Assembly: GCA_013205535.1 (NCBI GenBank)
Contig: JABMMN010000067.1
Coordinates: 1-45,476, forward strand
Length of the DNA: 45,476 nucleotides
Origin: Candidatus Planktophila sp.
GTDB taxonomy: Bacteria > Actinomycetota > Actinomycetes > Nanopelagicales > Nanopelagicaceae
Reading direction: 5' to 3'
The notes under the pieces are model-generated. The model had not been told where the DNA came from and searched no databases. It saw nothing but the letters and a program-made list of their open reading frames with translations. Below, in pieces: positions 1-45,476 of the stretch. Each line of letters opens with the position of its first letter. Within the stretch, counting starts at the first letter, position 1. The translations under genes and the position numbers were made by a program.

Positions 1-88
1 ATCTCTGATGAAGCGCTCTGAGTAGGCGGATACAGTAAGTGATACCAACGAGGATTATTACAAGAAGCAGGATCTGAAGGATTCGCAC
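1..88 (-). CDS. Partial small membrane protein, 5' end only
   Basis: An open frame begins at a GTG nine bases after the histidine kinase stop and runs off the window edge. The 29 visible residues are a short basic start, one hydrophobic segment rich in Leu, Ile and Val (about residues 4-24), then basic residues, as in a membrane anchor or signal sequence. The kinase stop codon is in the same frame, so the GTG is the first possible start. An AGGAAG lies directly against the GTG, closer than a usual ribosome site, so the start is uncertain. Family unknown. It would be the third gene of the response regulator/kinase unit. Confidence 0.4.
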   Translation of the reverse strand, partial: MRILQILLLVIILVGITYCIRLLRALHQR

Positions 89-97
89 CTTCCTAGT

Positions 98-1249
98 CTA
101 AGTGCGAGGAAGTTGAACTTCAATCGCCAAACCACCAAGTGTGCTCTTCTTCAATGAGAGCCTACCTTTATGTCGCTCAATGACAGCGCTCATAATGCTC
201 AAGCCAAGACCACTACCACCGCTCTCTCGTGAGCGAGATCGATCAAAGCGTTTGAGCCCTTGAATTTGTTCCCCATAAGAGTTGACTGGTAGTCCTGGGC
301 CACCATCTTCAATAATCAAAGTTATCTCTCCACTATTTTTTAAGGTAACTCGAACAGGGATAGCGCCCTGTGTGTGAACACGGATATTGGTCAGAGCGTT
401 AGAGATAAATCGCTGTAAGTACTTCTCTGATCCTTGAAAAGTGACATCTTCCTCGATTAATTGCTCTATTTGCAGATGTGGAGCCACCGCTAAACAATCT
501 CTTATATTCTCAAAGAGAAGTTGCGAGAGATTTACCTGATCAAACTCATCAGAGTTTTCCTCTCCCAGCTCAGCAAGAATCAAAAGATCGGCGATGAGCA
601 TCTCCATGCGCTTGATCTCACTATTGAGTCGATTAAACGCCAGCGCCGTACGTTCTGGCTCTAACTTATTACCCTCTAGAAGCTGTGCATACCCCTTCAC
701 TACCGTAAGTGGAGTGCGCAATTCGTGAGCGGCATCGCCTAGAAAATCCTGCATCTTTACGCGTTGAGAACGTTCAAAAGCAAGAGTACCTGAGCGATTA
801 ATGAGCAACGATACAAAAATGGCTAGGGTATTCGCAAAGATGATAAATACAAGCAGTCTCCAGAGATTCTTTACCAAATTCTCATTTATATCTCTCAGTG
901 GTGCTGCAATCACTAACTGCTCAGAGTTCTCAAGATCAACATAACGGATTCGCAACTCATCTGAGCCATCAAGAATTGCTTTTCTAGACTCTTTCAATGG
1001 AGCAAGTTGACCATCTGGAGCCTTGAAGGCTAATGTGACGTCAAAGTTATTCTCCTCGATACTTACGAGTGCGGCTGCAAGTGGGTTTCCAGGGTTTTGT
1101 GCAATATCCACCACGACAATATCGATCTCCTTATCGATAATTGAAAGTTCAGATTGATAGGAGCCCCACACAGCAAAACCGCCGATGAGAAGTGAGAGGG
1201 TGGAGGTAACTACAGCGGCAGCAAAAAACTGCCGAGTTCTGCTTTTCAT
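98..1249 (-). CDS. Two-component sensor histidine kinase
   Basis: Membrane kinase that autophosphorylates on His and passes the phosphate to the partner regulator encoded just upstream. Residues 8-30 and about 129-151 are hydrophobic and enclose an extracytoplasmic segment of roughly 100 residues, the likely sensor. The H-box AAHELRTPLTVVKGY places the phospho-acceptor at His175. The N-box is near residue 284, the G1 box IIEDGGPGLP near 312, and the G2 box GGSGLGLSI near 344. There is no obvious HAMP domain between TM2 and the H-box. The ATG overlaps the regulator stop by one base (TAATG), so the two are translationally coupled. The stimulus cannot be read from the sequence. Confidence 0.92.
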   Translation of the reverse strand: MKSRTRQFFAAAVVTSTLSLLIGGFAVWGSYQSELSIIDKEIDIVVVDIAQNPGNPLAAALVSIEENNFDVTLAFKAPDGQLAPLKESRKAILDGSDELRIRYVDLENSEQLVIAAPLRDINENLVKNLWRLLVFIIFANTLAIFVSLLINRSGTLAFERSQRVKMQDFLGDAAHELRTPLTVVKGYAQLLEGNKLEPERTALAFNRLNSEIKRMEMLIADLLILAELGEENSDEFDQVNLSQLLFENIRDCLAVAPHLQIEQLIEEDVTFQGSEKYLQRFISNALTNIRVHTQGAIPVRVTLKNSGEITLIIEDGGPGLPVNSYGEQIQGLKRFDRSRSRESGGSGLGLSIMSAVIERHKGRLSLKKSTLGGLAIEVQLPRT

Positions 1250-1944
1250 TATCCTTGCTTGGGTTCTTGGATTGAAAATCCAACGCCACGGATAGTCTTG
1301 ATCCCATCAAAGCCATCTCGATGAAATTTTTTGCGTAAATATGAGATGTATGTGTCAGTGACCGTGCTCTCAGATTCAAAGGTAATTCCCCAAACTTCAT
1401 CTAAAAGAAGTTTTTTGCTCAGAACACGGCCTTTTTTCTCCATCAAAATCTGTAGAAGTCGATACTCCGTTGGTGAAAGATCGATAACTTGTCCATTGAA
1501 GGTGACACAATGTTGGTCATCATCAATCGTTATTGGGCCACATGAGAGCACAGCCGGCGCAGTGGCGGACTTATAGGATCTACGTAAAATCGCCCTAATT
1601 CTTAGAACAAGCTCCTCGATTCCAAAGGGTTTGATGACATAGTCATCGGCGCCAATTTTCAGACCCCTTGCAATATCACTCTTATCTTCACGCGCTGTCA
1701 ACATCAATACAGGAATAAGATTGTTAGTGCTCCTGAGACGTTCTACAAGCTCAAAGCCATCCATCAAAGGCATGTTGATATCAATCACCGCAAGTTGGGG
1801 TTGATTCGTGCGCATGAGCGTAAGAGCCGACATTCCATCAGTTGCCTCGATTACATCAAAGCCAGCGATGCTCAAGGTATCGCGCAAAAGCGCACGGACC
1901 CCAGGCTCGTCGTCAACGATCATGATCTGTTGTGCCACGCCCAC
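1249..1944 (-). CDS. OmpR/PhoB-family response regulator
   Basis: DNA-binding regulator paired with the downstream kinase. The receiver domain (about residues 6-120) has the acidic pair Asp11-Asp12, phospho-acceptor Asp55 in LAVIDINMP, Thr83 and Lys105. A winged-helix output domain occupies about 135-228, ending with the typical YISYLRKKF and TIRGVGFSI. Length is normal for the family. The start is ambiguous: GTG at 1944, or GTG at 1938, which has AAAGAG seven bases upstream and gives a more usual N-terminus. The first gene of the unit is divergent from the secreted-protein gene at 2038, which could be a target, but no operator was recognised. Confidence 0.93.
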   Translation of the reverse strand: MGVAQQIMIVDDEPGVRALLRDTLSIAGFDVIEATDGMSALTLMRTNQPQLAVIDINMPLMDGFELVERLRSTNNLIPVLMLTAREDKSDIARGLKIGADDYVIKPFGIEELVLRIRAILRRSYKSATAPAVLSCGPITIDDDQHCVTFNGQVIDLSPTEYRLLQILMEKKGRVLSKKLLLDEVWGITFESESTVTDTYISYLRKKFHRDGFDGIKTIRGVGFSIQEPKQG

Positions 1945-2037
1945 ACTCTTTCATGTGTGAGCGCAGTTGCCAATCAAATGAGTGTCCGATTAAGCGTTTC
2001 ACAGAGAAAACACAGGGATCTAGGAGATTATGTAGGG

Positions 2038-2460
2038 ATGAAAGTTGTGCGCTTTGCGGGGCTAGCCCTGAGTGTGGGCATGCTTGTGCTCAATACTCCT
2101 GTGGCCTTGGCCGATGCCAGTATGACACCAAAGCCAACTCCACAATCAAGCTTTGATGCTGCGATGCTGCAGTACAAACTTGAAATGGATAAATACCGCA
2201 TTCAGATACAAGAGCGGGAAAAAATTCGAAAAGAGATCACACAAAGATTTATGACTGCAGTTACCCAAGCAAACAAAACCGCTAAATCTGCACTTGGCTT
2301 AGCGACAACTCCTGAGACGAAGGCAACAATTATTAGTGTGCAAAGAAACGCTATAGCACTGGCTGTTCTCGCTCGTGATGGTGCGATCCTTTCGATGGAG
2401 CCTGCACCAGTTCAGCCCATAAAGCCCATCAGACCAAAGGTTTCCAAGGCAAAATCCTGA
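2038..2460 (+). CDS. Small secreted protein, unknown family
   Basis: A 140-residue protein with a clear Sec-type signal peptide: basic start MKVVR, a hydrophobic core, and a likely cleavage after ALA at about residue 25. The mature part is a charged, probably helical segment (EMDKYRIQIQEREKIRKEI) that could be coiled coil, followed by a Pro/Lys-rich tail (PAPVQPIKPIRPK). I chose ATG 2038 because an AGGAG lies 11 bases upstream and the signal peptide starts there. The longer open frame to the left overlaps the response regulator antisense and lacks such features. No catalytic motif is visible. It is divergent from a two-component system, which may control it (inference). Confidence 0.75.
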   Translation: MKVVRFAGLALSVGMLVLNTPVALADASMTPKPTPQSSFDAAMLQYKLEMDKYRIQIQEREKIRKEITQRFMTAVTQANKTAKSALGLATTPETKATIISVQRNAIALAVLARDGAILSMEPAPVQPIKPIRPKVSKAKS

Positions 2461-2502
2461 ATCATGTCTTTGGATCCTTAACTAACTGACACAATACGCT
2501 TC

Positions 2503-3402
2503 ATGGAATCTGCAACTGTTTGGCTTCTGACCCTTGGCGTTCTCGGCGCAGTCATCTCGATAGATCTTTTCATCGCAATCCTTCGTCGCAATAAAGAGAC
2601 GTCTATGGCTGAGGCCGGTATCTGGACCGGAATCTACATTTCCGCGGCTCTGATCTTTGGCTTCTTGATGCCAAATTGGACAACTGATGCAAATGCTCAG
2701 AAGGAGTTCTTCGCAGGATGGCTTACTGAGTACGCATTATCGGTGGATAACATCTTTGTCTTTGTGATTATTCTAAGCCGTTTACAGGTTGAGAAAACCA
2801 AGCAACAACTAGTGCTACTCCTAGGAATCCTCATTGCCCTGCTTTTACGTGGTGGATTTATCGCAGCGGGAAGTGCCATCATCGAACGCTTCTCAGGTGC
2901 ATTCTTCGTATTTGGTGCCTTTCTCATCTTCACCGCGTACAAACTCTTGACCGAACATGACCAGAAGGAGTGGAAGGAGGATCGTGTTGTCACCTACCTG
3001 CGCAAACGTGGTGCATCGACATTTATGATCGCTCTAGTCTCACTCGGTGTGACAGATCTAGTATTTGCCCTCGACTCGATACCTGCCATTTTTGGTATCA
3101 CCCGCGACCCCTACATCGTCGTTTGTGCCAATATCTTCGCCCTGATGGGCCTACGCCAGCTGTACTTTTTGTTACAAGGACTGCTGCAAAGACTTGTTTA
3201 CCTATCCAAAGGACTTTCTTTCATCCTCGCCTTTATTGGGCTCAAAATGTTTGTTGAGGCATTCCATGGGATAGGCATACATGAGATTGCAGGCATAAAA
3301 CTACCCACCGTGCCGATAGAGGTCAGTTTATTGATAATCGTGCTTGCTCTCACAGTCACTGCGGTTGCAAGTCTGATGGCGCCACAAAAAGATAAAGCGT
3401 AG
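2503..3402 (+). CDS. TerC/Alx-family integral membrane protein
   Basis: Predicted polytopic membrane protein of about 299 residues with 8-9 hydrophobic segments. Family hallmarks are SVDNIFVF (Asp82, Asn83) and DLVFALDSIPAI (Asp185, Asp191), acidic residues placed within membrane helices. The length fits the Alx type rather than the shorter YkoY type. Known members are linked to manganese export, metallation of exported proteins and tellurite resistance. The substrate here cannot be told. It is a single gene with no strong Shine-Dalgarno. I saw no yybP-ykoY riboswitch in the 42-base upstream gap, although that element often controls this family in other bacteria. Confidence 0.88.
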   Translation: MESATVWLLTLGVLGAVISIDLFIAILRRNKETSMAEAGIWTGIYISAALIFGFLMPNWTTDANAQKEFFAGWLTEYALSVDNIFVFVIILSRLQVEKTKQQLVLLLGILIALLLRGGFIAAGSAIIERFSGAFFVFGAFLIFTAYKLLTEHDQKEWKEDRVVTYLRKRGASTFMIALVSLGVTDLVFALDSIPAIFGITRDPYIVVCANIFALMGLRQLYFLLQGLLQRLVYLSKGLSFILAFIGLKMFVEAFHGIGIHEIAGIKLPTVPIEVSLLIIVLALTVTAVASLMAPQKDKA

Positions 3403-3413
3403 AGCCCTTAGAG

Positions 3414-3749
3414 CTACTGCTTCATCTTTCGAACTGTTCTTCGATCGTAATCCTTCGTCCGCTCGTGGCGCTTTCGTATCTGCACCGAAAATATTTTAAT
3501 AGCGGTATCAAAGGCTGCGAGATCATTGAACTCTGCTGCCTCTGCACGTAGGAGCGGTCCTGAACCATGCGAAGTTAATACAACCCTATGTTTACGCTTT
3601 CCTTGTTGAGGATTAGCCTCATGAAGGACCTCTACCTCAACACGATCGATCACCACACTAAAGCGCTCCATAGAGTTAAGTTTCTCCTCGACGATCGCCT
3701 TGAAGTCTTCGGCTAGATCTGCATTACGGGTATGAATATGAATCTTCAC
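3414..3749 (-). CDS. hpf: Short-form ribosome hibernation promoting factor (HPF/RaiA)
   Basis: A 111-residue S30AE-type protein: MKIHIHTRNADLAEDF start, the beta-alpha fold pattern, and a central AAEFNDLAAFDTAIK helix as in HPF/YfiA. Such proteins bind the 30S decoding region and inactivate ribosomes in stationary phase. Most actinobacterial homologues are long forms of over 200 residues with a C-terminal dimerising domain. This one ends after the N-terminal domain in a basic tail (KHERTKDYDRRTVRKMKQ). It also does not sit between comF and secA, its common place in the phylum. The start is GTG, two bases after the stop of the preceding membrane protein gene. Confidence 0.85.
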   Translation of the reverse strand: MKIHIHTRNADLAEDFKAIVEEKLNSMERFSVVIDRVEVEVLHEANPQQGKRKHRVVLTSHGSGPLLRAEAAEFNDLAAFDTAIKIFSVQIRKRHERTKDYDRRTVRKMKQ

Positions 3750-3751
3750 AT

Positions 3752-4135
3752 CTAGAAGGGTAGTGCGAAGACCACCAATGTCGATAGGGATGCCAGTACG
3801 AGGGATTTGATCAGAATTTTAAGAGCAGTGGCTCGATCTTGTGCTCGCGCCCCAGGCTCACTCACCCGCGTGATGTCACCAAGTTTGCCGAGATTGAATG
3901 TTCCGGCAAAGCCATAGGCCAGACAAAACTTACTTCGCGACTGGACGTAACCTACCGATGCGACCATGAGGGGCAGGAAGATTCCAAGACGTGCCTCGCG
4001 TGGGGCTGAAACAGATACTAAGGCCACCAAAGAGCTCAGTGAAAAAAATAATCCAACTAAACCTACAACTTGGCGCCTGCGAATCTCGCTCTTACCTATG
4101 TTACAAGTACCTGGAATGTAAGTTGCCTCAGACAT
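3752..4135 (-). CDS. Small membrane protein, unknown family
   Basis: A 127-residue protein starting MSEATYIPGT. Two hydrophobic segments (about residues 22-42 and 46-65 from this start) precede a soluble stretch containing SRSKFCLAYGFAGTFNLG, and a third hydrophobic segment closes the C-terminus. The start at 4135 is chosen because this ATG overlaps the end of the upstream 49-aa gene in ATGTCTGA (8 bases), a coupling arrangement seen again at 13972-13979. Longer starts would lie within that upstream gene. I do not recognise the family. The conserved-looking CLAYGFAGTFNLG could guide a search. It is co-transcribed with hpf. Confidence 0.7.
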   Translation of the reverse strand: MSEATYIPGTCNIGKSEIRRRQVVGLVGLFFSLSSLVALVSVSAPREARLGIFLPLMVASVGYVQSRSKFCLAYGFAGTFNLGKLGDITRVSEPGARAQDRATALKILIKSLVLASLSTLVVFALPF

Positions 4136-4277
4136 CTTCGTACTCATCTTCATCGATCCAGGCATTCGCAGCGGTGTCCTCTTGCTTTTCTATCCATGAT
4201 AGGAAAGAGCCAACGGCACGAAAGGCCAACAGCGCCACAGTAAGTGCTGCAAATAGGCGGCGAATCGCTCTCATCAT
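4128..4277 (-). CDS. 49-aa single-span membrane microprotein
   Basis: A short frame of 49 residues: MMRAIRRLF start, one hydrophobic segment (about residues 9-28), then a strongly acidic C-terminus (WIDEDEYEDV). Three things support it. A TATTTT hexamer sits exactly 6 bases before ATG 4277, matching the leaderless promoter pattern of this window. The stop overlaps the next gene's ATG by 8 bases. The composition (basic N-terminus, membrane helix, acidic tail) is coherent. It leads the unit with the 127-aa membrane protein and hpf. Function is unknown. It could be a subunit or regulator of the next membrane protein. Confidence 0.7.
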   Translation of the reverse strand: MMRAIRRLFAALTVALLAFRAVGSFLSWIEKQEDTAANAWIDEDEYEDV

Positions 4278-4289
4278 GCTCTAAAAATA
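4278..4289 (-). promoter_or_regulatory. Leaderless -10 element (TATTTT, 6-nt gap)
   Basis: On the minus strand TATTTT lies six bases before ATG 4277, with no Shine-Dalgarno. Transcription would start at or next to the A of ATG. No clear -35 was identified. Confidence 0.55.
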
Positions 4290-4311
4290 CTCGCTATCAC
4301 AGGATATTTCT

Positions 4312-5367
4312 CTAGATAACGCCAAGGGCAGTATTGATGTCGCTCCAAATATCCTCAACGTGCTCACAGCCAACCGATAGGCGAATCAACTGTTCTGGCA
4401 CTGAACTACTTTCGATTGGCCAACGACGGCGGCGCTCCCACAGGGACTCAACTCCGCCAAGACTCGTTGCATGGGCGATCAGCTGTGATGACTCGCACAC
4501 CTTTTGAGTTTGTTCGGCCGTTCCATCGACCTCAAAAGAGATGATCGCACCAAATCCGGGATAGCGCACACGGGTGATCCTCGGATGGGCAGCTAACTTA
4601 GGGACAAGAGTCTTCGCGCTCTCCTGTGACTTATTAAAGCGCAGAGGAAATGTCCGAATCCCCCGAAGTGCCAACCAGGCCTCAAAAGGTCCAGGAATCG
4701 AGCCATTGAAGCTGCGGGCATCTTGAAGGCGTTTGCGCAGTACCGCATCATTCGTGGAGAGGGAGCCCAGCAATACATCGCTATGGCCCGAGAGGAACTT
4801 CGTGACTGAGTGCATCACAATATCTGCGCCCATAGAGATTGGCCTTTGCACAAGTGGAGTCGCGAAAGTGTTATCAACCCCGACGCCAATACCGAGCTTC
4901 TTGGCCGCGCCAATCAAGGTCGAAAGATCAGCGACATCGAGACAGGGATTCGTTGGTGACTCAATCCAAACAAGTGCAGCGCCTTTCATCGCATCAATCA
5001 CTGATTGCGTATCGACGATATCGACGAAGCGAACTTCTAACCGTCCACTCTCTTGAAAAGATTTGAGTAGTGTCATCGTTCCGCTATATCCCTGATTTGA
5101 TGCAACAACTGGTGCACCGATTGGAAGGATAGAAAAGACTGCGCTGATTGCCGCCATGCCCGATGAGAAGGCCAGGGTTGGGGCGCCCTCGAGAGCTCCA
5201 ATCGCCTCTTCAAGGGCGGTCCATGTCTGGTTTCCATAGCGTCCATATCCGACTGGACCATCCGAGTGAAAGGTAGATGTGAGAACTATTGGTGGATTAA
5301 GGGATGCATCAGGTGCAACATCTGGGCGTCCTGCCGTAATCGCCGTGGTCTCTGGGTGCTCTTGCAT
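4312..5367 (-). CDS. Cys/Met-metabolism PLP enzyme (cystathionine gamma-synthase/lyase-like)
   Basis: Fold-type I PLP enzyme of the transsulfuration family, 351 residues. The PLP lysine is Lys190 in HSVTKFLSGHSD. The cofactor aspartate is in GVDNTFATP (Asp165). FSSGMAAISA matches the phosphate-binding segment. The usual YSRxGNPT is here YGRYGNQTW, and the usual substrate-end ESLxxHP is ESLWERRRRW, so specificity cannot be assigned to synthase or lyase from motifs alone. It is the last gene of a three-gene unit, nine bases after the FAD oxidoreductase gene. A patB-like beta-lyase heads the same unit, which supports a role in homocysteine/cysteine interconversion or sulfur salvage (inference). 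Confidence 0.85.
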   Translation of the reverse strand: MQEHPETTAITAGRPDVAPDASLNPPIVLTSTFHSDGPVGYGRYGNQTWTALEEAIGALEGAPTLAFSSGMAAISAVFSILPIGAPVVASNQGYSGTMTLLKSFQESGRLEVRFVDIVDTQSVIDAMKGAALVWIESPTNPCLDVADLSTLIGAAKKLGIGVGVDNTFATPLVQRPISMGADIVMHSVTKFLSGHSDVLLGSLSTNDAVLRKRLQDARSFNGSIPGPFEAWLALRGIRTFPLRFNKSQESAKTLVPKLAAHPRITRVRYPGFGAIISFEVDGTAEQTQKVCESSQLIAHATSLGGVESLWERRRRWPIESSSVPEQLIRLSVGCEHVEDIWSDINTALGVI

Positions 5368-5376
5368 GATCTAAGC

Positions 5377-6894
5377 CTAGGCCGTAGCCAGCAGTGCCAT
5401 TGCCGCATTATGTCCGGGAACTCCGCTGACTCCACCACCACGAATCGCACCCGCCCCACAGATAAAGATACGAGGATCATCAGTCTCAACGCCCCAACTT
5501 GGCACAGTGCCGTCCTCACGAAATGGAAACTGTAGGTCGCGATGGAAGATATTTCCGCGGGGTAAGCCGATCTCTTTCTCTATATCTAAAGGAGTCTTGA
5601 CTTCTATACCTGCAATGAACCCTTCTATCGGTTCGGCTAAATACTGATTGAGTGAGGTGAGAGCTGACTTTAAAGCTGCCTGACGCGCTACATCGTTATC
5701 GGTATCGAAGAGAGTCGCAGGGGTATGTAGACCAAAGAGTGTGAGGGTGTGATAGCCCTGCTCTGCCAATTGCGGGCTCAAAATAGATGCATCGTTGAGT
5801 GTGTGGCAGTACATCTCCACCGGTAGAAGCTGTGGCATCTGACCACGCTTTGCCAAGTCAAATACATCTTCACATTGAGTGAAACTCTCATTGACGTGAA
5901 AAGTTCCAGCAAATGCCACAGTAGGGTCGATGCCAGATTTAAGTCGAGGAAGGCCTTTGAGAAGGATATTTATCTTTATCTGTGATCCATCCAGACTCTG
6001 GGGCGGCATTGTTCCTCGCAACTGCGCGAGTAACTGTGGTGCCATATTTGATAGAAGATATGGTGCACGAATCTGAGCACCGTTTGATGTCGTAACACTG
6101 ACTCCATCAGCATCACTTTCAACGCGAGTGACACGTTGGTTCAACTCGATTTCGACACCTGCCTCACGTGCTACCCGCTCTAATTCACTCACAAGTGCAC
6201 CCATCCCACCTTTAGGAACTTTCCACTCCCCCGTTCCATTTCCCATAAGGTGGTAGAGAAAACAGATATTTGCTTGAATCTCAAAGGCAGAGGCAAATGT
6301 TCCAATGAGGGCATCGGTTAAAACAATCCCCCGAACTACATCATCCTTAAATCGTGATGTAATAATCTCACCAATTGGTTTTTCTATCATGTAATCCCAC
6401 ACTTCAGGTAGTGCGATTACCTCACGTAATTGACTGCGTGTCATCAAGGGCTGCAGAAGTGTGGGCGCAATGCGCTCGGCAAACTCGGCGATCTCTGCAT
6501 AGAAGCTCTGCCAGGCAAGGCTCTCATTGCCTGATGGATCTAGAGCATCAAATGAATCTTGAGTTTTTGAGTCCCACTCTCGTGAAACTAGGAGCCCTTG
6601 ATCGATACCATCTCGCTCAAAGGGTGTATAACTCGAGATTGAGCGAGAGATACATTCGAAGTTAAGCCCTAAATCCTTGATAATTGAATCTGGTAGTAAT
6701 GAGACAAGGTATGAGTAACGAGAGATGCGGGCATCAAATCCATCAAAGGCACAAACGCTAGAAGTTGCTCCCCCCAGTTCAGAGTTAGCCTCAAGGATTC
6801 GTACCCTCTTACCAGCACGCGCTAGGTAGGAGGCTGCAACTAAACCATTGTGGCCACCACCTATGATGATTACATCGCAGTCAAAGCTCTCCAT
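5377..6894 (-). CDS. FAD-dependent oxidoreductase (PYROXD2/phytoene-desaturase superfamily)
   Basis: A 505-residue flavoprotein. The N-terminal dinucleotide-binding motif DVIIIGGGHNGLVAASYLARAG, an acidic ILEAN at the end of beta-2, and the C-terminal FAD motif ICGAGAIRGGGVSGVPG are typical of the PYROXD2-like branch of the amine oxidase/phytoene desaturase superfamily. The branch contains carotenoid enzymes, but no other carotenoid gene is present here, so that role is not supported. Its ATG overlaps the stop of the patB-like gene by one base (TAATG), and it is followed by the transsulfuration-type gene. The substrate is unknown. The context points to amino-acid or sulfur-compound oxidation (inference). 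Confidence 0.82.
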   Translation of the reverse strand: MESFDCDVIIIGGGHNGLVAASYLARAGKRVRILEANSELGGATSSVCAFDGFDARISRYSYLVSLLPDSIIKDLGLNFECISRSISSYTPFERDGIDQGLLVSREWDSKTQDSFDALDPSGNESLAWQSFYAEIAEFAERIAPTLLQPLMTRSQLREVIALPEVWDYMIEKPIGEIITSRFKDDVVRGIVLTDALIGTFASAFEIQANICFLYHLMGNGTGEWKVPKGGMGALVSELERVAREAGVEIELNQRVTRVESDADGVSVTTSNGAQIRAPYLLSNMAPQLLAQLRGTMPPQSLDGSQIKINILLKGLPRLKSGIDPTVAFAGTFHVNESFTQCEDVFDLAKRGQMPQLLPVEMYCHTLNDASILSPQLAEQGYHTLTLFGLHTPATLFDTDNDVARQAALKSALTSLNQYLAEPIEGFIAGIEVKTPLDIEKEIGLPRGNIFHRDLQFPFREDGTVPSWGVETDDPRIFICGAGAIRGGGVSGVPGHNAAMALLATA

Positions 6895-8063
6895 TACAGC
6901 GAGCGAACAATGCGTGCAACGGCCTCGGTGATGATCTCAGGACTCGTTGCAAAGTTCACACGCACATACTGTGAACATTGGGCTCCGTAGGCCTGACCGG
7001 GCCTGAAGGCGACTCTACCTTTGGCTAAGAGTGTTGCTGAGGGATCTTCTCCCAAGTTCAGGGCCGTTAAATCTAGCCATGCAAGATAACTATTCTGAGG
7101 AATGTGATATCCCACTGTTGGCAGCTGAGCTTTTAATAAATCTTGGATGAGGAAACGGTTGTGATCGAGTTGTTTGAGCACAGTGTCTAACCAGAGCTCA
7201 CCATCGGCATAGGCTGCCGCCGATGCAAATGCGCCCAGAATCGATGCGCGATAGTGAACAGCTGCAGGGATCTGCTTTAACTTCTCTTTCATTGCATCGT
7301 TCTGCGAAACAATCAGCGCACACTTTAAGCCTGGAATATTCCAACCCTTCGATGCCGCGGTGATAGTGATACCAACTTCGCGGGCAGCATCACTGACCGC
7401 TAAAAATGGAGTAAAGACCCGCTCTGCAAATGTTAGAGGAGCATGTATTTCATCACTTACGACTAGTACTCCATATTTTTTAGCCATATCGGCGATACGT
7501 GTTAACTCTTGCTTTGAAAATACAAGGCCCAAAGGATTATGTGGAGAACAGAGTAGATGCACTTTTAAGCCTGCTGCATATGCCTTTTCAAGCTCATCAA
7601 AATCCAAACTCCATGGATTTATCTCCTTACTCTCAACTACCGAGCGGGTGAATGGGACGTCAACCTTTGTCAGATGAGTCTCCTGAATCCAGTTATAAAA
7701 ATTTAGATATACCGGAGAGTTGATAAGAATGGTATCGCCAGGTTTTGTGAGGACCCGCAGGACCTCTACAACACCAACACCAACATCGGCAGCCACTCCA
7801 ACTTGGGCCGTATCCACGCTCCAGTTCCAGCGCTTCTGTGCAAACTTTGCGAATCCAGCGGCTAACTCTGGTACCTGGCTCAAATATCCGAGATCTGAAT
7901 GAGCAACCATCTCTGTGAGAACTGCTCGAATGGGCTGCGCGACAGGAAAATCCATCTCAGCCACGGGTAGAGGAAGCACATCAGAGTCGAATGCCCGCCA
8001 CTTCTCAGAGTGATGGGTCCTTAATTCGGCCAAACTTGGCGCTTGTACGTGTGAATCAGACAT
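6894..8063 (-). CDS. MalY/PatB-type PLP aminotransferase, putative cystathionine beta-lyase
   Basis: A 389-residue class I/II PLP enzyme of the MalY/PatB branch. The N-terminal PVAEMDFP motif is diagnostic of that branch. The PLP lysine is Lys239 in AASKGWNIPGLKCA, and SPHNPLGL and VVSDEIHAPL are the usual cofactor motifs. Family members cleave cystathionine or other C-S compounds to give pyruvate, ammonia and a thiol. Some also act as regulators or aminotransferases. It leads the unit with the FAD enzyme and the MetB-like enzyme. The ATG is preceded by TAACCT and a 6-base gap, with no Shine-Dalgarno, so it is probably leaderless. Confidence 0.87.
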   Translation of the reverse strand: MSDSHVQAPSLAELRTHHSEKWRAFDSDVLPLPVAEMDFPVAQPIRAVLTEMVAHSDLGYLSQVPELAAGFAKFAQKRWNWSVDTAQVGVAADVGVGVVEVLRVLTKPGDTILINSPVYLNFYNWIQETHLTKVDVPFTRSVVESKEINPWSLDFDELEKAYAAGLKVHLLCSPHNPLGLVFSKQELTRIADMAKKYGVLVVSDEIHAPLTFAERVFTPFLAVSDAAREVGITITAASKGWNIPGLKCALIVSQNDAMKEKLKQIPAAVHYRASILGAFASAAAYADGELWLDTVLKQLDHNRFLIQDLLKAQLPTVGYHIPQNSYLAWLDLTALNLGEDPSATLLAKGRVAFRPGQAYGAQCSQYVRVNFATSPEIITEAVARIVRSL

Positions 8064-8075
8064 TTTACAAGGTTA
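8064..8075 (-). promoter_or_regulatory. Leaderless -10 element (TAACCT, 6-nt gap)
   Basis: Minus-strand TAACCT lies six bases before the patB-like ATG at 8063, with no ribosome site between. It lies just downstream of the hairpin and T-run at 8086-8114, so the gene would be insulated from transcription arriving from the right. Confidence 0.6.
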
Positions 8076-8085
8076 TCACTTCATC

Positions 8086-8114
8086 AAAAAAATGGAGGTT
8101 CGCTCTTACCTCCA
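8086..8114 (-). terminator. Intrinsic terminator on the minus strand
   Basis: A perfect 7-bp inverted repeat (TGGAGGT at 8093-8099, ACCTCCA at 8108-8114, 8-base loop) is followed on the minus strand by seven T residues. This is a textbook Rho-independent terminator for leftward transcription. No leftward gene lies directly upstream of it: the next gene to the right runs rightward from 8225. It may end a short unannotated leftward RNA made from 8115-8224, or insulate the patB-like gene from antisense transcription. Confidence 0.7.
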
Positions 8115-8212
8115 CTTAACAGATGGCCCTAAAAAAGCCTTTATTTTTGCCGAAAGAGTAATTTCCGAAGGGTAAGTTCCCGATTTTTGGCAATCCCTTG
8201 TAGTTTTTTAGG

Positions 8213-8224
8213 TACCCTCAAGAA
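8213..8224 (+). promoter_or_regulatory. Leaderless -10 element (TACCCT, 6-nt gap)
   Basis: TACCCT at 8213-8218, then six bases, then ATG 8225. There is no Shine-Dalgarno. The same hexamer and spacing precede the gene at 38787. Confidence 0.6.
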
Positions 8225-8824
8225 ATGAGCCAGCAAATAGAGACCCAGATCGATGTAACCCTCACCGAGCGCAATCGTCTCAGCGCGCTCTTTCGTATCA
8301 TCCTTGTAGTGCCTATGGTGATCTTTCTTTCATCTTTCACCCCGACAAATTTCAGTACTTGGGAGAGTGATTACTTGGCCATAGGTTTTCTGTTCATACC
8401 TGTGGCCCTGAGTCTTGTTGTCCGGCAGATCTACCCGAGCTATCTCTTAGCTTTCAATGAGGCGTTTTTATCCCTATCAACACGAGTAGATGCATACATA
8501 TTTCTTCTCAGTGATGAGTACCCATCGATTGAAGAGAATGAGATTGTCAGCGTTACTTTTCCACTAGTTGATGCCAAGGCTCTAAGCCGTTGGCTGCCAC
8601 TTGTAAAGTGGTTTTTAGCCATTCCGCTTTATATCGTGGGTATTTTCTATGCCATCTATGCCTTCTTCTTCCTGACTATTTTTGCCTGGTTTAGCATCTT
8701 ATTCACGGGAAGATATCCACAAAGATGCGCTGAGGGTGTTGTAGGGGCCATTGCATTCTGGAACCGAACCCTTGGATATTCAATCCTGCTGGTAACGGAT
8801 GAATATCCAAGTTTCTCTCTCTAA
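8225..8824 (+). CDS. DUF4389-family membrane protein
   Basis: A 199-residue membrane protein with four hydrophobic segments (about residues 22-40, 50-66, 127-150 and 172-190). It ends with the family signature: FTGRYPQRCAEGVVG, then a WNR element and a final LVTDEYPSFSL. The RVDAYIFLLSDEYPS segment near residue 87 echoes the C-terminal LGYSILLVTDEYPS, suggesting an internal duplication of the DUF4389 motif. Function is unknown in the family. It is three bases upstream of the DNA glycosylase gene and probably co-transcribed with it, with no obvious functional link. Confidence 0.82.
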   Translation: MSQQIETQIDVTLTERNRLSALFRIILVVPMVIFLSSFTPTNFSTWESDYLAIGFLFIPVALSLVVRQIYPSYLLAFNEAFLSLSTRVDAYIFLLSDEYPSIEENEIVSVTFPLVDAKALSRWLPLVKWFLAIPLYIVGIFYAIYAFFFLTIFAWFSILFTGRYPQRCAEGVVGAIAFWNRTLGYSILLVTDEYPSFSL

Positions 8825-8827
8825 GGC

Positions 8828-9472
8828 ATGATCCTTCATTCAGCTCAAAAAATGCGCCGAATCACTACGAAGATTGGCAAACTAGATAAGGAATTTGCAC
8901 CGCTGATAGCTCGGCGACCACTGTGCACGATAGGAAGAAGTGAGCGCAGCGAAACAAACTTTGAATCACTAGTAAGTTCGATTATTGCCCAGCAACTTGC
9001 CACTAAAGCAGCTGAAACTATTTATGCCCGTCTGCGAGTTGCTTGCAAAGGTCGGATTACCGCCCGTAAATTAGAGTCATTATCTGAGAGTGAGCTCCGT
9101 GCAATAGGTATCTCTGGCGCTAAAACCCGCACGATTAAAGGATTATCTGCTGCAGTACTTGATAAAAGTATTCCAATCGAAAATATCGATGAAATTCATA
9201 AAGACGAAGAGATATTCGATGCCCTTACTTCACTCTGGGGTATTGGGCGATGGACCGTTGAAATGTTTTTGATGTTTCAATTAGGGCGGCTCAACATCTG
9301 GCCGATCGGGGACTTAGCAGTTCGCCGGGGCTGGGATATTATCCACAAAAATACAGAAGAGATACTGCCTAAAACCTTAGACTCTAAAGGTGAGAAACTG
9401 CAGCCCTACCGTAGCGTCGCTGCCTGGTACTGCTACCAAGCCGTTCATGAGGCTCGTGGGTTGGAGCTTTAG
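8828..9472 (+). CDS. DNA-3-methyladenine glycosylase, AlkA-type HhH-GPD
   Basis: A 214-residue base-excision repair glycosylase that removes alkylated purines. The helix-hairpin-helix is at LTSLWGIGRWTVEMFLMF (about 133-150), and the catalytic Asp is Asp162 in WPIGDLAVRRG. The N-terminal SLVSSIIAQQLATKAAETIY is the usual helical cap of the HhH-GPD fold. There is no N-terminal AlkA beta domain or Ada fusion, so this is a compact form. The start at 8828 is three bases after the DUF4389 stop. An internal ATG at 8852 (MRRITTKIG) is possible. The stop interlocks with that of msrB (4-base convergent overlap). Confidence 0.88.
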   Translation: MILHSAQKMRRITTKIGKLDKEFAPLIARRPLCTIGRSERSETNFESLVSSIIAQQLATKAAETIYARLRVACKGRITARKLESLSESELRAIGISGAKTRTIKGLSAAVLDKSIPIENIDEIHKDEEIFDALTSLWGIGRWTVEMFLMFQLGRLNIWPIGDLAVRRGWDIIHKNTEEILPKTLDSKGEKLQPYRSVAAWYCYQAVHEARGLEL

Positions 9473-9882
9473 ATATCCTCAAGTATCAGTGAGACCGAAT
9501 TAATGCACCAGCGCTCATCGGTTGGGACGTCATATCCCTCACCTTTGAAAATATGGCCTAAATGAGAACCACAGCCTGCACAACGTACTTCGGTTCGAAC
9601 ACGCGGAAAGAGCGAGCGATCCTCTATTAATTCAACGGCATCATCTGATGAGGGTGCATAGAAAGATGGCCAGCCACAGCCCGAATGAAACTTCGTCTCA
9701 CTCTTAAAAAGCACCGTCTTGCATGCCTTGCATTTATAAATCCCGACTTTGTCAGTATCGGTGTATTCACCCGTAAATGGACGCTCGGTTGCAGCATTCC
9801 TCAGAACCTCATATGAGAGGGGATCAATTGTGGCCGCAAGTTCGCTCTCGTCAATCTTTACTGGATAGTTTTTTTCACTCAC
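9469..9882 (-). CDS. msrB: Peptide-methionine (R)-S-oxide reductase MsrB
   Basis: A 137-residue cytoplasmic repair enzyme that reduces the R epimer of methionine sulfoxide. Zinc ligands are Cys51, Cys54, Cys101 and Cys104 (CKAC and CAGC). The catalytic Cys126 is in RWCINSVSL, and HSGCGWPSF is the conserved substrate loop. It starts with GTG in a 4-base GTGA overlap with the msrA stop, so the two are coupled. Together they cover both sulfoxide epimers. No targeting signal is present, so the enzyme should act in the cytoplasm. Confidence 0.95.
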   Translation of the reverse strand: MSEKNYPVKIDESELAATIDPLSYEVLRNAATERPFTGEYTDTDKVGIYKCKACKTVLFKSETKFHSGCGWPSFYAPSSDDAVELIEDRSLFPRVRTEVRCAGCGSHLGHIFKGEGYDVPTDERWCINSVSLILEDI

Positions 9883-10406
9883 GCCAAGGCTCCTGCCGTT
9901 GGATATGGAACACCAGCGCTGGAGTGACAGTCATATCCATTTGGATTTTTGGCCAAATACTTTTGGTGATACTCCTCAGCTAAGTAATAGGTGATGCCTT
10001 CATCGCTCATAATCTCAGTGCTGATCTGATCTAATCCCTGTGCAGTAAGAGCTCTTTGATACACATCCCGAGATGATTTGGCACTCTCAAGATGAGCTGT
10101 GGTGTTGGCATAAATTGCGCTACGGTACTGAGTTCCGATATCTCCTCCCTGGCGATTCGGGGTAGTTGGATCATGCATCGTCCAAAACTCTTCCAAGAGG
10201 CGTTGATAAGTAATCTTTGAATCATCAAAAACCACTTCCACCATCTCGGCATGGCCAGTTGCCCCAGTGCAGACCTGCTCATAGCTTGGATTGTGAGTGC
10301 TGCCACCCATGTAACCCACAGATGTCTCTAAGACTCCAGAGAGCTGCCAGAAGCGACGTTCGGCTCCCCAGAAGCAACCAGTTGCGAAGTATGCCGTTGA
10401 GTTCAT
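9879..10406 (-). CDS. msrA: Peptide-methionine (S)-S-oxide reductase MsrA
   Basis: A 175-residue reductase for the S epimer of methionine sulfoxide. The catalytic motif GCFWGAERRFW has Cys11 as nucleophile. GYMGGSTHNPSYEQVCTGATGHAE and YRSAIY are conserved family segments, and AEEYHQKYLAKNP is typical of the C-terminus. A Cys near residue 163 (GYDCHSSAGVPYP) may be the resolving residue. It heads the msrA-msrB pair. No strong ribosome site and no TANNNT box at the expected distance were found upstream, so its promoter is unclear. Confidence 0.95.
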   Translation of the reverse strand: MNSTAYFATGCFWGAERRFWQLSGVLETSVGYMGGSTHNPSYEQVCTGATGHAEMVEVVFDDSKITYQRLLEEFWTMHDPTTPNRQGGDIGTQYRSAIYANTTAHLESAKSSRDVYQRALTAQGLDQISTEIMSDEGITYYLAEEYHQKYLAKNPNGYDCHSSAGVPYPTAGALA

Positions 10407-10475
10407 ATCCCAATTCTTTCAGTTTCGTGAGTATTGTGCACGCGCTGATAACCTTGAGCCTGACATACCTTGTGA

Positions 10476-10547
10476 GCCCCCGTAGCTCAGGGGATAGAGC
10501 ACCGCCCTCCGGAGGCGGGAGCACAGGTTCGATTCCTGTCGGGGGCA
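10476..10547 (+). tRNA. tRNA-Arg (anticodon CCG)
   Basis: A complete 72-base cloverleaf. Acceptor GCCCCCG (10476-10482) pairs with CGGGGGC (10540-10546). The D stem is GCTC/GAGC, the anticodon stem CCGCC/GGCGG, the loop CTCCGGA with anticodon CCG at 10509-10511, and the T arm ACAGG-TTCGATT-CCTGT. The discriminator is A10547. CCA is not encoded. It reads the Arg codon CGG. Confidence 0.97.
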
Positions 10548-10716
10548 CGCGCGATGGAACTCATCTCACACAATGGAAATATCTTTGCATTCATCCTTGT
10601 TATTACGACCAGAAGACGAGAGAATAGGCGCCTTGCGCAGGCAAAAGTATGCGTACTACCAATGATGGTTTTAAGTAACTGTGCCTCGCCACAACGGGGC
10701 TAGAGGAGGCGTGCAG

Positions 10717-10986
10717 ATGGATTGGCGACATAAATCGGCCTGCCGCGATGAAGATCCCGAGCTATTTTTCCCAGTCGGTAACACGGGCCCTGCAATTAGT
10801 CAGATTGAAGAGGCTAAAAAAGTCTGTCAGCGCTGCATTGTGAGAGAGCCATGCCTTGCTTGGGCACTTGAGAGTGGTCAAGATGCCGGTGTGTGGGGCG
10901 GATTATCTGAGGATGAGCGCCGCGCCCTCAAGCGCCGTGCAGCCCGTAACCGCGCACGCCTGCAGGAGCAACAAAACTCTTTTTAA
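10717..10986 (+). CDS. whiB1: WhiB1-type iron-sulfur transcription regulator
   Basis: An 89-residue WhiB protein. The [4Fe-4S] ligands are Cys9, Cys37, Cys40 and Cys46 (CxxC between the middle two), followed by the GVWGG turn (58-62) and a basic DNA-binding tail (RRALKRRAARNRARL). The start is ATG 10717, with an AGAGGAGG ribosome site seven bases upstream. The in-frame GTG codons further upstream lack this support. The neighbouring pdtaS homologue matches the whiB1/pdtaS neighbourhood of mycobacteria, hence the WhiB1 call. Unlike many genes here, it has a leader and a strong ribosome site. About 170 bases separate it from the tRNA, with no other gene I could support. Confidence 0.92.
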   Translation: MDWRHKSACRDEDPELFFPVGNTGPAISQIEEAKKVCQRCIVREPCLAWALESGQDAGVWGGLSEDERRALKRRAARNRARLQEQQNSF

Positions 10987-12470
10987 CTGGTAACGCTTCT
11001 CTCGAGTGGGAATCGCAGTGTGACCGTTGTTCCTAAATCTGACGAGGCGAGAATGAGGGTTCCCATCAACTCATTTTCTGTCAGGGTATGTACGATTTGT
11101 AAACCGAGATTAGATGATGTCGCTAATTCAAAATCCTCTGGTAGCCCGACTCCATCGTCGATAATTGTGATGACACACTCATTGCTATAGCGGGCAAGTT
11201 TGATTGAGAGTGTGGAGCCCTTTTCGGCTAACCCATGCTCAAGTGCGTTATGCATGAGTTCGGTGATCACCAATGCCAGGGGTGTTGCAAGTCGTGATTC
11301 AAGTGAGCCCATCTCACCCTCACGCACTATTGATAGCTCACCCATTCGTGGGCTCAGCTCAAGTGCATGTGTGATTAAAGTAGTCAGGACTGCGTCAAAG
11401 GCGACGTCATTTTCGCTACTGCTCGAGAGCGTCTCATGCACCAGTGCGATTGATGCAATTCTTCGCACGGCCTCATTAAGTGCCAAAGCTGCTCCTGGAT
11501 CCTCGATACGCCTGGCCTGCAAACGAAGGAGTGCCGAGACAGTCTGTAGATTATTTTTGACCCGATGATGAATCTCGCGAATTGTCACATCCTTTGTCAC
11601 AAGTTCACGATCGCGCCGACGTAACTCGGTCACATTTTGAAGCAAAACTATGGCACCAATTCGGTCAATTCCCGCAAGAAGTGGGAGTACCAATAAGTCA
11701 ATTGTTGCGCCTTGATTATCAATTTCGACTCTACGCATCATCTTTCCAGTCAGTTGCGTACTAATACCCTCTTCATGTGCATGGGCTGATTTTCTGATGA
11801 GCACCTCTGACAACTCACTTAGCTTGTTGTTTTCAATCTCATTTTTCCAACCCATCCGACTAAAGGCAGATCGAGCATTCGGGCTGGCAAATGAGATCAC
11901 ACCATTGACATCAAGGCGAATTAATCCATCACCAACACGGGGAACCGGCTGAAGGATGAGATCTGGATCCTTATAGGGAAATGCTCCTTCTGCGACCATT
12001 CGGTAAAGAGCATGTGCGATCTCTCGATAATTAAGTTCAAGGGAGCCAGGAGAGCGCATCAAATCAGCGTTTCGATGGCGAGAGATGACGGCAATCACCG
12101 ATCCATCGAAGAAGACCGGAATCGTCTCCTCTTTGATCATGAGTCCATCTATTTTTTCAGGCTCGGCGTCACGCATAATCTCTCCACTTGAGAGAGCCTG
12201 ATCAATATTACTTCTAACCCCCCATGTAACCTCATCGCCAATCACATCATCGGCAAAGACCGTTGCAGCAGTGGTGGGGCGGATGTGTGCAATTGCGACA
12301 TGACCTGTTGGCCATAGCTTCACATCTTTTCTGATCGGAACCCAGAGAATTAAATCAGCAAATGAGAGATCCGAGAGCAGCTGCCAATCTGAAACTAACT
12401 CTCGTAGGCGTTGAGCTTGATTAATTGTTATAGAGCTACGCCCATCAATTAGAGATTCAAATTCTGGCAT
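10983..12470 (-). CDS. pdtaS: PdtaS-like cytosolic sensor histidine kinase
   Basis: A 495-residue soluble kinase with no membrane segment. Domain order is an N-terminal GAF-like sensor (about 25-160), a PAS-like domain (about 175-285), a HisKA_2 dimerisation segment with IREIHHRVKNNLQTVSALL (His pair near 301-302), and an ATPase domain with IIDDGVGLPED and NLGLQIVHTL. In mycobacteria PdtaS phosphorylates the antiterminator PdtaR, which is not in this window. The start is ATG 12470, with a GGAG six bases upstream. A TTG at 12482 would overlap the upstream gene. It lies 2 bases after the DUF6912-like stop, and its own stop interlocks with that of whiB1. Confidence 0.88.
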   Translation of the reverse strand: MPEFESLIDGRSSITINQAQRLRELVSDWQLLSDLSFADLILWVPIRKDVKLWPTGHVAIAHIRPTTAATVFADDVIGDEVTWGVRSNIDQALSSGEIMRDAEPEKIDGLMIKEETIPVFFDGSVIAVISRHRNADLMRSPGSLELNYREIAHALYRMVAEGAFPYKDPDLILQPVPRVGDGLIRLDVNGVISFASPNARSAFSRMGWKNEIENNKLSELSEVLIRKSAHAHEEGISTQLTGKMMRRVEIDNQGATIDLLVLPLLAGIDRIGAIVLLQNVTELRRRDRELVTKDVTIREIHHRVKNNLQTVSALLRLQARRIEDPGAALALNEAVRRIASIALVHETLSSSSENDVAFDAVLTTLITHALELSPRMGELSIVREGEMGSLESRLATPLALVITELMHNALEHGLAEKGSTLSIKLARYSNECVITIIDDGVGLPEDFELATSSNLGLQIVHTLTENELMGTLILASSDLGTTVTLRFPLERSVTS

Positions 12471-12472
12471 CA

Positions 12473-12859
12473 CTATCTCCAACTATCTATCTCTTGTGCA
12501 ATCTCCTGCGTTGCAAACCAGACAAGTTCATCACTACCGTCATATGCCAAGAGAGCACATTGAACCTGCCCCCACATGATGGGGGCACTCAAAGTGATTG
12601 AGTTCCCGATGTTCTCACCACATTGGCTGGGTATGAGCTCAAGGGCTAAAACTAGGCCTGGGGCGCTGCTTGAACTCCGTAACTCTAACGATGAGGCACC
12701 GGCTAAAACTGAGAGAAGGTACTCGATCTCTTCTGCATCACAATCTGCATTCTCATCTAAAAAATCTGGCGTTGATGCAAAGACACAATCTTTTTCAAGG
12801 CCCTGGCTCGAAAGAAATCCCACAAGATCACCGTGACTGATAGGAAGGTATGCACGCAT
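12473..12859 (-). CDS. DUF6912-like protein
   Basis: A 128-residue soluble protein beginning MRAYLPISHGDLVGFL, with acidic EEIEYLLSVLAGASSLEL and a hydrophobic GLVLALEL strand. The pattern resembles the actinobacterial DUF6912 family (N-terminal MRVYLP), recalled from memory rather than searched. No catalytic motif or membrane segment is seen. It is the first gene of a pair with pdtaS, two bases apart, and its ATG has a TACCAT hexamer six bases upstream, so it is probably leaderless. A link to PdtaS signalling is possible from the context only. Confidence 0.65.
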   Translation of the reverse strand: MRAYLPISHGDLVGFLSSQGLEKDCVFASTPDFLDENADCDAEEIEYLLSVLAGASSLELRSSSSAPGLVLALELIPSQCGENIGNSITLSAPIMWGQVQCALLAYDGSDELVWFATQEIAQEIDSWR

Positions 12860-12871
12860 GCCGTAATGGTA
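12860..12871 (-). promoter_or_regulatory. Leaderless -10 element (TACCAT, 6-nt gap)
   Basis: Minus-strand TACCAT lies six bases before ATG 12859, with no Shine-Dalgarno. It sits in the 19-base gap after the CpaE-like gene, so the DUF6912/pdtaS pair may have its own promoter. Confidence 0.55.
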
Positions 12872-12878
12872 TTAGAAG

Positions 12879-13979
12879 TTAACGCACGAGCTCACTGGCT
12901 ATTGCCGCTATAGATTTACGCAGGCCAGAGCGCTCATTGACCTCGATGAGAGTTGATTTCTGTGCCTGTGCAGCCGTGATTGCGCGGGCATCACGAGAGA
13001 TCATGCGGACATTGCGGGGATGTAGTGGCGTCGTAATTGCTAGAAACTTGACCTCTTCCTCACTACCTTTGCGCCCTTGAGAGCGCATATTGAGTGTAAA
13101 ACTCAGAGCACTTCGAATTGAGGTCTTCTGGATCAAGGAGGTGACCTGTTCTAAGCGATGAAGACCTAAGACATCAGGGCGGGCAATGACCATCAACTCA
13201 TCACCTTGATCACATGACCATGTCGTCATCGTAGATGTCCATCGTCTATCAGTCAGACGATTAGATAGGCCAGAGATTGAGCCTAGATCGATAATAATAT
13301 GATCAAATGACTGCGTAGCTTGATCCATAAATGTGTCAATTGAGGCCGCCTGCTCCTGGGAGATCTCAGCGATGGAGAGCGCCGGTGCGATCGAGCGCCA
13401 ACCTGCCTCGCTTTGTAGATTGCGCACAGCGAGTAATGCAGCAATTGATGGTGCTCGAAAGTTTGCATCGATGAGCAGAGTGGCTTTTTCAACGATGCTT
13501 AGCTCCATAGCGATATTGATTGCCAAGGTCGTACAGCCCGTATAGCTACCAGCCGAACCAACTGCAAGCACCTGTGATCTACGGACTTGGCGTGAAAGTT
13601 GTGTGTTTTGGCGCAGCATAGGCGCACGTATATAACCTCGAACTAAACTGATTAAATCTGTGGTGGTAATTGGAATAGCATGGAGTTCGCCGAGTGATGC
13701 ATCTTGAGTGATGTTATTAGAGAAACCAATAAGTTGCTTCACTTTTGGGGTCAAAGCATCTAAGCGCTCACGTGTGATTCCAGATAGATCTGGGGCAAAT
13801 ATCACAATCGCCGCACAGGCACTCTCCGGACTGCCTTTGATAAAACCCTCTAAGGCATCACTATCAATCGCACGAAAGATGACACTCCAACCCTGTGCGA
13901 AGAGCGTCCCAGCAACAAAGCTCTCGATTTCAGGATTTGCAATAGCGGTAATCACAGTTGGAAGCTCTAAATCAGACAC
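12879..13979 (-). CDS. MinD/CpaE-like protein with degenerate Walker A (putative pseudo-ATPase)
   Basis: About 366 residues from the GTG at 13979: an N-terminal receiver-like region, then a SIMIBI P-loop fold of the CpaE/MinD type. The P-loop reads GSAGSYTGCTT (about 141-151). Both signature lysines of the deviant Walker A motif KGGxGKTT are absent, the second being replaced by Cys. The Walker A'-like LLIDANF (Asp171) and B-like IIIDLGS (Asp231) remain. It therefore may not hydrolyse ATP. GTG 13979 is preferred because it overlaps the SAF gene stop in GTGTCTGA. No CpaF/TadA secretion ATPase or pilin gene is nearby. Confidence 0.75.
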   Translation of the reverse strand: MSDLELPTVITAIANPEIESFVAGTLFAQGWSVIFRAIDSDALEGFIKGSPESACAAIVIFAPDLSGITRERLDALTPKVKQLIGFSNNITQDASLGELHAIPITTTDLISLVRGYIRAPMLRQNTQLSRQVRRSQVLAVGSAGSYTGCTTLAINIAMELSIVEKATLLIDANFRAPSIAALLAVRNLQSEAGWRSIAPALSIAEISQEQAASIDTFMDQATQSFDHIIIDLGSISGLSNRLTDRRWTSTMTTWSCDQGDELMVIARPDVLGLHRLEQVTSLIQKTSIRSALSFTLNMRSQGRKGSEEEVKFLAITTPLHPRNVRMISRDARAITAAQAQKSTLIEVNERSGLRKSIAAIASELVR

Positions 13980-14571
13980 GTGAGCGCACCACGACCAAGC
14001 GTCCATGTGTTGTCGCACTCAGGAGCCTGAGAACCTGGGTCTGCTCCACTGCAACAGTCAGTGATGTATCACCTCCAAAGTTTTTGCTCCGAGTATCAAA
14101 ATTTAGAAGTGTGACTCCCCCTAAAATCAACACAGGATCCTCTTGTAACTCTCCATTATTACTATCCACTACCCAGTAGATATCTATACCTTCACCAGCT
14201 GATATCCCTGAGGCAATATCAGCGCCTCTGATGCTTAAAGGAACTGCACTCGCTGCTCCACCATCACGCCTTGAACTCACGCTCTTACTTTCTAGAATCT
14301 GACCTGGCGTGAGCATATTTGTCACTACCAAACCGAGAGGATCATCTGATTTCGCTAAATAAAGGGCTGCACTGGAATCTAAATCTAAATGCCGAAGTTC
14401 CAGATCACCTGTGTCGATCAGATGCCCTGGCACCATATCAACGAGGGCAACCCAGTACTCACTGCCTCGTTGAGAGAAACTAGCAAGAAAAAATGCAGAG
14501 AGAAATGAGGCGATAATGAGAGCGATTGCGAGTGGCGTGCGAGTACGTGAGGTGTCTTTTCTGAGTGTCAT
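13972..14571 (-). CDS. SAF-domain membrane-anchored protein (CpaB/FlgA-like)
   Basis: A 199-residue protein: basic start, one membrane helix (about 13-31), then an SAF domain with YWVALVDMVPGHLIDTGDLELR and LTPGQILESKSV, as in Flp-pilus CpaB and flagellar FlgA. The C-terminal part contains the further beta-rich segment typical of actinobacterial SAF proteins. It should be membrane-anchored with the domain outside. It is translationally coupled to the CpaE-like gene by an 8-base overlap. The pair looks like a remnant or minimal form of a Flp/Tad locus, but no pilin or secretion gene is present in the window. Confidence 0.75.
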   Translation of the reverse strand: MTLRKDTSRTRTPLAIALIIASFLSAFFLASFSQRGSEYWVALVDMVPGHLIDTGDLELRHLDLDSSAALYLAKSDDPLGLVVTNMLTPGQILESKSVSSRRDGGAASAVPLSIRGADIASGISAGEGIDIYWVVDSNNGELQEDPVLILGGVTLLNFDTRSKNFGGDTSLTVAVEQTQVLRLLSATTHGRLVVVRSRV

Positions 14572-14655
14572 AGCGTGAACTCAAGGGTAATACTCAGAGA
14601 GATATTGGTTTTATCCACAATCACCCATAAGGATGAGTCAATCTCAGCACTCCGG

Positions 14656-14684
14656 TTGAGGAAAATACTTCAGTAACTCATAAA
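14656..14684 (+). promoter_or_regulatory. Possible promoter of the DUF6459 gene
   Basis: TTGAGG (14656-14661), a 17-base spacer, then CATAAA (14679-14684), nine bases before ATG 14694. Each hexamer matches four of six consensus positions. There is no Shine-Dalgarno before the ATG. Confidence 0.35.
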
Positions 14685-14693
14685 CCTATCTCT

Positions 14694-15221
14694 ATGACTA
14701 CCAATCCCATCTATGACATCCTACCCATATTCAATCAGATTACACTCACTACAATTTCAAGCGATGAGAGCGAAGATTGGCTTCACCCAGTTCTTGAGAT
14801 TTTCAGGCCATGTCCTGCTCCACAACTTATTACACAGAGCCGGCTCTATCTCGTTCCTAGCGTATTTGACGATGAGTTTGATCCTGACTTTGCCCCTGAA
14901 CCAACTTCAGCGCATGATCTACCTGATTTGGTTGAATGGTGCACGAATTTTGCGCGCAATATTGTGGAAATTTACGCAGGGCGCCGATCACCCACACAGC
15001 TGACTAAGCAGTTTCATCATCGTATATTCAATGAGTTAATCAAAAAATCTGGGAGCGAAAAAGAGGTGGGTAGGATCAGAAAAATTCATATAAGTGAACC
15101 TCTAGATGGAATCTGCGAAACTACCGTCACAGTCAGATATGGAGATCGCTTGCGAGCCCTGATCTTTAGATTCGAGGGCGTTGATAAACGCTGGCTTTGT
15201 ACTGCCCTGACCTTGCTCTAA
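14694..15221 (+). CDS. DUF6459/Rv3239-region-type conserved actinobacterial protein
   Basis: A 175-residue soluble protein. The N-terminal half is low in recognisable motifs. The C-terminal half (about 80-175) has the DUF6459 pattern: [18 protein letters not shown], then [18 protein letters not shown] and [21 protein letters not shown]. The family is of unknown function and is commonly found next to secA in Actinobacteria, as here. The tight linkage suggests a link with protein export or the envelope, which is inference. It converges on secA with interlocked stops (CTAA, 4-base overlap). Confidence 0.75.
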
Positions 15222-17890
15222 TCAGCTCCATGGCAGCGCTTATATTTCTTTCCTGAGCCACAGGGACATGGCGAGTTACGTGAGACTTGACCAGAGGTGG
15301 TGACCCCAGATTGATCAGCTGCCGTGTATTGCAAGCCAGATGCTGGAAGTGGTTTTGCCTCAAGCCCAGCCCCTGTGAGCTCATTGCTCGAACTCTCCAC
15401 CGTGACTTCAATATTGAAGAGAAGCCCAGCAATCTCCTCTTTTATCGCATCCATCATCGCAGAGAAGAGCTCGTAGCCCTCTCGCTGATACTCCACGAGA
15501 GGGTCACGTTGTGCCATCGCACGCAGTCCAATCCCCTCTTGGAGATAATCCATCTCATACAAATGCTCGCGCCACTTGCGATCTAATACAGAGAGTAAGA
15601 CTTTTCGCTCAAGCTCACGCATGACTTCAACACCTAGGCTCTCCTCCCGAGCCGCATAAGCCTTTTCACAGTCTTGAATGATGTGTGCAGCCAGGAAATC
15701 TGCATCTAGAGCCGACCGTGAGCCAACTGTAGATATGAGTTCATCGGCAGTAAATGAGATTGGATAGATAGTCTTTATCGCCTTCCATAGAGTTTCTAAA
15801 TCCCAGTCTTCGGCATATCCCTGTGAGGTTGCAACCCCAACGTATGCAGATAACGTCTCATTAACAAAATCGGCGACTTGATCCTTGATATCTTCTCCTT
15901 CAAGAACTAAACCTCGCTCGCCGTACACAACTTGGCGCTGACGATTCATAACATCGTCATACTTCAAAACATTCTTGCGCATCTCAAAATTCTGTGCCTC
16001 AACCTGAGTTTGAGCAGAGCGAATTGCATTACTCACCATCTTAGATTCAATCGGTTCATCCTCTGGAAGTCCAGCGACCGTCAAGAAACGCTCGACCATC
16101 CCCGAATTGAATCGACGCATGAGCTCGTCCTGCAATGAAAGATAAAAACGTGACTCACCGGGATCACCCTGTCTGCCTGAGCGACCACGCAGCTGATTAT
16201 CAATACGCCGTGATTCATGGCGCTCGGTACCAAGAACGTAGAGGCCGCCAAGTGCAATCACTTCCTCATGTCCTTTCACAACAGCGGCTTGTTGGCGTGC
16301 AATCTCATCGGGCCATGCCGCTTCATAAGCCTCGGCATTATCTACCGGAGATATTCCTCGACGTTGAAGTTCGAAATCGGCCATGAACTCTGGATTTCCT
16401 CCGAGCATAATGTCGGTACCGCGCCCTGCCATATTTGTTGCAACAGTGACCGCTCCAAGCACTCCAGCGCGAGCGATAATCGAAGCTTCGCGCTCATGGT
16501 GTTTAGCATTTAATACTTCATGAGGTACACCAGATTTGCGCAGGAAGGCTGAGAGCTCTTCGGATTTCTCAACACTGACCGTACCGACCAAAACTGGCTG
16601 ACCTTTACGATGCTTCTCAACGATATCTGCCGTAACGGCTAAGAATTTCCCAGCCTCTGATTTATAAACTAAATCTGCCTGATCCATACGGACCATATCG
16701 CGGTTAGTAGGGATTGGAACAACACCGAGCTTGTAAATCTGATAAAACTCAGAGGCCTCGGTCATAGCAGTACCCGTCATACCCGATAGTTTGGAGTACA
16801 GGCGGAAATAATTCTGCAAAGTAATCGTAGCTAAGGTCTGATTCTCATCTTTGATCTCAATACGCTCTTTTGCTTCAAGGGCTTGATGTAGGCCCTCGCT
16901 GTAGCGCCGTCCAGCCAACATCCGACCAGTGTGCTCATCTACGATTAAAAGCTCGCCATTCATCACCACATAATCTTTGTCACGCTTGAATAACTCTTTG
17001 GCACGTACAGCGTTATTGAGGTAGCCAATCATGGGTGTATTTGCAGCCTCATAAAGATTGCCAATCTGCAGTAGCTCTTCCACCTTTGTGACGCCATCTT
17101 CCAAGATACCAATTGTCTTTTTCTTCTCATCTACTTCGTAATGGGTATCACGCTGCAGTTTGCCGACATAATTTGCGAACTCGACGTACCACTTTGTTGC
17201 CTTATCGGCTGGCCCGCTGATGATTAATGGAGTGCGAGCCTCATCGATTAGAATTGAGTCGACCTCATCAACTACTGCAAAGAAATGGTCTCGCTGGACG
17301 CACTCTTCAAGCGACCAAGCCATATTATCGCGCAGATAATCAAAGCCAAATTCATTATTTGTTCCATATGTAATATCGGCTAGATATGCCTCACGTCGCT
17401 GCGCAGGATTCATGTTGGCAAGAATGACTCCTACTTTTAACCCTAAGAAACGATGTACACGCCCCATCCACTCACTATCTCGCTCTGCTAAATAATCATT
17501 TGTGGTGACGACATGCACGCCACGTCCTGCTAATGCATTGAGATAAGAGGGAAGTGTTGCAACGAGAGTCTTACCCTCACCCGTACGCATTTCGGCGATA
17601 TTTCCACGGTGTAGAGCGGCTCCACCCATTATCTGGACGTCATAATGGCGCTGGCCCAGGGTTCGCTTGGCCGCTTCACGGACAACTGCAAAGGCTTCGG
17701 GCATGAGTTCATCTAGGCTCTCGCCCTCGTTATATCGCTTCTGTAGCACAGTGGTCTGTGCGCGAAGATCCAGATCAGAGAGTTCGCTCATACGAGCTTC
17801 TTGCTTGTTGACAGCGGTAACTACCTTGCCAAGCTCGCGTAGAAGGCGGCCTTCACCTGCACGCAAAATCCTGTCAAAAAACGCTGGCAT
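15218..17890 (-). CDS. secA: Preprotein translocase ATPase SecA
   Basis: An 890-residue motor of the Sec translocon. Motor motif I MRTGEGKT (101-108), [13 protein letters not shown] with the DEVD box (208-211), [13 protein letters not shown] and [13 protein letters not shown] are all intact. The C-terminus carries the zinc/SecB-binding motif [14 protein letters not shown]. The length and the zinc tail fit the housekeeping SecA1. The ATG at 17890 has a GAGGG ribosome site seven bases upstream. A minus-strand TACGAT at 17932-17937, inside the end of comF, could be its own -10 box, giving a leader of about 35 bases. Confidence 0.98.
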
Positions 17891-17929
17891 CGCTGGGCCC
17901 TCTCGAACATCGACTCGAAATCAACCCCC

Positions 17930-18565
17930 CTATCGTAGAGGCTGAGCAAGGCAGGCGGTAACCGCGGCAATGGGGTTGAAACCCGCACTCCTCAAGGCTC
18001 TGGCCGCTTCATGCAAGGTCGCTCCAGTTGTAACTACATCATCGATGAGAATGAGATCCCCTCGCGGATATGCACCTCTCTTGAGAGCAAATGCACCCGC
18101 CATGTTATGAGCGCGCGCAGTTGCATCTAGACCGCTCTGATCCCGCACTCTGCGAGTAAGTTCTAGAGAGTCACTCAAAGGCAATCCAGAGCGCTGTGCA
18201 ACGCTCTTCGTAATGTCAACGATAAAACTACGACCGCGGCGGCGGCGAGCAGATGGTGAGGAGGGAATAGGAACAAGACGGATATTATGATTGACAAAGT
18301 CAGCCTTTATTAAGACATGGGTAATGGCATTAATTATTAAATTATCAGCTCCTTTTAGACCATTTTCTTTTGAGGCAAGAATTATTCTGCTTGCCGTCGA
18401 TGAATACGGCACTGCTGAGTGGACATTTAACTGTGAAATATGTGTCTTGTAATAATGAGGATGCCAATCGTACCGACAGTTTGAACAGATTGAGAGACCA
18501 AGTGCAGCGCAACCAAAGCACCTAGTTGGGAAGAGAAGTTGATTCAAGGAATCGAAGAAGGGCAT
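17930..18565 (-). CDS. comF: ComF-family phosphoribosyltransferase-like protein
   Basis: About 211 residues. Four N-terminal cysteines (CFGC and CSNC, within the first 31 residues) form a likely zinc finger. The PRPP-binding loop LILIDDVVTTGATL is near residue 175, and RRRRGRSF and RDQSGLDATARAHNM are family segments. ComF proteins take part in DNA uptake in naturally competent bacteria, but they are present widely and the role here is not certain. The start is taken as ATG 18565, because TAACCT lies six bases before it. GTG 18568 is the alternative. It follows mtrB directly, without the lpqB gene usual between them. Confidence 0.88.
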   Translation of the reverse strand: MPFFDSLNQLLFPTRCFGCAALGLSICSNCRYDWHPHYYKTHISQLNVHSAVPYSSTASRIILASKENGLKGADNLIINAITHVLIKADFVNHNIRLVPIPSSPSARRRRGRSFIVDITKSVAQRSGLPLSDSLELTRRVRDQSGLDATARAHNMAGAFALKRGAYPRGDLILIDDVVTTGATLHEAARALRSAGFNPIAAVTACLAQPLR

Positions 18566-18577
18566 CACCCAAGGTTA
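18566..18577 (-). promoter_or_regulatory. Leaderless -10 element (TAACCT, 6-nt gap)
   Basis: Minus-strand TAACCT lies six bases before ATG 18565 of comF. It is the same hexamer and spacing as before the patB-like gene. The ATG choice over the GTG three bases upstream follows from this spacing. Confidence 0.55.
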
Positions 18578-18619
18578 AATCTAAATACTTAGGGGCCGAT
18601 CTAGTTGTGGAAAAATTAT

Positions 18620-20164
18620 TTATGCATCATCAGGTTGTAACTTAATCAATCGCGTGAGCGCTCCAGCCGAGGCAAGACGCGGAAGTGATAATACAAAGTG
18701 GGCTCCTCTACCTGGTCTGCCCCACGCCTCAAGCTCACCATGATGCAAACGAGCATCTTCGAGCGCGATAGATAACCCAAGTCCTGTACCACCCCGCATC
18801 CGTGCTCGTGACGGATCTGCCCGCCAGAATCGGTCAAAGACTCGATTCAAATCGGATTCATCCAAGCCGATACCATAATCACGCACGCCTATCGCCACGT
18901 CTTGATCACTTGCAATGATTGAAATTGAAATTGGTTTACCTTCAGCATGATCAATTGCATTAGAAAATAAGTTGCGCAAAATGCGCTCAACTCTGCGGAT
19001 ATCTGCCTGAATTATTATGGAGTCTGCAAGTGAGTAAATTCGTAACTGCGTTGATCGCTCGATCGCAAGAAGAGCCAGATCCTGGGCGCTACGCTGGAGT
19101 AGCGTAACGATGTCAAAGTCAGTGGTTTCAAGGACAGCAACCTCTGCATCAAAGCGACTAATTTCAAGTAAGTCTTCGAGTAAGCGCTCAAATCGATCTA
19201 GCTGAGCCACCATGAGCTCGGCACTCCTAGCGATAGTGGGATCAAAGCCTTCACGCGCTGTATTGATGACCTCTGATGCCATACGTAGAGTTGTGAGGGG
19301 GGTGCGTAGCTCATGCGATACATCGGATACGAATCGCTGCTGAACTTGTGAGAGATTCTCAAGACGAGCAATCTGTTTTTCGAGAGATTCCGCCATCTCG
19401 TTGAATGACTCTCCTAACCTTGCTATCTCATCTTTGGAGCGCACGTCCATACGCTGAGAGAAATCGCCCGTTGTGAACTGGTTGGCGATAGCGGCCGCTT
19501 GTCGTACTGGACGGACTACCTGCCTGACCACTAACCAAGTTATAAAACCAATCAAAACAATCAAAAATAATCCAGTGAGAAACAGATAACTCTGAATCAG
19601 ATTAAGTGCGGCATTTTGACTCACAAGAGAGTAAAGGATGTACATCTCGTACTGTCCCGCATTTGGAATTAATACTTTCTGACCGATGGCCAAACCAGGA
19701 ATTCGTGCTCCACTGGTATATTGAATTATCACATTACTAACAGCCAAGTCAGGGCTTGTGCGCACCTTGGTACTAAAAACCTCTGAGATAGAATTTGGGT
19801 CAACTGAGTTTGAAGCTATCTCATAGTTAAGTTCTCTGGAATTTCCAGAACTTCGCAAAAAGATCACTTCTCGAGCATTTTCATTCGTTGTTAGCGATGT
19901 TGCTGCACTGACTACATCATCAATTACTTTTCTGACTGCTGCTTCTTTTTCACCCTGAGCCAGGATAAGCCTGTACTCAGCATTAAAGATGGTCGAACGT
20001 GCTTCAACCATCGATGATTGAAGATTCACACGCTTAATACCCTTAGATAACTGCGAATTGAGGGCAGATCCAGCGATAAAAATAACCCCTAGGCAGAGTG
20101 TGAGAGTTGAAATAATTACCTTCGGAGCTAGGGAGTTGCGAAATAATGAAAACTTGTAGTTCAC
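18620..20164 (-). CDS. mtrB: MtrB-like sensor histidine kinase
   Basis: A 514-residue membrane kinase. TM1 is at about 13-35 and TM2 at 193-215, enclosing a sensor region of about 155 residues. A HAMP domain (about 212-264) follows. The H-box VSHELRTPLTTLRM has phospho-His284, and the ATPase boxes are VRDYGIGLDESD and GGTGLGLSIA. The start is GTG 20164, with GGGAGG ten bases upstream inside mtrA. Domain layout and gene order (mtrA, mtrB) match the actinobacterial MtrAB system, which controls cell-wall and division genes. The lipoprotein gene lpqB that normally follows is absent. Confidence 0.93.
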   Translation of the reverse strand: MNYKFSLFRNSLAPKVIISTLTLCLGVIFIAGSALNSQLSKGIKRVNLQSSMVEARSTIFNAEYRLILAQGEKEAAVRKVIDDVVSAATSLTTNENAREVIFLRSSGNSRELNYEIASNSVDPNSISEVFSTKVRTSPDLAVSNVIIQYTSGARIPGLAIGQKVLIPNAGQYEMYILYSLVSQNAALNLIQSYLFLTGLFLIVLIGFITWLVVRQVVRPVRQAAAIANQFTTGDFSQRMDVRSKDEIARLGESFNEMAESLEKQIARLENLSQVQQRFVSDVSHELRTPLTTLRMASEVINTAREGFDPTIARSAELMVAQLDRFERLLEDLLEISRFDAEVAVLETTDFDIVTLLQRSAQDLALLAIERSTQLRIYSLADSIIIQADIRRVERILRNLFSNAIDHAEGKPISISIIASDQDVAIGVRDYGIGLDESDLNRVFDRFWRADPSRARMRGGTGLGLSIALEDARLHHGELEAWGRPGRGAHFVLSLPRLASAGALTRLIKLQPDDA

Positions 20165-20167
20165 TAT

Positions 20168-20854
20168 TTACGAACCTCCCGTAACTCCCGCTTTATAACC
20201 AACACCACGCACTGTCACGACAATCTCTGGCCGCTCAGCATCGTGTTCAATTTTCGCACGCAATCTCTGTACATGAACGTTCACTAATCGCGTATCGGTG
20301 GAGTGGCGATATCCCCAGACTTCGCTGAGTAGTGCATCACGTGAGAAAACCCGCCCTGGCTCTCTGGCAAGGGCTACCAATAAATCAAATTCAAGGCGTG
20401 TCAGTGCAATCTGTCGACCAGCACGCGTTACCTGATGGGCGGAGACATCAATTGCTAGATCCAAGACGGTGAGCAGAGCTGAAACATCGGTATTGGTACG
20501 GCGCAGGCGAGTGCGGATTCGTGCTACGAGTTCGGAAGGGTGCTTAAAGGGTTTCACCATGTAGTCATCGGCGCCGGCTTCAAGGCCTTGCACCACATCG
20601 CGTGAATCACCCTTTGCGCTGAGCATGATGATTGGAACCATTGATTCTGCGCGAATCAGCCTGCACACTTCGATTCCATCTAGTCCTGGCAACATGACAT
20701 CTAGGAGGACTAAATCTGGAGGATTATTTCTAAAGACATCCAGCACTTCATCACCACGAGTTACAAGGTCAACATCGATTCCTGCTCCAGTTAAAACGAT
20801 TCCGAGCATCTCGGATAGGTCTTGGTCATCATCGACGACCATAACCAAAGTCAT
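20168..20854 (-). CDS. mtrA: MtrA-like response regulator
   Basis: A 228-residue OmpR-family regulator. Receiver acidic residues are Asp8-Asp10, phospho-acceptor Asp52 is in LVLLDVMLPGLDG, and Lys is in YMVKPFKHP. The winged-helix effector has RLEFDLLVAL, VWGYRHSTDTRLVNVHVQRLRAKIE and the VTVRGVGYKAG end, very close to known MtrA sequences. The ATG overlaps the sahH stop by one base (TAATG), so MtrA output is tied to the methyl-cycle gene. MtrA is essential in mycobacteria. Its partner kinase is encoded three bases downstream. Confidence 0.95.
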   Translation of the reverse strand: MTLVMVVDDDQDLSEMLGIVLTGAGIDVDLVTRGDEVLDVFRNNPPDLVLLDVMLPGLDGIEVCRLIRAESMVPIIMLSAKGDSRDVVQGLEAGADDYMVKPFKHPSELVARIRTRLRRTNTDVSALLTVLDLAIDVSAHQVTRAGRQIALTRLEFDLLVALAREPGRVFSRDALLSEVWGYRHSTDTRLVNVHVQRLRAKIEHDAERPEIVVTVRGVGYKAGVTGGS

Positions 20855-22140
20855 TAGCTACCGTGCTCCCAAGAGTTTAGATACATATCCTGTGCAGGTG
20901 TGAGTGTATCGATACGCCCACCCATGCTAATGAGCTTGAGGCTTGCAACTTCCTTGTCGATATAGGAGGGAACATCATGGACGCCAGGCTTGAGATTTGC
21001 CGCCTCTTTGACAAGGTATTCAGCTGTTAGCGCCTGATCCGAGAAGGACATATCCATGACCGATGCTGGATGGCCCTCTGCAGCACCCAAGTTAACTAAA
21101 CGTCCCTCTGCAAGAAGAAGAAGGCGCCGACCGTCGGCAAGTACATACTCGTCGGTCTCGTGGCGCATCTTTACATTCTTGCTCTTTGAATTCTGCTCTA
21201 GCCAAGCGACGTCGATCTCAATATCAAAGTGCCCAGAGTTGGCCATGATGACCCCATCCTTCATGACCTTGAAGTGCTCCTCGCGAAGCACGTCACGGTT
21301 ACCTGTAACGGTAATGAATACATCGCCGATTTTCGCAGCATCAATCATTGGAAGGACACGGAAGCCCTGCATCATGGCATCAAGTGCCTTGGTTGGATCG
21401 ATCTCAGTGATAATGACATCTGCGCCCATTCCCTTAGCGCGCTCTGCAACTCCCTTTCCACAATAACCAAATCCAGCAACCACCACAATGCGTCCTGCAA
21501 TGAGATAGTTGGTTGAGCGGAAAACAGCATCGAGTGTTGATTGCCCAGTTCCATAGCGATTATCAAACATGTGTTTAGTATCTGTGTCATTAACTGCAAT
21601 CATTGGAAATAGAAGCGCACCATCTTTTGCCATCTGATTCAGACGGATGACACCAGTAGTTGTCTCCTCGCATCCACCGGTAATATTGACAATCAACTCC
21701 TTGCGAGTCGTATGAATTGTGTTCACAAGGTCACAACCGTCATCAAATACCTGGTGAGGCGCGATATCTAGCGCGGCATTGATGTGGCTGTAGTAGCCAT
21801 CGCGGTCGACTGCGTGGCGGGCAAATACAGAGATTCCATATTCGTGAACAAGGGCAGCTGCAGTGTCATCCTGAGTTGAGAGCGGGTTCGAGGCACACAG
21901 TGCGATGTCGGCGCCTCCAGCTTTCAAAACGCGCATCAGGTTCGCAGTCTCAGCCGTCACATGCATACACGCTGCAATCCGAACGCCGGCAAATGGCTGT
22001 GACTTTTCAAAGCGCTCACGAATCTGAGCTAATACAGGCATATTACGCTCTGCCCACTCGATTCTCTTTCGGCCATCAGATGCTAAGGCTGCATCGGCGA
22101 TGTCATGGCGTGGAAGGGTTGCAGTAATTGGTGGGTTCAC
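20854..22140 (-). CDS. ahcY: Adenosylhomocysteinase (SAH hydrolase)
   Basis: A 428-residue NAD-dependent enzyme that splits S-adenosylhomocysteine into adenosine and homocysteine, relieving product inhibition of methyltransferases. VVVAGFGYCGKGVAERAKGMGADV is the NAD-binding motif, and NRYGTGQSTLD and ANSGHFDIEID are family hallmarks. It is the shorter type, lacking the roughly 40-residue insertion of mycobacterial enzymes and ending YLNSWEHGS. The start is GTG 22140, with AGAGGAG six bases upstream. A possible -10 TAATCT lies at 22177-22182. The SD-containing AGGAGC can pair with GCTCCT upstream (see findings). It is coupled to mtrA. Confidence 0.96.
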   Translation of the reverse strand: MNPPITATLPRHDIADAALASDGRKRIEWAERNMPVLAQIRERFEKSQPFAGVRIAACMHVTAETANLMRVLKAGGADIALCASNPLSTQDDTAAALVHEYGISVFARHAVDRDGYYSHINAALDIAPHQVFDDGCDLVNTIHTTRKELIVNITGGCEETTTGVIRLNQMAKDGALLFPMIAVNDTDTKHMFDNRYGTGQSTLDAVFRSTNYLIAGRIVVVAGFGYCGKGVAERAKGMGADVIITEIDPTKALDAMMQGFRVLPMIDAAKIGDVFITVTGNRDVLREEHFKVMKDGVIMANSGHFDIEIDVAWLEQNSKSKNVKMRHETDEYVLADGRRLLLLAEGRLVNLGAAEGHPASVMDMSFSDQALTAEYLVKEAANLKPGVHDVPSYIDKEVASLKLISMGGRIDTLTPAQDMYLNSWEHGS

Positions 22141-22189
22141 GAAAAGCTCCTCTTAGACTCGAATCAGTAGGAGCCTAGATTACTGCTCT

Positions 22190-23551
22190 TTAGCCTAAAG
22201 CGAGCAACGAGAGAAGCTCATCACGTAGCTTATTCATGGCTGTAGCCGTCTTTGCCTCAACGTTGAGGCGCAGGAGGGGCTCGGTATTGGATGCTCGCAG
22301 GTTGAACCACCAACTCTCACCAATCACGCTGAGGCCATCGAGATGATCTACTTCGACGAGGGTGCGCGTTGAGAATATCTCCTCAACGCGAGCCATAACC
22401 GACTGTGCCTCACCCACCGTGAAGTTAATCTCGCCGCTACAGACGTAGCGCTGATAGGGCTTCAAAATCTCTGACATCGATTTCTCGCTCTCACCGAGGG
22501 CTGCGATTGCATGAAGTGCGGCAAGTGCTCCAGAGTCTGCGTGCCAGAACTCTTTGAAATAAAAGTGACCAGAGTGCTCGCCCCCAAAGATCGCACCGCT
22601 CTTAGCCATCATCGCCTTGATATAGGAGTGTCCAACACGACTTCGAAGTGCTATCCCACCGTTTTCTTGGATCACCTCAAGAACTGCACGCGATGAGATG
22701 AGGTTGTAGATGATCGTTGACCCCGGGCTCTTGACCAGCTCTCGATGGGCAATGAGTGAGGTTAGATCCGATGGGTTTATAGCGACACCATTTTCATCAA
22801 CGAGGAAACATCTATCGGCATCGCCATCAAAGGCAAGGCCCAAATCCGCCTTATGTGTTTTGACCGCCTGCTGTAAATCCCGAAGATTCTTTGAATCTAT
22901 CGGATTTGCCTCATGATTAGGGAAGCTGCCATCGAGCTCGTAATACATAGGAATTACAGTGCAATTAAGCCTTGAGAAGATTGCAGGAGCAGTGTGTCCA
23001 GCCATTCCATTACCAGCATCTATCACAATCCGCAGTGGACGAATCGAATCAAGATTAACAAGGTTGAGTAAGTGATCTACATACTCCTTGAGCATGTCAC
23101 GCTTGTTTTCAACTCCAACTGAACGGATTTCAATCGCAGAGCCTTGGCGAACAAAGCCCTCAATAGTGCGAAGGCCTGAATCTTGTCCAACTGGACGTGC
23201 ATTACTTAGACAGAGTTTTATACCGTTATAGGCCGCTGGATTATGGCTAGCTGTGAACATGGCACCCGGCAAGCCGAGTTTTCCAGATGCAAAGTACAAC
23301 ATGTCAGTTGAGGCAAGGCCGATTCGTATGACATCTAGCCCCGTAGATGTCACGCCAGCAGAGAAGGCATCGGCAAGTGCAGGTGATGAGGGGCGCATAT
23401 CTTGAGCCACAACGACCGTTGCCGGTTCGCGCTCTTGCTGTACAAAGCGAGCAAAGGCCAACCCTGTTGCAAAGCTAAAATCAGGTGTTATCTGCGAATC
23501 GACTAATCCTCGAATATCGTAGGCCTTGAAAATATCGGGGACAGAGTTCAT
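22190..23551 (-). CDS. manB: Phosphomannomutase/phosphoglucomutase
   Basis: A 453-residue alpha-D-phosphohexomutase interconverting hexose-6- and hexose-1-phosphates, most likely mannose, for GDP-mannose and glycoconjugates. The active-site phosphoserine is Ser102 in TASHNPAAYNG. The metal loop is FDGDADRCF, the sugar-specificity loop GGEHSGHFYF, and the phosphate-binding end is RASNTEPLLRLN. Its placement after DUF5719 and DUF3499 is the conserved actinobacterial order. A pyrophosphorylase-like gene at 28767 and a glycosyltransferase at 25276 complete a mannosylation theme. TAGAAT lies six bases before the ATG, so it is probably leaderless. Confidence 0.94.
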   Translation of the reverse strand: MNSVPDIFKAYDIRGLVDSQITPDFSFATGLAFARFVQQEREPATVVVAQDMRPSSPALADAFSAGVTSTGLDVIRIGLASTDMLYFASGKLGLPGAMFTASHNPAAYNGIKLCLSNARPVGQDSGLRTIEGFVRQGSAIEIRSVGVENKRDMLKEYVDHLLNLVNLDSIRPLRIVIDAGNGMAGHTAPAIFSRLNCTVIPMYYELDGSFPNHEANPIDSKNLRDLQQAVKTHKADLGLAFDGDADRCFLVDENGVAINPSDLTSLIAHRELVKSPGSTIIYNLISSRAVLEVIQENGGIALRSRVGHSYIKAMMAKSGAIFGGEHSGHFYFKEFWHADSGALAALHAIAALGESEKSMSEILKPYQRYVCSGEINFTVGEAQSVMARVEEIFSTRTLVEVDHLDGLSVIGESWWFNLRASNTEPLLRLNVEAKTATAMNKLRDELLSLLALG

Positions 23552-23563
23552 ACATAGATTCTA
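23552..23563 (-). promoter_or_regulatory. Leaderless -10 element (TAGAAT, 6-nt gap)
   Basis: Minus-strand TAGAAT at 23558-23563, six bases before ATG 23551 of manB, overlapping the stop codon of the DUF3499 gene. No Shine-Dalgarno lies between. Confidence 0.6.
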
Positions 23564-23932
23564 CGTCGGTACGGCGCGCAAATGCCCTCGGCGACCGATA
23601 CGAGCCTGTGCACCATCACTTTTCACTATCTCTTGCGTATCAGGAGTTGCAAGTGCGACTTCGCGCACCGCATCGGCGATTGCCATAAGATCATCATCTG
23701 ATGGTCCATGAGCATCACCTGAAATCTCTTGCTTAATTACGCTCCAGCCATGTGGCACTCTTAATCGCTCACCATGCATCACACATAGATCGTATGCATG
23801 GGGTTCACTAAAAGATGCAAGAGGTCCAACAACGGCCGCGGACTCGGCATAGATGTATGTCAGGGTCATAGTGGCAATTGAGCGACAACCCACCCGAGAG
23901 CAGCCGCGCCCCAACCGTGCATGTGAACTCAT
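23561..23932 (-). CDS. DUF3499-family protein
   Basis: A 123-residue soluble protein of the actinobacterial DUF3499 family. CSRVGCRSIATMTLTYIYAE and AVVGPLASFSEPHAYDLCVMHGERL are the conserved core, with Cys11, Cys16 and the Cys-His elements of DLCVMHGE suggesting a zinc site. GWSVIK follows. The C-terminal part is variable. Function is unknown. It sits between DUF5719 and phosphomannomutase genes as in many Actinobacteria. TAATCT lies seven bases before the ATG. Confidence 0.9.
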   Translation of the reverse strand: MSSHARLGRGCSRVGCRSIATMTLTYIYAESAAVVGPLASFSEPHAYDLCVMHGERLRVPHGWSVIKQEISGDAHGPSDDDLMAIADAVREVALATPDTQEIVKSDGAQARIGRRGHLRAVPT

Positions 23933-23945
23933 ACATGAAAGATTA
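23933..23945 (-). promoter_or_regulatory. Leaderless -10 element (TAATCT, 7-nt gap)
   Basis: Minus-strand TAATCT at 23940-23945, seven bases before ATG 23932 of the DUF3499 gene, in the 42-base gap after the DUF5719 gene. Confidence 0.55.
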
Positions 23946-23974
23946 GTGGGCTAGGCCGCTCTTCTTTGGGATTG

Positions 23975-25279
23975 TCATGGATTTAATACTCGAATGTTTG
24001 CACGAGGAACTTCAACCCTCGTTAAAATACTTCCTGGAGTGATAGGTAGAAACCCGTAACCATTCTCTGATACAACGAGTGCTCCAGCAAAGGTATTGAC
24101 ACTAGTTTTGAGTATGGCAAACGAGCGAACGGCATCTGGGACCCGCCAGGTCGCGATATCACTCCCCTTGATCGCAGTTAGAACCTTCTTGCCATTGATG
24201 AAAGTCATCTCGACTTTTACGGCAATCGAGTCAGAGGCAAAGACAATCACAGGGGCAAGGCCAGTAATCGCCATCGCCATTGGTACCAGTGCCGGTGTCG
24301 GCGTGCTCCACACAAAGTCTCTGCGATTATTTACAGTCACAGTTGATATTACTGCTGCGACGATTGGCTCATCAGATTGAATGCGAACCGCGAAGGTCTT
24401 GGAAGAGATCTTTGGAGAGATTGAAAACTCACTCACGATTCCTGCTGAAATGTTTCGTGAGCCAAATCCGACTGGTACAAAGCTTCCATCAGAGGATATG
24501 AGCTCGAGAGTAAAGTTGGCACCCGCTTGCGATGGTGTCAAGATACGTAATGTATGCGAGCTCTGAGTTTTTTGACCTTTCTTTGGAGGCTGATTTGGAA
24601 TCGCAGGAATCACTAGGGTCGTTGACGCTGTGGTAATTGGGTTAACGAAATCACCACCTAAACTCTTCAGACCAGCACCACGTTCATCGATCATAAATGC
24701 ATTGATTCTTCCCGAGCGCGCCACAACTTGAACAGTCAGCGACTTGTCACCCGTTGCTAATGAATCGAGTTTGAGGAGCGAATAACTCTTAGCCTTGAGG
24801 TTGATAGAGAGTTGAGGCTGTTTCCCATTTTCAGAGTAGGTCTGCACATCAACGATGGCCTCGCTCAAACCACTATTAATTACGATCAGACGTCCTCGAG
24901 TGGTCACATCTGAACTTGCACCTACAAACCACTGTGATGATGCAGGACCAGAACAGATTGCACCCCCTGCCCAACTACCTGCACGGCTCTGCCACACAAC
25001 CGGTGTGACACCTTTTGCCGAGACTACAACGACATCTTTAGTGATAGGAAAACGAAGAGCATTGAATGGAATCGTTTTAGTGCTGGCGGCTTGGAGTCGT
25101 TGATACTGAGTTTTTCGCGAGGATAGAGATATCTGAGAGGAAAGACCACTCAATGTTGGCGGACACACAACCGCTGGATACGACTCTGAATAGCCCAAAC
25201 CCTTTGTGGTCGCAGTCAGAAGCGTTGCTATGGTGAAGCACAGGCCTAGGGCGAGGATCGCCGTCAGTGCCCGCTTCAT
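23975..25279 (-). CDS. DUF5719-like exported/membrane-anchored protein
   Basis: A 434-residue protein with an N-terminal signal or anchor (MKRALTAILALGLCFTIATLL) and an otherwise extracytoplasmic, beta-rich, Ser/Thr-rich body. The position between a large GT2 membrane glycosyltransferase and DUF3499, and the overall character, match the actinobacterial DUF5719 family. No catalytic motif is visible. The ATG overlaps the glycosyltransferase stop by four bases (ATGA), which suggests the two products work together at the cell surface, for example in exporting or displaying a glycan (inference). Confidence 0.8.
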   Translation of the reverse strand: MKRALTAILALGLCFTIATLLTATTKGLGYSESYPAVVCPPTLSGLSSQISLSSRKTQYQRLQAASTKTIPFNALRFPITKDVVVVSAKGVTPVVWQSRAGSWAGGAICSGPASSQWFVGASSDVTTRGRLIVINSGLSEAIVDVQTYSENGKQPQLSINLKAKSYSLLKLDSLATGDKSLTVQVVARSGRINAFMIDERGAGLKSLGGDFVNPITTASTTLVIPAIPNQPPKKGQKTQSSHTLRILTPSQAGANFTLELISSDGSFVPVGFGSRNISAGIVSEFSISPKISSKTFAVRIQSDEPIVAAVISTVTVNNRRDFVWSTPTPALVPMAMAITGLAPVIVFASDSIAVKVEMTFINGKKVLTAIKGSDIATWRVPDAVRSFAILKTSVNTFAGALVVSENGYGFLPITPGSILTRVEVPRANIRVLNP

Positions 25280-28200
25280 GCCAACTCCTTCTCAGAGATC
25301 TCACGCTTTCGTCGCCCTGCAGGCGCGGCTAAGACGAGCACAAGAGTCCATGTGATTACTTCAAAAGAGAGCCAAGCTCGACGGATCGTTCCATCGTGAA
25401 TAAGTGAGATTTCACCAGATTGCGTTGCAGTGAATAGTGGAAGACCCTGCTCATTTCTTTCACGATCCAACCGATAACCGTTTGCAAGAATCTGCCACGA
25501 GCGATCAAAACTCTCAGTCAATAAAACTCTTCCAGGTGTTGTAACGGTTGTGCGTGCCCCGACCTCTCCAGAATCAAGAAGTTCGCGAACACCATCCTTA
25601 CTCACAAAGATCAATCGTCCAGTGACTCCTGCAACGCGCCAAACAACCCCAGTTGATGTCGCAGATACTCGGGTAAAGCCTCCAAGGCCATCAATGGTCC
25701 TGATAATGTTTCGATCAAATGGTAGTTTTACAAAGACATATTTGATCCCATAATCTGCAAATGTTTTGCTACTTGAGATTCCAGAGCCATCAATGAGGGC
25801 TTGGGCTGCGACCACAATCTCTTTAGTCTGCCGCGGAGCCACATCGGGCTCACCCAAGGAAATATCTTGACCACGTGAGATGTAGTACTGAATACTCTTT
25901 GCACCACTACTTCCAACGTTGCGAAGTACGAGTGTCTTTGTATCTCTTTCTACACTCAAAAATGCTGGCATCACGGTAAATCTACTACTTTGAACTGGCG
26001 ATGTCGCCCCAGCAGTAACAGACCATCCAACGCAGAGAATCGAGTACAGAGCGGTGATAAAAAGTAATAGTGCTGCCAAAACATGTCTGTAGTGGAAGTT
26101 ACTCGAGACCAAGACTGCTCGAAGGCGATCAAGAATTACGACTCCTGCTGCGATAGCCGCCAAAGTTGCGCCCACTAATAACGTCCCCGTCCACACCCGC
26201 GCACGTCCTGCATCACCATGAGTCGCGATAGAAAACGCTGAAAGAAGAAGCGCTACCGATAAAAAGCCCGAGCCGTAGAGGGCAATGACTTTAGCCTTGC
26301 TCGTTGAGAATAATGCCAGCACAAGGATGAGGAGAAGCGGACTGATCAACCACCATGGCAATGAACCGTCACCACCTGGATTTCCAAAGAGTACGACATG
26401 GGCCACGCCGCCAGGCACGGATAGTCCAGGCTCACTCAAAAATCTCGAGGGTATGAGTAAAGCCTCAAAAGAGTACGGTGCGGTGAGAATAAAAGGTGCA
26501 AGTAAAAGTACCGAGCGCTTATAAATACGGTCTAGAAGAACTGGTCTGTCCGTGGATAGCTCTTGATAGTCCCCGACTAGTGCAAAGGCCACAAGCCCCA
26601 AACAAATGAGAAAGGCTACGAGGGTGAAAGAGTAAAGCAGTGCGACGAGTAGAACTCCTGTGAAAATCTGCCGCCAAGAATGCAGATTAATTCTCCTCCA
26701 ATTATTGATAAGAATAGGAATCTGTGGGGCAATGATGAGAATAACAACCGTCGCTAATCGACCCGAGTTCACGGCAGCGATTGCCACGGGTGAGATTGCA
26801 TAAATAAAGCTCGCTGGCACGCTAATCCAGGCATTGCGTGTCAATTTTCTCAAAAGAGTGAGTGCCGACCACATCATCGCCAGTGGAGCGGTGAGAAATA
26901 TGAGAGTGAGCAGCAACGGTACTTTTCCAAAGAGCAAGCTAGCCAGGATTGCAAGCAGCGCCATCCAGAGAGGAGATGCCGAAGAGCTACCCATTCCGAC
27001 TTGGTGCCATGATTCGAAATAACTGCGCCACAAATCACGGGCCCCGCTTGGGGATGCAGGTAGCGCGCCACCAATTATTGAGCCCAACCTATTTCGAGAT
27101 GCGATCAATGTGAGAACCGCTAGTAATAAAAAGCCTATAACCTCTGGTTTTCGTAGCATAGAGAACCTACGCGATCCCTTAGTAGGCATAAGAAGATCAT
27201 CATCTTCAACTGATTCGAGCACGGATGATTGCATGGAGGAATCTGAAAATATTCGTAGACGAATAGACTCAAAAAAGCCTGCAGAAAAAAGCCTGAACTG
27301 TGACCATCGTGGTGGAATATATGCAGCGACCACCCTAGATGAGACAAATCGATGAGTCTTGCGTTCTTTACGTGCTTTGATAATTATCCCGGGCTTTGCG
27401 AGCAGAGTTGCAACTGCTAAGAGCTCATCGCCTGCATATCCAGGAAGCTTTGCGAGTAAATAGCCGATTGAACGCGCCATAGCAGAGCCAAGAAGTTGAA
27501 TGCAAAGCCAAGGGATGACCCACCATGATGAGTTTGCAAGAAGTACATAAGCGGCGTTGCGACGATCCAGTAAAAGTGGGCGACGTAAGAGAGCTCCATC
27601 TACATCGATGCTGCGCCGCTCAGTTGCCGCCGCTTGCGCATGGTAGATAACCGCCGATGTTGCCACAATTATCGTGTGACCCGCTACGCGTGCACGCCAA
27701 CCGAAATCAACATCATCACGGAAAAGCGTGAGATTTTTATCAAATCCTCCAATCTCTTCAAAGATATCTCTTCTAATCAATGCTCCAGCCGTACTTACTG
27801 AGAGAACATCATGGACTCCATCACGTTGGCCTTGGTCGTATTCGAGTGGCTCTAATCCAGTCCATCTCGCTCCATTACCTGCGATGCTGATGCCTACCTC
27901 AAGAAGATGGGTTTGATCATGCCAGCCCAGAAGTTTTGGACCGACCATGGCAACTTGTGGACGATCATCGATTGCGTTTAAAAGGAACTCAAGGGCAGTT
28001 GGTGCCGGTGCACTGTCATCGTGAATCAACCAAATCCATTCAATAATATCGGTGCGTGGTTTTGATAATGAATCAACACCAATCGAGATAGCTTGACCAA
28101 AGCCACAATCCCGTGCCGCAGCGATTGTTGGAATTCTTGCTGATTTTAATAACTGCCGCGATGTATCGTGAGAATCTGTATCGACTGCGACAACGTGGTC

Positions 28201-28317
28201 AACGGTCCTAGTCTGAGATGTGAGAGCTGCAACGGTTTTTGGAAGCCACAATTGTCCATCGTGTGTAACGATGATTGCACTAACGCGGTGTCGATCTACT
28301 CCGGCTTGTGCAGCCAT
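25276..28317 (-). CDS. Large GT2-family membrane glycosyltransferase
   Basis: A 1013-residue protein. Residues about 10-240 form a GT-A family 2 domain: VSAIIVTHDGQLWLPKTV, VVAVDTDSHD, the metal-binding HDDSAP (Asp100-Asp101) and FDKNLTLFRDDVDFGWRARVAGH. The rest holds about a dozen hydrophobic segments (from about 275 and from 390 to 760), then a soluble C-terminal domain and a final hydrophobic helix. This architecture is known for actinobacterial envelope glycosyltransferases of the WcaA-like type. Donor and acceptor are unknown. Nearby GDP-mannose genes make a mannose donor, or a lipid-linked one derived from it, plausible. Confidence 0.87.
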   Translation of the reverse strand: MAAQAGVDRHRVSAIIVTHDGQLWLPKTVAALTSQTRTVDHVVAVDTDSHDTSRQLLKSARIPTIAAARDCGFGQAISIGVDSLSKPRTDIIEWIWLIHDDSAPAPTALEFLLNAIDDRPQVAMVGPKLLGWHDQTHLLEVGISIAGNGARWTGLEPLEYDQGQRDGVHDVLSVSTAGALIRRDIFEEIGGFDKNLTLFRDDVDFGWRARVAGHTIIVATSAVIYHAQAAATERRSIDVDGALLRRPLLLDRRNAAYVLLANSSWWVIPWLCIQLLGSAMARSIGYLLAKLPGYAGDELLAVATLLAKPGIIIKARKERKTHRFVSSRVVAAYIPPRWSQFRLFSAGFFESIRLRIFSDSSMQSSVLESVEDDDLLMPTKGSRRFSMLRKPEVIGFLLLAVLTLIASRNRLGSIIGGALPASPSGARDLWRSYFESWHQVGMGSSSASPLWMALLAILASLLFGKVPLLLTLIFLTAPLAMMWSALTLLRKLTRNAWISVPASFIYAISPVAIAAVNSGRLATVVILIIAPQIPILINNWRRINLHSWRQIFTGVLLVALLYSFTLVAFLICLGLVAFALVGDYQELSTDRPVLLDRIYKRSVLLLAPFILTAPYSFEALLIPSRFLSEPGLSVPGGVAHVVLFGNPGGDGSLPWWLISPLLLILVLALFSTSKAKVIALYGSGFLSVALLLSAFSIATHGDAGRARVWTGTLLVGATLAAIAAGVVILDRLRAVLVSSNFHYRHVLAALLLFITALYSILCVGWSVTAGATSPVQSSRFTVMPAFLSVERDTKTLVLRNVGSSGAKSIQYYISRGQDISLGEPDVAPRQTKEIVVAAQALIDGSGISSSKTFADYGIKYVFVKLPFDRNIIRTIDGLGGFTRVSATSTGVVWRVAGVTGRLIFVSKDGVRELLDSGEVGARTTVTTPGRVLLTESFDRSWQILANGYRLDRERNEQGLPLFTATQSGEISLIHDGTIRRAWLSFEVITWTLVLVLAAPAGRRKREISEKELA

Positions 28318-28344
28318 AGCTCTAACCTTTGAGGTGGGGCGTGC

Positions 28345-28638
28345 TTAGGCAGTGCGACGCTTGAGGCGGCGGCGTTCACGCTCTGAGAGTCCGCCCCAAA
28401 TTCCAAAACGTTCGTCATGGGCGAGGGCATATTCAAGACACTCTGCACGAACATCACAGGACAGGCATACACGCTTTGCTTCACGGGTAGAGCCTCCTTT
28501 TTCAGGGAAGAAGGCTTCGGGATCGGTTTGAGCACATAGTGAGCGCTCCTGCCACGATAGTTCGAGATTCTCTCCACTTGCGAGGGTTATTTTAGGACCA
28601 GATGTGGGGGAGTTGGTGGCTTCAGGTCGGATCGGCAT
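28345..28638 (-). CDS. whiB2: WhiB2/WhmD-type iron-sulfur regulator
   Basis: A 97-residue WhiB protein. Cluster ligands are Cys35, Cys58, Cys61 and Cys67, followed by FGIWGGLSERERRRLKRR with the GIWGG turn (79-83) and a basic DNA-binding end. The 30-residue N-terminal extension and the sequence around WQERSLCAQTDPEAFFPEKG place it with WhiB2/WhmD, a division regulator in Mycobacterium and Streptomyces. It has a real leader: an AAGGAG ribosome site, and a consensus promoter about 60 bases upstream carrying a perfect palindrome. Regulation by a dimeric DNA-binding protein is likely (inference). Confidence 0.93.
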   Translation of the reverse strand: MPIRPEATNSPTSGPKITLASGENLELSWQERSLCAQTDPEAFFPEKGGSTREAKRVCLSCDVRAECLEYALAHDERFGIWGGLSERERRRLKRRTA

Positions 28639-28700
28639 ACCGATTCTCCTTAGGTAGCTGTAGAACTCATTCCTGATGAAAGAGCCGTAATTAATATCAA

Positions 28701-28729
28701 ATTACACGCGTGTAAGTCGCATATGTCAA
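28701..28729 (-). promoter_or_regulatory. Consensus sigma-70-type promoter of whiB2
   Basis: Minus-strand TTGACA (28729-28724), a spacer of exactly 17 bases, then TGTAAT (28706-28701). This is the closest match to the vegetative consensus I found in the window. Transcription should start near 28694, giving a leader of about 56 bases before ATG 28638. Confidence 0.8.
28702..28715. promoter_or_regulatory. Perfect 14-bp palindrome, putative operator
   Basis: TTACACGCGTGTAA reads identically on both strands and covers the -10 box and part of the spacer of the whiB2 promoter. The half-sites TTACAC/GTGTAA resemble BldD-box half-sites (TNACNC...GNGTNA), with a two-base centre in place of the usual one. 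A repressor bound here would block polymerase. Confidence 0.6.
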
Positions 28730-28766
28730 GTTCTAGGCAGGTTCTTATGGAGCAAATCTCTGTAAT

Positions 28767-29774
28767 TTAGGTAGGAATCGAGAGAAATTCAGTATCTGTG
28801 ACAAATTGCGCAGAGATTTTGGCATTTTCATCGATTCGAGCACCTGATGCAATGTATGAATCGAGAATCGTGGCTCCTCTACCGATAATCGCTCCAGCCT
28901 CGATGATTGAGGCCGAGACATGGGCACCCGCTCCAATAGATGCACCGCTGCCAATACAGGATCCACAATCGATGATCGCACTGCTATCCAGGCTAGCCGA
29001 TGCCATGACTAAGGAGTGCTGATCATGGCGCAAAATATCGGCCAACTTCAATGCCGATGCATCGGCGATACCTGTCACTAAATCTCGAGAGCCCTGAAGC
29101 AGAGCCTTGGGTGTTCCGATATCGAGCCAGTAAGAGTCATCGAGGAAAGCACGTATTTTCCTGCCGCTATCAATGAGTTCGGGGAAAGTTTCACGCTCCA
29201 CACTCACGACTCTATGGCCAGGAATCGCCTTAATAATCGCAGGATCGAATATATAGCAGCCCGCATTGATGGTATTTGAGATTGGTCGTTCCATTTTTTC
29301 TAGGAATGCAATGACTTGACCTAATGAATCTATCGACACACAGCCATATGCGCGAGCATCTTCCACACTTGTCACATGGATAGTCACGTCAGCGCGATTA
29401 GATTCATGTTGACGAATTTGCTCAGAGAGATCATGTGAACTCAGGACGTCTCCATTTAACACTACTATCGAGTCATCTGTCCCTAATAGCTGCGCAGCAT
29501 TGGCGATAGCACCTGCCGTACCCAAGGCAGAGTCTTCGACGGCATAGAGTAGTTTCATCCCCCATTTGGAGCCATCCCCAAAGTAAGGGGTGAATAATTC
29601 AGAGAGATACGATGTTGCCAGCACCACGGTTGTGATTCCTGCTTTTCGTGCCATTGCTAGTTGATGTTCCGTTACAGGTAATCCTGCAACCGTGAGCATA
29701 GGCTTAGGCGTGTGCTTCGTTAATGGCATCAGCCGAGTGCCCATGCCGCCAACCAAAAGAATCCCAACGGCCAT
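28767..29774 (-). CDS. Sugar-nucleotide pyrophosphorylase, likely mannose-1-phosphate guanylyltransferase
   Basis: A 335-residue nucleotidyltransferase. The N-terminal GILLVGGMGTRLMPLTKHTPKPML is the nucleotide-binding signature. NGDVLSSHDL holds the metal Asp, and GCYIFDP and YWLDIGTPKALLQ are typical of the GDP-mannose/glucose-1-phosphate pyrophosphorylase family. The C-terminal third has short left-handed beta-helix hexapeptide repeats (SCIGSGASIGAGAHVSAS). Actinobacterial homologues next to manB-type genes are usually called ManC/RmlA2. The substrate (mannose or glucose) is not certain from motifs. It starts four bases after the dapC stop. Confidence 0.85.
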   Translation of the reverse strand: MAVGILLVGGMGTRLMPLTKHTPKPMLTVAGLPVTEHQLAMARKAGITTVVLATSYLSELFTPYFGDGSKWGMKLLYAVEDSALGTAGAIANAAQLLGTDDSIVVLNGDVLSSHDLSEQIRQHESNRADVTIHVTSVEDARAYGCVSIDSLGQVIAFLEKMERPISNTINAGCYIFDPAIIKAIPGHRVVSVERETFPELIDSGRKIRAFLDDSYWLDIGTPKALLQGSRDLVTGIADASALKLADILRHDQHSLVMASASLDSSAIIDCGSCIGSGASIGAGAHVSASIIEAGAIIGRGATILDSYIASGARIDENAKISAQFVTDTEFLSIPT

Positions 29775-29778
29775 CGTT

Positions 29779-30843
29779 TTAAGCCTTTAAACGCTCAACC
29801 GCTTCGCTGATGTGGGCATCAGTAGCGGTCATTGCTAGACGGATAAAACGTGCACCATCTTGTCCATAGAAGCTCCCTGGTGTCGCCAAGATTCCACGCT
29901 GGGCTAACCACTCAACACTTGTCCAGGCATCTTCATCGCGTGTACACCATAGATACAAACCCGAGTTACTAAACTCGACGCGGAATCCTGCGCCCTCAAG
30001 TGCAGGACGAAGCACATCACGTCTTGTGTTATAGCGTGCACGCTGAGCGGCAACATGCACATCATCACCAAGTGCAACTGTCATAGCTTTTTGGACGGGT
30101 AGGGAGACCATCATTCCCGCATGTTTACGAAATTCACGAACTTGGGCAACAAGGGCACTGTCACCGACGATGAAAGCGGCGCGATAGCCAGCCATAGATG
30201 AACGCTTTGATAATGAGTGCACTGCCAATATGTTTCTATTATCTGCACTTGTTTGAGAGAGAATCGAAAACGATGTGGCACTGTGATCGAACTCGAGATA
30301 ACACTCATCAGAGACTAAAATTGCATCGGCCCTTCGTGCCCAGGCAATCACCTGTTGAGCCTCGGTGAGAGAGTGGACTCGGCCCGTAGGGTTCGATGGA
30401 GAGTTAAGCCATGCTAAGTCAGCGGTGGGCCAATGAGTTGCATCAATCTCAACAGGGATCGACTGTGCCCCAGCGATCAATGCGCCAACGTGATAGGTCG
30501 GATATGCGATTTTTGGAATCAGAACCTTCTTTGACTCCAGAATTGTTGGAAGCCAAGCCACTAACTCTTTGGAGCCAATTACTGGAAGCACATCAAAATC
30601 ACCCGTTGCACCTAAACGATCTGTGGCCCACTTTTTAATCGCTGTGCGAAGCTCAGGGGTTCCGGCCGTCAATGGATAGCTAGGAGAGTTCGATGCCTCT
30701 TGAAAGGCCTTTTGAATAAAATCTGGAGTTGGATCAATTGGCGTACCTTGGGATAGATCAATGATTCCCCCGGAGTGTGCACGGGCAATCTCACCAAAGG
30801 GGGCTAATGCATCCCATGGAAAATCTGGGAGCCGCGTGCGCAA
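29779..30843 (-). CDS. dapC: Succinyldiaminopimelate aminotransferase DapC
   Basis: A 354-residue class I PLP aminotransferase for the lysine/meso-diaminopimelate pathway, feeding peptidoglycan. The PLP lysine is Lys213 in HSLSKRSSMAGYRAAF, with NSPSNPTG and VSDECYLEF as cofactor motifs. The start LPDFPWDALAPFGEIA and IIDLSQGTPIDPTPDFI are characteristic of actinobacterial DapC. It begins with a TTG at 30843, six bases after the fdxA stop. No better start fits the conserved N-terminus. The fdxA-dapC order is conserved in Actinobacteria. Confidence 0.92.
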   Translation of the reverse strand: MRTRLPDFPWDALAPFGEIARAHSGGIIDLSQGTPIDPTPDFIQKAFQEASNSPSYPLTAGTPELRTAIKKWATDRLGATGDFDVLPVIGSKELVAWLPTILESKKVLIPKIAYPTYHVGALIAGAQSIPVEIDATHWPTADLAWLNSPSNPTGRVHSLTEAQQVIAWARRADAILVSDECYLEFDHSATSFSILSQTSADNRNILAVHSLSKRSSMAGYRAAFIVGDSALVAQVREFRKHAGMMVSLPVQKAMTVALGDDVHVAAQRARYNTRRDVLRPALEGAGFRVEFSNSGLYLWCTRDEDAWTSVEWLAQRGILATPGSFYGQDGARFIRLAMTATDAHISEAVERLKA

Positions 30844-30849
30844 AAGTAC

Positions 30850-31170
30850 TTACTCACTCTTAGGAGCAAGAGCGGCTATCTGTGGGTGATCGCCTTGCGT
30901 GGGGCCCATCTTGGCCGCGCCACCTGGAGAGCCAATCTGAAGAAAAAACTCTGTATTGATCTTTAGAGAGTCTTTCCATTGGGCAGGCACATCATCCTCA
31001 TAATAAATCGCTTCAACGGGACAGACGGGCTCGCAGGCCCCGCAGTCGACGCACTCATCGGGTTGGATATATAACATCCGAGAGCCCTCATAGATGCAGT
31101 CCACAGGACACTCTTCGATGCAGGATTTATCTTTCACATCGACACACGGCTCTGCGATTATGTAGGTCAC
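30850..31170 (-). CDS. fdxA: Seven-iron ferredoxin FdxA
   Basis: A 106-residue ferredoxin with [3Fe-4S] and [4Fe-4S] clusters. Cluster cysteines are at 9, 17, 21 and 25 (CVDVKDKSCIEECPVDC) and at 40, 43, 46 and 50 (CVDCGACEPVC), with the standard C-terminal extension. It is an electron carrier for P450s or other oxidoreductases. The start is GTG 31170, with a GGAGG ribosome site eight bases upstream. It heads the unit with dapC and the pyrophosphorylase-like gene, and is divergent from the SH3-like/cysS pair. Confidence 0.96.
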   Translation of the reverse strand: MTYIIAEPCVDVKDKSCIEECPVDCIYEGSRMLYIQPDECVDCGACEPVCPVEAIYYEDDVPAQWKDSLKINTEFFLQIGSPGGAAKMGPTQGDHPQIAALAPKSE

Positions 31171-31252
31171 GATTCTTTCCTCCAGTTTGACTATTTCTAT
31201 GTGCCAATTCTAATCGTATCGGGTGGTGACGCGCGATATTGAATCAAGGGAT

Positions 31253-31264
31253 TATCGTTGGCCT
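31253..31264 (+). promoter_or_regulatory. Leaderless -10 element (TATCGT, 6-nt gap)
   Basis: TATCGT at 31253-31258, six bases before ATG 31265, without Shine-Dalgarno. It decides the start of the small SH3-like gene over an earlier GTG. Confidence 0.6.
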
Positions 31265-31465
31265 ATGGTGGGAGAGCTTGAGGGTCGATTTATACCCTTA
31301 GTCGGCAAGCGAGTGACTATCCGCTTGCACGAGCCTGGTGGGGGTTTCCGCGATATCGTCGGGATTCTTGAGAGCACAAACTCCTTACGCAATCGCCATG
31401 GCCAACTTATAACTTTCTCTCATGATGAGATCTTTATCTGGAGAGAAGTGATCGCTACACCATGA
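31265..31465 (+). CDS. Stand-alone SH3-like domain protein (Rv0428c N-domain type)
   Basis: A 66-residue protein. LVGKRVTIRLHEPGGGFRDIVGILES, then HGQLITFSHDEIFIWREVIATP, resembles the N-terminal SH3-like barrel that precedes the acetyltransferase domain in Rv0428c-type GNAT proteins (family recalled, not searched). In many Actinobacteria the GNAT gene lies beside fdxA, as this gene does, so the acetyltransferase part appears to be missing. ATG 31265 is chosen from the TATCGT box six bases upstream. The stop overlaps the cysS start in ATGA, coupling it to an aminoacyl-tRNA synthetase. Confidence 0.7.
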   Translation: MVGELEGRFIPLVGKRVTIRLHEPGGGFRDIVGILESTNSLRNRHGQLITFSHDEIFIWREVIATP

Positions 31466-32829
31466 CACTTTCGATCTATGACACTCTGACTCGCACAGTC
31501 AGGCCCATCGGCACGACTAATGGTCGCGCCAATATCTATTGCTGTGGGCCCACCGTATATCGCGATGCCCATGTCGGGAATCTGCGAACTTTCGTCCTGA
31601 GCGATCTCATCCGCCGGACTATTGAACTCGCTGGCGGCAGGGTCGACCTTGTTCAAAACATTACGGATGTGGGCCATATGTCTGAAGATGTGATTGGACA
31701 GGACAAGATGCTCTCCCAAGCTCAGACCGAAAAAAAAGATCCCTTTGAGATCGCTCAGATGTATGAGGAGCACTTTCATAGAGATTTAGCGCTTCTAAAC
31801 GTTAGGCCGGCAGATAAATATCCACGTGCCAGCGAATCGATCGAATTGATGATCGAAATGATCACCGATCTGATCAACAAGGGCTTTGCCTATATCGGTA
31901 GCGATCAAACGGTCTACTTTGATGCTCAAGCATTTGAGGGTTACGGGCAGATCAGCGGTAATCGCTTGAAAGATCTCAAACCAGGCCATAACTATGAATA
32001 CACAGATGAGGGTGGAAAACGCTTTCATGCAGACTGGGCACTCTGGAAATACGCCGGTGCACGCAGCGAAATGATCTGGGACTCACCATGGGGCGCTGGC
32101 TTTCCAGGCTGGCATATCGAGTGCTCAGCGATGTCTATGCATTTTTTGAATAAACATGTTGACATACACATTGGTGGTATCGATCTGCGCTTTCCCCACC
32201 ATGAAAATGAACGGGCTCAATCTGATGCCACTCTTGGCGTTGAAACCGTTGATTTATGGGTACATGGTGAGCATCTTTTGTTCGAAGGGCGCAAAATGTC
32301 AAAGAGTTCGGGAAATGTTGTCCTGGTCTCTGATCTTATTGTGCGAGGTTTAGATCCTTTGGCTGCACGATTATGCTTTTTAGAAAACCGGTTCCGCTCA
32401 CAAATGGATCTGACTTGGATCTCACTCGAGAGCGCTCACTCAACATTAGGTAGGTGGCGCAAAAAAATGATCCAATGGGGAGATTCAGAGGAGATACTGG
32501 AGGATAGTGAGTTCCTCAGTGCGATGGAGAGTGATCTTGATACACCCCGGGCACTACAGCGAATACGAGCAATAGAAAAAAATGTTGAGATCAGTGATGC
32601 TCAAAAGCGGGCCAGGTTCTTGTACGCCGATAAGGTCCTAGCCTTGGATTTATCGCGAGCCCCTGTGGTGAAAGAGATTTCAAAGGAGCAGCAGAGCCTT
32701 CTAGATGCACGTTTGATTGCCCGAAATGAACACCGATGGAGTGAGAGTGATAGTTTGCGCAATGAGTTGGAGACTACTGGTTTAGAGATTAGTGATGGCA
32801 AAGACGGGCAAAGTTGGAGTTGGCGCTAA
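31462..32829 (+). CDS. cysS: Cysteinyl-tRNA synthetase, non-typical actinobacterial subtype
   Basis: A 455-residue class I synthetase charging tRNA-Cys. CCGPTVYRDAHVGN holds the HIGH-like motif (37-40) and zinc ligand Cys28. WHIECSAMS gives Cys221, and GGIDLRFPHHENE (239-250) completes the zinc site. KMSKS is at 278-282. It is not MshC, the related mycothiol ligase, which has CGITPY...HLGH in place of CGPTVY...HVGN. The usual actinobacterial CysRS reads CGATVQ...HIGH, so this copy looks like the subtype common outside the phylum. It is coupled to the SH3-like gene, and its stop interlocks with that of the DUF6113-like gene. Confidence 0.9.
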   Translation: MTLSIYDTLTRTVRPIGTTNGRANIYCCGPTVYRDAHVGNLRTFVLSDLIRRTIELAGGRVDLVQNITDVGHMSEDVIGQDKMLSQAQTEKKDPFEIAQMYEEHFHRDLALLNVRPADKYPRASESIELMIEMITDLINKGFAYIGSDQTVYFDAQAFEGYGQISGNRLKDLKPGHNYEYTDEGGKRFHADWALWKYAGARSEMIWDSPWGAGFPGWHIECSAMSMHFLNKHVDIHIGGIDLRFPHHENERAQSDATLGVETVDLWVHGEHLLFEGRKMSKSSGNVVLVSDLIVRGLDPLAARLCFLENRFRSQMDLTWISLESAHSTLGRWRKKMIQWGDSEEILEDSEFLSAMESDLDTPRALQRIRAIEKNVEISDAQKRARFLYADKVLALDLSRAPVVKEISKEQQSLLDARLIARNEHRWSESDSLRNELETTGLEISDGKDGQSWSWR

Positions 32830-33137
32830 GCAGGGATCAACACGGCAAGAAGCAAGATAAGAAATCCACCATTGATGAGCGAGACCCCAACGGCAGTACC
32901 TTCAATAAGGTACTCATCACTTACTCCAGGAAAACCAGCTCGAAGAACTACGAGCAGCCATGCAAAGCTTGCAATGATTCGAAGGTTGCGGCCACCCCAA
33001 ATTCTTCCGATACTCCAGACTCCGGCACACGTGGCCGCAAGACTCAGAAATAGTCCCAATGGTTTTAACGAGCCATGCAGAAAGACTGATCCAGCTCCCA
33101 AAGCAGATCCCAATAAAATCGAGTAGATGAAACGCAT
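32826..33137 (-). CDS. DUF6113-like small membrane protein
   Basis: A 103-residue protein, almost entirely hydrophobic, with four predicted helices (about 3-20, 25-45, 52-70 and 80-101). The position directly after mshB matches the DUF6113 genes that follow mshB in other Actinobacteria. The sequence itself is too hydrophobic to assign with certainty. The ATG overlaps the mshB stop by one base (TGATG). Function is unknown. Confidence 0.7.
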   Translation of the reverse strand: MRFIYSILLGSALGAGSVFLHGSLKPLGLFLSLAATCAGVWSIGRIWGGRNLRIIASFAWLLVVLRAGFPGVSDEYLIEGTAVGVSLINGGFLILLLAVLIPA

Positions 33138-33991
33138 CAGAGAGTGATCCCTGAGGTGAGATCAATTTCGCGCGAATTGCCATCGAATGGTGGAGATTTC
33201 TCACCACGCACTAACGTGTAATACTCCTGACCCCAGATCGCTAAGCCCAAGTTATCGGATAGCGCAAAGAATGGACCATCGAGAGCGATTTGGGTTTTAT
33301 GAGCCCTCATCGCCGCCATCTTGGCATCAACAAACTCATTTCCATCGATCAAAGTCGTTGCAAATGAATCATCCTTGGCAAAGGGAATATCATCTATGTC
33401 ATCACTACCAAAGAAATCAGAGCCGACTTCTTTCATAGCGGCCATACCAGCTGCGATTACTGACTTAGGCGTAGTATTCCAATAAATTTTTGGTATCTGC
33501 CATTGTGATATCTCACTTGCCCTCATCGCCACACTATGGGCTTTGATGTGATCAGGATGTCCATAACCACCAATCTCGTCATATGTGATCAGGATGTGGG
33601 GCTTGATTTCATCAATGATCTTTACAAGCAGCAGCGCTGCTTCATTAAGATCACTCTGCCAAAAAACATCGGGGCGATCATTGGTGGGAGTTCCCATCAT
33701 TCCGCTATCACGATAGTTACCCAAGAAACGATAATCACTGACTCCAAGTTCAAACATTGCATTTTTAAGCTCTAGTTCACGGTGGGTACCCAAGTCATCA
33801 TCATGTGAGCTCGCAAGGTGAGCGAGCCCTGGTACTAGAACTTCGCCTTCTTCGCCTCGCGTGCATGTTACGAGAGTGACCTTTGCGCCACGTGCGCAAT
33901 ACAGTGCCATCGTCGCACCGTTATTAATCGTCTCATCATCTGGGTGTGCATGGACTAAGAGGATTCGGTATCCGGCATAGGAATCTCTCAT
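33137..33991 (-). CDS. mshB: MshB-like deacetylase of mycothiol biosynthesis (PIG-L/LmbE family)
   Basis: A zinc-dependent deacetylase acting on N-acetylglucosaminyl-inositol, the second enzymatic stage towards mycothiol. The metal motif HPDDE follows YRILLVHA (His16, Asp18, Asp19 from this start), and GYGHPDHIKAH supplies the second histidine pair. CTRGEEGEVL is typical of MshB. The start is ambiguous. ATG 33991 gives the usual N-terminus and has TACGGT six bases upstream. ATG 34105 adds 38 residues without family similarity and has TACTTT six bases upstream. I prefer 33991 (284 residues). The mycothiol conjugate amidase Mca is a related alternative. Confidence 0.85.
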   Translation of the reverse strand: MRDSYAGYRILLVHAHPDDETINNGATMALYCARGAKVTLVTCTRGEEGEVLVPGLAHLASSHDDDLGTHRELELKNAMFELGVSDYRFLGNYRDSGMMGTPTNDRPDVFWQSDLNEAALLLVKIIDEIKPHILITYDEIGGYGHPDHIKAHSVAMRASEISQWQIPKIYWNTTPKSVIAAGMAAMKEVGSDFFGSDDIDDIPFAKDDSFATTLIDGNEFVDAKMAAMRAHKTQIALDGPFFALSDNLGLAIWGQEYYTLVRGEKSPPFDGNSREIDLTSGITL

Positions 33992-34003
33992 GAGCACACC
34001 GTA
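33992..34003 (-). promoter_or_regulatory. Leaderless -10 element (TACGGT, 6-nt gap) of mshB
   Basis: Minus-strand TACGGT lies six bases before ATG 33991. A second candidate, TACTTT at 34112-34117, lies six bases before ATG 34105 in the same frame, so two transcripts and two protein lengths are possible. Confidence 0.45.
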
Positions 34004-34129
34004 CCTGTTGGATAGATATGTTGGCTCCATAGGGACGGCGTTTAAATCACTCTGCGTCTTGCGTGAGTGGGCCCACCACCCCGCTCGCGCTATGGTGCTA
34101 AGCATTGGCGAAAAGTAGTGAAATTCCTC

Positions 34130-34142
34130 TACGATTACACCG
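34130..34142 (+). promoter_or_regulatory. Leaderless -10 element (TACGAT, 7-nt gap)
   Basis: TACGAT at 34130-34135, seven bases before ATG 34143 of the TetR gene. There is no Shine-Dalgarno. It partly faces the possible distal mshB promoter. Confidence 0.5.
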
Positions 34143-34754
34143 ATGACTACTGCAGATGCATTAAGTAAGGCACGTCTGCCTCGGGATGAGCGCAGGGCGC
34201 TGCTTCTTTCTGCGGCCCTTGAGATATTTACTGTCGCTGGCTATCACTCTGCAGCTATGGATGAGATTGCCGACCGGGCACATGTCAGTAAACCCGTCTT
34301 GTATCAACACTTCCCATCCAAACTCGAGCTCTATCTCGCAGTTCTAGATCTGCATATTGACTCACTAGTATTTGAAATTCAGAGAGCGATCGCATCAACC
34401 CCAGATAACGCCAATCGCGTTCATGCAACCGTTGACGCTTATTTTGCCTTTATTGAGAGGGAGGGTGAGGCATTTAGACTGCTATTTGAAAGTGATATGA
34501 GTGTCGAGCCATCTGTGAGAGAGCGACTCAATCGCATGACATATGACTGCGCAGCTGCAGTAAGTGCCGTCATCTCGATCGATACTGGACTTCCTCGCGA
34601 GGCTTCAATGCTGTTGGGTGTAGGAATGATTGGTTATGCCCAGGTCACGGCACGCCATTGGTTGGATCGGGACAGCACATTGACTCGTGAACAAGCAGTA
34701 GAGCTCGTATATAACCTCATGTGGAGAGGTATTTCAGGTTTCCCACGTAATTAA
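34143..34754 (+). CDS. TetR-family transcription regulator
   Basis: A 203-residue regulator. The N-terminal helix-turn-helix spans about residues 18-62, with MDEIADRAHVSKPVLYQHF as the recognition segment and SKLELYLAVLD closing it. The C-terminal ligand-binding domain is all-helical, as in the family. Together with the DUF3107 and DEAD-box genes that follow, this is a conserved actinobacterial order. The ligand and targets are not known. It could regulate the divergent mshB unit or the following genes, but no operator was recognised. Confidence 0.9.
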   Translation: MTTADALSKARLPRDERRALLLSAALEIFTVAGYHSAAMDEIADRAHVSKPVLYQHFPSKLELYLAVLDLHIDSLVFEIQRAIASTPDNANRVHATVDAYFAFIEREGEAFRLLFESDMSVEPSVRERLNRMTYDCAAAVSAVISIDTGLPREASMLLGVGMIGYAQVTARHWLDRDSTLTREQAVELVYNLMWRGISGFPRN

Positions 34755-34761
34755 AGGCCGA

Positions 34762-34773
34762 TAGACTCTGACT
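34762..34773 (+). promoter_or_regulatory. Leaderless -10 element (TAGACT, 6-nt gap)
   Basis: TAGACT at 34762-34767, six bases before ATG 34774, in the 19-base gap after the TetR stop. The DUF3107/helicase pair may thus have its own promoter. Confidence 0.55.
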
Positions 34774-35031
34774 ATGGCCACAAAGAAAAATGAAATTGCA
34801 ATAAAAACAGAGGTTCGCATCGCTGTCATACGCGTTGCCAGTGACATTGTTTTCGAGAGTGCGATGAGTGCGATTGATATCAAAAGCGCCGTTACCGAAG
34901 CCCTTGCCGGTAGTAAACCGCTCATTCTCACTGATGTACGCGGACATGAGATTATCGTCCCGGCAGACAAGATTGGATTTGTCGAAGTCGGCGAATCTGG
35001 CTCGCGTCGAGTCGGCTTCGGCGCCGCATAA
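34774..35031 (+). CDS. DUF3107-family protein
   Basis: An 85-residue soluble protein. After a 14-residue polar start, TEVRIAVIRVASDIVFES, then IKSAVTEALAGSKPLILTDVRGHEIIVPADKIGFVEVGE and the end RRVGFGAA match the actinobacterial DUF3107 family. In that family the VPADKIAYVEIG and RRVGFG elements are the conserved core. Function is unknown. The gene ends one base before the GTG of the DEAD-box helicase. Confidence 0.9.
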   Translation: MATKKNEIAIKTEVRIAVIRVASDIVFESAMSAIDIKSAVTEALAGSKPLILTDVRGHEIIVPADKIGFVEVGESGSRRVGFGAA

Positions 35032-35032
35032 C

Positions 35033-36379
35033 GTGTCACTGACATTCGCCGAACTTCCACTTCGCCCAGAGACCATCGAGGCGCTCCATGCCCATGGCTT
35101 CACCGAACCTTTTGCAATTCAAGAGATGGTTTTACCGATCGCACTCGGTGATGGAGATGTCATTGGACAGGCAAAGACCGGGACAGGTAAGACCTTAGCT
35201 TTTGGAATTCCAGTGATTGAGCGTGTCATTGCACCTAATGATCCGGAATGGGCGGAGTTTGCAACCAAAGGAGTACCTCAAGTTCTTATCGTTGTCCCTA
35301 CTCGCGAACTATGTACTCAGGTCACACGCGACATTGACGAGTTAGCAAGCAATCGTGGAATCCGCACATTGGCTGTTTATGGTGGGCGTGCATTCGAACC
35401 TCAGATAGAGGCGTTACAAGCTGGCATTGAGATCGTAGTTGGCACTCCAGGTCGCTTATTGGACCTATCTCGTCAGGGACAATTGAAGTTAAAGGAGGTC
35501 TCTCGATTAGTTTTAGATGAGGCCGATGAGATGTTGGATCTTGGTTTCCTTCCCGATGTCGAAAAAATTCTTGCAAATACCCCTAAGCGCACACAGACCA
35601 TGCTTTTCTCGGCAACGATGCCTGGAGACATCATCGCCCTTGCACGCCGTTTCATGAATCAACCGATTCATATCCGTACGCAGGATAGTGAAGATGAAGG
35701 TGCCGTTGTAACAAAGATCAAACAACATGTTCTGCGCGCCCACGCTATGGACAAGATTGAGATGCTGGCCCGAATTCTTCAAGCCGATGGACGTGGACCC
35801 ACTATCGTCTTCTGCCGGACCAAGCGAACTTGTCAAAAGACGGCCGATGACCTTATTGAGCGGGGCTTTAGAGCCGATACGATCCACGGCGATCTTGGCC
35901 AAGGTGCTCGTGAAAAAGCCCTAGGTGATTTCAAGGCCGGTAAGTCAGATGTTTTAGTGGCTACCGATGTGGCTGCACGTGGAATCGATATTGAGGGCAT
36001 CACTCACGTGATTAACTATCAATGCCCAGAGGATGAGAAGACATATGTTCATCGAATTGGTCGTACCGCGCGTGCTGGTGCTGATGGTATTGCTGTCACC
36101 TTTGTCGATTGGGACGAGCTCGCACGCTGGAAGATGATTAATCAAACCCTAGAACTGGGACTCACTGAACCTGAAGAGACATACTCATCATCACCTCATC
36201 TCTTTGAAGTTCTCAATATTCCAACTGGATCGACTGGTCGTATGGTGAAAGCAAAGCCAGTTGTGCGAGCAGAAAACAAGTCCTCTACAACAACACGAAG
36301 AGATGTTGTCTCTCATAAGGCTGCGGCTCCCAAGAAAAAAATTGAGAGAACTCGAACAAGAACTAAAAAATTCAAATAA
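35033..36379 (+). CDS. DEAD-box RNA helicase
   Basis: A 448-residue ATP-dependent RNA helicase. The motifs in order are the Q motif (GFTEPFAIQEMVLPIAL), I AKTGTGKT, Ia PTRELCTQ, Ib GTPGRLLD, II DEAD, III SAT, IV VFCRTKRTC, V VATDVAARGIDI and VI HRIGRTARAG. The C-terminus is a short Lys/Arg-rich tail of about 50 residues that may bind RNA. The start is taken as GTG 35033, just after DUF3107, because it precedes the conserved TFAELPLRPE. The open frame extends further upstream, but only across DUF3107. Likely roles are ribosome assembly or RNA decay in the cold. Confidence 0.93.
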   Translation: MSLTFAELPLRPETIEALHAHGFTEPFAIQEMVLPIALGDGDVIGQAKTGTGKTLAFGIPVIERVIAPNDPEWAEFATKGVPQVLIVVPTRELCTQVTRDIDELASNRGIRTLAVYGGRAFEPQIEALQAGIEIVVGTPGRLLDLSRQGQLKLKEVSRLVLDEADEMLDLGFLPDVEKILANTPKRTQTMLFSATMPGDIIALARRFMNQPIHIRTQDSEDEGAVVTKIKQHVLRAHAMDKIEMLARILQADGRGPTIVFCRTKRTCQKTADDLIERGFRADTIHGDLGQGAREKALGDFKAGKSDVLVATDVAARGIDIEGITHVINYQCPEDEKTYVHRIGRTARAGADGIAVTFVDWDELARWKMINQTLELGLTEPEETYSSSPHLFEVLNIPTGSTGRMVKAKPVVRAENKSSTTTRRDVVSHKAAAPKKKIERTRTRTKKFK

Positions 36380-36381
36380 AT

Positions 36382-37002
36382 CTATTCAGAGATAAAGATG
36401 CGGATCGCATTCACTAACATCTGCACTGCAATTGCTGCCAACAATAAACCTGCGATCCGAGCCACTAATGTGACTCCTGCCTGTTTAATCACCTTCAAAA
36501 TAAAGGTTGAGGCCATGAGTGCGGCGGCAATGGCTATATGAACCCCAACAACGGCTGCAACCAAGCCAATAACCCGAGCGCTCGTATCGGCGTTTTGTAC
36601 GAAAATCATCGTGGCAACAATTGCGCCAGGGCCTGCAAGTAGTGGTGTCCCAAGTGGAACCAATGCGATGTTCGAATCTGAGCCCTTATTTTTTGAGGCA
36701 CCAGAGCCACCAGTGAGCAGATCAAGTGAGATCAGGAGTAAGAGCAGAGCTCCAGCGGCTTGAAGGGCGGCCATGGAGATATTGAGATAACTCAAGATGA
36801 AGCGGCCAAATAGAGCAAAGAGTGTGATGACCAAGAAAGAGACCGCCGCAGCCTTGATTGCCAAGATACGACGCTCTCGTGGACTCTTGTCTGCTACAAG
36901 GGCTAAAAAGACAGGTGTCGCCCCTGGTGGATCCATGATGACGAACAGGGTCACAAAGGATTGAATTGCAAATGTGAGTGCGCTTATCTGAACTATCTTC
37001 AT
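36382..37002 (-). CDS. MarC-family integral membrane protein
   Basis: A 206-residue protein with six hydrophobic segments. FVTLFVIMDPPGATPVFLAL in the first helix region and LVPLGTPLLAGPGAI in the middle are MarC family hallmarks. The function of the family is unresolved, and the old multiple-antibiotic-resistance name is not supported by later work. The start is ATG 37002, which overlaps the PHP gene stop in ATGA. A longer form from upstream would lie inside the PHP gene. It is the last gene of the eamA-PHP-marC unit. Confidence 0.9.
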   Translation of the reverse strand: MKIVQISALTFAIQSFVTLFVIMDPPGATPVFLALVADKSPRERRILAIKAAAVSFLVITLFALFGRFILSYLNISMAALQAAGALLLLLISLDLLTGGSGASKNKGSDSNIALVPLGTPLLAGPGAIVATMIFVQNADTSARVIGLVAAVVGVHIAIAAALMASTFILKVIKQAGVTLVARIAGLLLAAIAVQMLVNAIRIFISE

Positions 37003-37844
37003 GTACTCACCACCCGTCGCTGATTCGCTTGTGACTCTAACTTCTCCCATTGGTCAGGAGAGGTTTGAAATTCAGCGAGAGCATTGAGTTTACCGCTGCC
37101 GTGATAGTCACTTGCACCAGTTACTACAAGCCCTAACTCTGTGGCGATATTACGCAACATCCCACGTTCATCCGGGTTCTGATCTCGATGATCAACTTCA
37201 ACTCCATTTAGACCAGCCTTTGCCAACTCCGCAAAATCAGCGGCTTTGAGGATCTTGCCTCGCAATGAGGCAAATGGGTGTGCAATAACAGAGACACCTC
37301 CAGCTTTTTTTATGATCCTAATCGCATCCAATGGAGTTGGCGCAGCATGAGAGACATAAAATTGAGAATTATTGTTGAGCATTCCTTGAAAGGCCTCATC
37401 ACGAGATTTGATTATCTTTTTATTAACGAGGGCATCGGCAAGATGTGGGCGCCCAAGAGTTGCTCCTGGAGGCCGGGCCGCCTCCACATCCTCCATAGAA
37501 ATATCAAAGCCCGCTGCCTGCATCTTTGCGATTATCTTTTGCATACGGGGCACCCTTCCATCGCGCACGGCCTCGAGCATCTCCTGCATCTCTTTATCAT
37601 TACCGTCAAAGAGCAGGCCCAGCATGTGCACACTCGTCCCATCATCGCTTAGGCAAGAGATCTCGCTACCTAATGCAAGTGAGATACTCCCCCGTGCGCT
37701 CTGCGCCGCCTCCATCCATCCCGCGGTCGTATCGTGATCAGTCAAACCAAGAAGGCTTATACCCATCGAAATCGCCTTATTTATGAGTTCACGTGGAGTA
37801 TCTGTGCCATCACTTTTATTCGTATGTGTATGTAAGTCGATCAT
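36999..37844 (-). CDS. PHP-domain phosphoesterase
   Basis: A 281-residue metal-dependent phosphoesterase of the PHP superfamily. MIDLHTHTNKSDGTDTP gives the first two metal histidines, LGLTDHDTTAGW the next cluster, IAHPFAS a third, and GASDYHGSGK the last. It resembles the stand-alone YciV/RnaAM-type enzymes that act on 3',5'-nucleotide bisphosphates or RNA 5' ends, but the exact substrate is not certain. ATG 37844 overlaps the eamA stop by four bases (ATGA). The longer open frame to its right is antisense-like sequence within eamA. Confidence 0.88.
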   Translation of the reverse strand: MIDLHTHTNKSDGTDTPRELINKAISMGISLLGLTDHDTTAGWMEAAQSARGSISLALGSEISCLSDDGTSVHMLGLLFDGNDKEMQEMLEAVRDGRVPRMQKIIAKMQAAGFDISMEDVEAARPPGATLGRPHLADALVNKKIIKSRDEAFQGMLNNNSQFYVSHAAPTPLDAIRIIKKAGGVSVIAHPFASLRGKILKAADFAELAKAGLNGVEVDHRDQNPDERGMLRNIATELGLVVTGASDYHGSGKLNALAEFQTSPDQWEKLESQANQRRVVST

Positions 37845-38764
37845 TGTGAAGTCTCTAAGGTAGCGGTTCGGGTTCGGGTGACTACTAGAACACAGCCGAT
37901 CAAAATCAATGCGATGCCAGGCAAGATTCCAAGAGGAGGTCTCTGATTGAGCCACCATAATGCAAGAAGTGAGCCGATCGGGACCTCGAAAAAAATGATG
38001 AGAGAGACTATTGCAGGTGATACACGCTTGAGTGTCGCATTCAACATTGTATGACCCAGGATTTGCGCACCAATAATGAGAGCTAACAAAATCCACCACT
38101 CACGCGCTGAGAAATCAAAGAGTGAGTAACCAGACAAAAGAGCGAACGGAAGTGCGCTCATCGCACAAACAAAATAGCAGATGGTTGTATATGTTGAGGT
38201 TTCAATCGTACGTTGTGCCCGTGCTCCAGCCATGACATAGAGGGCAGAAAGGGCTGCTGAAACCAGTGCCGCCACATCTCCTAAGAAGGCGCGCAAAGAG
38301 ATTGTTAGATCTACTCCAGAGATGAGTAAGACTCCTGCAAAACTAATGATCATTCCTAGCCATACCTTTGATGGAATATGGCCACCACTGATTTTGATGA
38401 AAAGTGCGGCAAATATTGGTTGTAGTGCGACTAAGGCTGTACCAGCGGCGACAGTTGTCCAACGCATTGCTAGAAAAAACCCAATAAAGTGAAGAGCCAG
38501 AATAACGCCAGCGATAATTGACCATTTCACACCATTGCGATTACCACTATGGCGTATTGCAAATGGCAGGCTCAATAGAGCACCACCTAAATTTCGCCAA
38601 AAGATGAGGGTAGGAATCGGCATGATGCTCATGGCAATGAGTGGACCCGATGTACCGATCCCAATCATTCCTACCCCCAGGCGTATCAGGTCAGGACGTG
38701 CAGGTATGGCCGTATGGCTATCACGAATGTGAGGTTGGCTTAAAAACTCTTCACTTGCACTCAT
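37841..38764 (-). CDS. EamA/DMT-superfamily transporter
   Basis: A 307-residue membrane protein with ten predicted helices in two EamA repeats. The first repeat includes FWRNLGGALLSLP and GTALVALQPIFAALF. The second includes GDVAALVSAALSALYVMAGARAQR and FFEVPIGSLLALWWLNQRPPLG. This is typical of drug/metabolite exporters, whose substrate cannot be read from sequence. It heads the unit with the PHP and marC genes. The ATG is 22 bases from that of the divergent MgtE-N gene, with TACCTT six bases upstream. Confidence 0.88.
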   Translation of the reverse strand: MSASEEFLSQPHIRDSHTAIPARPDLIRLGVGMIGIGTSGPLIAMSIMPIPTLIFWRNLGGALLSLPFAIRHSGNRNGVKWSIIAGVILALHFIGFFLAMRWTTVAAGTALVALQPIFAALFIKISGGHIPSKVWLGMIISFAGVLLISGVDLTISLRAFLGDVAALVSAALSALYVMAGARAQRTIETSTYTTICYFVCAMSALPFALLSGYSLFDFSAREWWILLALIIGAQILGHTMLNATLKRVSPAIVSLIIFFEVPIGSLLALWWLNQRPPLGILPGIALILIGCVLVVTRTRTATLETSQ

Positions 38765-38786
38765 GAGACAAAGGTACCCTTAGGAC
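38765..38786. promoter_or_regulatory. Overlapping divergent leaderless promoters
   Basis: The 22 bases between two divergent ATGs hold both -10 boxes: TACCCT (38775-38780, plus strand) and TACCTT (38776-38771, minus strand), each exactly six bases from its ATG. They share the bases at 38775-38776, within GGTACC. Polymerase can probably occupy only one at a time. Confidence 0.65.
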
Positions 38787-40058
38787 ATGAGCAGCAATCT
38801 CCTGAACCGAGTATTTCTCGCCCGTCTTGCAGGCACCGCGGTCTTCGACCCTAATGGTGATCCAGTAGGGAAGGTGCGAGATGCTGTTGCGACCCTTCGC
38901 ACCGATAATCTGGCACCACGAATTTTAGGTCTTGTCGTAGAAGTTCCATTACGTCGACGTGTCTTTGTTCCGATTACACGAGTCACATCGATTGAAAATG
39001 GTGCAGTGGTAATTACTGGACTTCTCAATATGCGCCGCTATGAAACAATCCCCGGAGAAGTTCTTGTCCTAAGCGATATGGTCAATCGCACAATCAAATT
39101 AATTGCATCTGATGAGACAGTGACTGTAGAAGACTTGGGTATGGAGCAGAATGAAAGCAAAGACTGGTTCATTAGTCGTGTGCATATCATGCGCCCTAGT
39201 CAGGGACTTCGACGTCGTGGAGCTACAGCAACTCTCAGCTGGGAAGAAGTAATTGGTTTTGCACATACTGAGTTGAACCAAGGCGTAACTAATCTTTTAT
39301 CTACTCTCACAAATCTTCGTGCAGCGGATTTAGCGACTGTTTTACAGGACCTTCCATCTAAACGCCGGGTAGAAATTGCTAGTGGACTTGCCGATGATCG
39401 ACTTGCCGATGTTTTAGAAGAGATGGATGAGAATGCCCGTGTCTCCCTTTTGGCCGAGTTAGAGGGTGAGAGAGCGGCCGATGTTCTCGGTGAAATGGAT
39501 CCAGATGATGCTGCAGATTTGTTACGCGAAATTGGACAAGAGCGTGCAGAGGCATTGATTGATTTGATGGAGCCAGATGATGCTCAAGATGTTTTGCGTC
39601 TGATGCACTACGAGGATTATTCAGCCGGTGGAATGATGACTACTGAGCCAATCGTTATGAGCGCTGATTACTCTGTCGCGGACGCGCTTGCCGCTGTGAG
39701 GAAAGAGGAGATCTCTCCAGCGCTGGCCTCACAGATATTTGTCACACGTGCTCCTTATGAGACTCCAACGGGGCGATTTATGGGAACCGTCCACTACCAG
39801 CGATTGTTACGTGAGCCACCTTCAACTCTTCTGGGTTCAATCCTGGATACACACTCACGAGGAGTAAACCCAGATGCATCTTTACATGAGGTTTCATCCC
39901 ACTTGGCCAGCTACAACTTGCTCTCCTTGCCCGTTCTTGATGCTAATACTCGCTTATTGGGCGCTATAACTGTCGATGATGTTCTCGATCATATGTTGCC
40001 AGATAACTGGCGACATGAGCACCGAGAAAAAACTCCCATCGCATACAAGGAGGGTTAA
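38787..40058 (+). CDS. PRC-barrel, MgtE N-terminal and CBS domain protein without channel
   Basis: A 423-residue protein with no membrane segment. Residues about 13-90 form a PRC-barrel-like domain (VFDPNGDPVGKVRDAVATL). About 170-275 is the MgtE intracellular N domain (ADLATVLQDLPSKRR, ADVLGEMDPDDAADLL, MEPDDAQDVLRLM). The rest is a CBS pair (GGMMTTEPIVM to LGAITVDDVLDHMLP). The five-helix magnesium channel of MgtE is missing, so it is likely a regulator or sensor, not a transporter. It is followed two bases later by DUF1003, a conserved pairing in Actinobacteria. Confidence 0.9.
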   Translation: MSSNLLNRVFLARLAGTAVFDPNGDPVGKVRDAVATLRTDNLAPRILGLVVEVPLRRRVFVPITRVTSIENGAVVITGLLNMRRYETIPGEVLVLSDMVNRTIKLIASDETVTVEDLGMEQNESKDWFISRVHIMRPSQGLRRRGATATLSWEEVIGFAHTELNQGVTNLLSTLTNLRAADLATVLQDLPSKRRVEIASGLADDRLADVLEEMDENARVSLLAELEGERAADVLGEMDPDDAADLLREIGQERAEALIDLMEPDDAQDVLRLMHYEDYSAGGMMTTEPIVMSADYSVADALAAVRKEEISPALASQIFVTRAPYETPTGRFMGTVHYQRLLREPPSTLLGSILDTHSRGVNPDASLHEVSSHLASYNLLSLPVLDANTRLLGAITVDDVLDHMLPDNWRHEHREKTPIAYKEG

Positions 40059-40060
40059 GG

Positions 40061-40558
40061 ATGGCACGCACCCAAGGTTTAGACACCCCTCGCGAAACTC
40101 GACGCTCACTGCGCCCTAACTATGATGCAGAGACGTTTGGCCGCTTATCTGAGCGCTTTGCACGCTTCTTAGGAACTGCTCGATTTTTAGTCTATATGAC
40201 CGTCTTTGTTTTGACGTGGGTCATCTGGAACTTCCTTGCTCCAGTGGATCTACGCTTTGATGACTTTCCATTCATATTTCTTACTCTCATTCTCTCGCTT
40301 CAAGCATCATATGCAGCGCCACTTATCTTGTTGGCACAGAATCGACAGGCCGACCGAGAGCGGATTCAGCTCAACGAAGATAGGGCGCGCAATGAGCGCA
40401 GTATCGCCGATGCAGAGTATTTGACTCGTGAAATTGCAGCTCTTCGAATCTCACTTGGAGAGGTAGCCACACGTGAATTCCTTCGTAGTGAACTCTCAGA
40501 CTTGGCTAAAGAGGTTGTGAGCGAACTACGAAGTAATTCCCAGTCGGACACCAAGTAA
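40061..40558 (+). CDS. DUF1003-family membrane protein
   Basis: A 165-residue protein with two membrane helices (about 40-60 and 70-92) and a long charged, coiled-coil-like C-terminus (about 95-160). WNFLAPVDLRFDDFPFIFLTLILSLQASYAAPLILLAQNRQ contains the DUF1003 core (FDxxPFIxLNLxLSxxAxxxAPxIxMSQNRQ pattern). Function is unknown. The order MgtE-N gene, DUF1003, mrp is common in Actinobacteria. Its 3' end overlaps the convergent mrp gene by 33 bases. The C-termini of both proteins are encoded there. Confidence 0.9.
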   Translation: MARTQGLDTPRETRRSLRPNYDAETFGRLSERFARFLGTARFLVYMTVFVLTWVIWNFLAPVDLRFDDFPFIFLTLILSLQASYAAPLILLAQNRQADRERIQLNEDRARNERSIADAEYLTREIAALRISLGEVATREFLRSELSDLAKEVVSELRSNSQSDTK

Positions 40559-41647
40559 TGACGTACTGCGCTTTATCAGTTTCTCGGTAATCTCATAAAG
40601 GGCTTTAGCGCTTGCAGACTGCGGGTCAGAGATAACAATCGGAATTCCCGCATCTCCACCTAAGCGAAGGTCGGCACTAAATGGAATCTTACCTAGTAAA
40701 GCGACATCACTTCCGACTAGTAGGGAGAGGCGCTTGGCTGTCTCCTCTCCTCCACCGTTTCCAAAGAGTGAGACAACTGCGCCTGTTACAGGATCGGTGT
40801 ACTCCGACATATTTTCAATGACACCGATGACCCGTTGGTGAATCTGGTGTGCAATCCTGCCTGCACGTTCAGCGACTTCAGCGGCTGCAACCTGTGGTGT
40901 TGTCACTACTAAAATCTCTGAGGTTGGAATCAGTTGTCCGAGTGAGATTGCAAGATCGCCAGTGCCAGGTGGAAGGTCAATCAGCAGCAGATCTAAATCT
41001 CCCCAATAAGCATCCGATAAGAGCTGCTCAAGGACTCGATGTAGAAGCGGACCTCGATATGCCACTGCATCGCTGCGCTCTGGCTTAAACATCTCCATAG
41101 AGACGGTTTTCACACCAAATGACTCTAGGGGGATGAACATTTGATCGATCGCCGTTGGACGTTGGCCCATCAAGCCCATCAAGCGAGGGATTGAGTGGCC
41201 ATAAACATCGGCATCTAATATCCCTACCCGCAAACCCTTCGCAGCCGCTGCGACTGCAAGGTTTGCTGTAACTGAGGACTTTCCAACTCCACCTTTGCCT
41301 GATGCGATCCCAATGACACGGGTCAGAGAGTCGGGTTGTGCAAATGGAATAAATTTTTCGCGACCATTGCGCATAATCTTTTTCACATTATCGCGTTGTT
41401 CCTGCGACATCACATCAAAAGTAAGATTCACACTCTTAACCCCAGGCACAGTTGTGACAGCACCTGTTATATCTGAACGTAATCGATCCTGCATCGGACA
41501 GCCTGAGATCGTCAGAAGGATAGTGAGAGAGACATCTCCTGCATCTTCACTGAGCTTCGCGACCATTCCGAGTTCTGTGATCGATCGGTGAAGTTCAGGG
41601 TCTTGCACACCTGTCAGAGCAGTTGTTATCTCATCTATCAGACTCAT
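40526..41647 (-). CDS. mrp: Mrp/NBP35-type iron-sulfur cluster carrier ATPase
   Basis: A 373-residue P-loop protein. The N-terminal MIP18/DUF59 domain (about 1-85) includes GVQDPELHRSITELGMV and TISGCPMQ. The ATPase domain has the intact deviant Walker A GIASGKGGVGKSSVTANLA, DADVYGHSIPRLMG, and LLIDLPPGTGD. It carries Fe-S clusters to apoproteins. A CxxC near the C-terminal part, typical of ApbC, is not obvious. The ATG overlaps the tatB stop in ATGA. It ends in a 33-base convergent overlap with DUF1003. Confidence 0.93.
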   Translation of the reverse strand: MSLIDEITTALTGVQDPELHRSITELGMVAKLSEDAGDVSLTILLTISGCPMQDRLRSDITGAVTTVPGVKSVNLTFDVMSQEQRDNVKKIMRNGREKFIPFAQPDSLTRVIGIASGKGGVGKSSVTANLAVAAAAKGLRVGILDADVYGHSIPRLMGLMGQRPTAIDQMFIPLESFGVKTVSMEMFKPERSDAVAYRGPLLHRVLEQLLSDAYWGDLDLLLIDLPPGTGDLAISLGQLIPTSEILVVTTPQVAAAEVAERAGRIAHQIHQRVIGVIENMSEYTDPVTGAVVSLFGNGGGEETAKRLSLLVGSDVALLGKIPFSADLRLGGDAGIPIVISDPQSASAKALYEITEKLIKRSTSLLGVRLGITS

Positions 41648-41949
41648 ATGAGATCCGGATCAATCCGTGGCTCAGGACGATTCACTTTTACTACTGGTTT
41701 ATCATCCATGAGATCTGCCAACTGCTTCTTGACAAATGTTTTGGGGTGAAGATCGGCGGGTTGGAGATTTTCAAATCCAGGTCCGAGACTCTCTTTTAAC
41801 TCACTCGTTGCAATCTGAGAGAGTGAACGGAGCTTCTTCATCATCTTTGCCGCCTCGATGGCAACCTTTGGAAGCCGATCAGGCCCAACCAAGATCATGG
41901 CCAAAACCGCTAGACCCAAAAGTTCACCGGCACCGATATCAAAGAACAT
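41644..41949 (-). CDS. tatB: Twin-arginine translocase subunit TatB
   Basis: A 101-residue protein with one N-terminal membrane helix (about 5-22), the hinge GPDRLPKVA and an amphipathic helix (AAKMMKKLRSLSQIATSELKE), as in TatB. The HtrA-TatB-Mrp order is conserved in Actinobacteria, which favours TatB over TatA. It forms the receptor for folded precursors together with TatC, which is not in this window. The start is ATG 41949 (MFFDIGAGELLGL), four bases after the htrA stop. A TTG at 41970 would overlap htrA and adds no family sequence. Confidence 0.9.
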   Translation of the reverse strand: MFFDIGAGELLGLAVLAMILVGPDRLPKVAIEAAKMMKKLRSLSQIATSELKESLGPGFENLQPADLHPKTFVKKQLADLMDDKPVVKVNRPEPRIDPDLI

Positions 41950-41953
41950 GTGA

Positions 41954-43075
41954 TTAATCCTTTGCTGCAACTAGAATTATCGTGGTGGAGAACTCTTTGC
42001 CATCACGCTGATATTTGATTCTGACACTATCTCCGACGTTTTTGGCACGTACAGCGACTATGAGATCTTCAGCGGCATTTATCTCTCGCTTCTCAAACTC
42101 AAAGATAATATCGCCCGGCTTCAACCCTGCCTTTTGTGCTGGTCCACCTGCCATGACTCCAGAGGCGGATTTAGAGACGAGAGCACCTAAGCCTGTGTAA
42201 CTCATATCTAAAGAGACGCCCAAAATCGGATATGTCGCCTTACCATTTTTGATCAACTGCTCAGCAGTCTTGCGCGCTTGGTTGATAGGAATCGCAAAAC
42301 CTAGGCCTATTGAGCCAGTCTGTGATGATGATCCCAGCGATGCAATTGCAGAGTTGACCCCGATTACCGAACCAGTCGCATCAACCAATGGCCCACCTGA
42401 GTTACCTGGGTTTATAGCGGCATCTGTTTGCAGAGCATTGATAAAGGAGTTTTCACTTGCCGATCCACCGGCAGTCACAGGACGGTTCTTTGCACTGATT
42501 ATTCCTAGAGTCACTGTGCCGGATAATCCAAGTGGTGAACCAATAGCAATCACGGAGTCTCCAACTTCGATCTTATCGCTATCTCCAAATTGCAGCGCAG
42601 GCAAATTTGTGGCGACTATCTTGATGACCGCAAGATCATATGAGGAATCTCGTCCAATAATCTTTGCATTGTAGACATCACCATTATTGAGTCGAACGCG
42701 CAATGTGCCACCAGAGTTAGCGACCGATGCAATTACGTGGTTGTTGGTCAATATCAAACCACGGCTATCGATGATGAAGCCAGATCCAGTACCGCTACCA
42801 CCACTGCCTCGTGTGGCGATAGAGACTACCGATGGAAGAACACGTGCGGCGATCCCTGCGACAGAATCAGGTGCTCTCTCAATGACACTTGATGAGGAGA
42901 CTAAATTCGCCCCTTGAAATAGAGCGCCACCCGTTGCAGTGGTTCCTAGAAGGCCACCAATACTGCTGGCCAGGAGTGCGACCAGAACGATACTTACCCG
43001 TGAGCTCTTACTTTTGCTCCCACTCTCCCACCAGGGGAGTGAGTGCTCACTTCGCTTTACGCGTGGAAAAATCAT
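41954..43075 (-). CDS. Membrane-anchored HtrA/DegP-like serine protease
   Basis: A 373-residue S1C protease. One anchor helix (about 27-47) follows a basic cytoplasmic start. The protease domain holds the triad His113 (LTNNHVIA), Asp147 (YDLAVIK) and Ser226 (INPGNSGGPL). One C-terminal PDZ domain (about 285-370) includes GPAQKAGLKPGDII. It acts outside the membrane in envelope protein quality control. The ATG has AGGAG nine bases upstream. The neighbouring tatB and the methyltransferase upstream match the PepD/HtrA-type loci of mycobacteria. Confidence 0.94.
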   Translation of the reverse strand: MIFPRVKRSEHSLPWWESGSKSKSSRVSIVLVALLASSIGGLLGTTATGGALFQGANLVSSSSVIERAPDSVAGIAARVLPSVVSIATRGSGGSGTGSGFIIDSRGLILTNNHVIASVANSGGTLRVRLNNGDVYNAKIIGRDSSYDLAVIKIVATNLPALQFGDSDKIEVGDSVIAIGSPLGLSGTVTLGIISAKNRPVTAGGSASENSFINALQTDAAINPGNSGGPLVDATGSVIGVNSAIASLGSSSQTGSIGLGFAIPINQARKTAEQLIKNGKATYPILGVSLDMSYTGLGALVSKSASGVMAGGPAQKAGLKPGDIIFEFEKREINAAEDLIVAVRAKNVGDSVRIKYQRDGKEFSTTIILVAAKD

Positions 43076-43087
43076 GTAACTAGTCTC

Positions 43088-43714
43088 CTACAACTTCGTG
43101 GCGACTAACAAACCGTCACCTGTTGTAATAAGGGTACTCATCCAGCGCTCCGTATCGTTCTTGATGATCTTGCCAGCATCGCGCAGAGAGACGGTCTTTG
43201 GATCGCGCTGGGCGGGATCACAGACTTTGGATCCTCCAAAGAAGTTATCGATGACCAAGGCCCCGCCACTTCGCAGGATCCGGTGTGCCTCTCCTATCAC
43301 AAAGGCCAACTCTTGCGGGTTATGGCGCAGGACAACTAAGTCATAAGCACGATCAGTCAACTTTGAAATCACATCTAAAACAGAGTTGGTGATGAGGCGA
43401 TATCGTATTTGAGCAATGTTTGCATCGCTCAAAGCGATTTTTGCGATTCGAGTGTGCTCCATCTCATCATCGATTGAGGTCAGAGTTCCACTATTGAGCA
43501 TGCCATCAAGGAGCCAGAGACTGCCGACTCCCGAGCCTGTACCGACTTCGACAACTGATTGGGCAGATAATGAAAACGCAATATGACGAAGATAGGCTCC
43601 GGCACCTGGGGTTACATCCACTGCTCCAACTTCAATACCACGTGCACGCGCTTGCGACTTAAAGTGATCCTCAGGAATGAAGTTTTCAGCGTATGAGTGT
43701 GGATCGGTCTTCAT
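43088..43714 (-). CDS. O-methyltransferase (class I, Rv1220c-like)
   Basis: A 208-residue SAM-dependent methyltransferase of the catechol/caffeoyl-CoA O-methyltransferase family. The SAM motif is VVEVGTGSGVGSLWLLDG. LTSIDDEMEH holds the acidic ribose-binding residues. YDLVVLRHNPQ replaces the usual DxxFID pattern, so one metal ligand appears changed. ALVIDNFFGGSKV is the motif following beta-4/5. The start is ATG 43714, overlapping the pepA stop (ATGA). The 43732 start would lie inside pepA. Such genes lie beside htrA in many Actinobacteria. The substrate is unknown. Confidence 0.85.
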   Translation of the reverse strand: MKTDPHSYAENFIPEDHFKSQARARGIEVGAVDVTPGAGAYLRHIAFSLSAQSVVEVGTGSGVGSLWLLDGMLNSGTLTSIDDEMEHTRIAKIALSDANIAQIRYRLITNSVLDVISKLTDRAYDLVVLRHNPQELAFVIGEAHRILRSGGALVIDNFFGGSKVCDPAQRDPKTVSLRDAGKIIKNDTERWMSTLITTGDGLLVATKL

Positions 43715-45201
43715 TTGAGCGTGGTGATCCATGAGGTAAGTAGACGGACACCGAAACCTGTACCACCTTTTATATTCTCTCCTGCATCCACTTCACTACG
43801 GCCTGTACCTGCGATATCTAGATGCAACCATCGGCGATTTCCAGCAAAGTGTTCAAGAAACAGGGCCGCTGTTACCGAGCCTGCAGAGTATTCTGCTTTT
43901 TCAGCGGCATGATTAAAATCTGCGACATCACTTGCTAAAGAGTCTTTGTAATCATCGATGAGGGGCATTCGCCAGATGCGATCTCCAGAATGCTCACCCG
44001 CTACTTCGAAGGATTTTGCCAACTTGTCATCTCGTGTGTACATGGCTGCAAACTGACGCCCAAGACCTAGCGTCACAGCTCCGGTGAGAGTTGCGATATC
44101 AATCAAATAATCGGGATCTAGATTGATGTCGGCGTAGGCAAGGCCATCTGCAAGGACAAGGCGACCCTCTGCATCTGTGTTAATGACTTCAACGGTCGTA
44201 CCCCCATAATGCTTTATGACATCACTGGGCCGCTGGGCAGTGGCTGAGATAGCGTTTTCAGCACACATCATTAATGCAGTGACTCGGACATTTGGTTGTA
44301 GCTCTTCAACTGCAGTAAGAGTTGCCAAGATCGCTGCAGCCCCTGCCATATCAGACTTCATCGCAATCATAGAATCGTAGGGACGCTTGAGTGAGATCCC
44401 ACCCGTATCAAATGTGATTCCCTTACCGACGAGAACTACATGCGGCAGTGCATCATGAGATCTCTTCTTATCTTTCGGGGCATAGGCGATCTCGATAAAG
44501 CGTGGTCCGGGCTTTGGTGATGAGCCACCTACGGCCTGTAAACCACCGAACTCTTTGAGATCTCTCCCACTGCGAACTCTGACTTTTAATCCAGTTGATT
44601 GTGCTAGCTCTTGGGCTTGCCCAGCCAACCACGCAGGAGTCTTAATATTAGAAGGCGTATGGACCAGATCGCGAGCGAGCGCAATAGCTTTCGCAAAAAT
44701 ATGAGCAGCATCAAATACCTCATTTTCATTGGTTGCTACTAAGAAAGTGGGGGCTTGAGCGGGCGCTGCGCTTTTTAAACTCCAGAGGTATGCACCCATG
44801 GTCAATGAGATGGCATGAGCACTAACATCAAAGCTTTTGACTGCACATGCAGAGTAAACCGTTACTTTCTTGCCCCTCACTTTGCGAGCGATGGCAGTTG
44901 CAGCAACACGAAAGGATGCTGTCGTCGCATCACCGATTGCCGTCAAATAAATCCGATCTGTCGAGCAGTTTTTCCCATTGACGGGGATTTCAAATATCTC
45001 ACCTACCTTGCCTGTAGGTGAGAAAAACGAGAGTTTGTCTTGGAGATCAATCTCGAAATACTGCGCAATATCTTCTACAATCCGCTCTGGGCCTTGAAAA
45101 ACGAAGCCATCAGCGCCATCACTGACGTAGGCCAGCGCAATCACATCTGCAGAGATAGCGGCTTTGAGGTTTATAGGTGCGCTAGCAAGAGTCCAAGACA
45201 T
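43711..45201 (-). CDS. pepA: Leucyl aminopeptidase PepA (M17)
   Basis: A 496-residue dizinc aminopeptidase releasing N-terminal residues from peptides in the cytoplasm. The catalytic C-terminal domain has VGKGITFDTGGISLK, MKSDMAGAAA, and the M17 signature NTDAEGRLVLADGLAYA with metal-binding Asp and Glu. The regulatory N-terminal domain (about 1-160) is more variable. Length is normal. It heads the unit with the methyltransferase. The region before its ATG holds TAGCCC at about the expected distance, but it does not fit the TANNNT box well. Confidence 0.95.
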   Translation of the reverse strand: MSWTLASAPINLKAAISADVIALAYVSDGADGFVFQGPERIVEDIAQYFEIDLQDKLSFFSPTGKVGEIFEIPVNGKNCSTDRIYLTAIGDATTASFRVAATAIARKVRGKKVTVYSACAVKSFDVSAHAISLTMGAYLWSLKSAAPAQAPTFLVATNENEVFDAAHIFAKAIALARDLVHTPSNIKTPAWLAGQAQELAQSTGLKVRVRSGRDLKEFGGLQAVGGSSPKPGPRFIEIAYAPKDKKRSHDALPHVVLVGKGITFDTGGISLKRPYDSMIAMKSDMAGAAAILATLTAVEELQPNVRVTALMMCAENAISATAQRPSDVIKHYGGTTVEVINTDAEGRLVLADGLAYADINLDPDYLIDIATLTGAVTLGLGRQFAAMYTRDDKLAKSFEVAGEHSGDRIWRMPLIDDYKDSLASDVADFNHAAEKAEYSAGSVTAALFLEHFAGNRRWLHLDIAGTGRSEVDAGENIKGGTGFGVRLLTSWITTLK

Positions 45202-45229
45202 TCGTAGAGGGCTATCGCCTAAGGTTGCT

Positions 45230-45409
45230 TTACTTTTTGACTAAACCGACTGCGGCATGAAGAGCGGCGCTTAAATTATTTGCCTCTTCCGGGTTGAGCT
45301 CAACTACCAGGCGTCCGCCTCCCTCAAGAGGAATTCGCATGACCAACGAGCGCGCCTCCTTGGTGACCTCCATGGGACCATCACCTGTGCGCGGTTTCAT
45401 GGCTGCCAT
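45230..45409 (-). CDS. DUF3117-family small protein
   Basis: A 59-residue protein. MAAMKPRTGDGPMEVTKEAR, then a glycine-rich RIPLEGGGRLVVEL and a NPEEANNLSAAL helix, are the near-invariant sequence of actinobacterial DUF3117. The ATG at 45409 has an AAGGAG ribosome site seven bases upstream. The family is highly conserved but without known function. It is separated from pepA by 28 bases. The remaining 67 bases to the window end hold no gene I can support. Confidence 0.92.
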   Translation of the reverse strand: MAAMKPRTGDGPMEVTKEARSLVMRIPLEGGGRLVVELNPEEANNLSAALHAAVGLVKK

Positions 45410-45476
45410 GGGAAGACTCCTTTGAGATATGTAAGGCTGCTAAAGCAAGAGGGAAAGTATCTCGCATTTCCTAGGC

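Follow-up and report, generated by a model that had tools for sequence, protein, structure and literature searches.

The analysed window, which is the complete 45,476-nucleotide stretch of Candidatus Planktophila sp. DNA, contains on its minus strand a whiB gene of the WhiB2/WhiB class with the ATG at position 28638 (Table 1). The gene product is about 80% identical to Streptomyces WhiB across the core. The gene is preceded by the promoter TTGACA-N17-TGTAAT, as proposed in the initial annotation, and the transcription start would lie at about position 28694, judging by the distance from the −10 box. This TGTAAT box is near-invariant in 99 aligned promoters, in an alignment that was itself anchored on TGTAAT. 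The window also holds mtrA, the gene of a cell-cycle response regulator, on the minus strand at positions 20186 to 20845, 8 kb from whiB; in many genomes of the class, whiB and mtrA occur on a single contig.

Five of the six bases of the −10 box are covered by the perfect 14-bp palindrome TTACACGCGTGTAA. The initial annotation had also pointed out this overlap and the fit of the half-sites to TNAC/GTNA with a two-base centre, and the sequence agrees on both. The core reads TTACA-CGCG-TGTAA, with a 4-base spacer between ACA and TGT as in the consensus of the mycobacterial repressor McdR/ResR. By simple arithmetic, chance yields about three perfect palindromes of 14 bp, whatever their sequence, per 45 kb, which makes palindromy alone weak evidence; the significance of the palindrome at the whiB promoter comes from its conservation. 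Inside the window, TTACACGCGTGTAA with up to three mismatches has one match compared to 1.09 expected. The search for further copies suggested at the outset shows a single exact copy in the 1.17-Mb genome, with one additional place at one mismatch and one at two mismatches.

Table 1. Features of the whiB promoter and related loci in the window's genome (G000). Positions without a prefix refer to the window.
Feature	Position	Strand	Basis
whiB (WhiB2/WhiB class) coding sequence, 97 aa	28345..28638	−	Pfam Whib, 94 bits; ERFGIWGG motif (ERF-GIWGG)
Ribosome-binding site AAGGAG of whiB	28646..28651	−	Sequence
5′ untranslated region of whiB (inferred)	28639..28694	−	Inference
−10 box TGTAAT	28701..28706	−	Sequence; 17 bases from the −35 box
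Predicted McdR/ResR operator	28700..28717	.	Plus strand AATTACACGCGTGTAAGT; 11 of 12 specified bases of AATnACAnnnnTGTnATT
Perfect 14-bp palindrome TTACACGCGTGTAA	28702..28715	.	Sequence
−35 box TTGACA	28724..28729	−	Sequence; TTGAC kept class-wide
mcdR, 166 aa	G000:C18:18015-18515 (L367:1474-1974)		MerR_1, 50 bits; synteny and alignment
BldD orthologue	L104:1244-1795 (G000:C22)		Canonical efp-nusB-bldD-pyrR-pyrB place; HTH; RxD-x8-RxxD c-di-GMP motif
Second site TTACACGGCTGTAA (C76:6974) with adjoining DnaA boxes, outside the window	G000:C76:6974-7021 (L115:975-1022)	.	Sequence

Conservation of the palindrome upstream of whiB

Phylogenetic footprinting, likewise suggested in the initial annotation, covered 100 whiB upstream regions in an even draw of the class. 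The arrangement TTGAC-N9/10-TNACA-N4-TGTAAT or a near variant was recovered in nearly all of them. The palindrome or close variants of it precede whiB in freshwater-type relatives as well as in distant genera, and the site is conserved in about 35 families of Actinomycetes. The right half of the palindrome coincides with the −10 box, and its conservation cannot count on its own for that reason. This leads to a reading that dispenses with a regulator, in which only the −10 box is conserved and the left half arose by accident or is a feature of the promoter spacer. The left half itself speaks against such an explanation. When promoters from 35 families are aligned at the −10 box, each family carrying equal weight, the C at spacer position 4 shows 94% conservation (1.63 bits) and the A at position 3 shows 76%. 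Furthermore, the palindrome is also conserved 3′ of crgA, a location with no evident promoter, and a site without any regulator is extremely improbable. The consensus derived from the alignment, GAATNACA-N4-TGTNATTC, was obtained before the published McdR motif was consulted.

Many whiB promoters of the class contain a second copy of the palindrome over the start site, at a distance of exactly 14 bp downstream of the first (46 instances in 21 families). In about 21 families, the resulting tandem palindromes span the −10 box and the start site of whiB (e.g., L162 and L175). Most families outside the lineage of the window have this downstream copy; it is degenerate in the acI lineage, leaving only the copy at the −10 box.

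BldD and other candidate regulators

The initial annotation interpreted the palindrome as a retained, BldD-like repressor site. On this reading, BldD, together with c-di-GMP, would bind it and repress whiB. The BldD box, TNAC-N5-GTNA, has half-sites like those found here, and BldD represses whiB in Streptomyces (PMC4151990). The search for a homologue revealed a syntenic BldD orthologue with the c-di-GMP motif between nusB and pyrR, and the genome also encodes one GGDEF protein. The spacer of the site in the window has 6 bases compared to 5 in the BldD box, and this two-base centre argues against BldD. Class-wide, a scan of gaps from 0 to 13 gives a single peak at 6: TNAC-N6-GTNA is present in 50 of the 100 whiB upstream regions, compared to 9 with a gap of 5, which is no commoner than other gaps, and at most 13 with any gap other than 6. 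BldD-box scores at the 100 whiB regions equal those of shuffled controls. With the presence of BldD scored by PF21179, found in 105 of 148 genomes, the site does not follow the regulator, as TNAC-N6-GTNA is at least as frequent in sampled genomes lacking BldD (29/43) as in those possessing it (21/57). Spacing, shuffled controls, and co-occurrence thus led to the rejection of BldD, which is quite improbable as the reader of the site. Loss of the palindrome in relatives and absence of a BldD-like regulator had been named as outcomes speaking against the initial reading; the palindrome is conserved, and the orthologue is present. What stands of that reading is a repressor site retained over the whiB promoter of a streamlined, non-differentiating actinobacterium and reflecting an ancestral division circuit; BldD as the regulator is not supported. 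More generally, BldD persists in streamlined acI-type genomes as a diverged orthologue whose c-di-GMP motif is intact, and these genomes usually encode a single GGDEF protein as well.

The response regulator MtrA, which binds RTNAC-N6-GTNAY, is a further candidate. MtrA-family matches occur in 148 of 148 genomes, mtrA itself lies inside the window, whiB has been reported among the MtrA targets of S. venezuelae, and the half-site period of 11 bp happens to fit the site. However, MtrA sites are direct repeats of GTNAC, whereas the conserved columns here form an inverted repeat (T15 instead of C), and the tandem copies are 14 bp apart instead of the 11 of MtrA. The published McdR motif, described below, fits far better. 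MtrA was rejected because only the period and not the direct-repeat form agrees with the site, and regulation by MtrA through the palindrome is very improbable.

A site of self-regulation read by WhiA/WhiB through GACAC would find support in the GACAC or GTGTC sequences present within the array in many other families and in the reported binding of WhiB2 to its own promoter in mycobacteria. The acI site, however, contains TACAC/GTGTA instead of GACAC. The class-wide consensus leaves position 2 free, and the motif of WhiA is asymmetric and bound by a monomer. The absence of GACAC from the acI whiB site led to the rejection of this candidate, which is hardly credible. Two other regulators were also discarded: the FtsR motif AACCCTAAAG...GGTTGAGGGTA does not match the site, and for the BldM group I motif TCACcCgnncGgGTGA, scores at the whiB regions are close to those of shuffles.

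McdR/ResR as the predicted repressor of whiB

McdR/ResR (Rv1830), a repressor of the MerR family so far studied only in mycobacteria, represses whiB2 in these organisms via the operator AATnACAnnnnTGTnATT, in which the half-sites and the length of the spacer are critical but the spacer sequence is not (PMC9040748). The M. tuberculosis protein shows a Kd of 0.33 μM on this operator. Scored out of the 12 specified bases of the published motif, with dinucleotide shuffles as the null, 91 of the 100 whiB upstream regions reach at least 10, compared to 0.5% of shuffles. The site in the window reaches 11, with its sole mismatch in the left flank (ACT instead of AAT in the minus-strand reading), and exact operators are found upstream of whiB in named Nocardia, Rhodococcus, Brevibacterium, Flexivirga, Amycolatopsis, and Lentzea. 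The palindrome is therefore very probably an operator of the Rv1830 orthologue, forming part of a feedback circuit in which McdR would block the whiB promoter and WhiB and WhiA would activate mcdR.

The genome of the window encodes a putative McdR in the cluster gcvH-garA-ftsR-DUF151-mcdR-gcvP, an order also known from Rv1826 to Rv1832 in M. tuberculosis. The neighboring FtsR matches an NCBIfam equivalog with 286 bits. No NCBIfam model names McdR, and the orthology consequently relies on synteny and alignment. McdR shows 62 to 87% identity with the seven homologues compared, with a near-invariant HTH, and 66% identity over 158 amino acids with the f4 homologue. In mycobacteria, WhiB2 activates mcdR through cGACACGc. 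The sequence CGTGTCG, the complement of cGACACG, is found 68 to 87 bases upstream of mcdR in four of four acI-family genomes; in the genome of the window, this WhiB2-type box lies at −72, with the last base of the 8-mer differing. Both arms of the feedback are predicted here since McdR is encoded, with a predicted operator at whiB, and the mcdR promoter contains a GACAC box.

Binding of McdR and repression of whiB in this organism are predicted from sequence. A McdR dimer would bind AATnACA-N4-TGTnATT over the −10 box of whiB, and occlusion of this box would block the housekeeping promoter and thereby limit cell division. WhiB, acting with WhiA, would activate mcdR through the GACAC box, closing a negative feedback loop in which WhiB limits itself. 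This arrangement resembles the mycobacterial McdR/ResR-whiB2 system (PMC9040748, PMC10336103) in the consensus, the 4-base spacer, and the target gene, as well as in having an orthologous MerR regulator, which is encoded in the corresponding gene cluster and preceded by a GACAC box. It differs in that the −10 copy survives here, whereas the experimentally characterised mycobacterial copy lies around the start site, and in the host, which has a 1.2-Mb genome, belongs to a streamlined acI-type lineage, and would use the system in the predicted way. The McdR-WhiB2 loop is known from mycobacteria, in which McdR is an essential protein linked to antibiotic resilience; the results predict that the loop is ancestral to Actinomycetes and has been kept in a strongly reduced free-living lineage.

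The tandem array is also the place of action of BldO, a MerR protein which represses Streptomyces whiB at TGxAATTxCA in whiBp2, protects about 40 bases centered on this sequence, and is described as having whiB as its single target (PMC5485038). BldO resembles McdR, as predicted here, in being a repressor of the MerR family that acts over the −10 box and the start site of whiB, but its AATT center lies half a repeat away from the McdR palindrome. The BldO repeat corresponds to the junction of the two palindromes 14 bp apart, which speaks against McdR as the reader in every lineage, since a different protein may occupy the array in some of them. Lineage-specific readers such as BldO in Streptomyces may thus share the array with McdR.

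The putative operator-DnaA-box element 3′ of crgA

Genomes from the genus of the window contain roughly one or two copies of TTACAMGCGTGTAA each. Apart from whiB, its location is an intergenic region between convergent genes, next to crgA and a rhomboid gene and with DnaA boxes on its flanks. A corresponding element is found class-wide 3′ of crgA, in which two or three DnaA boxes follow a McdR-type palindrome at near-fixed spacing (loci L277-L336 and L387-L396). At least 7 of the 8 core bases are present in 48 of 61 crgA 3′ regions, compared to 4.8% of shuffles, and 53 of 68 crgA regions score at least 10 of 12 for the McdR motif, compared to 0.1% of shuffles. A DnaA box within one mismatch is contained in 58 of 61 crgA regions but in only 13 of 100 whiB regions. 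In one acI genome (G170, C1:10664; L218:1501-1514), crgA has relocated, but the palindrome together with its DnaA boxes stays beside the rhomboid gene, which indicates that the element is not a crgA terminator.

The gene crgA, presumably located near oriC, lies near the contig ends in single-contig genomes. Clusters of DnaA boxes near oriC are known as datA/DARS-like elements. The crgA element likewise comprises two or three DnaA boxes near the origin but differs from these clusters in its fusion to a McdR-type operator. Overexpression of McdR in M. smegmatis raises the DNA copy number near the origin, and the predicted McdR-type operator beside the DnaA boxes could be the cause of this rise. 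By way of the crgA-side site, McdR would act on the DnaA boxes of a datA/DARS-like element and change the initiation of replication. That McdR possesses two class-wide sites, acts on the DnaA boxes 3′ of crgA, and in this way couples division and replication across Actinomycetes is a tentative proposal, possible but on balance doubtful. The recurrence of the site at whiB and beside DnaA boxes makes this link testable, and the second conserved site offers a concrete, testable cause for the published and unexplained increase in origin DNA upon McdR overproduction.

In 16 whole genomes, 19 sites matched the strict pattern TNACACNNGTGTNA, with 15 located at whiB or at the crgA/rhomboid element; its reversed control matched 11 sites. 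The loose motif TNACANNNNTGTNA shows no excess over the reversed pattern in acI genomes and therefore defines no regulon by itself. Among the remaining sites of the strict search is TTACACGGGTGTAA, which lies beside DnaA-like boxes upstream of nrdR in a single Micromonospora-like genome (G160:C2:139035; L341:1501-1514).
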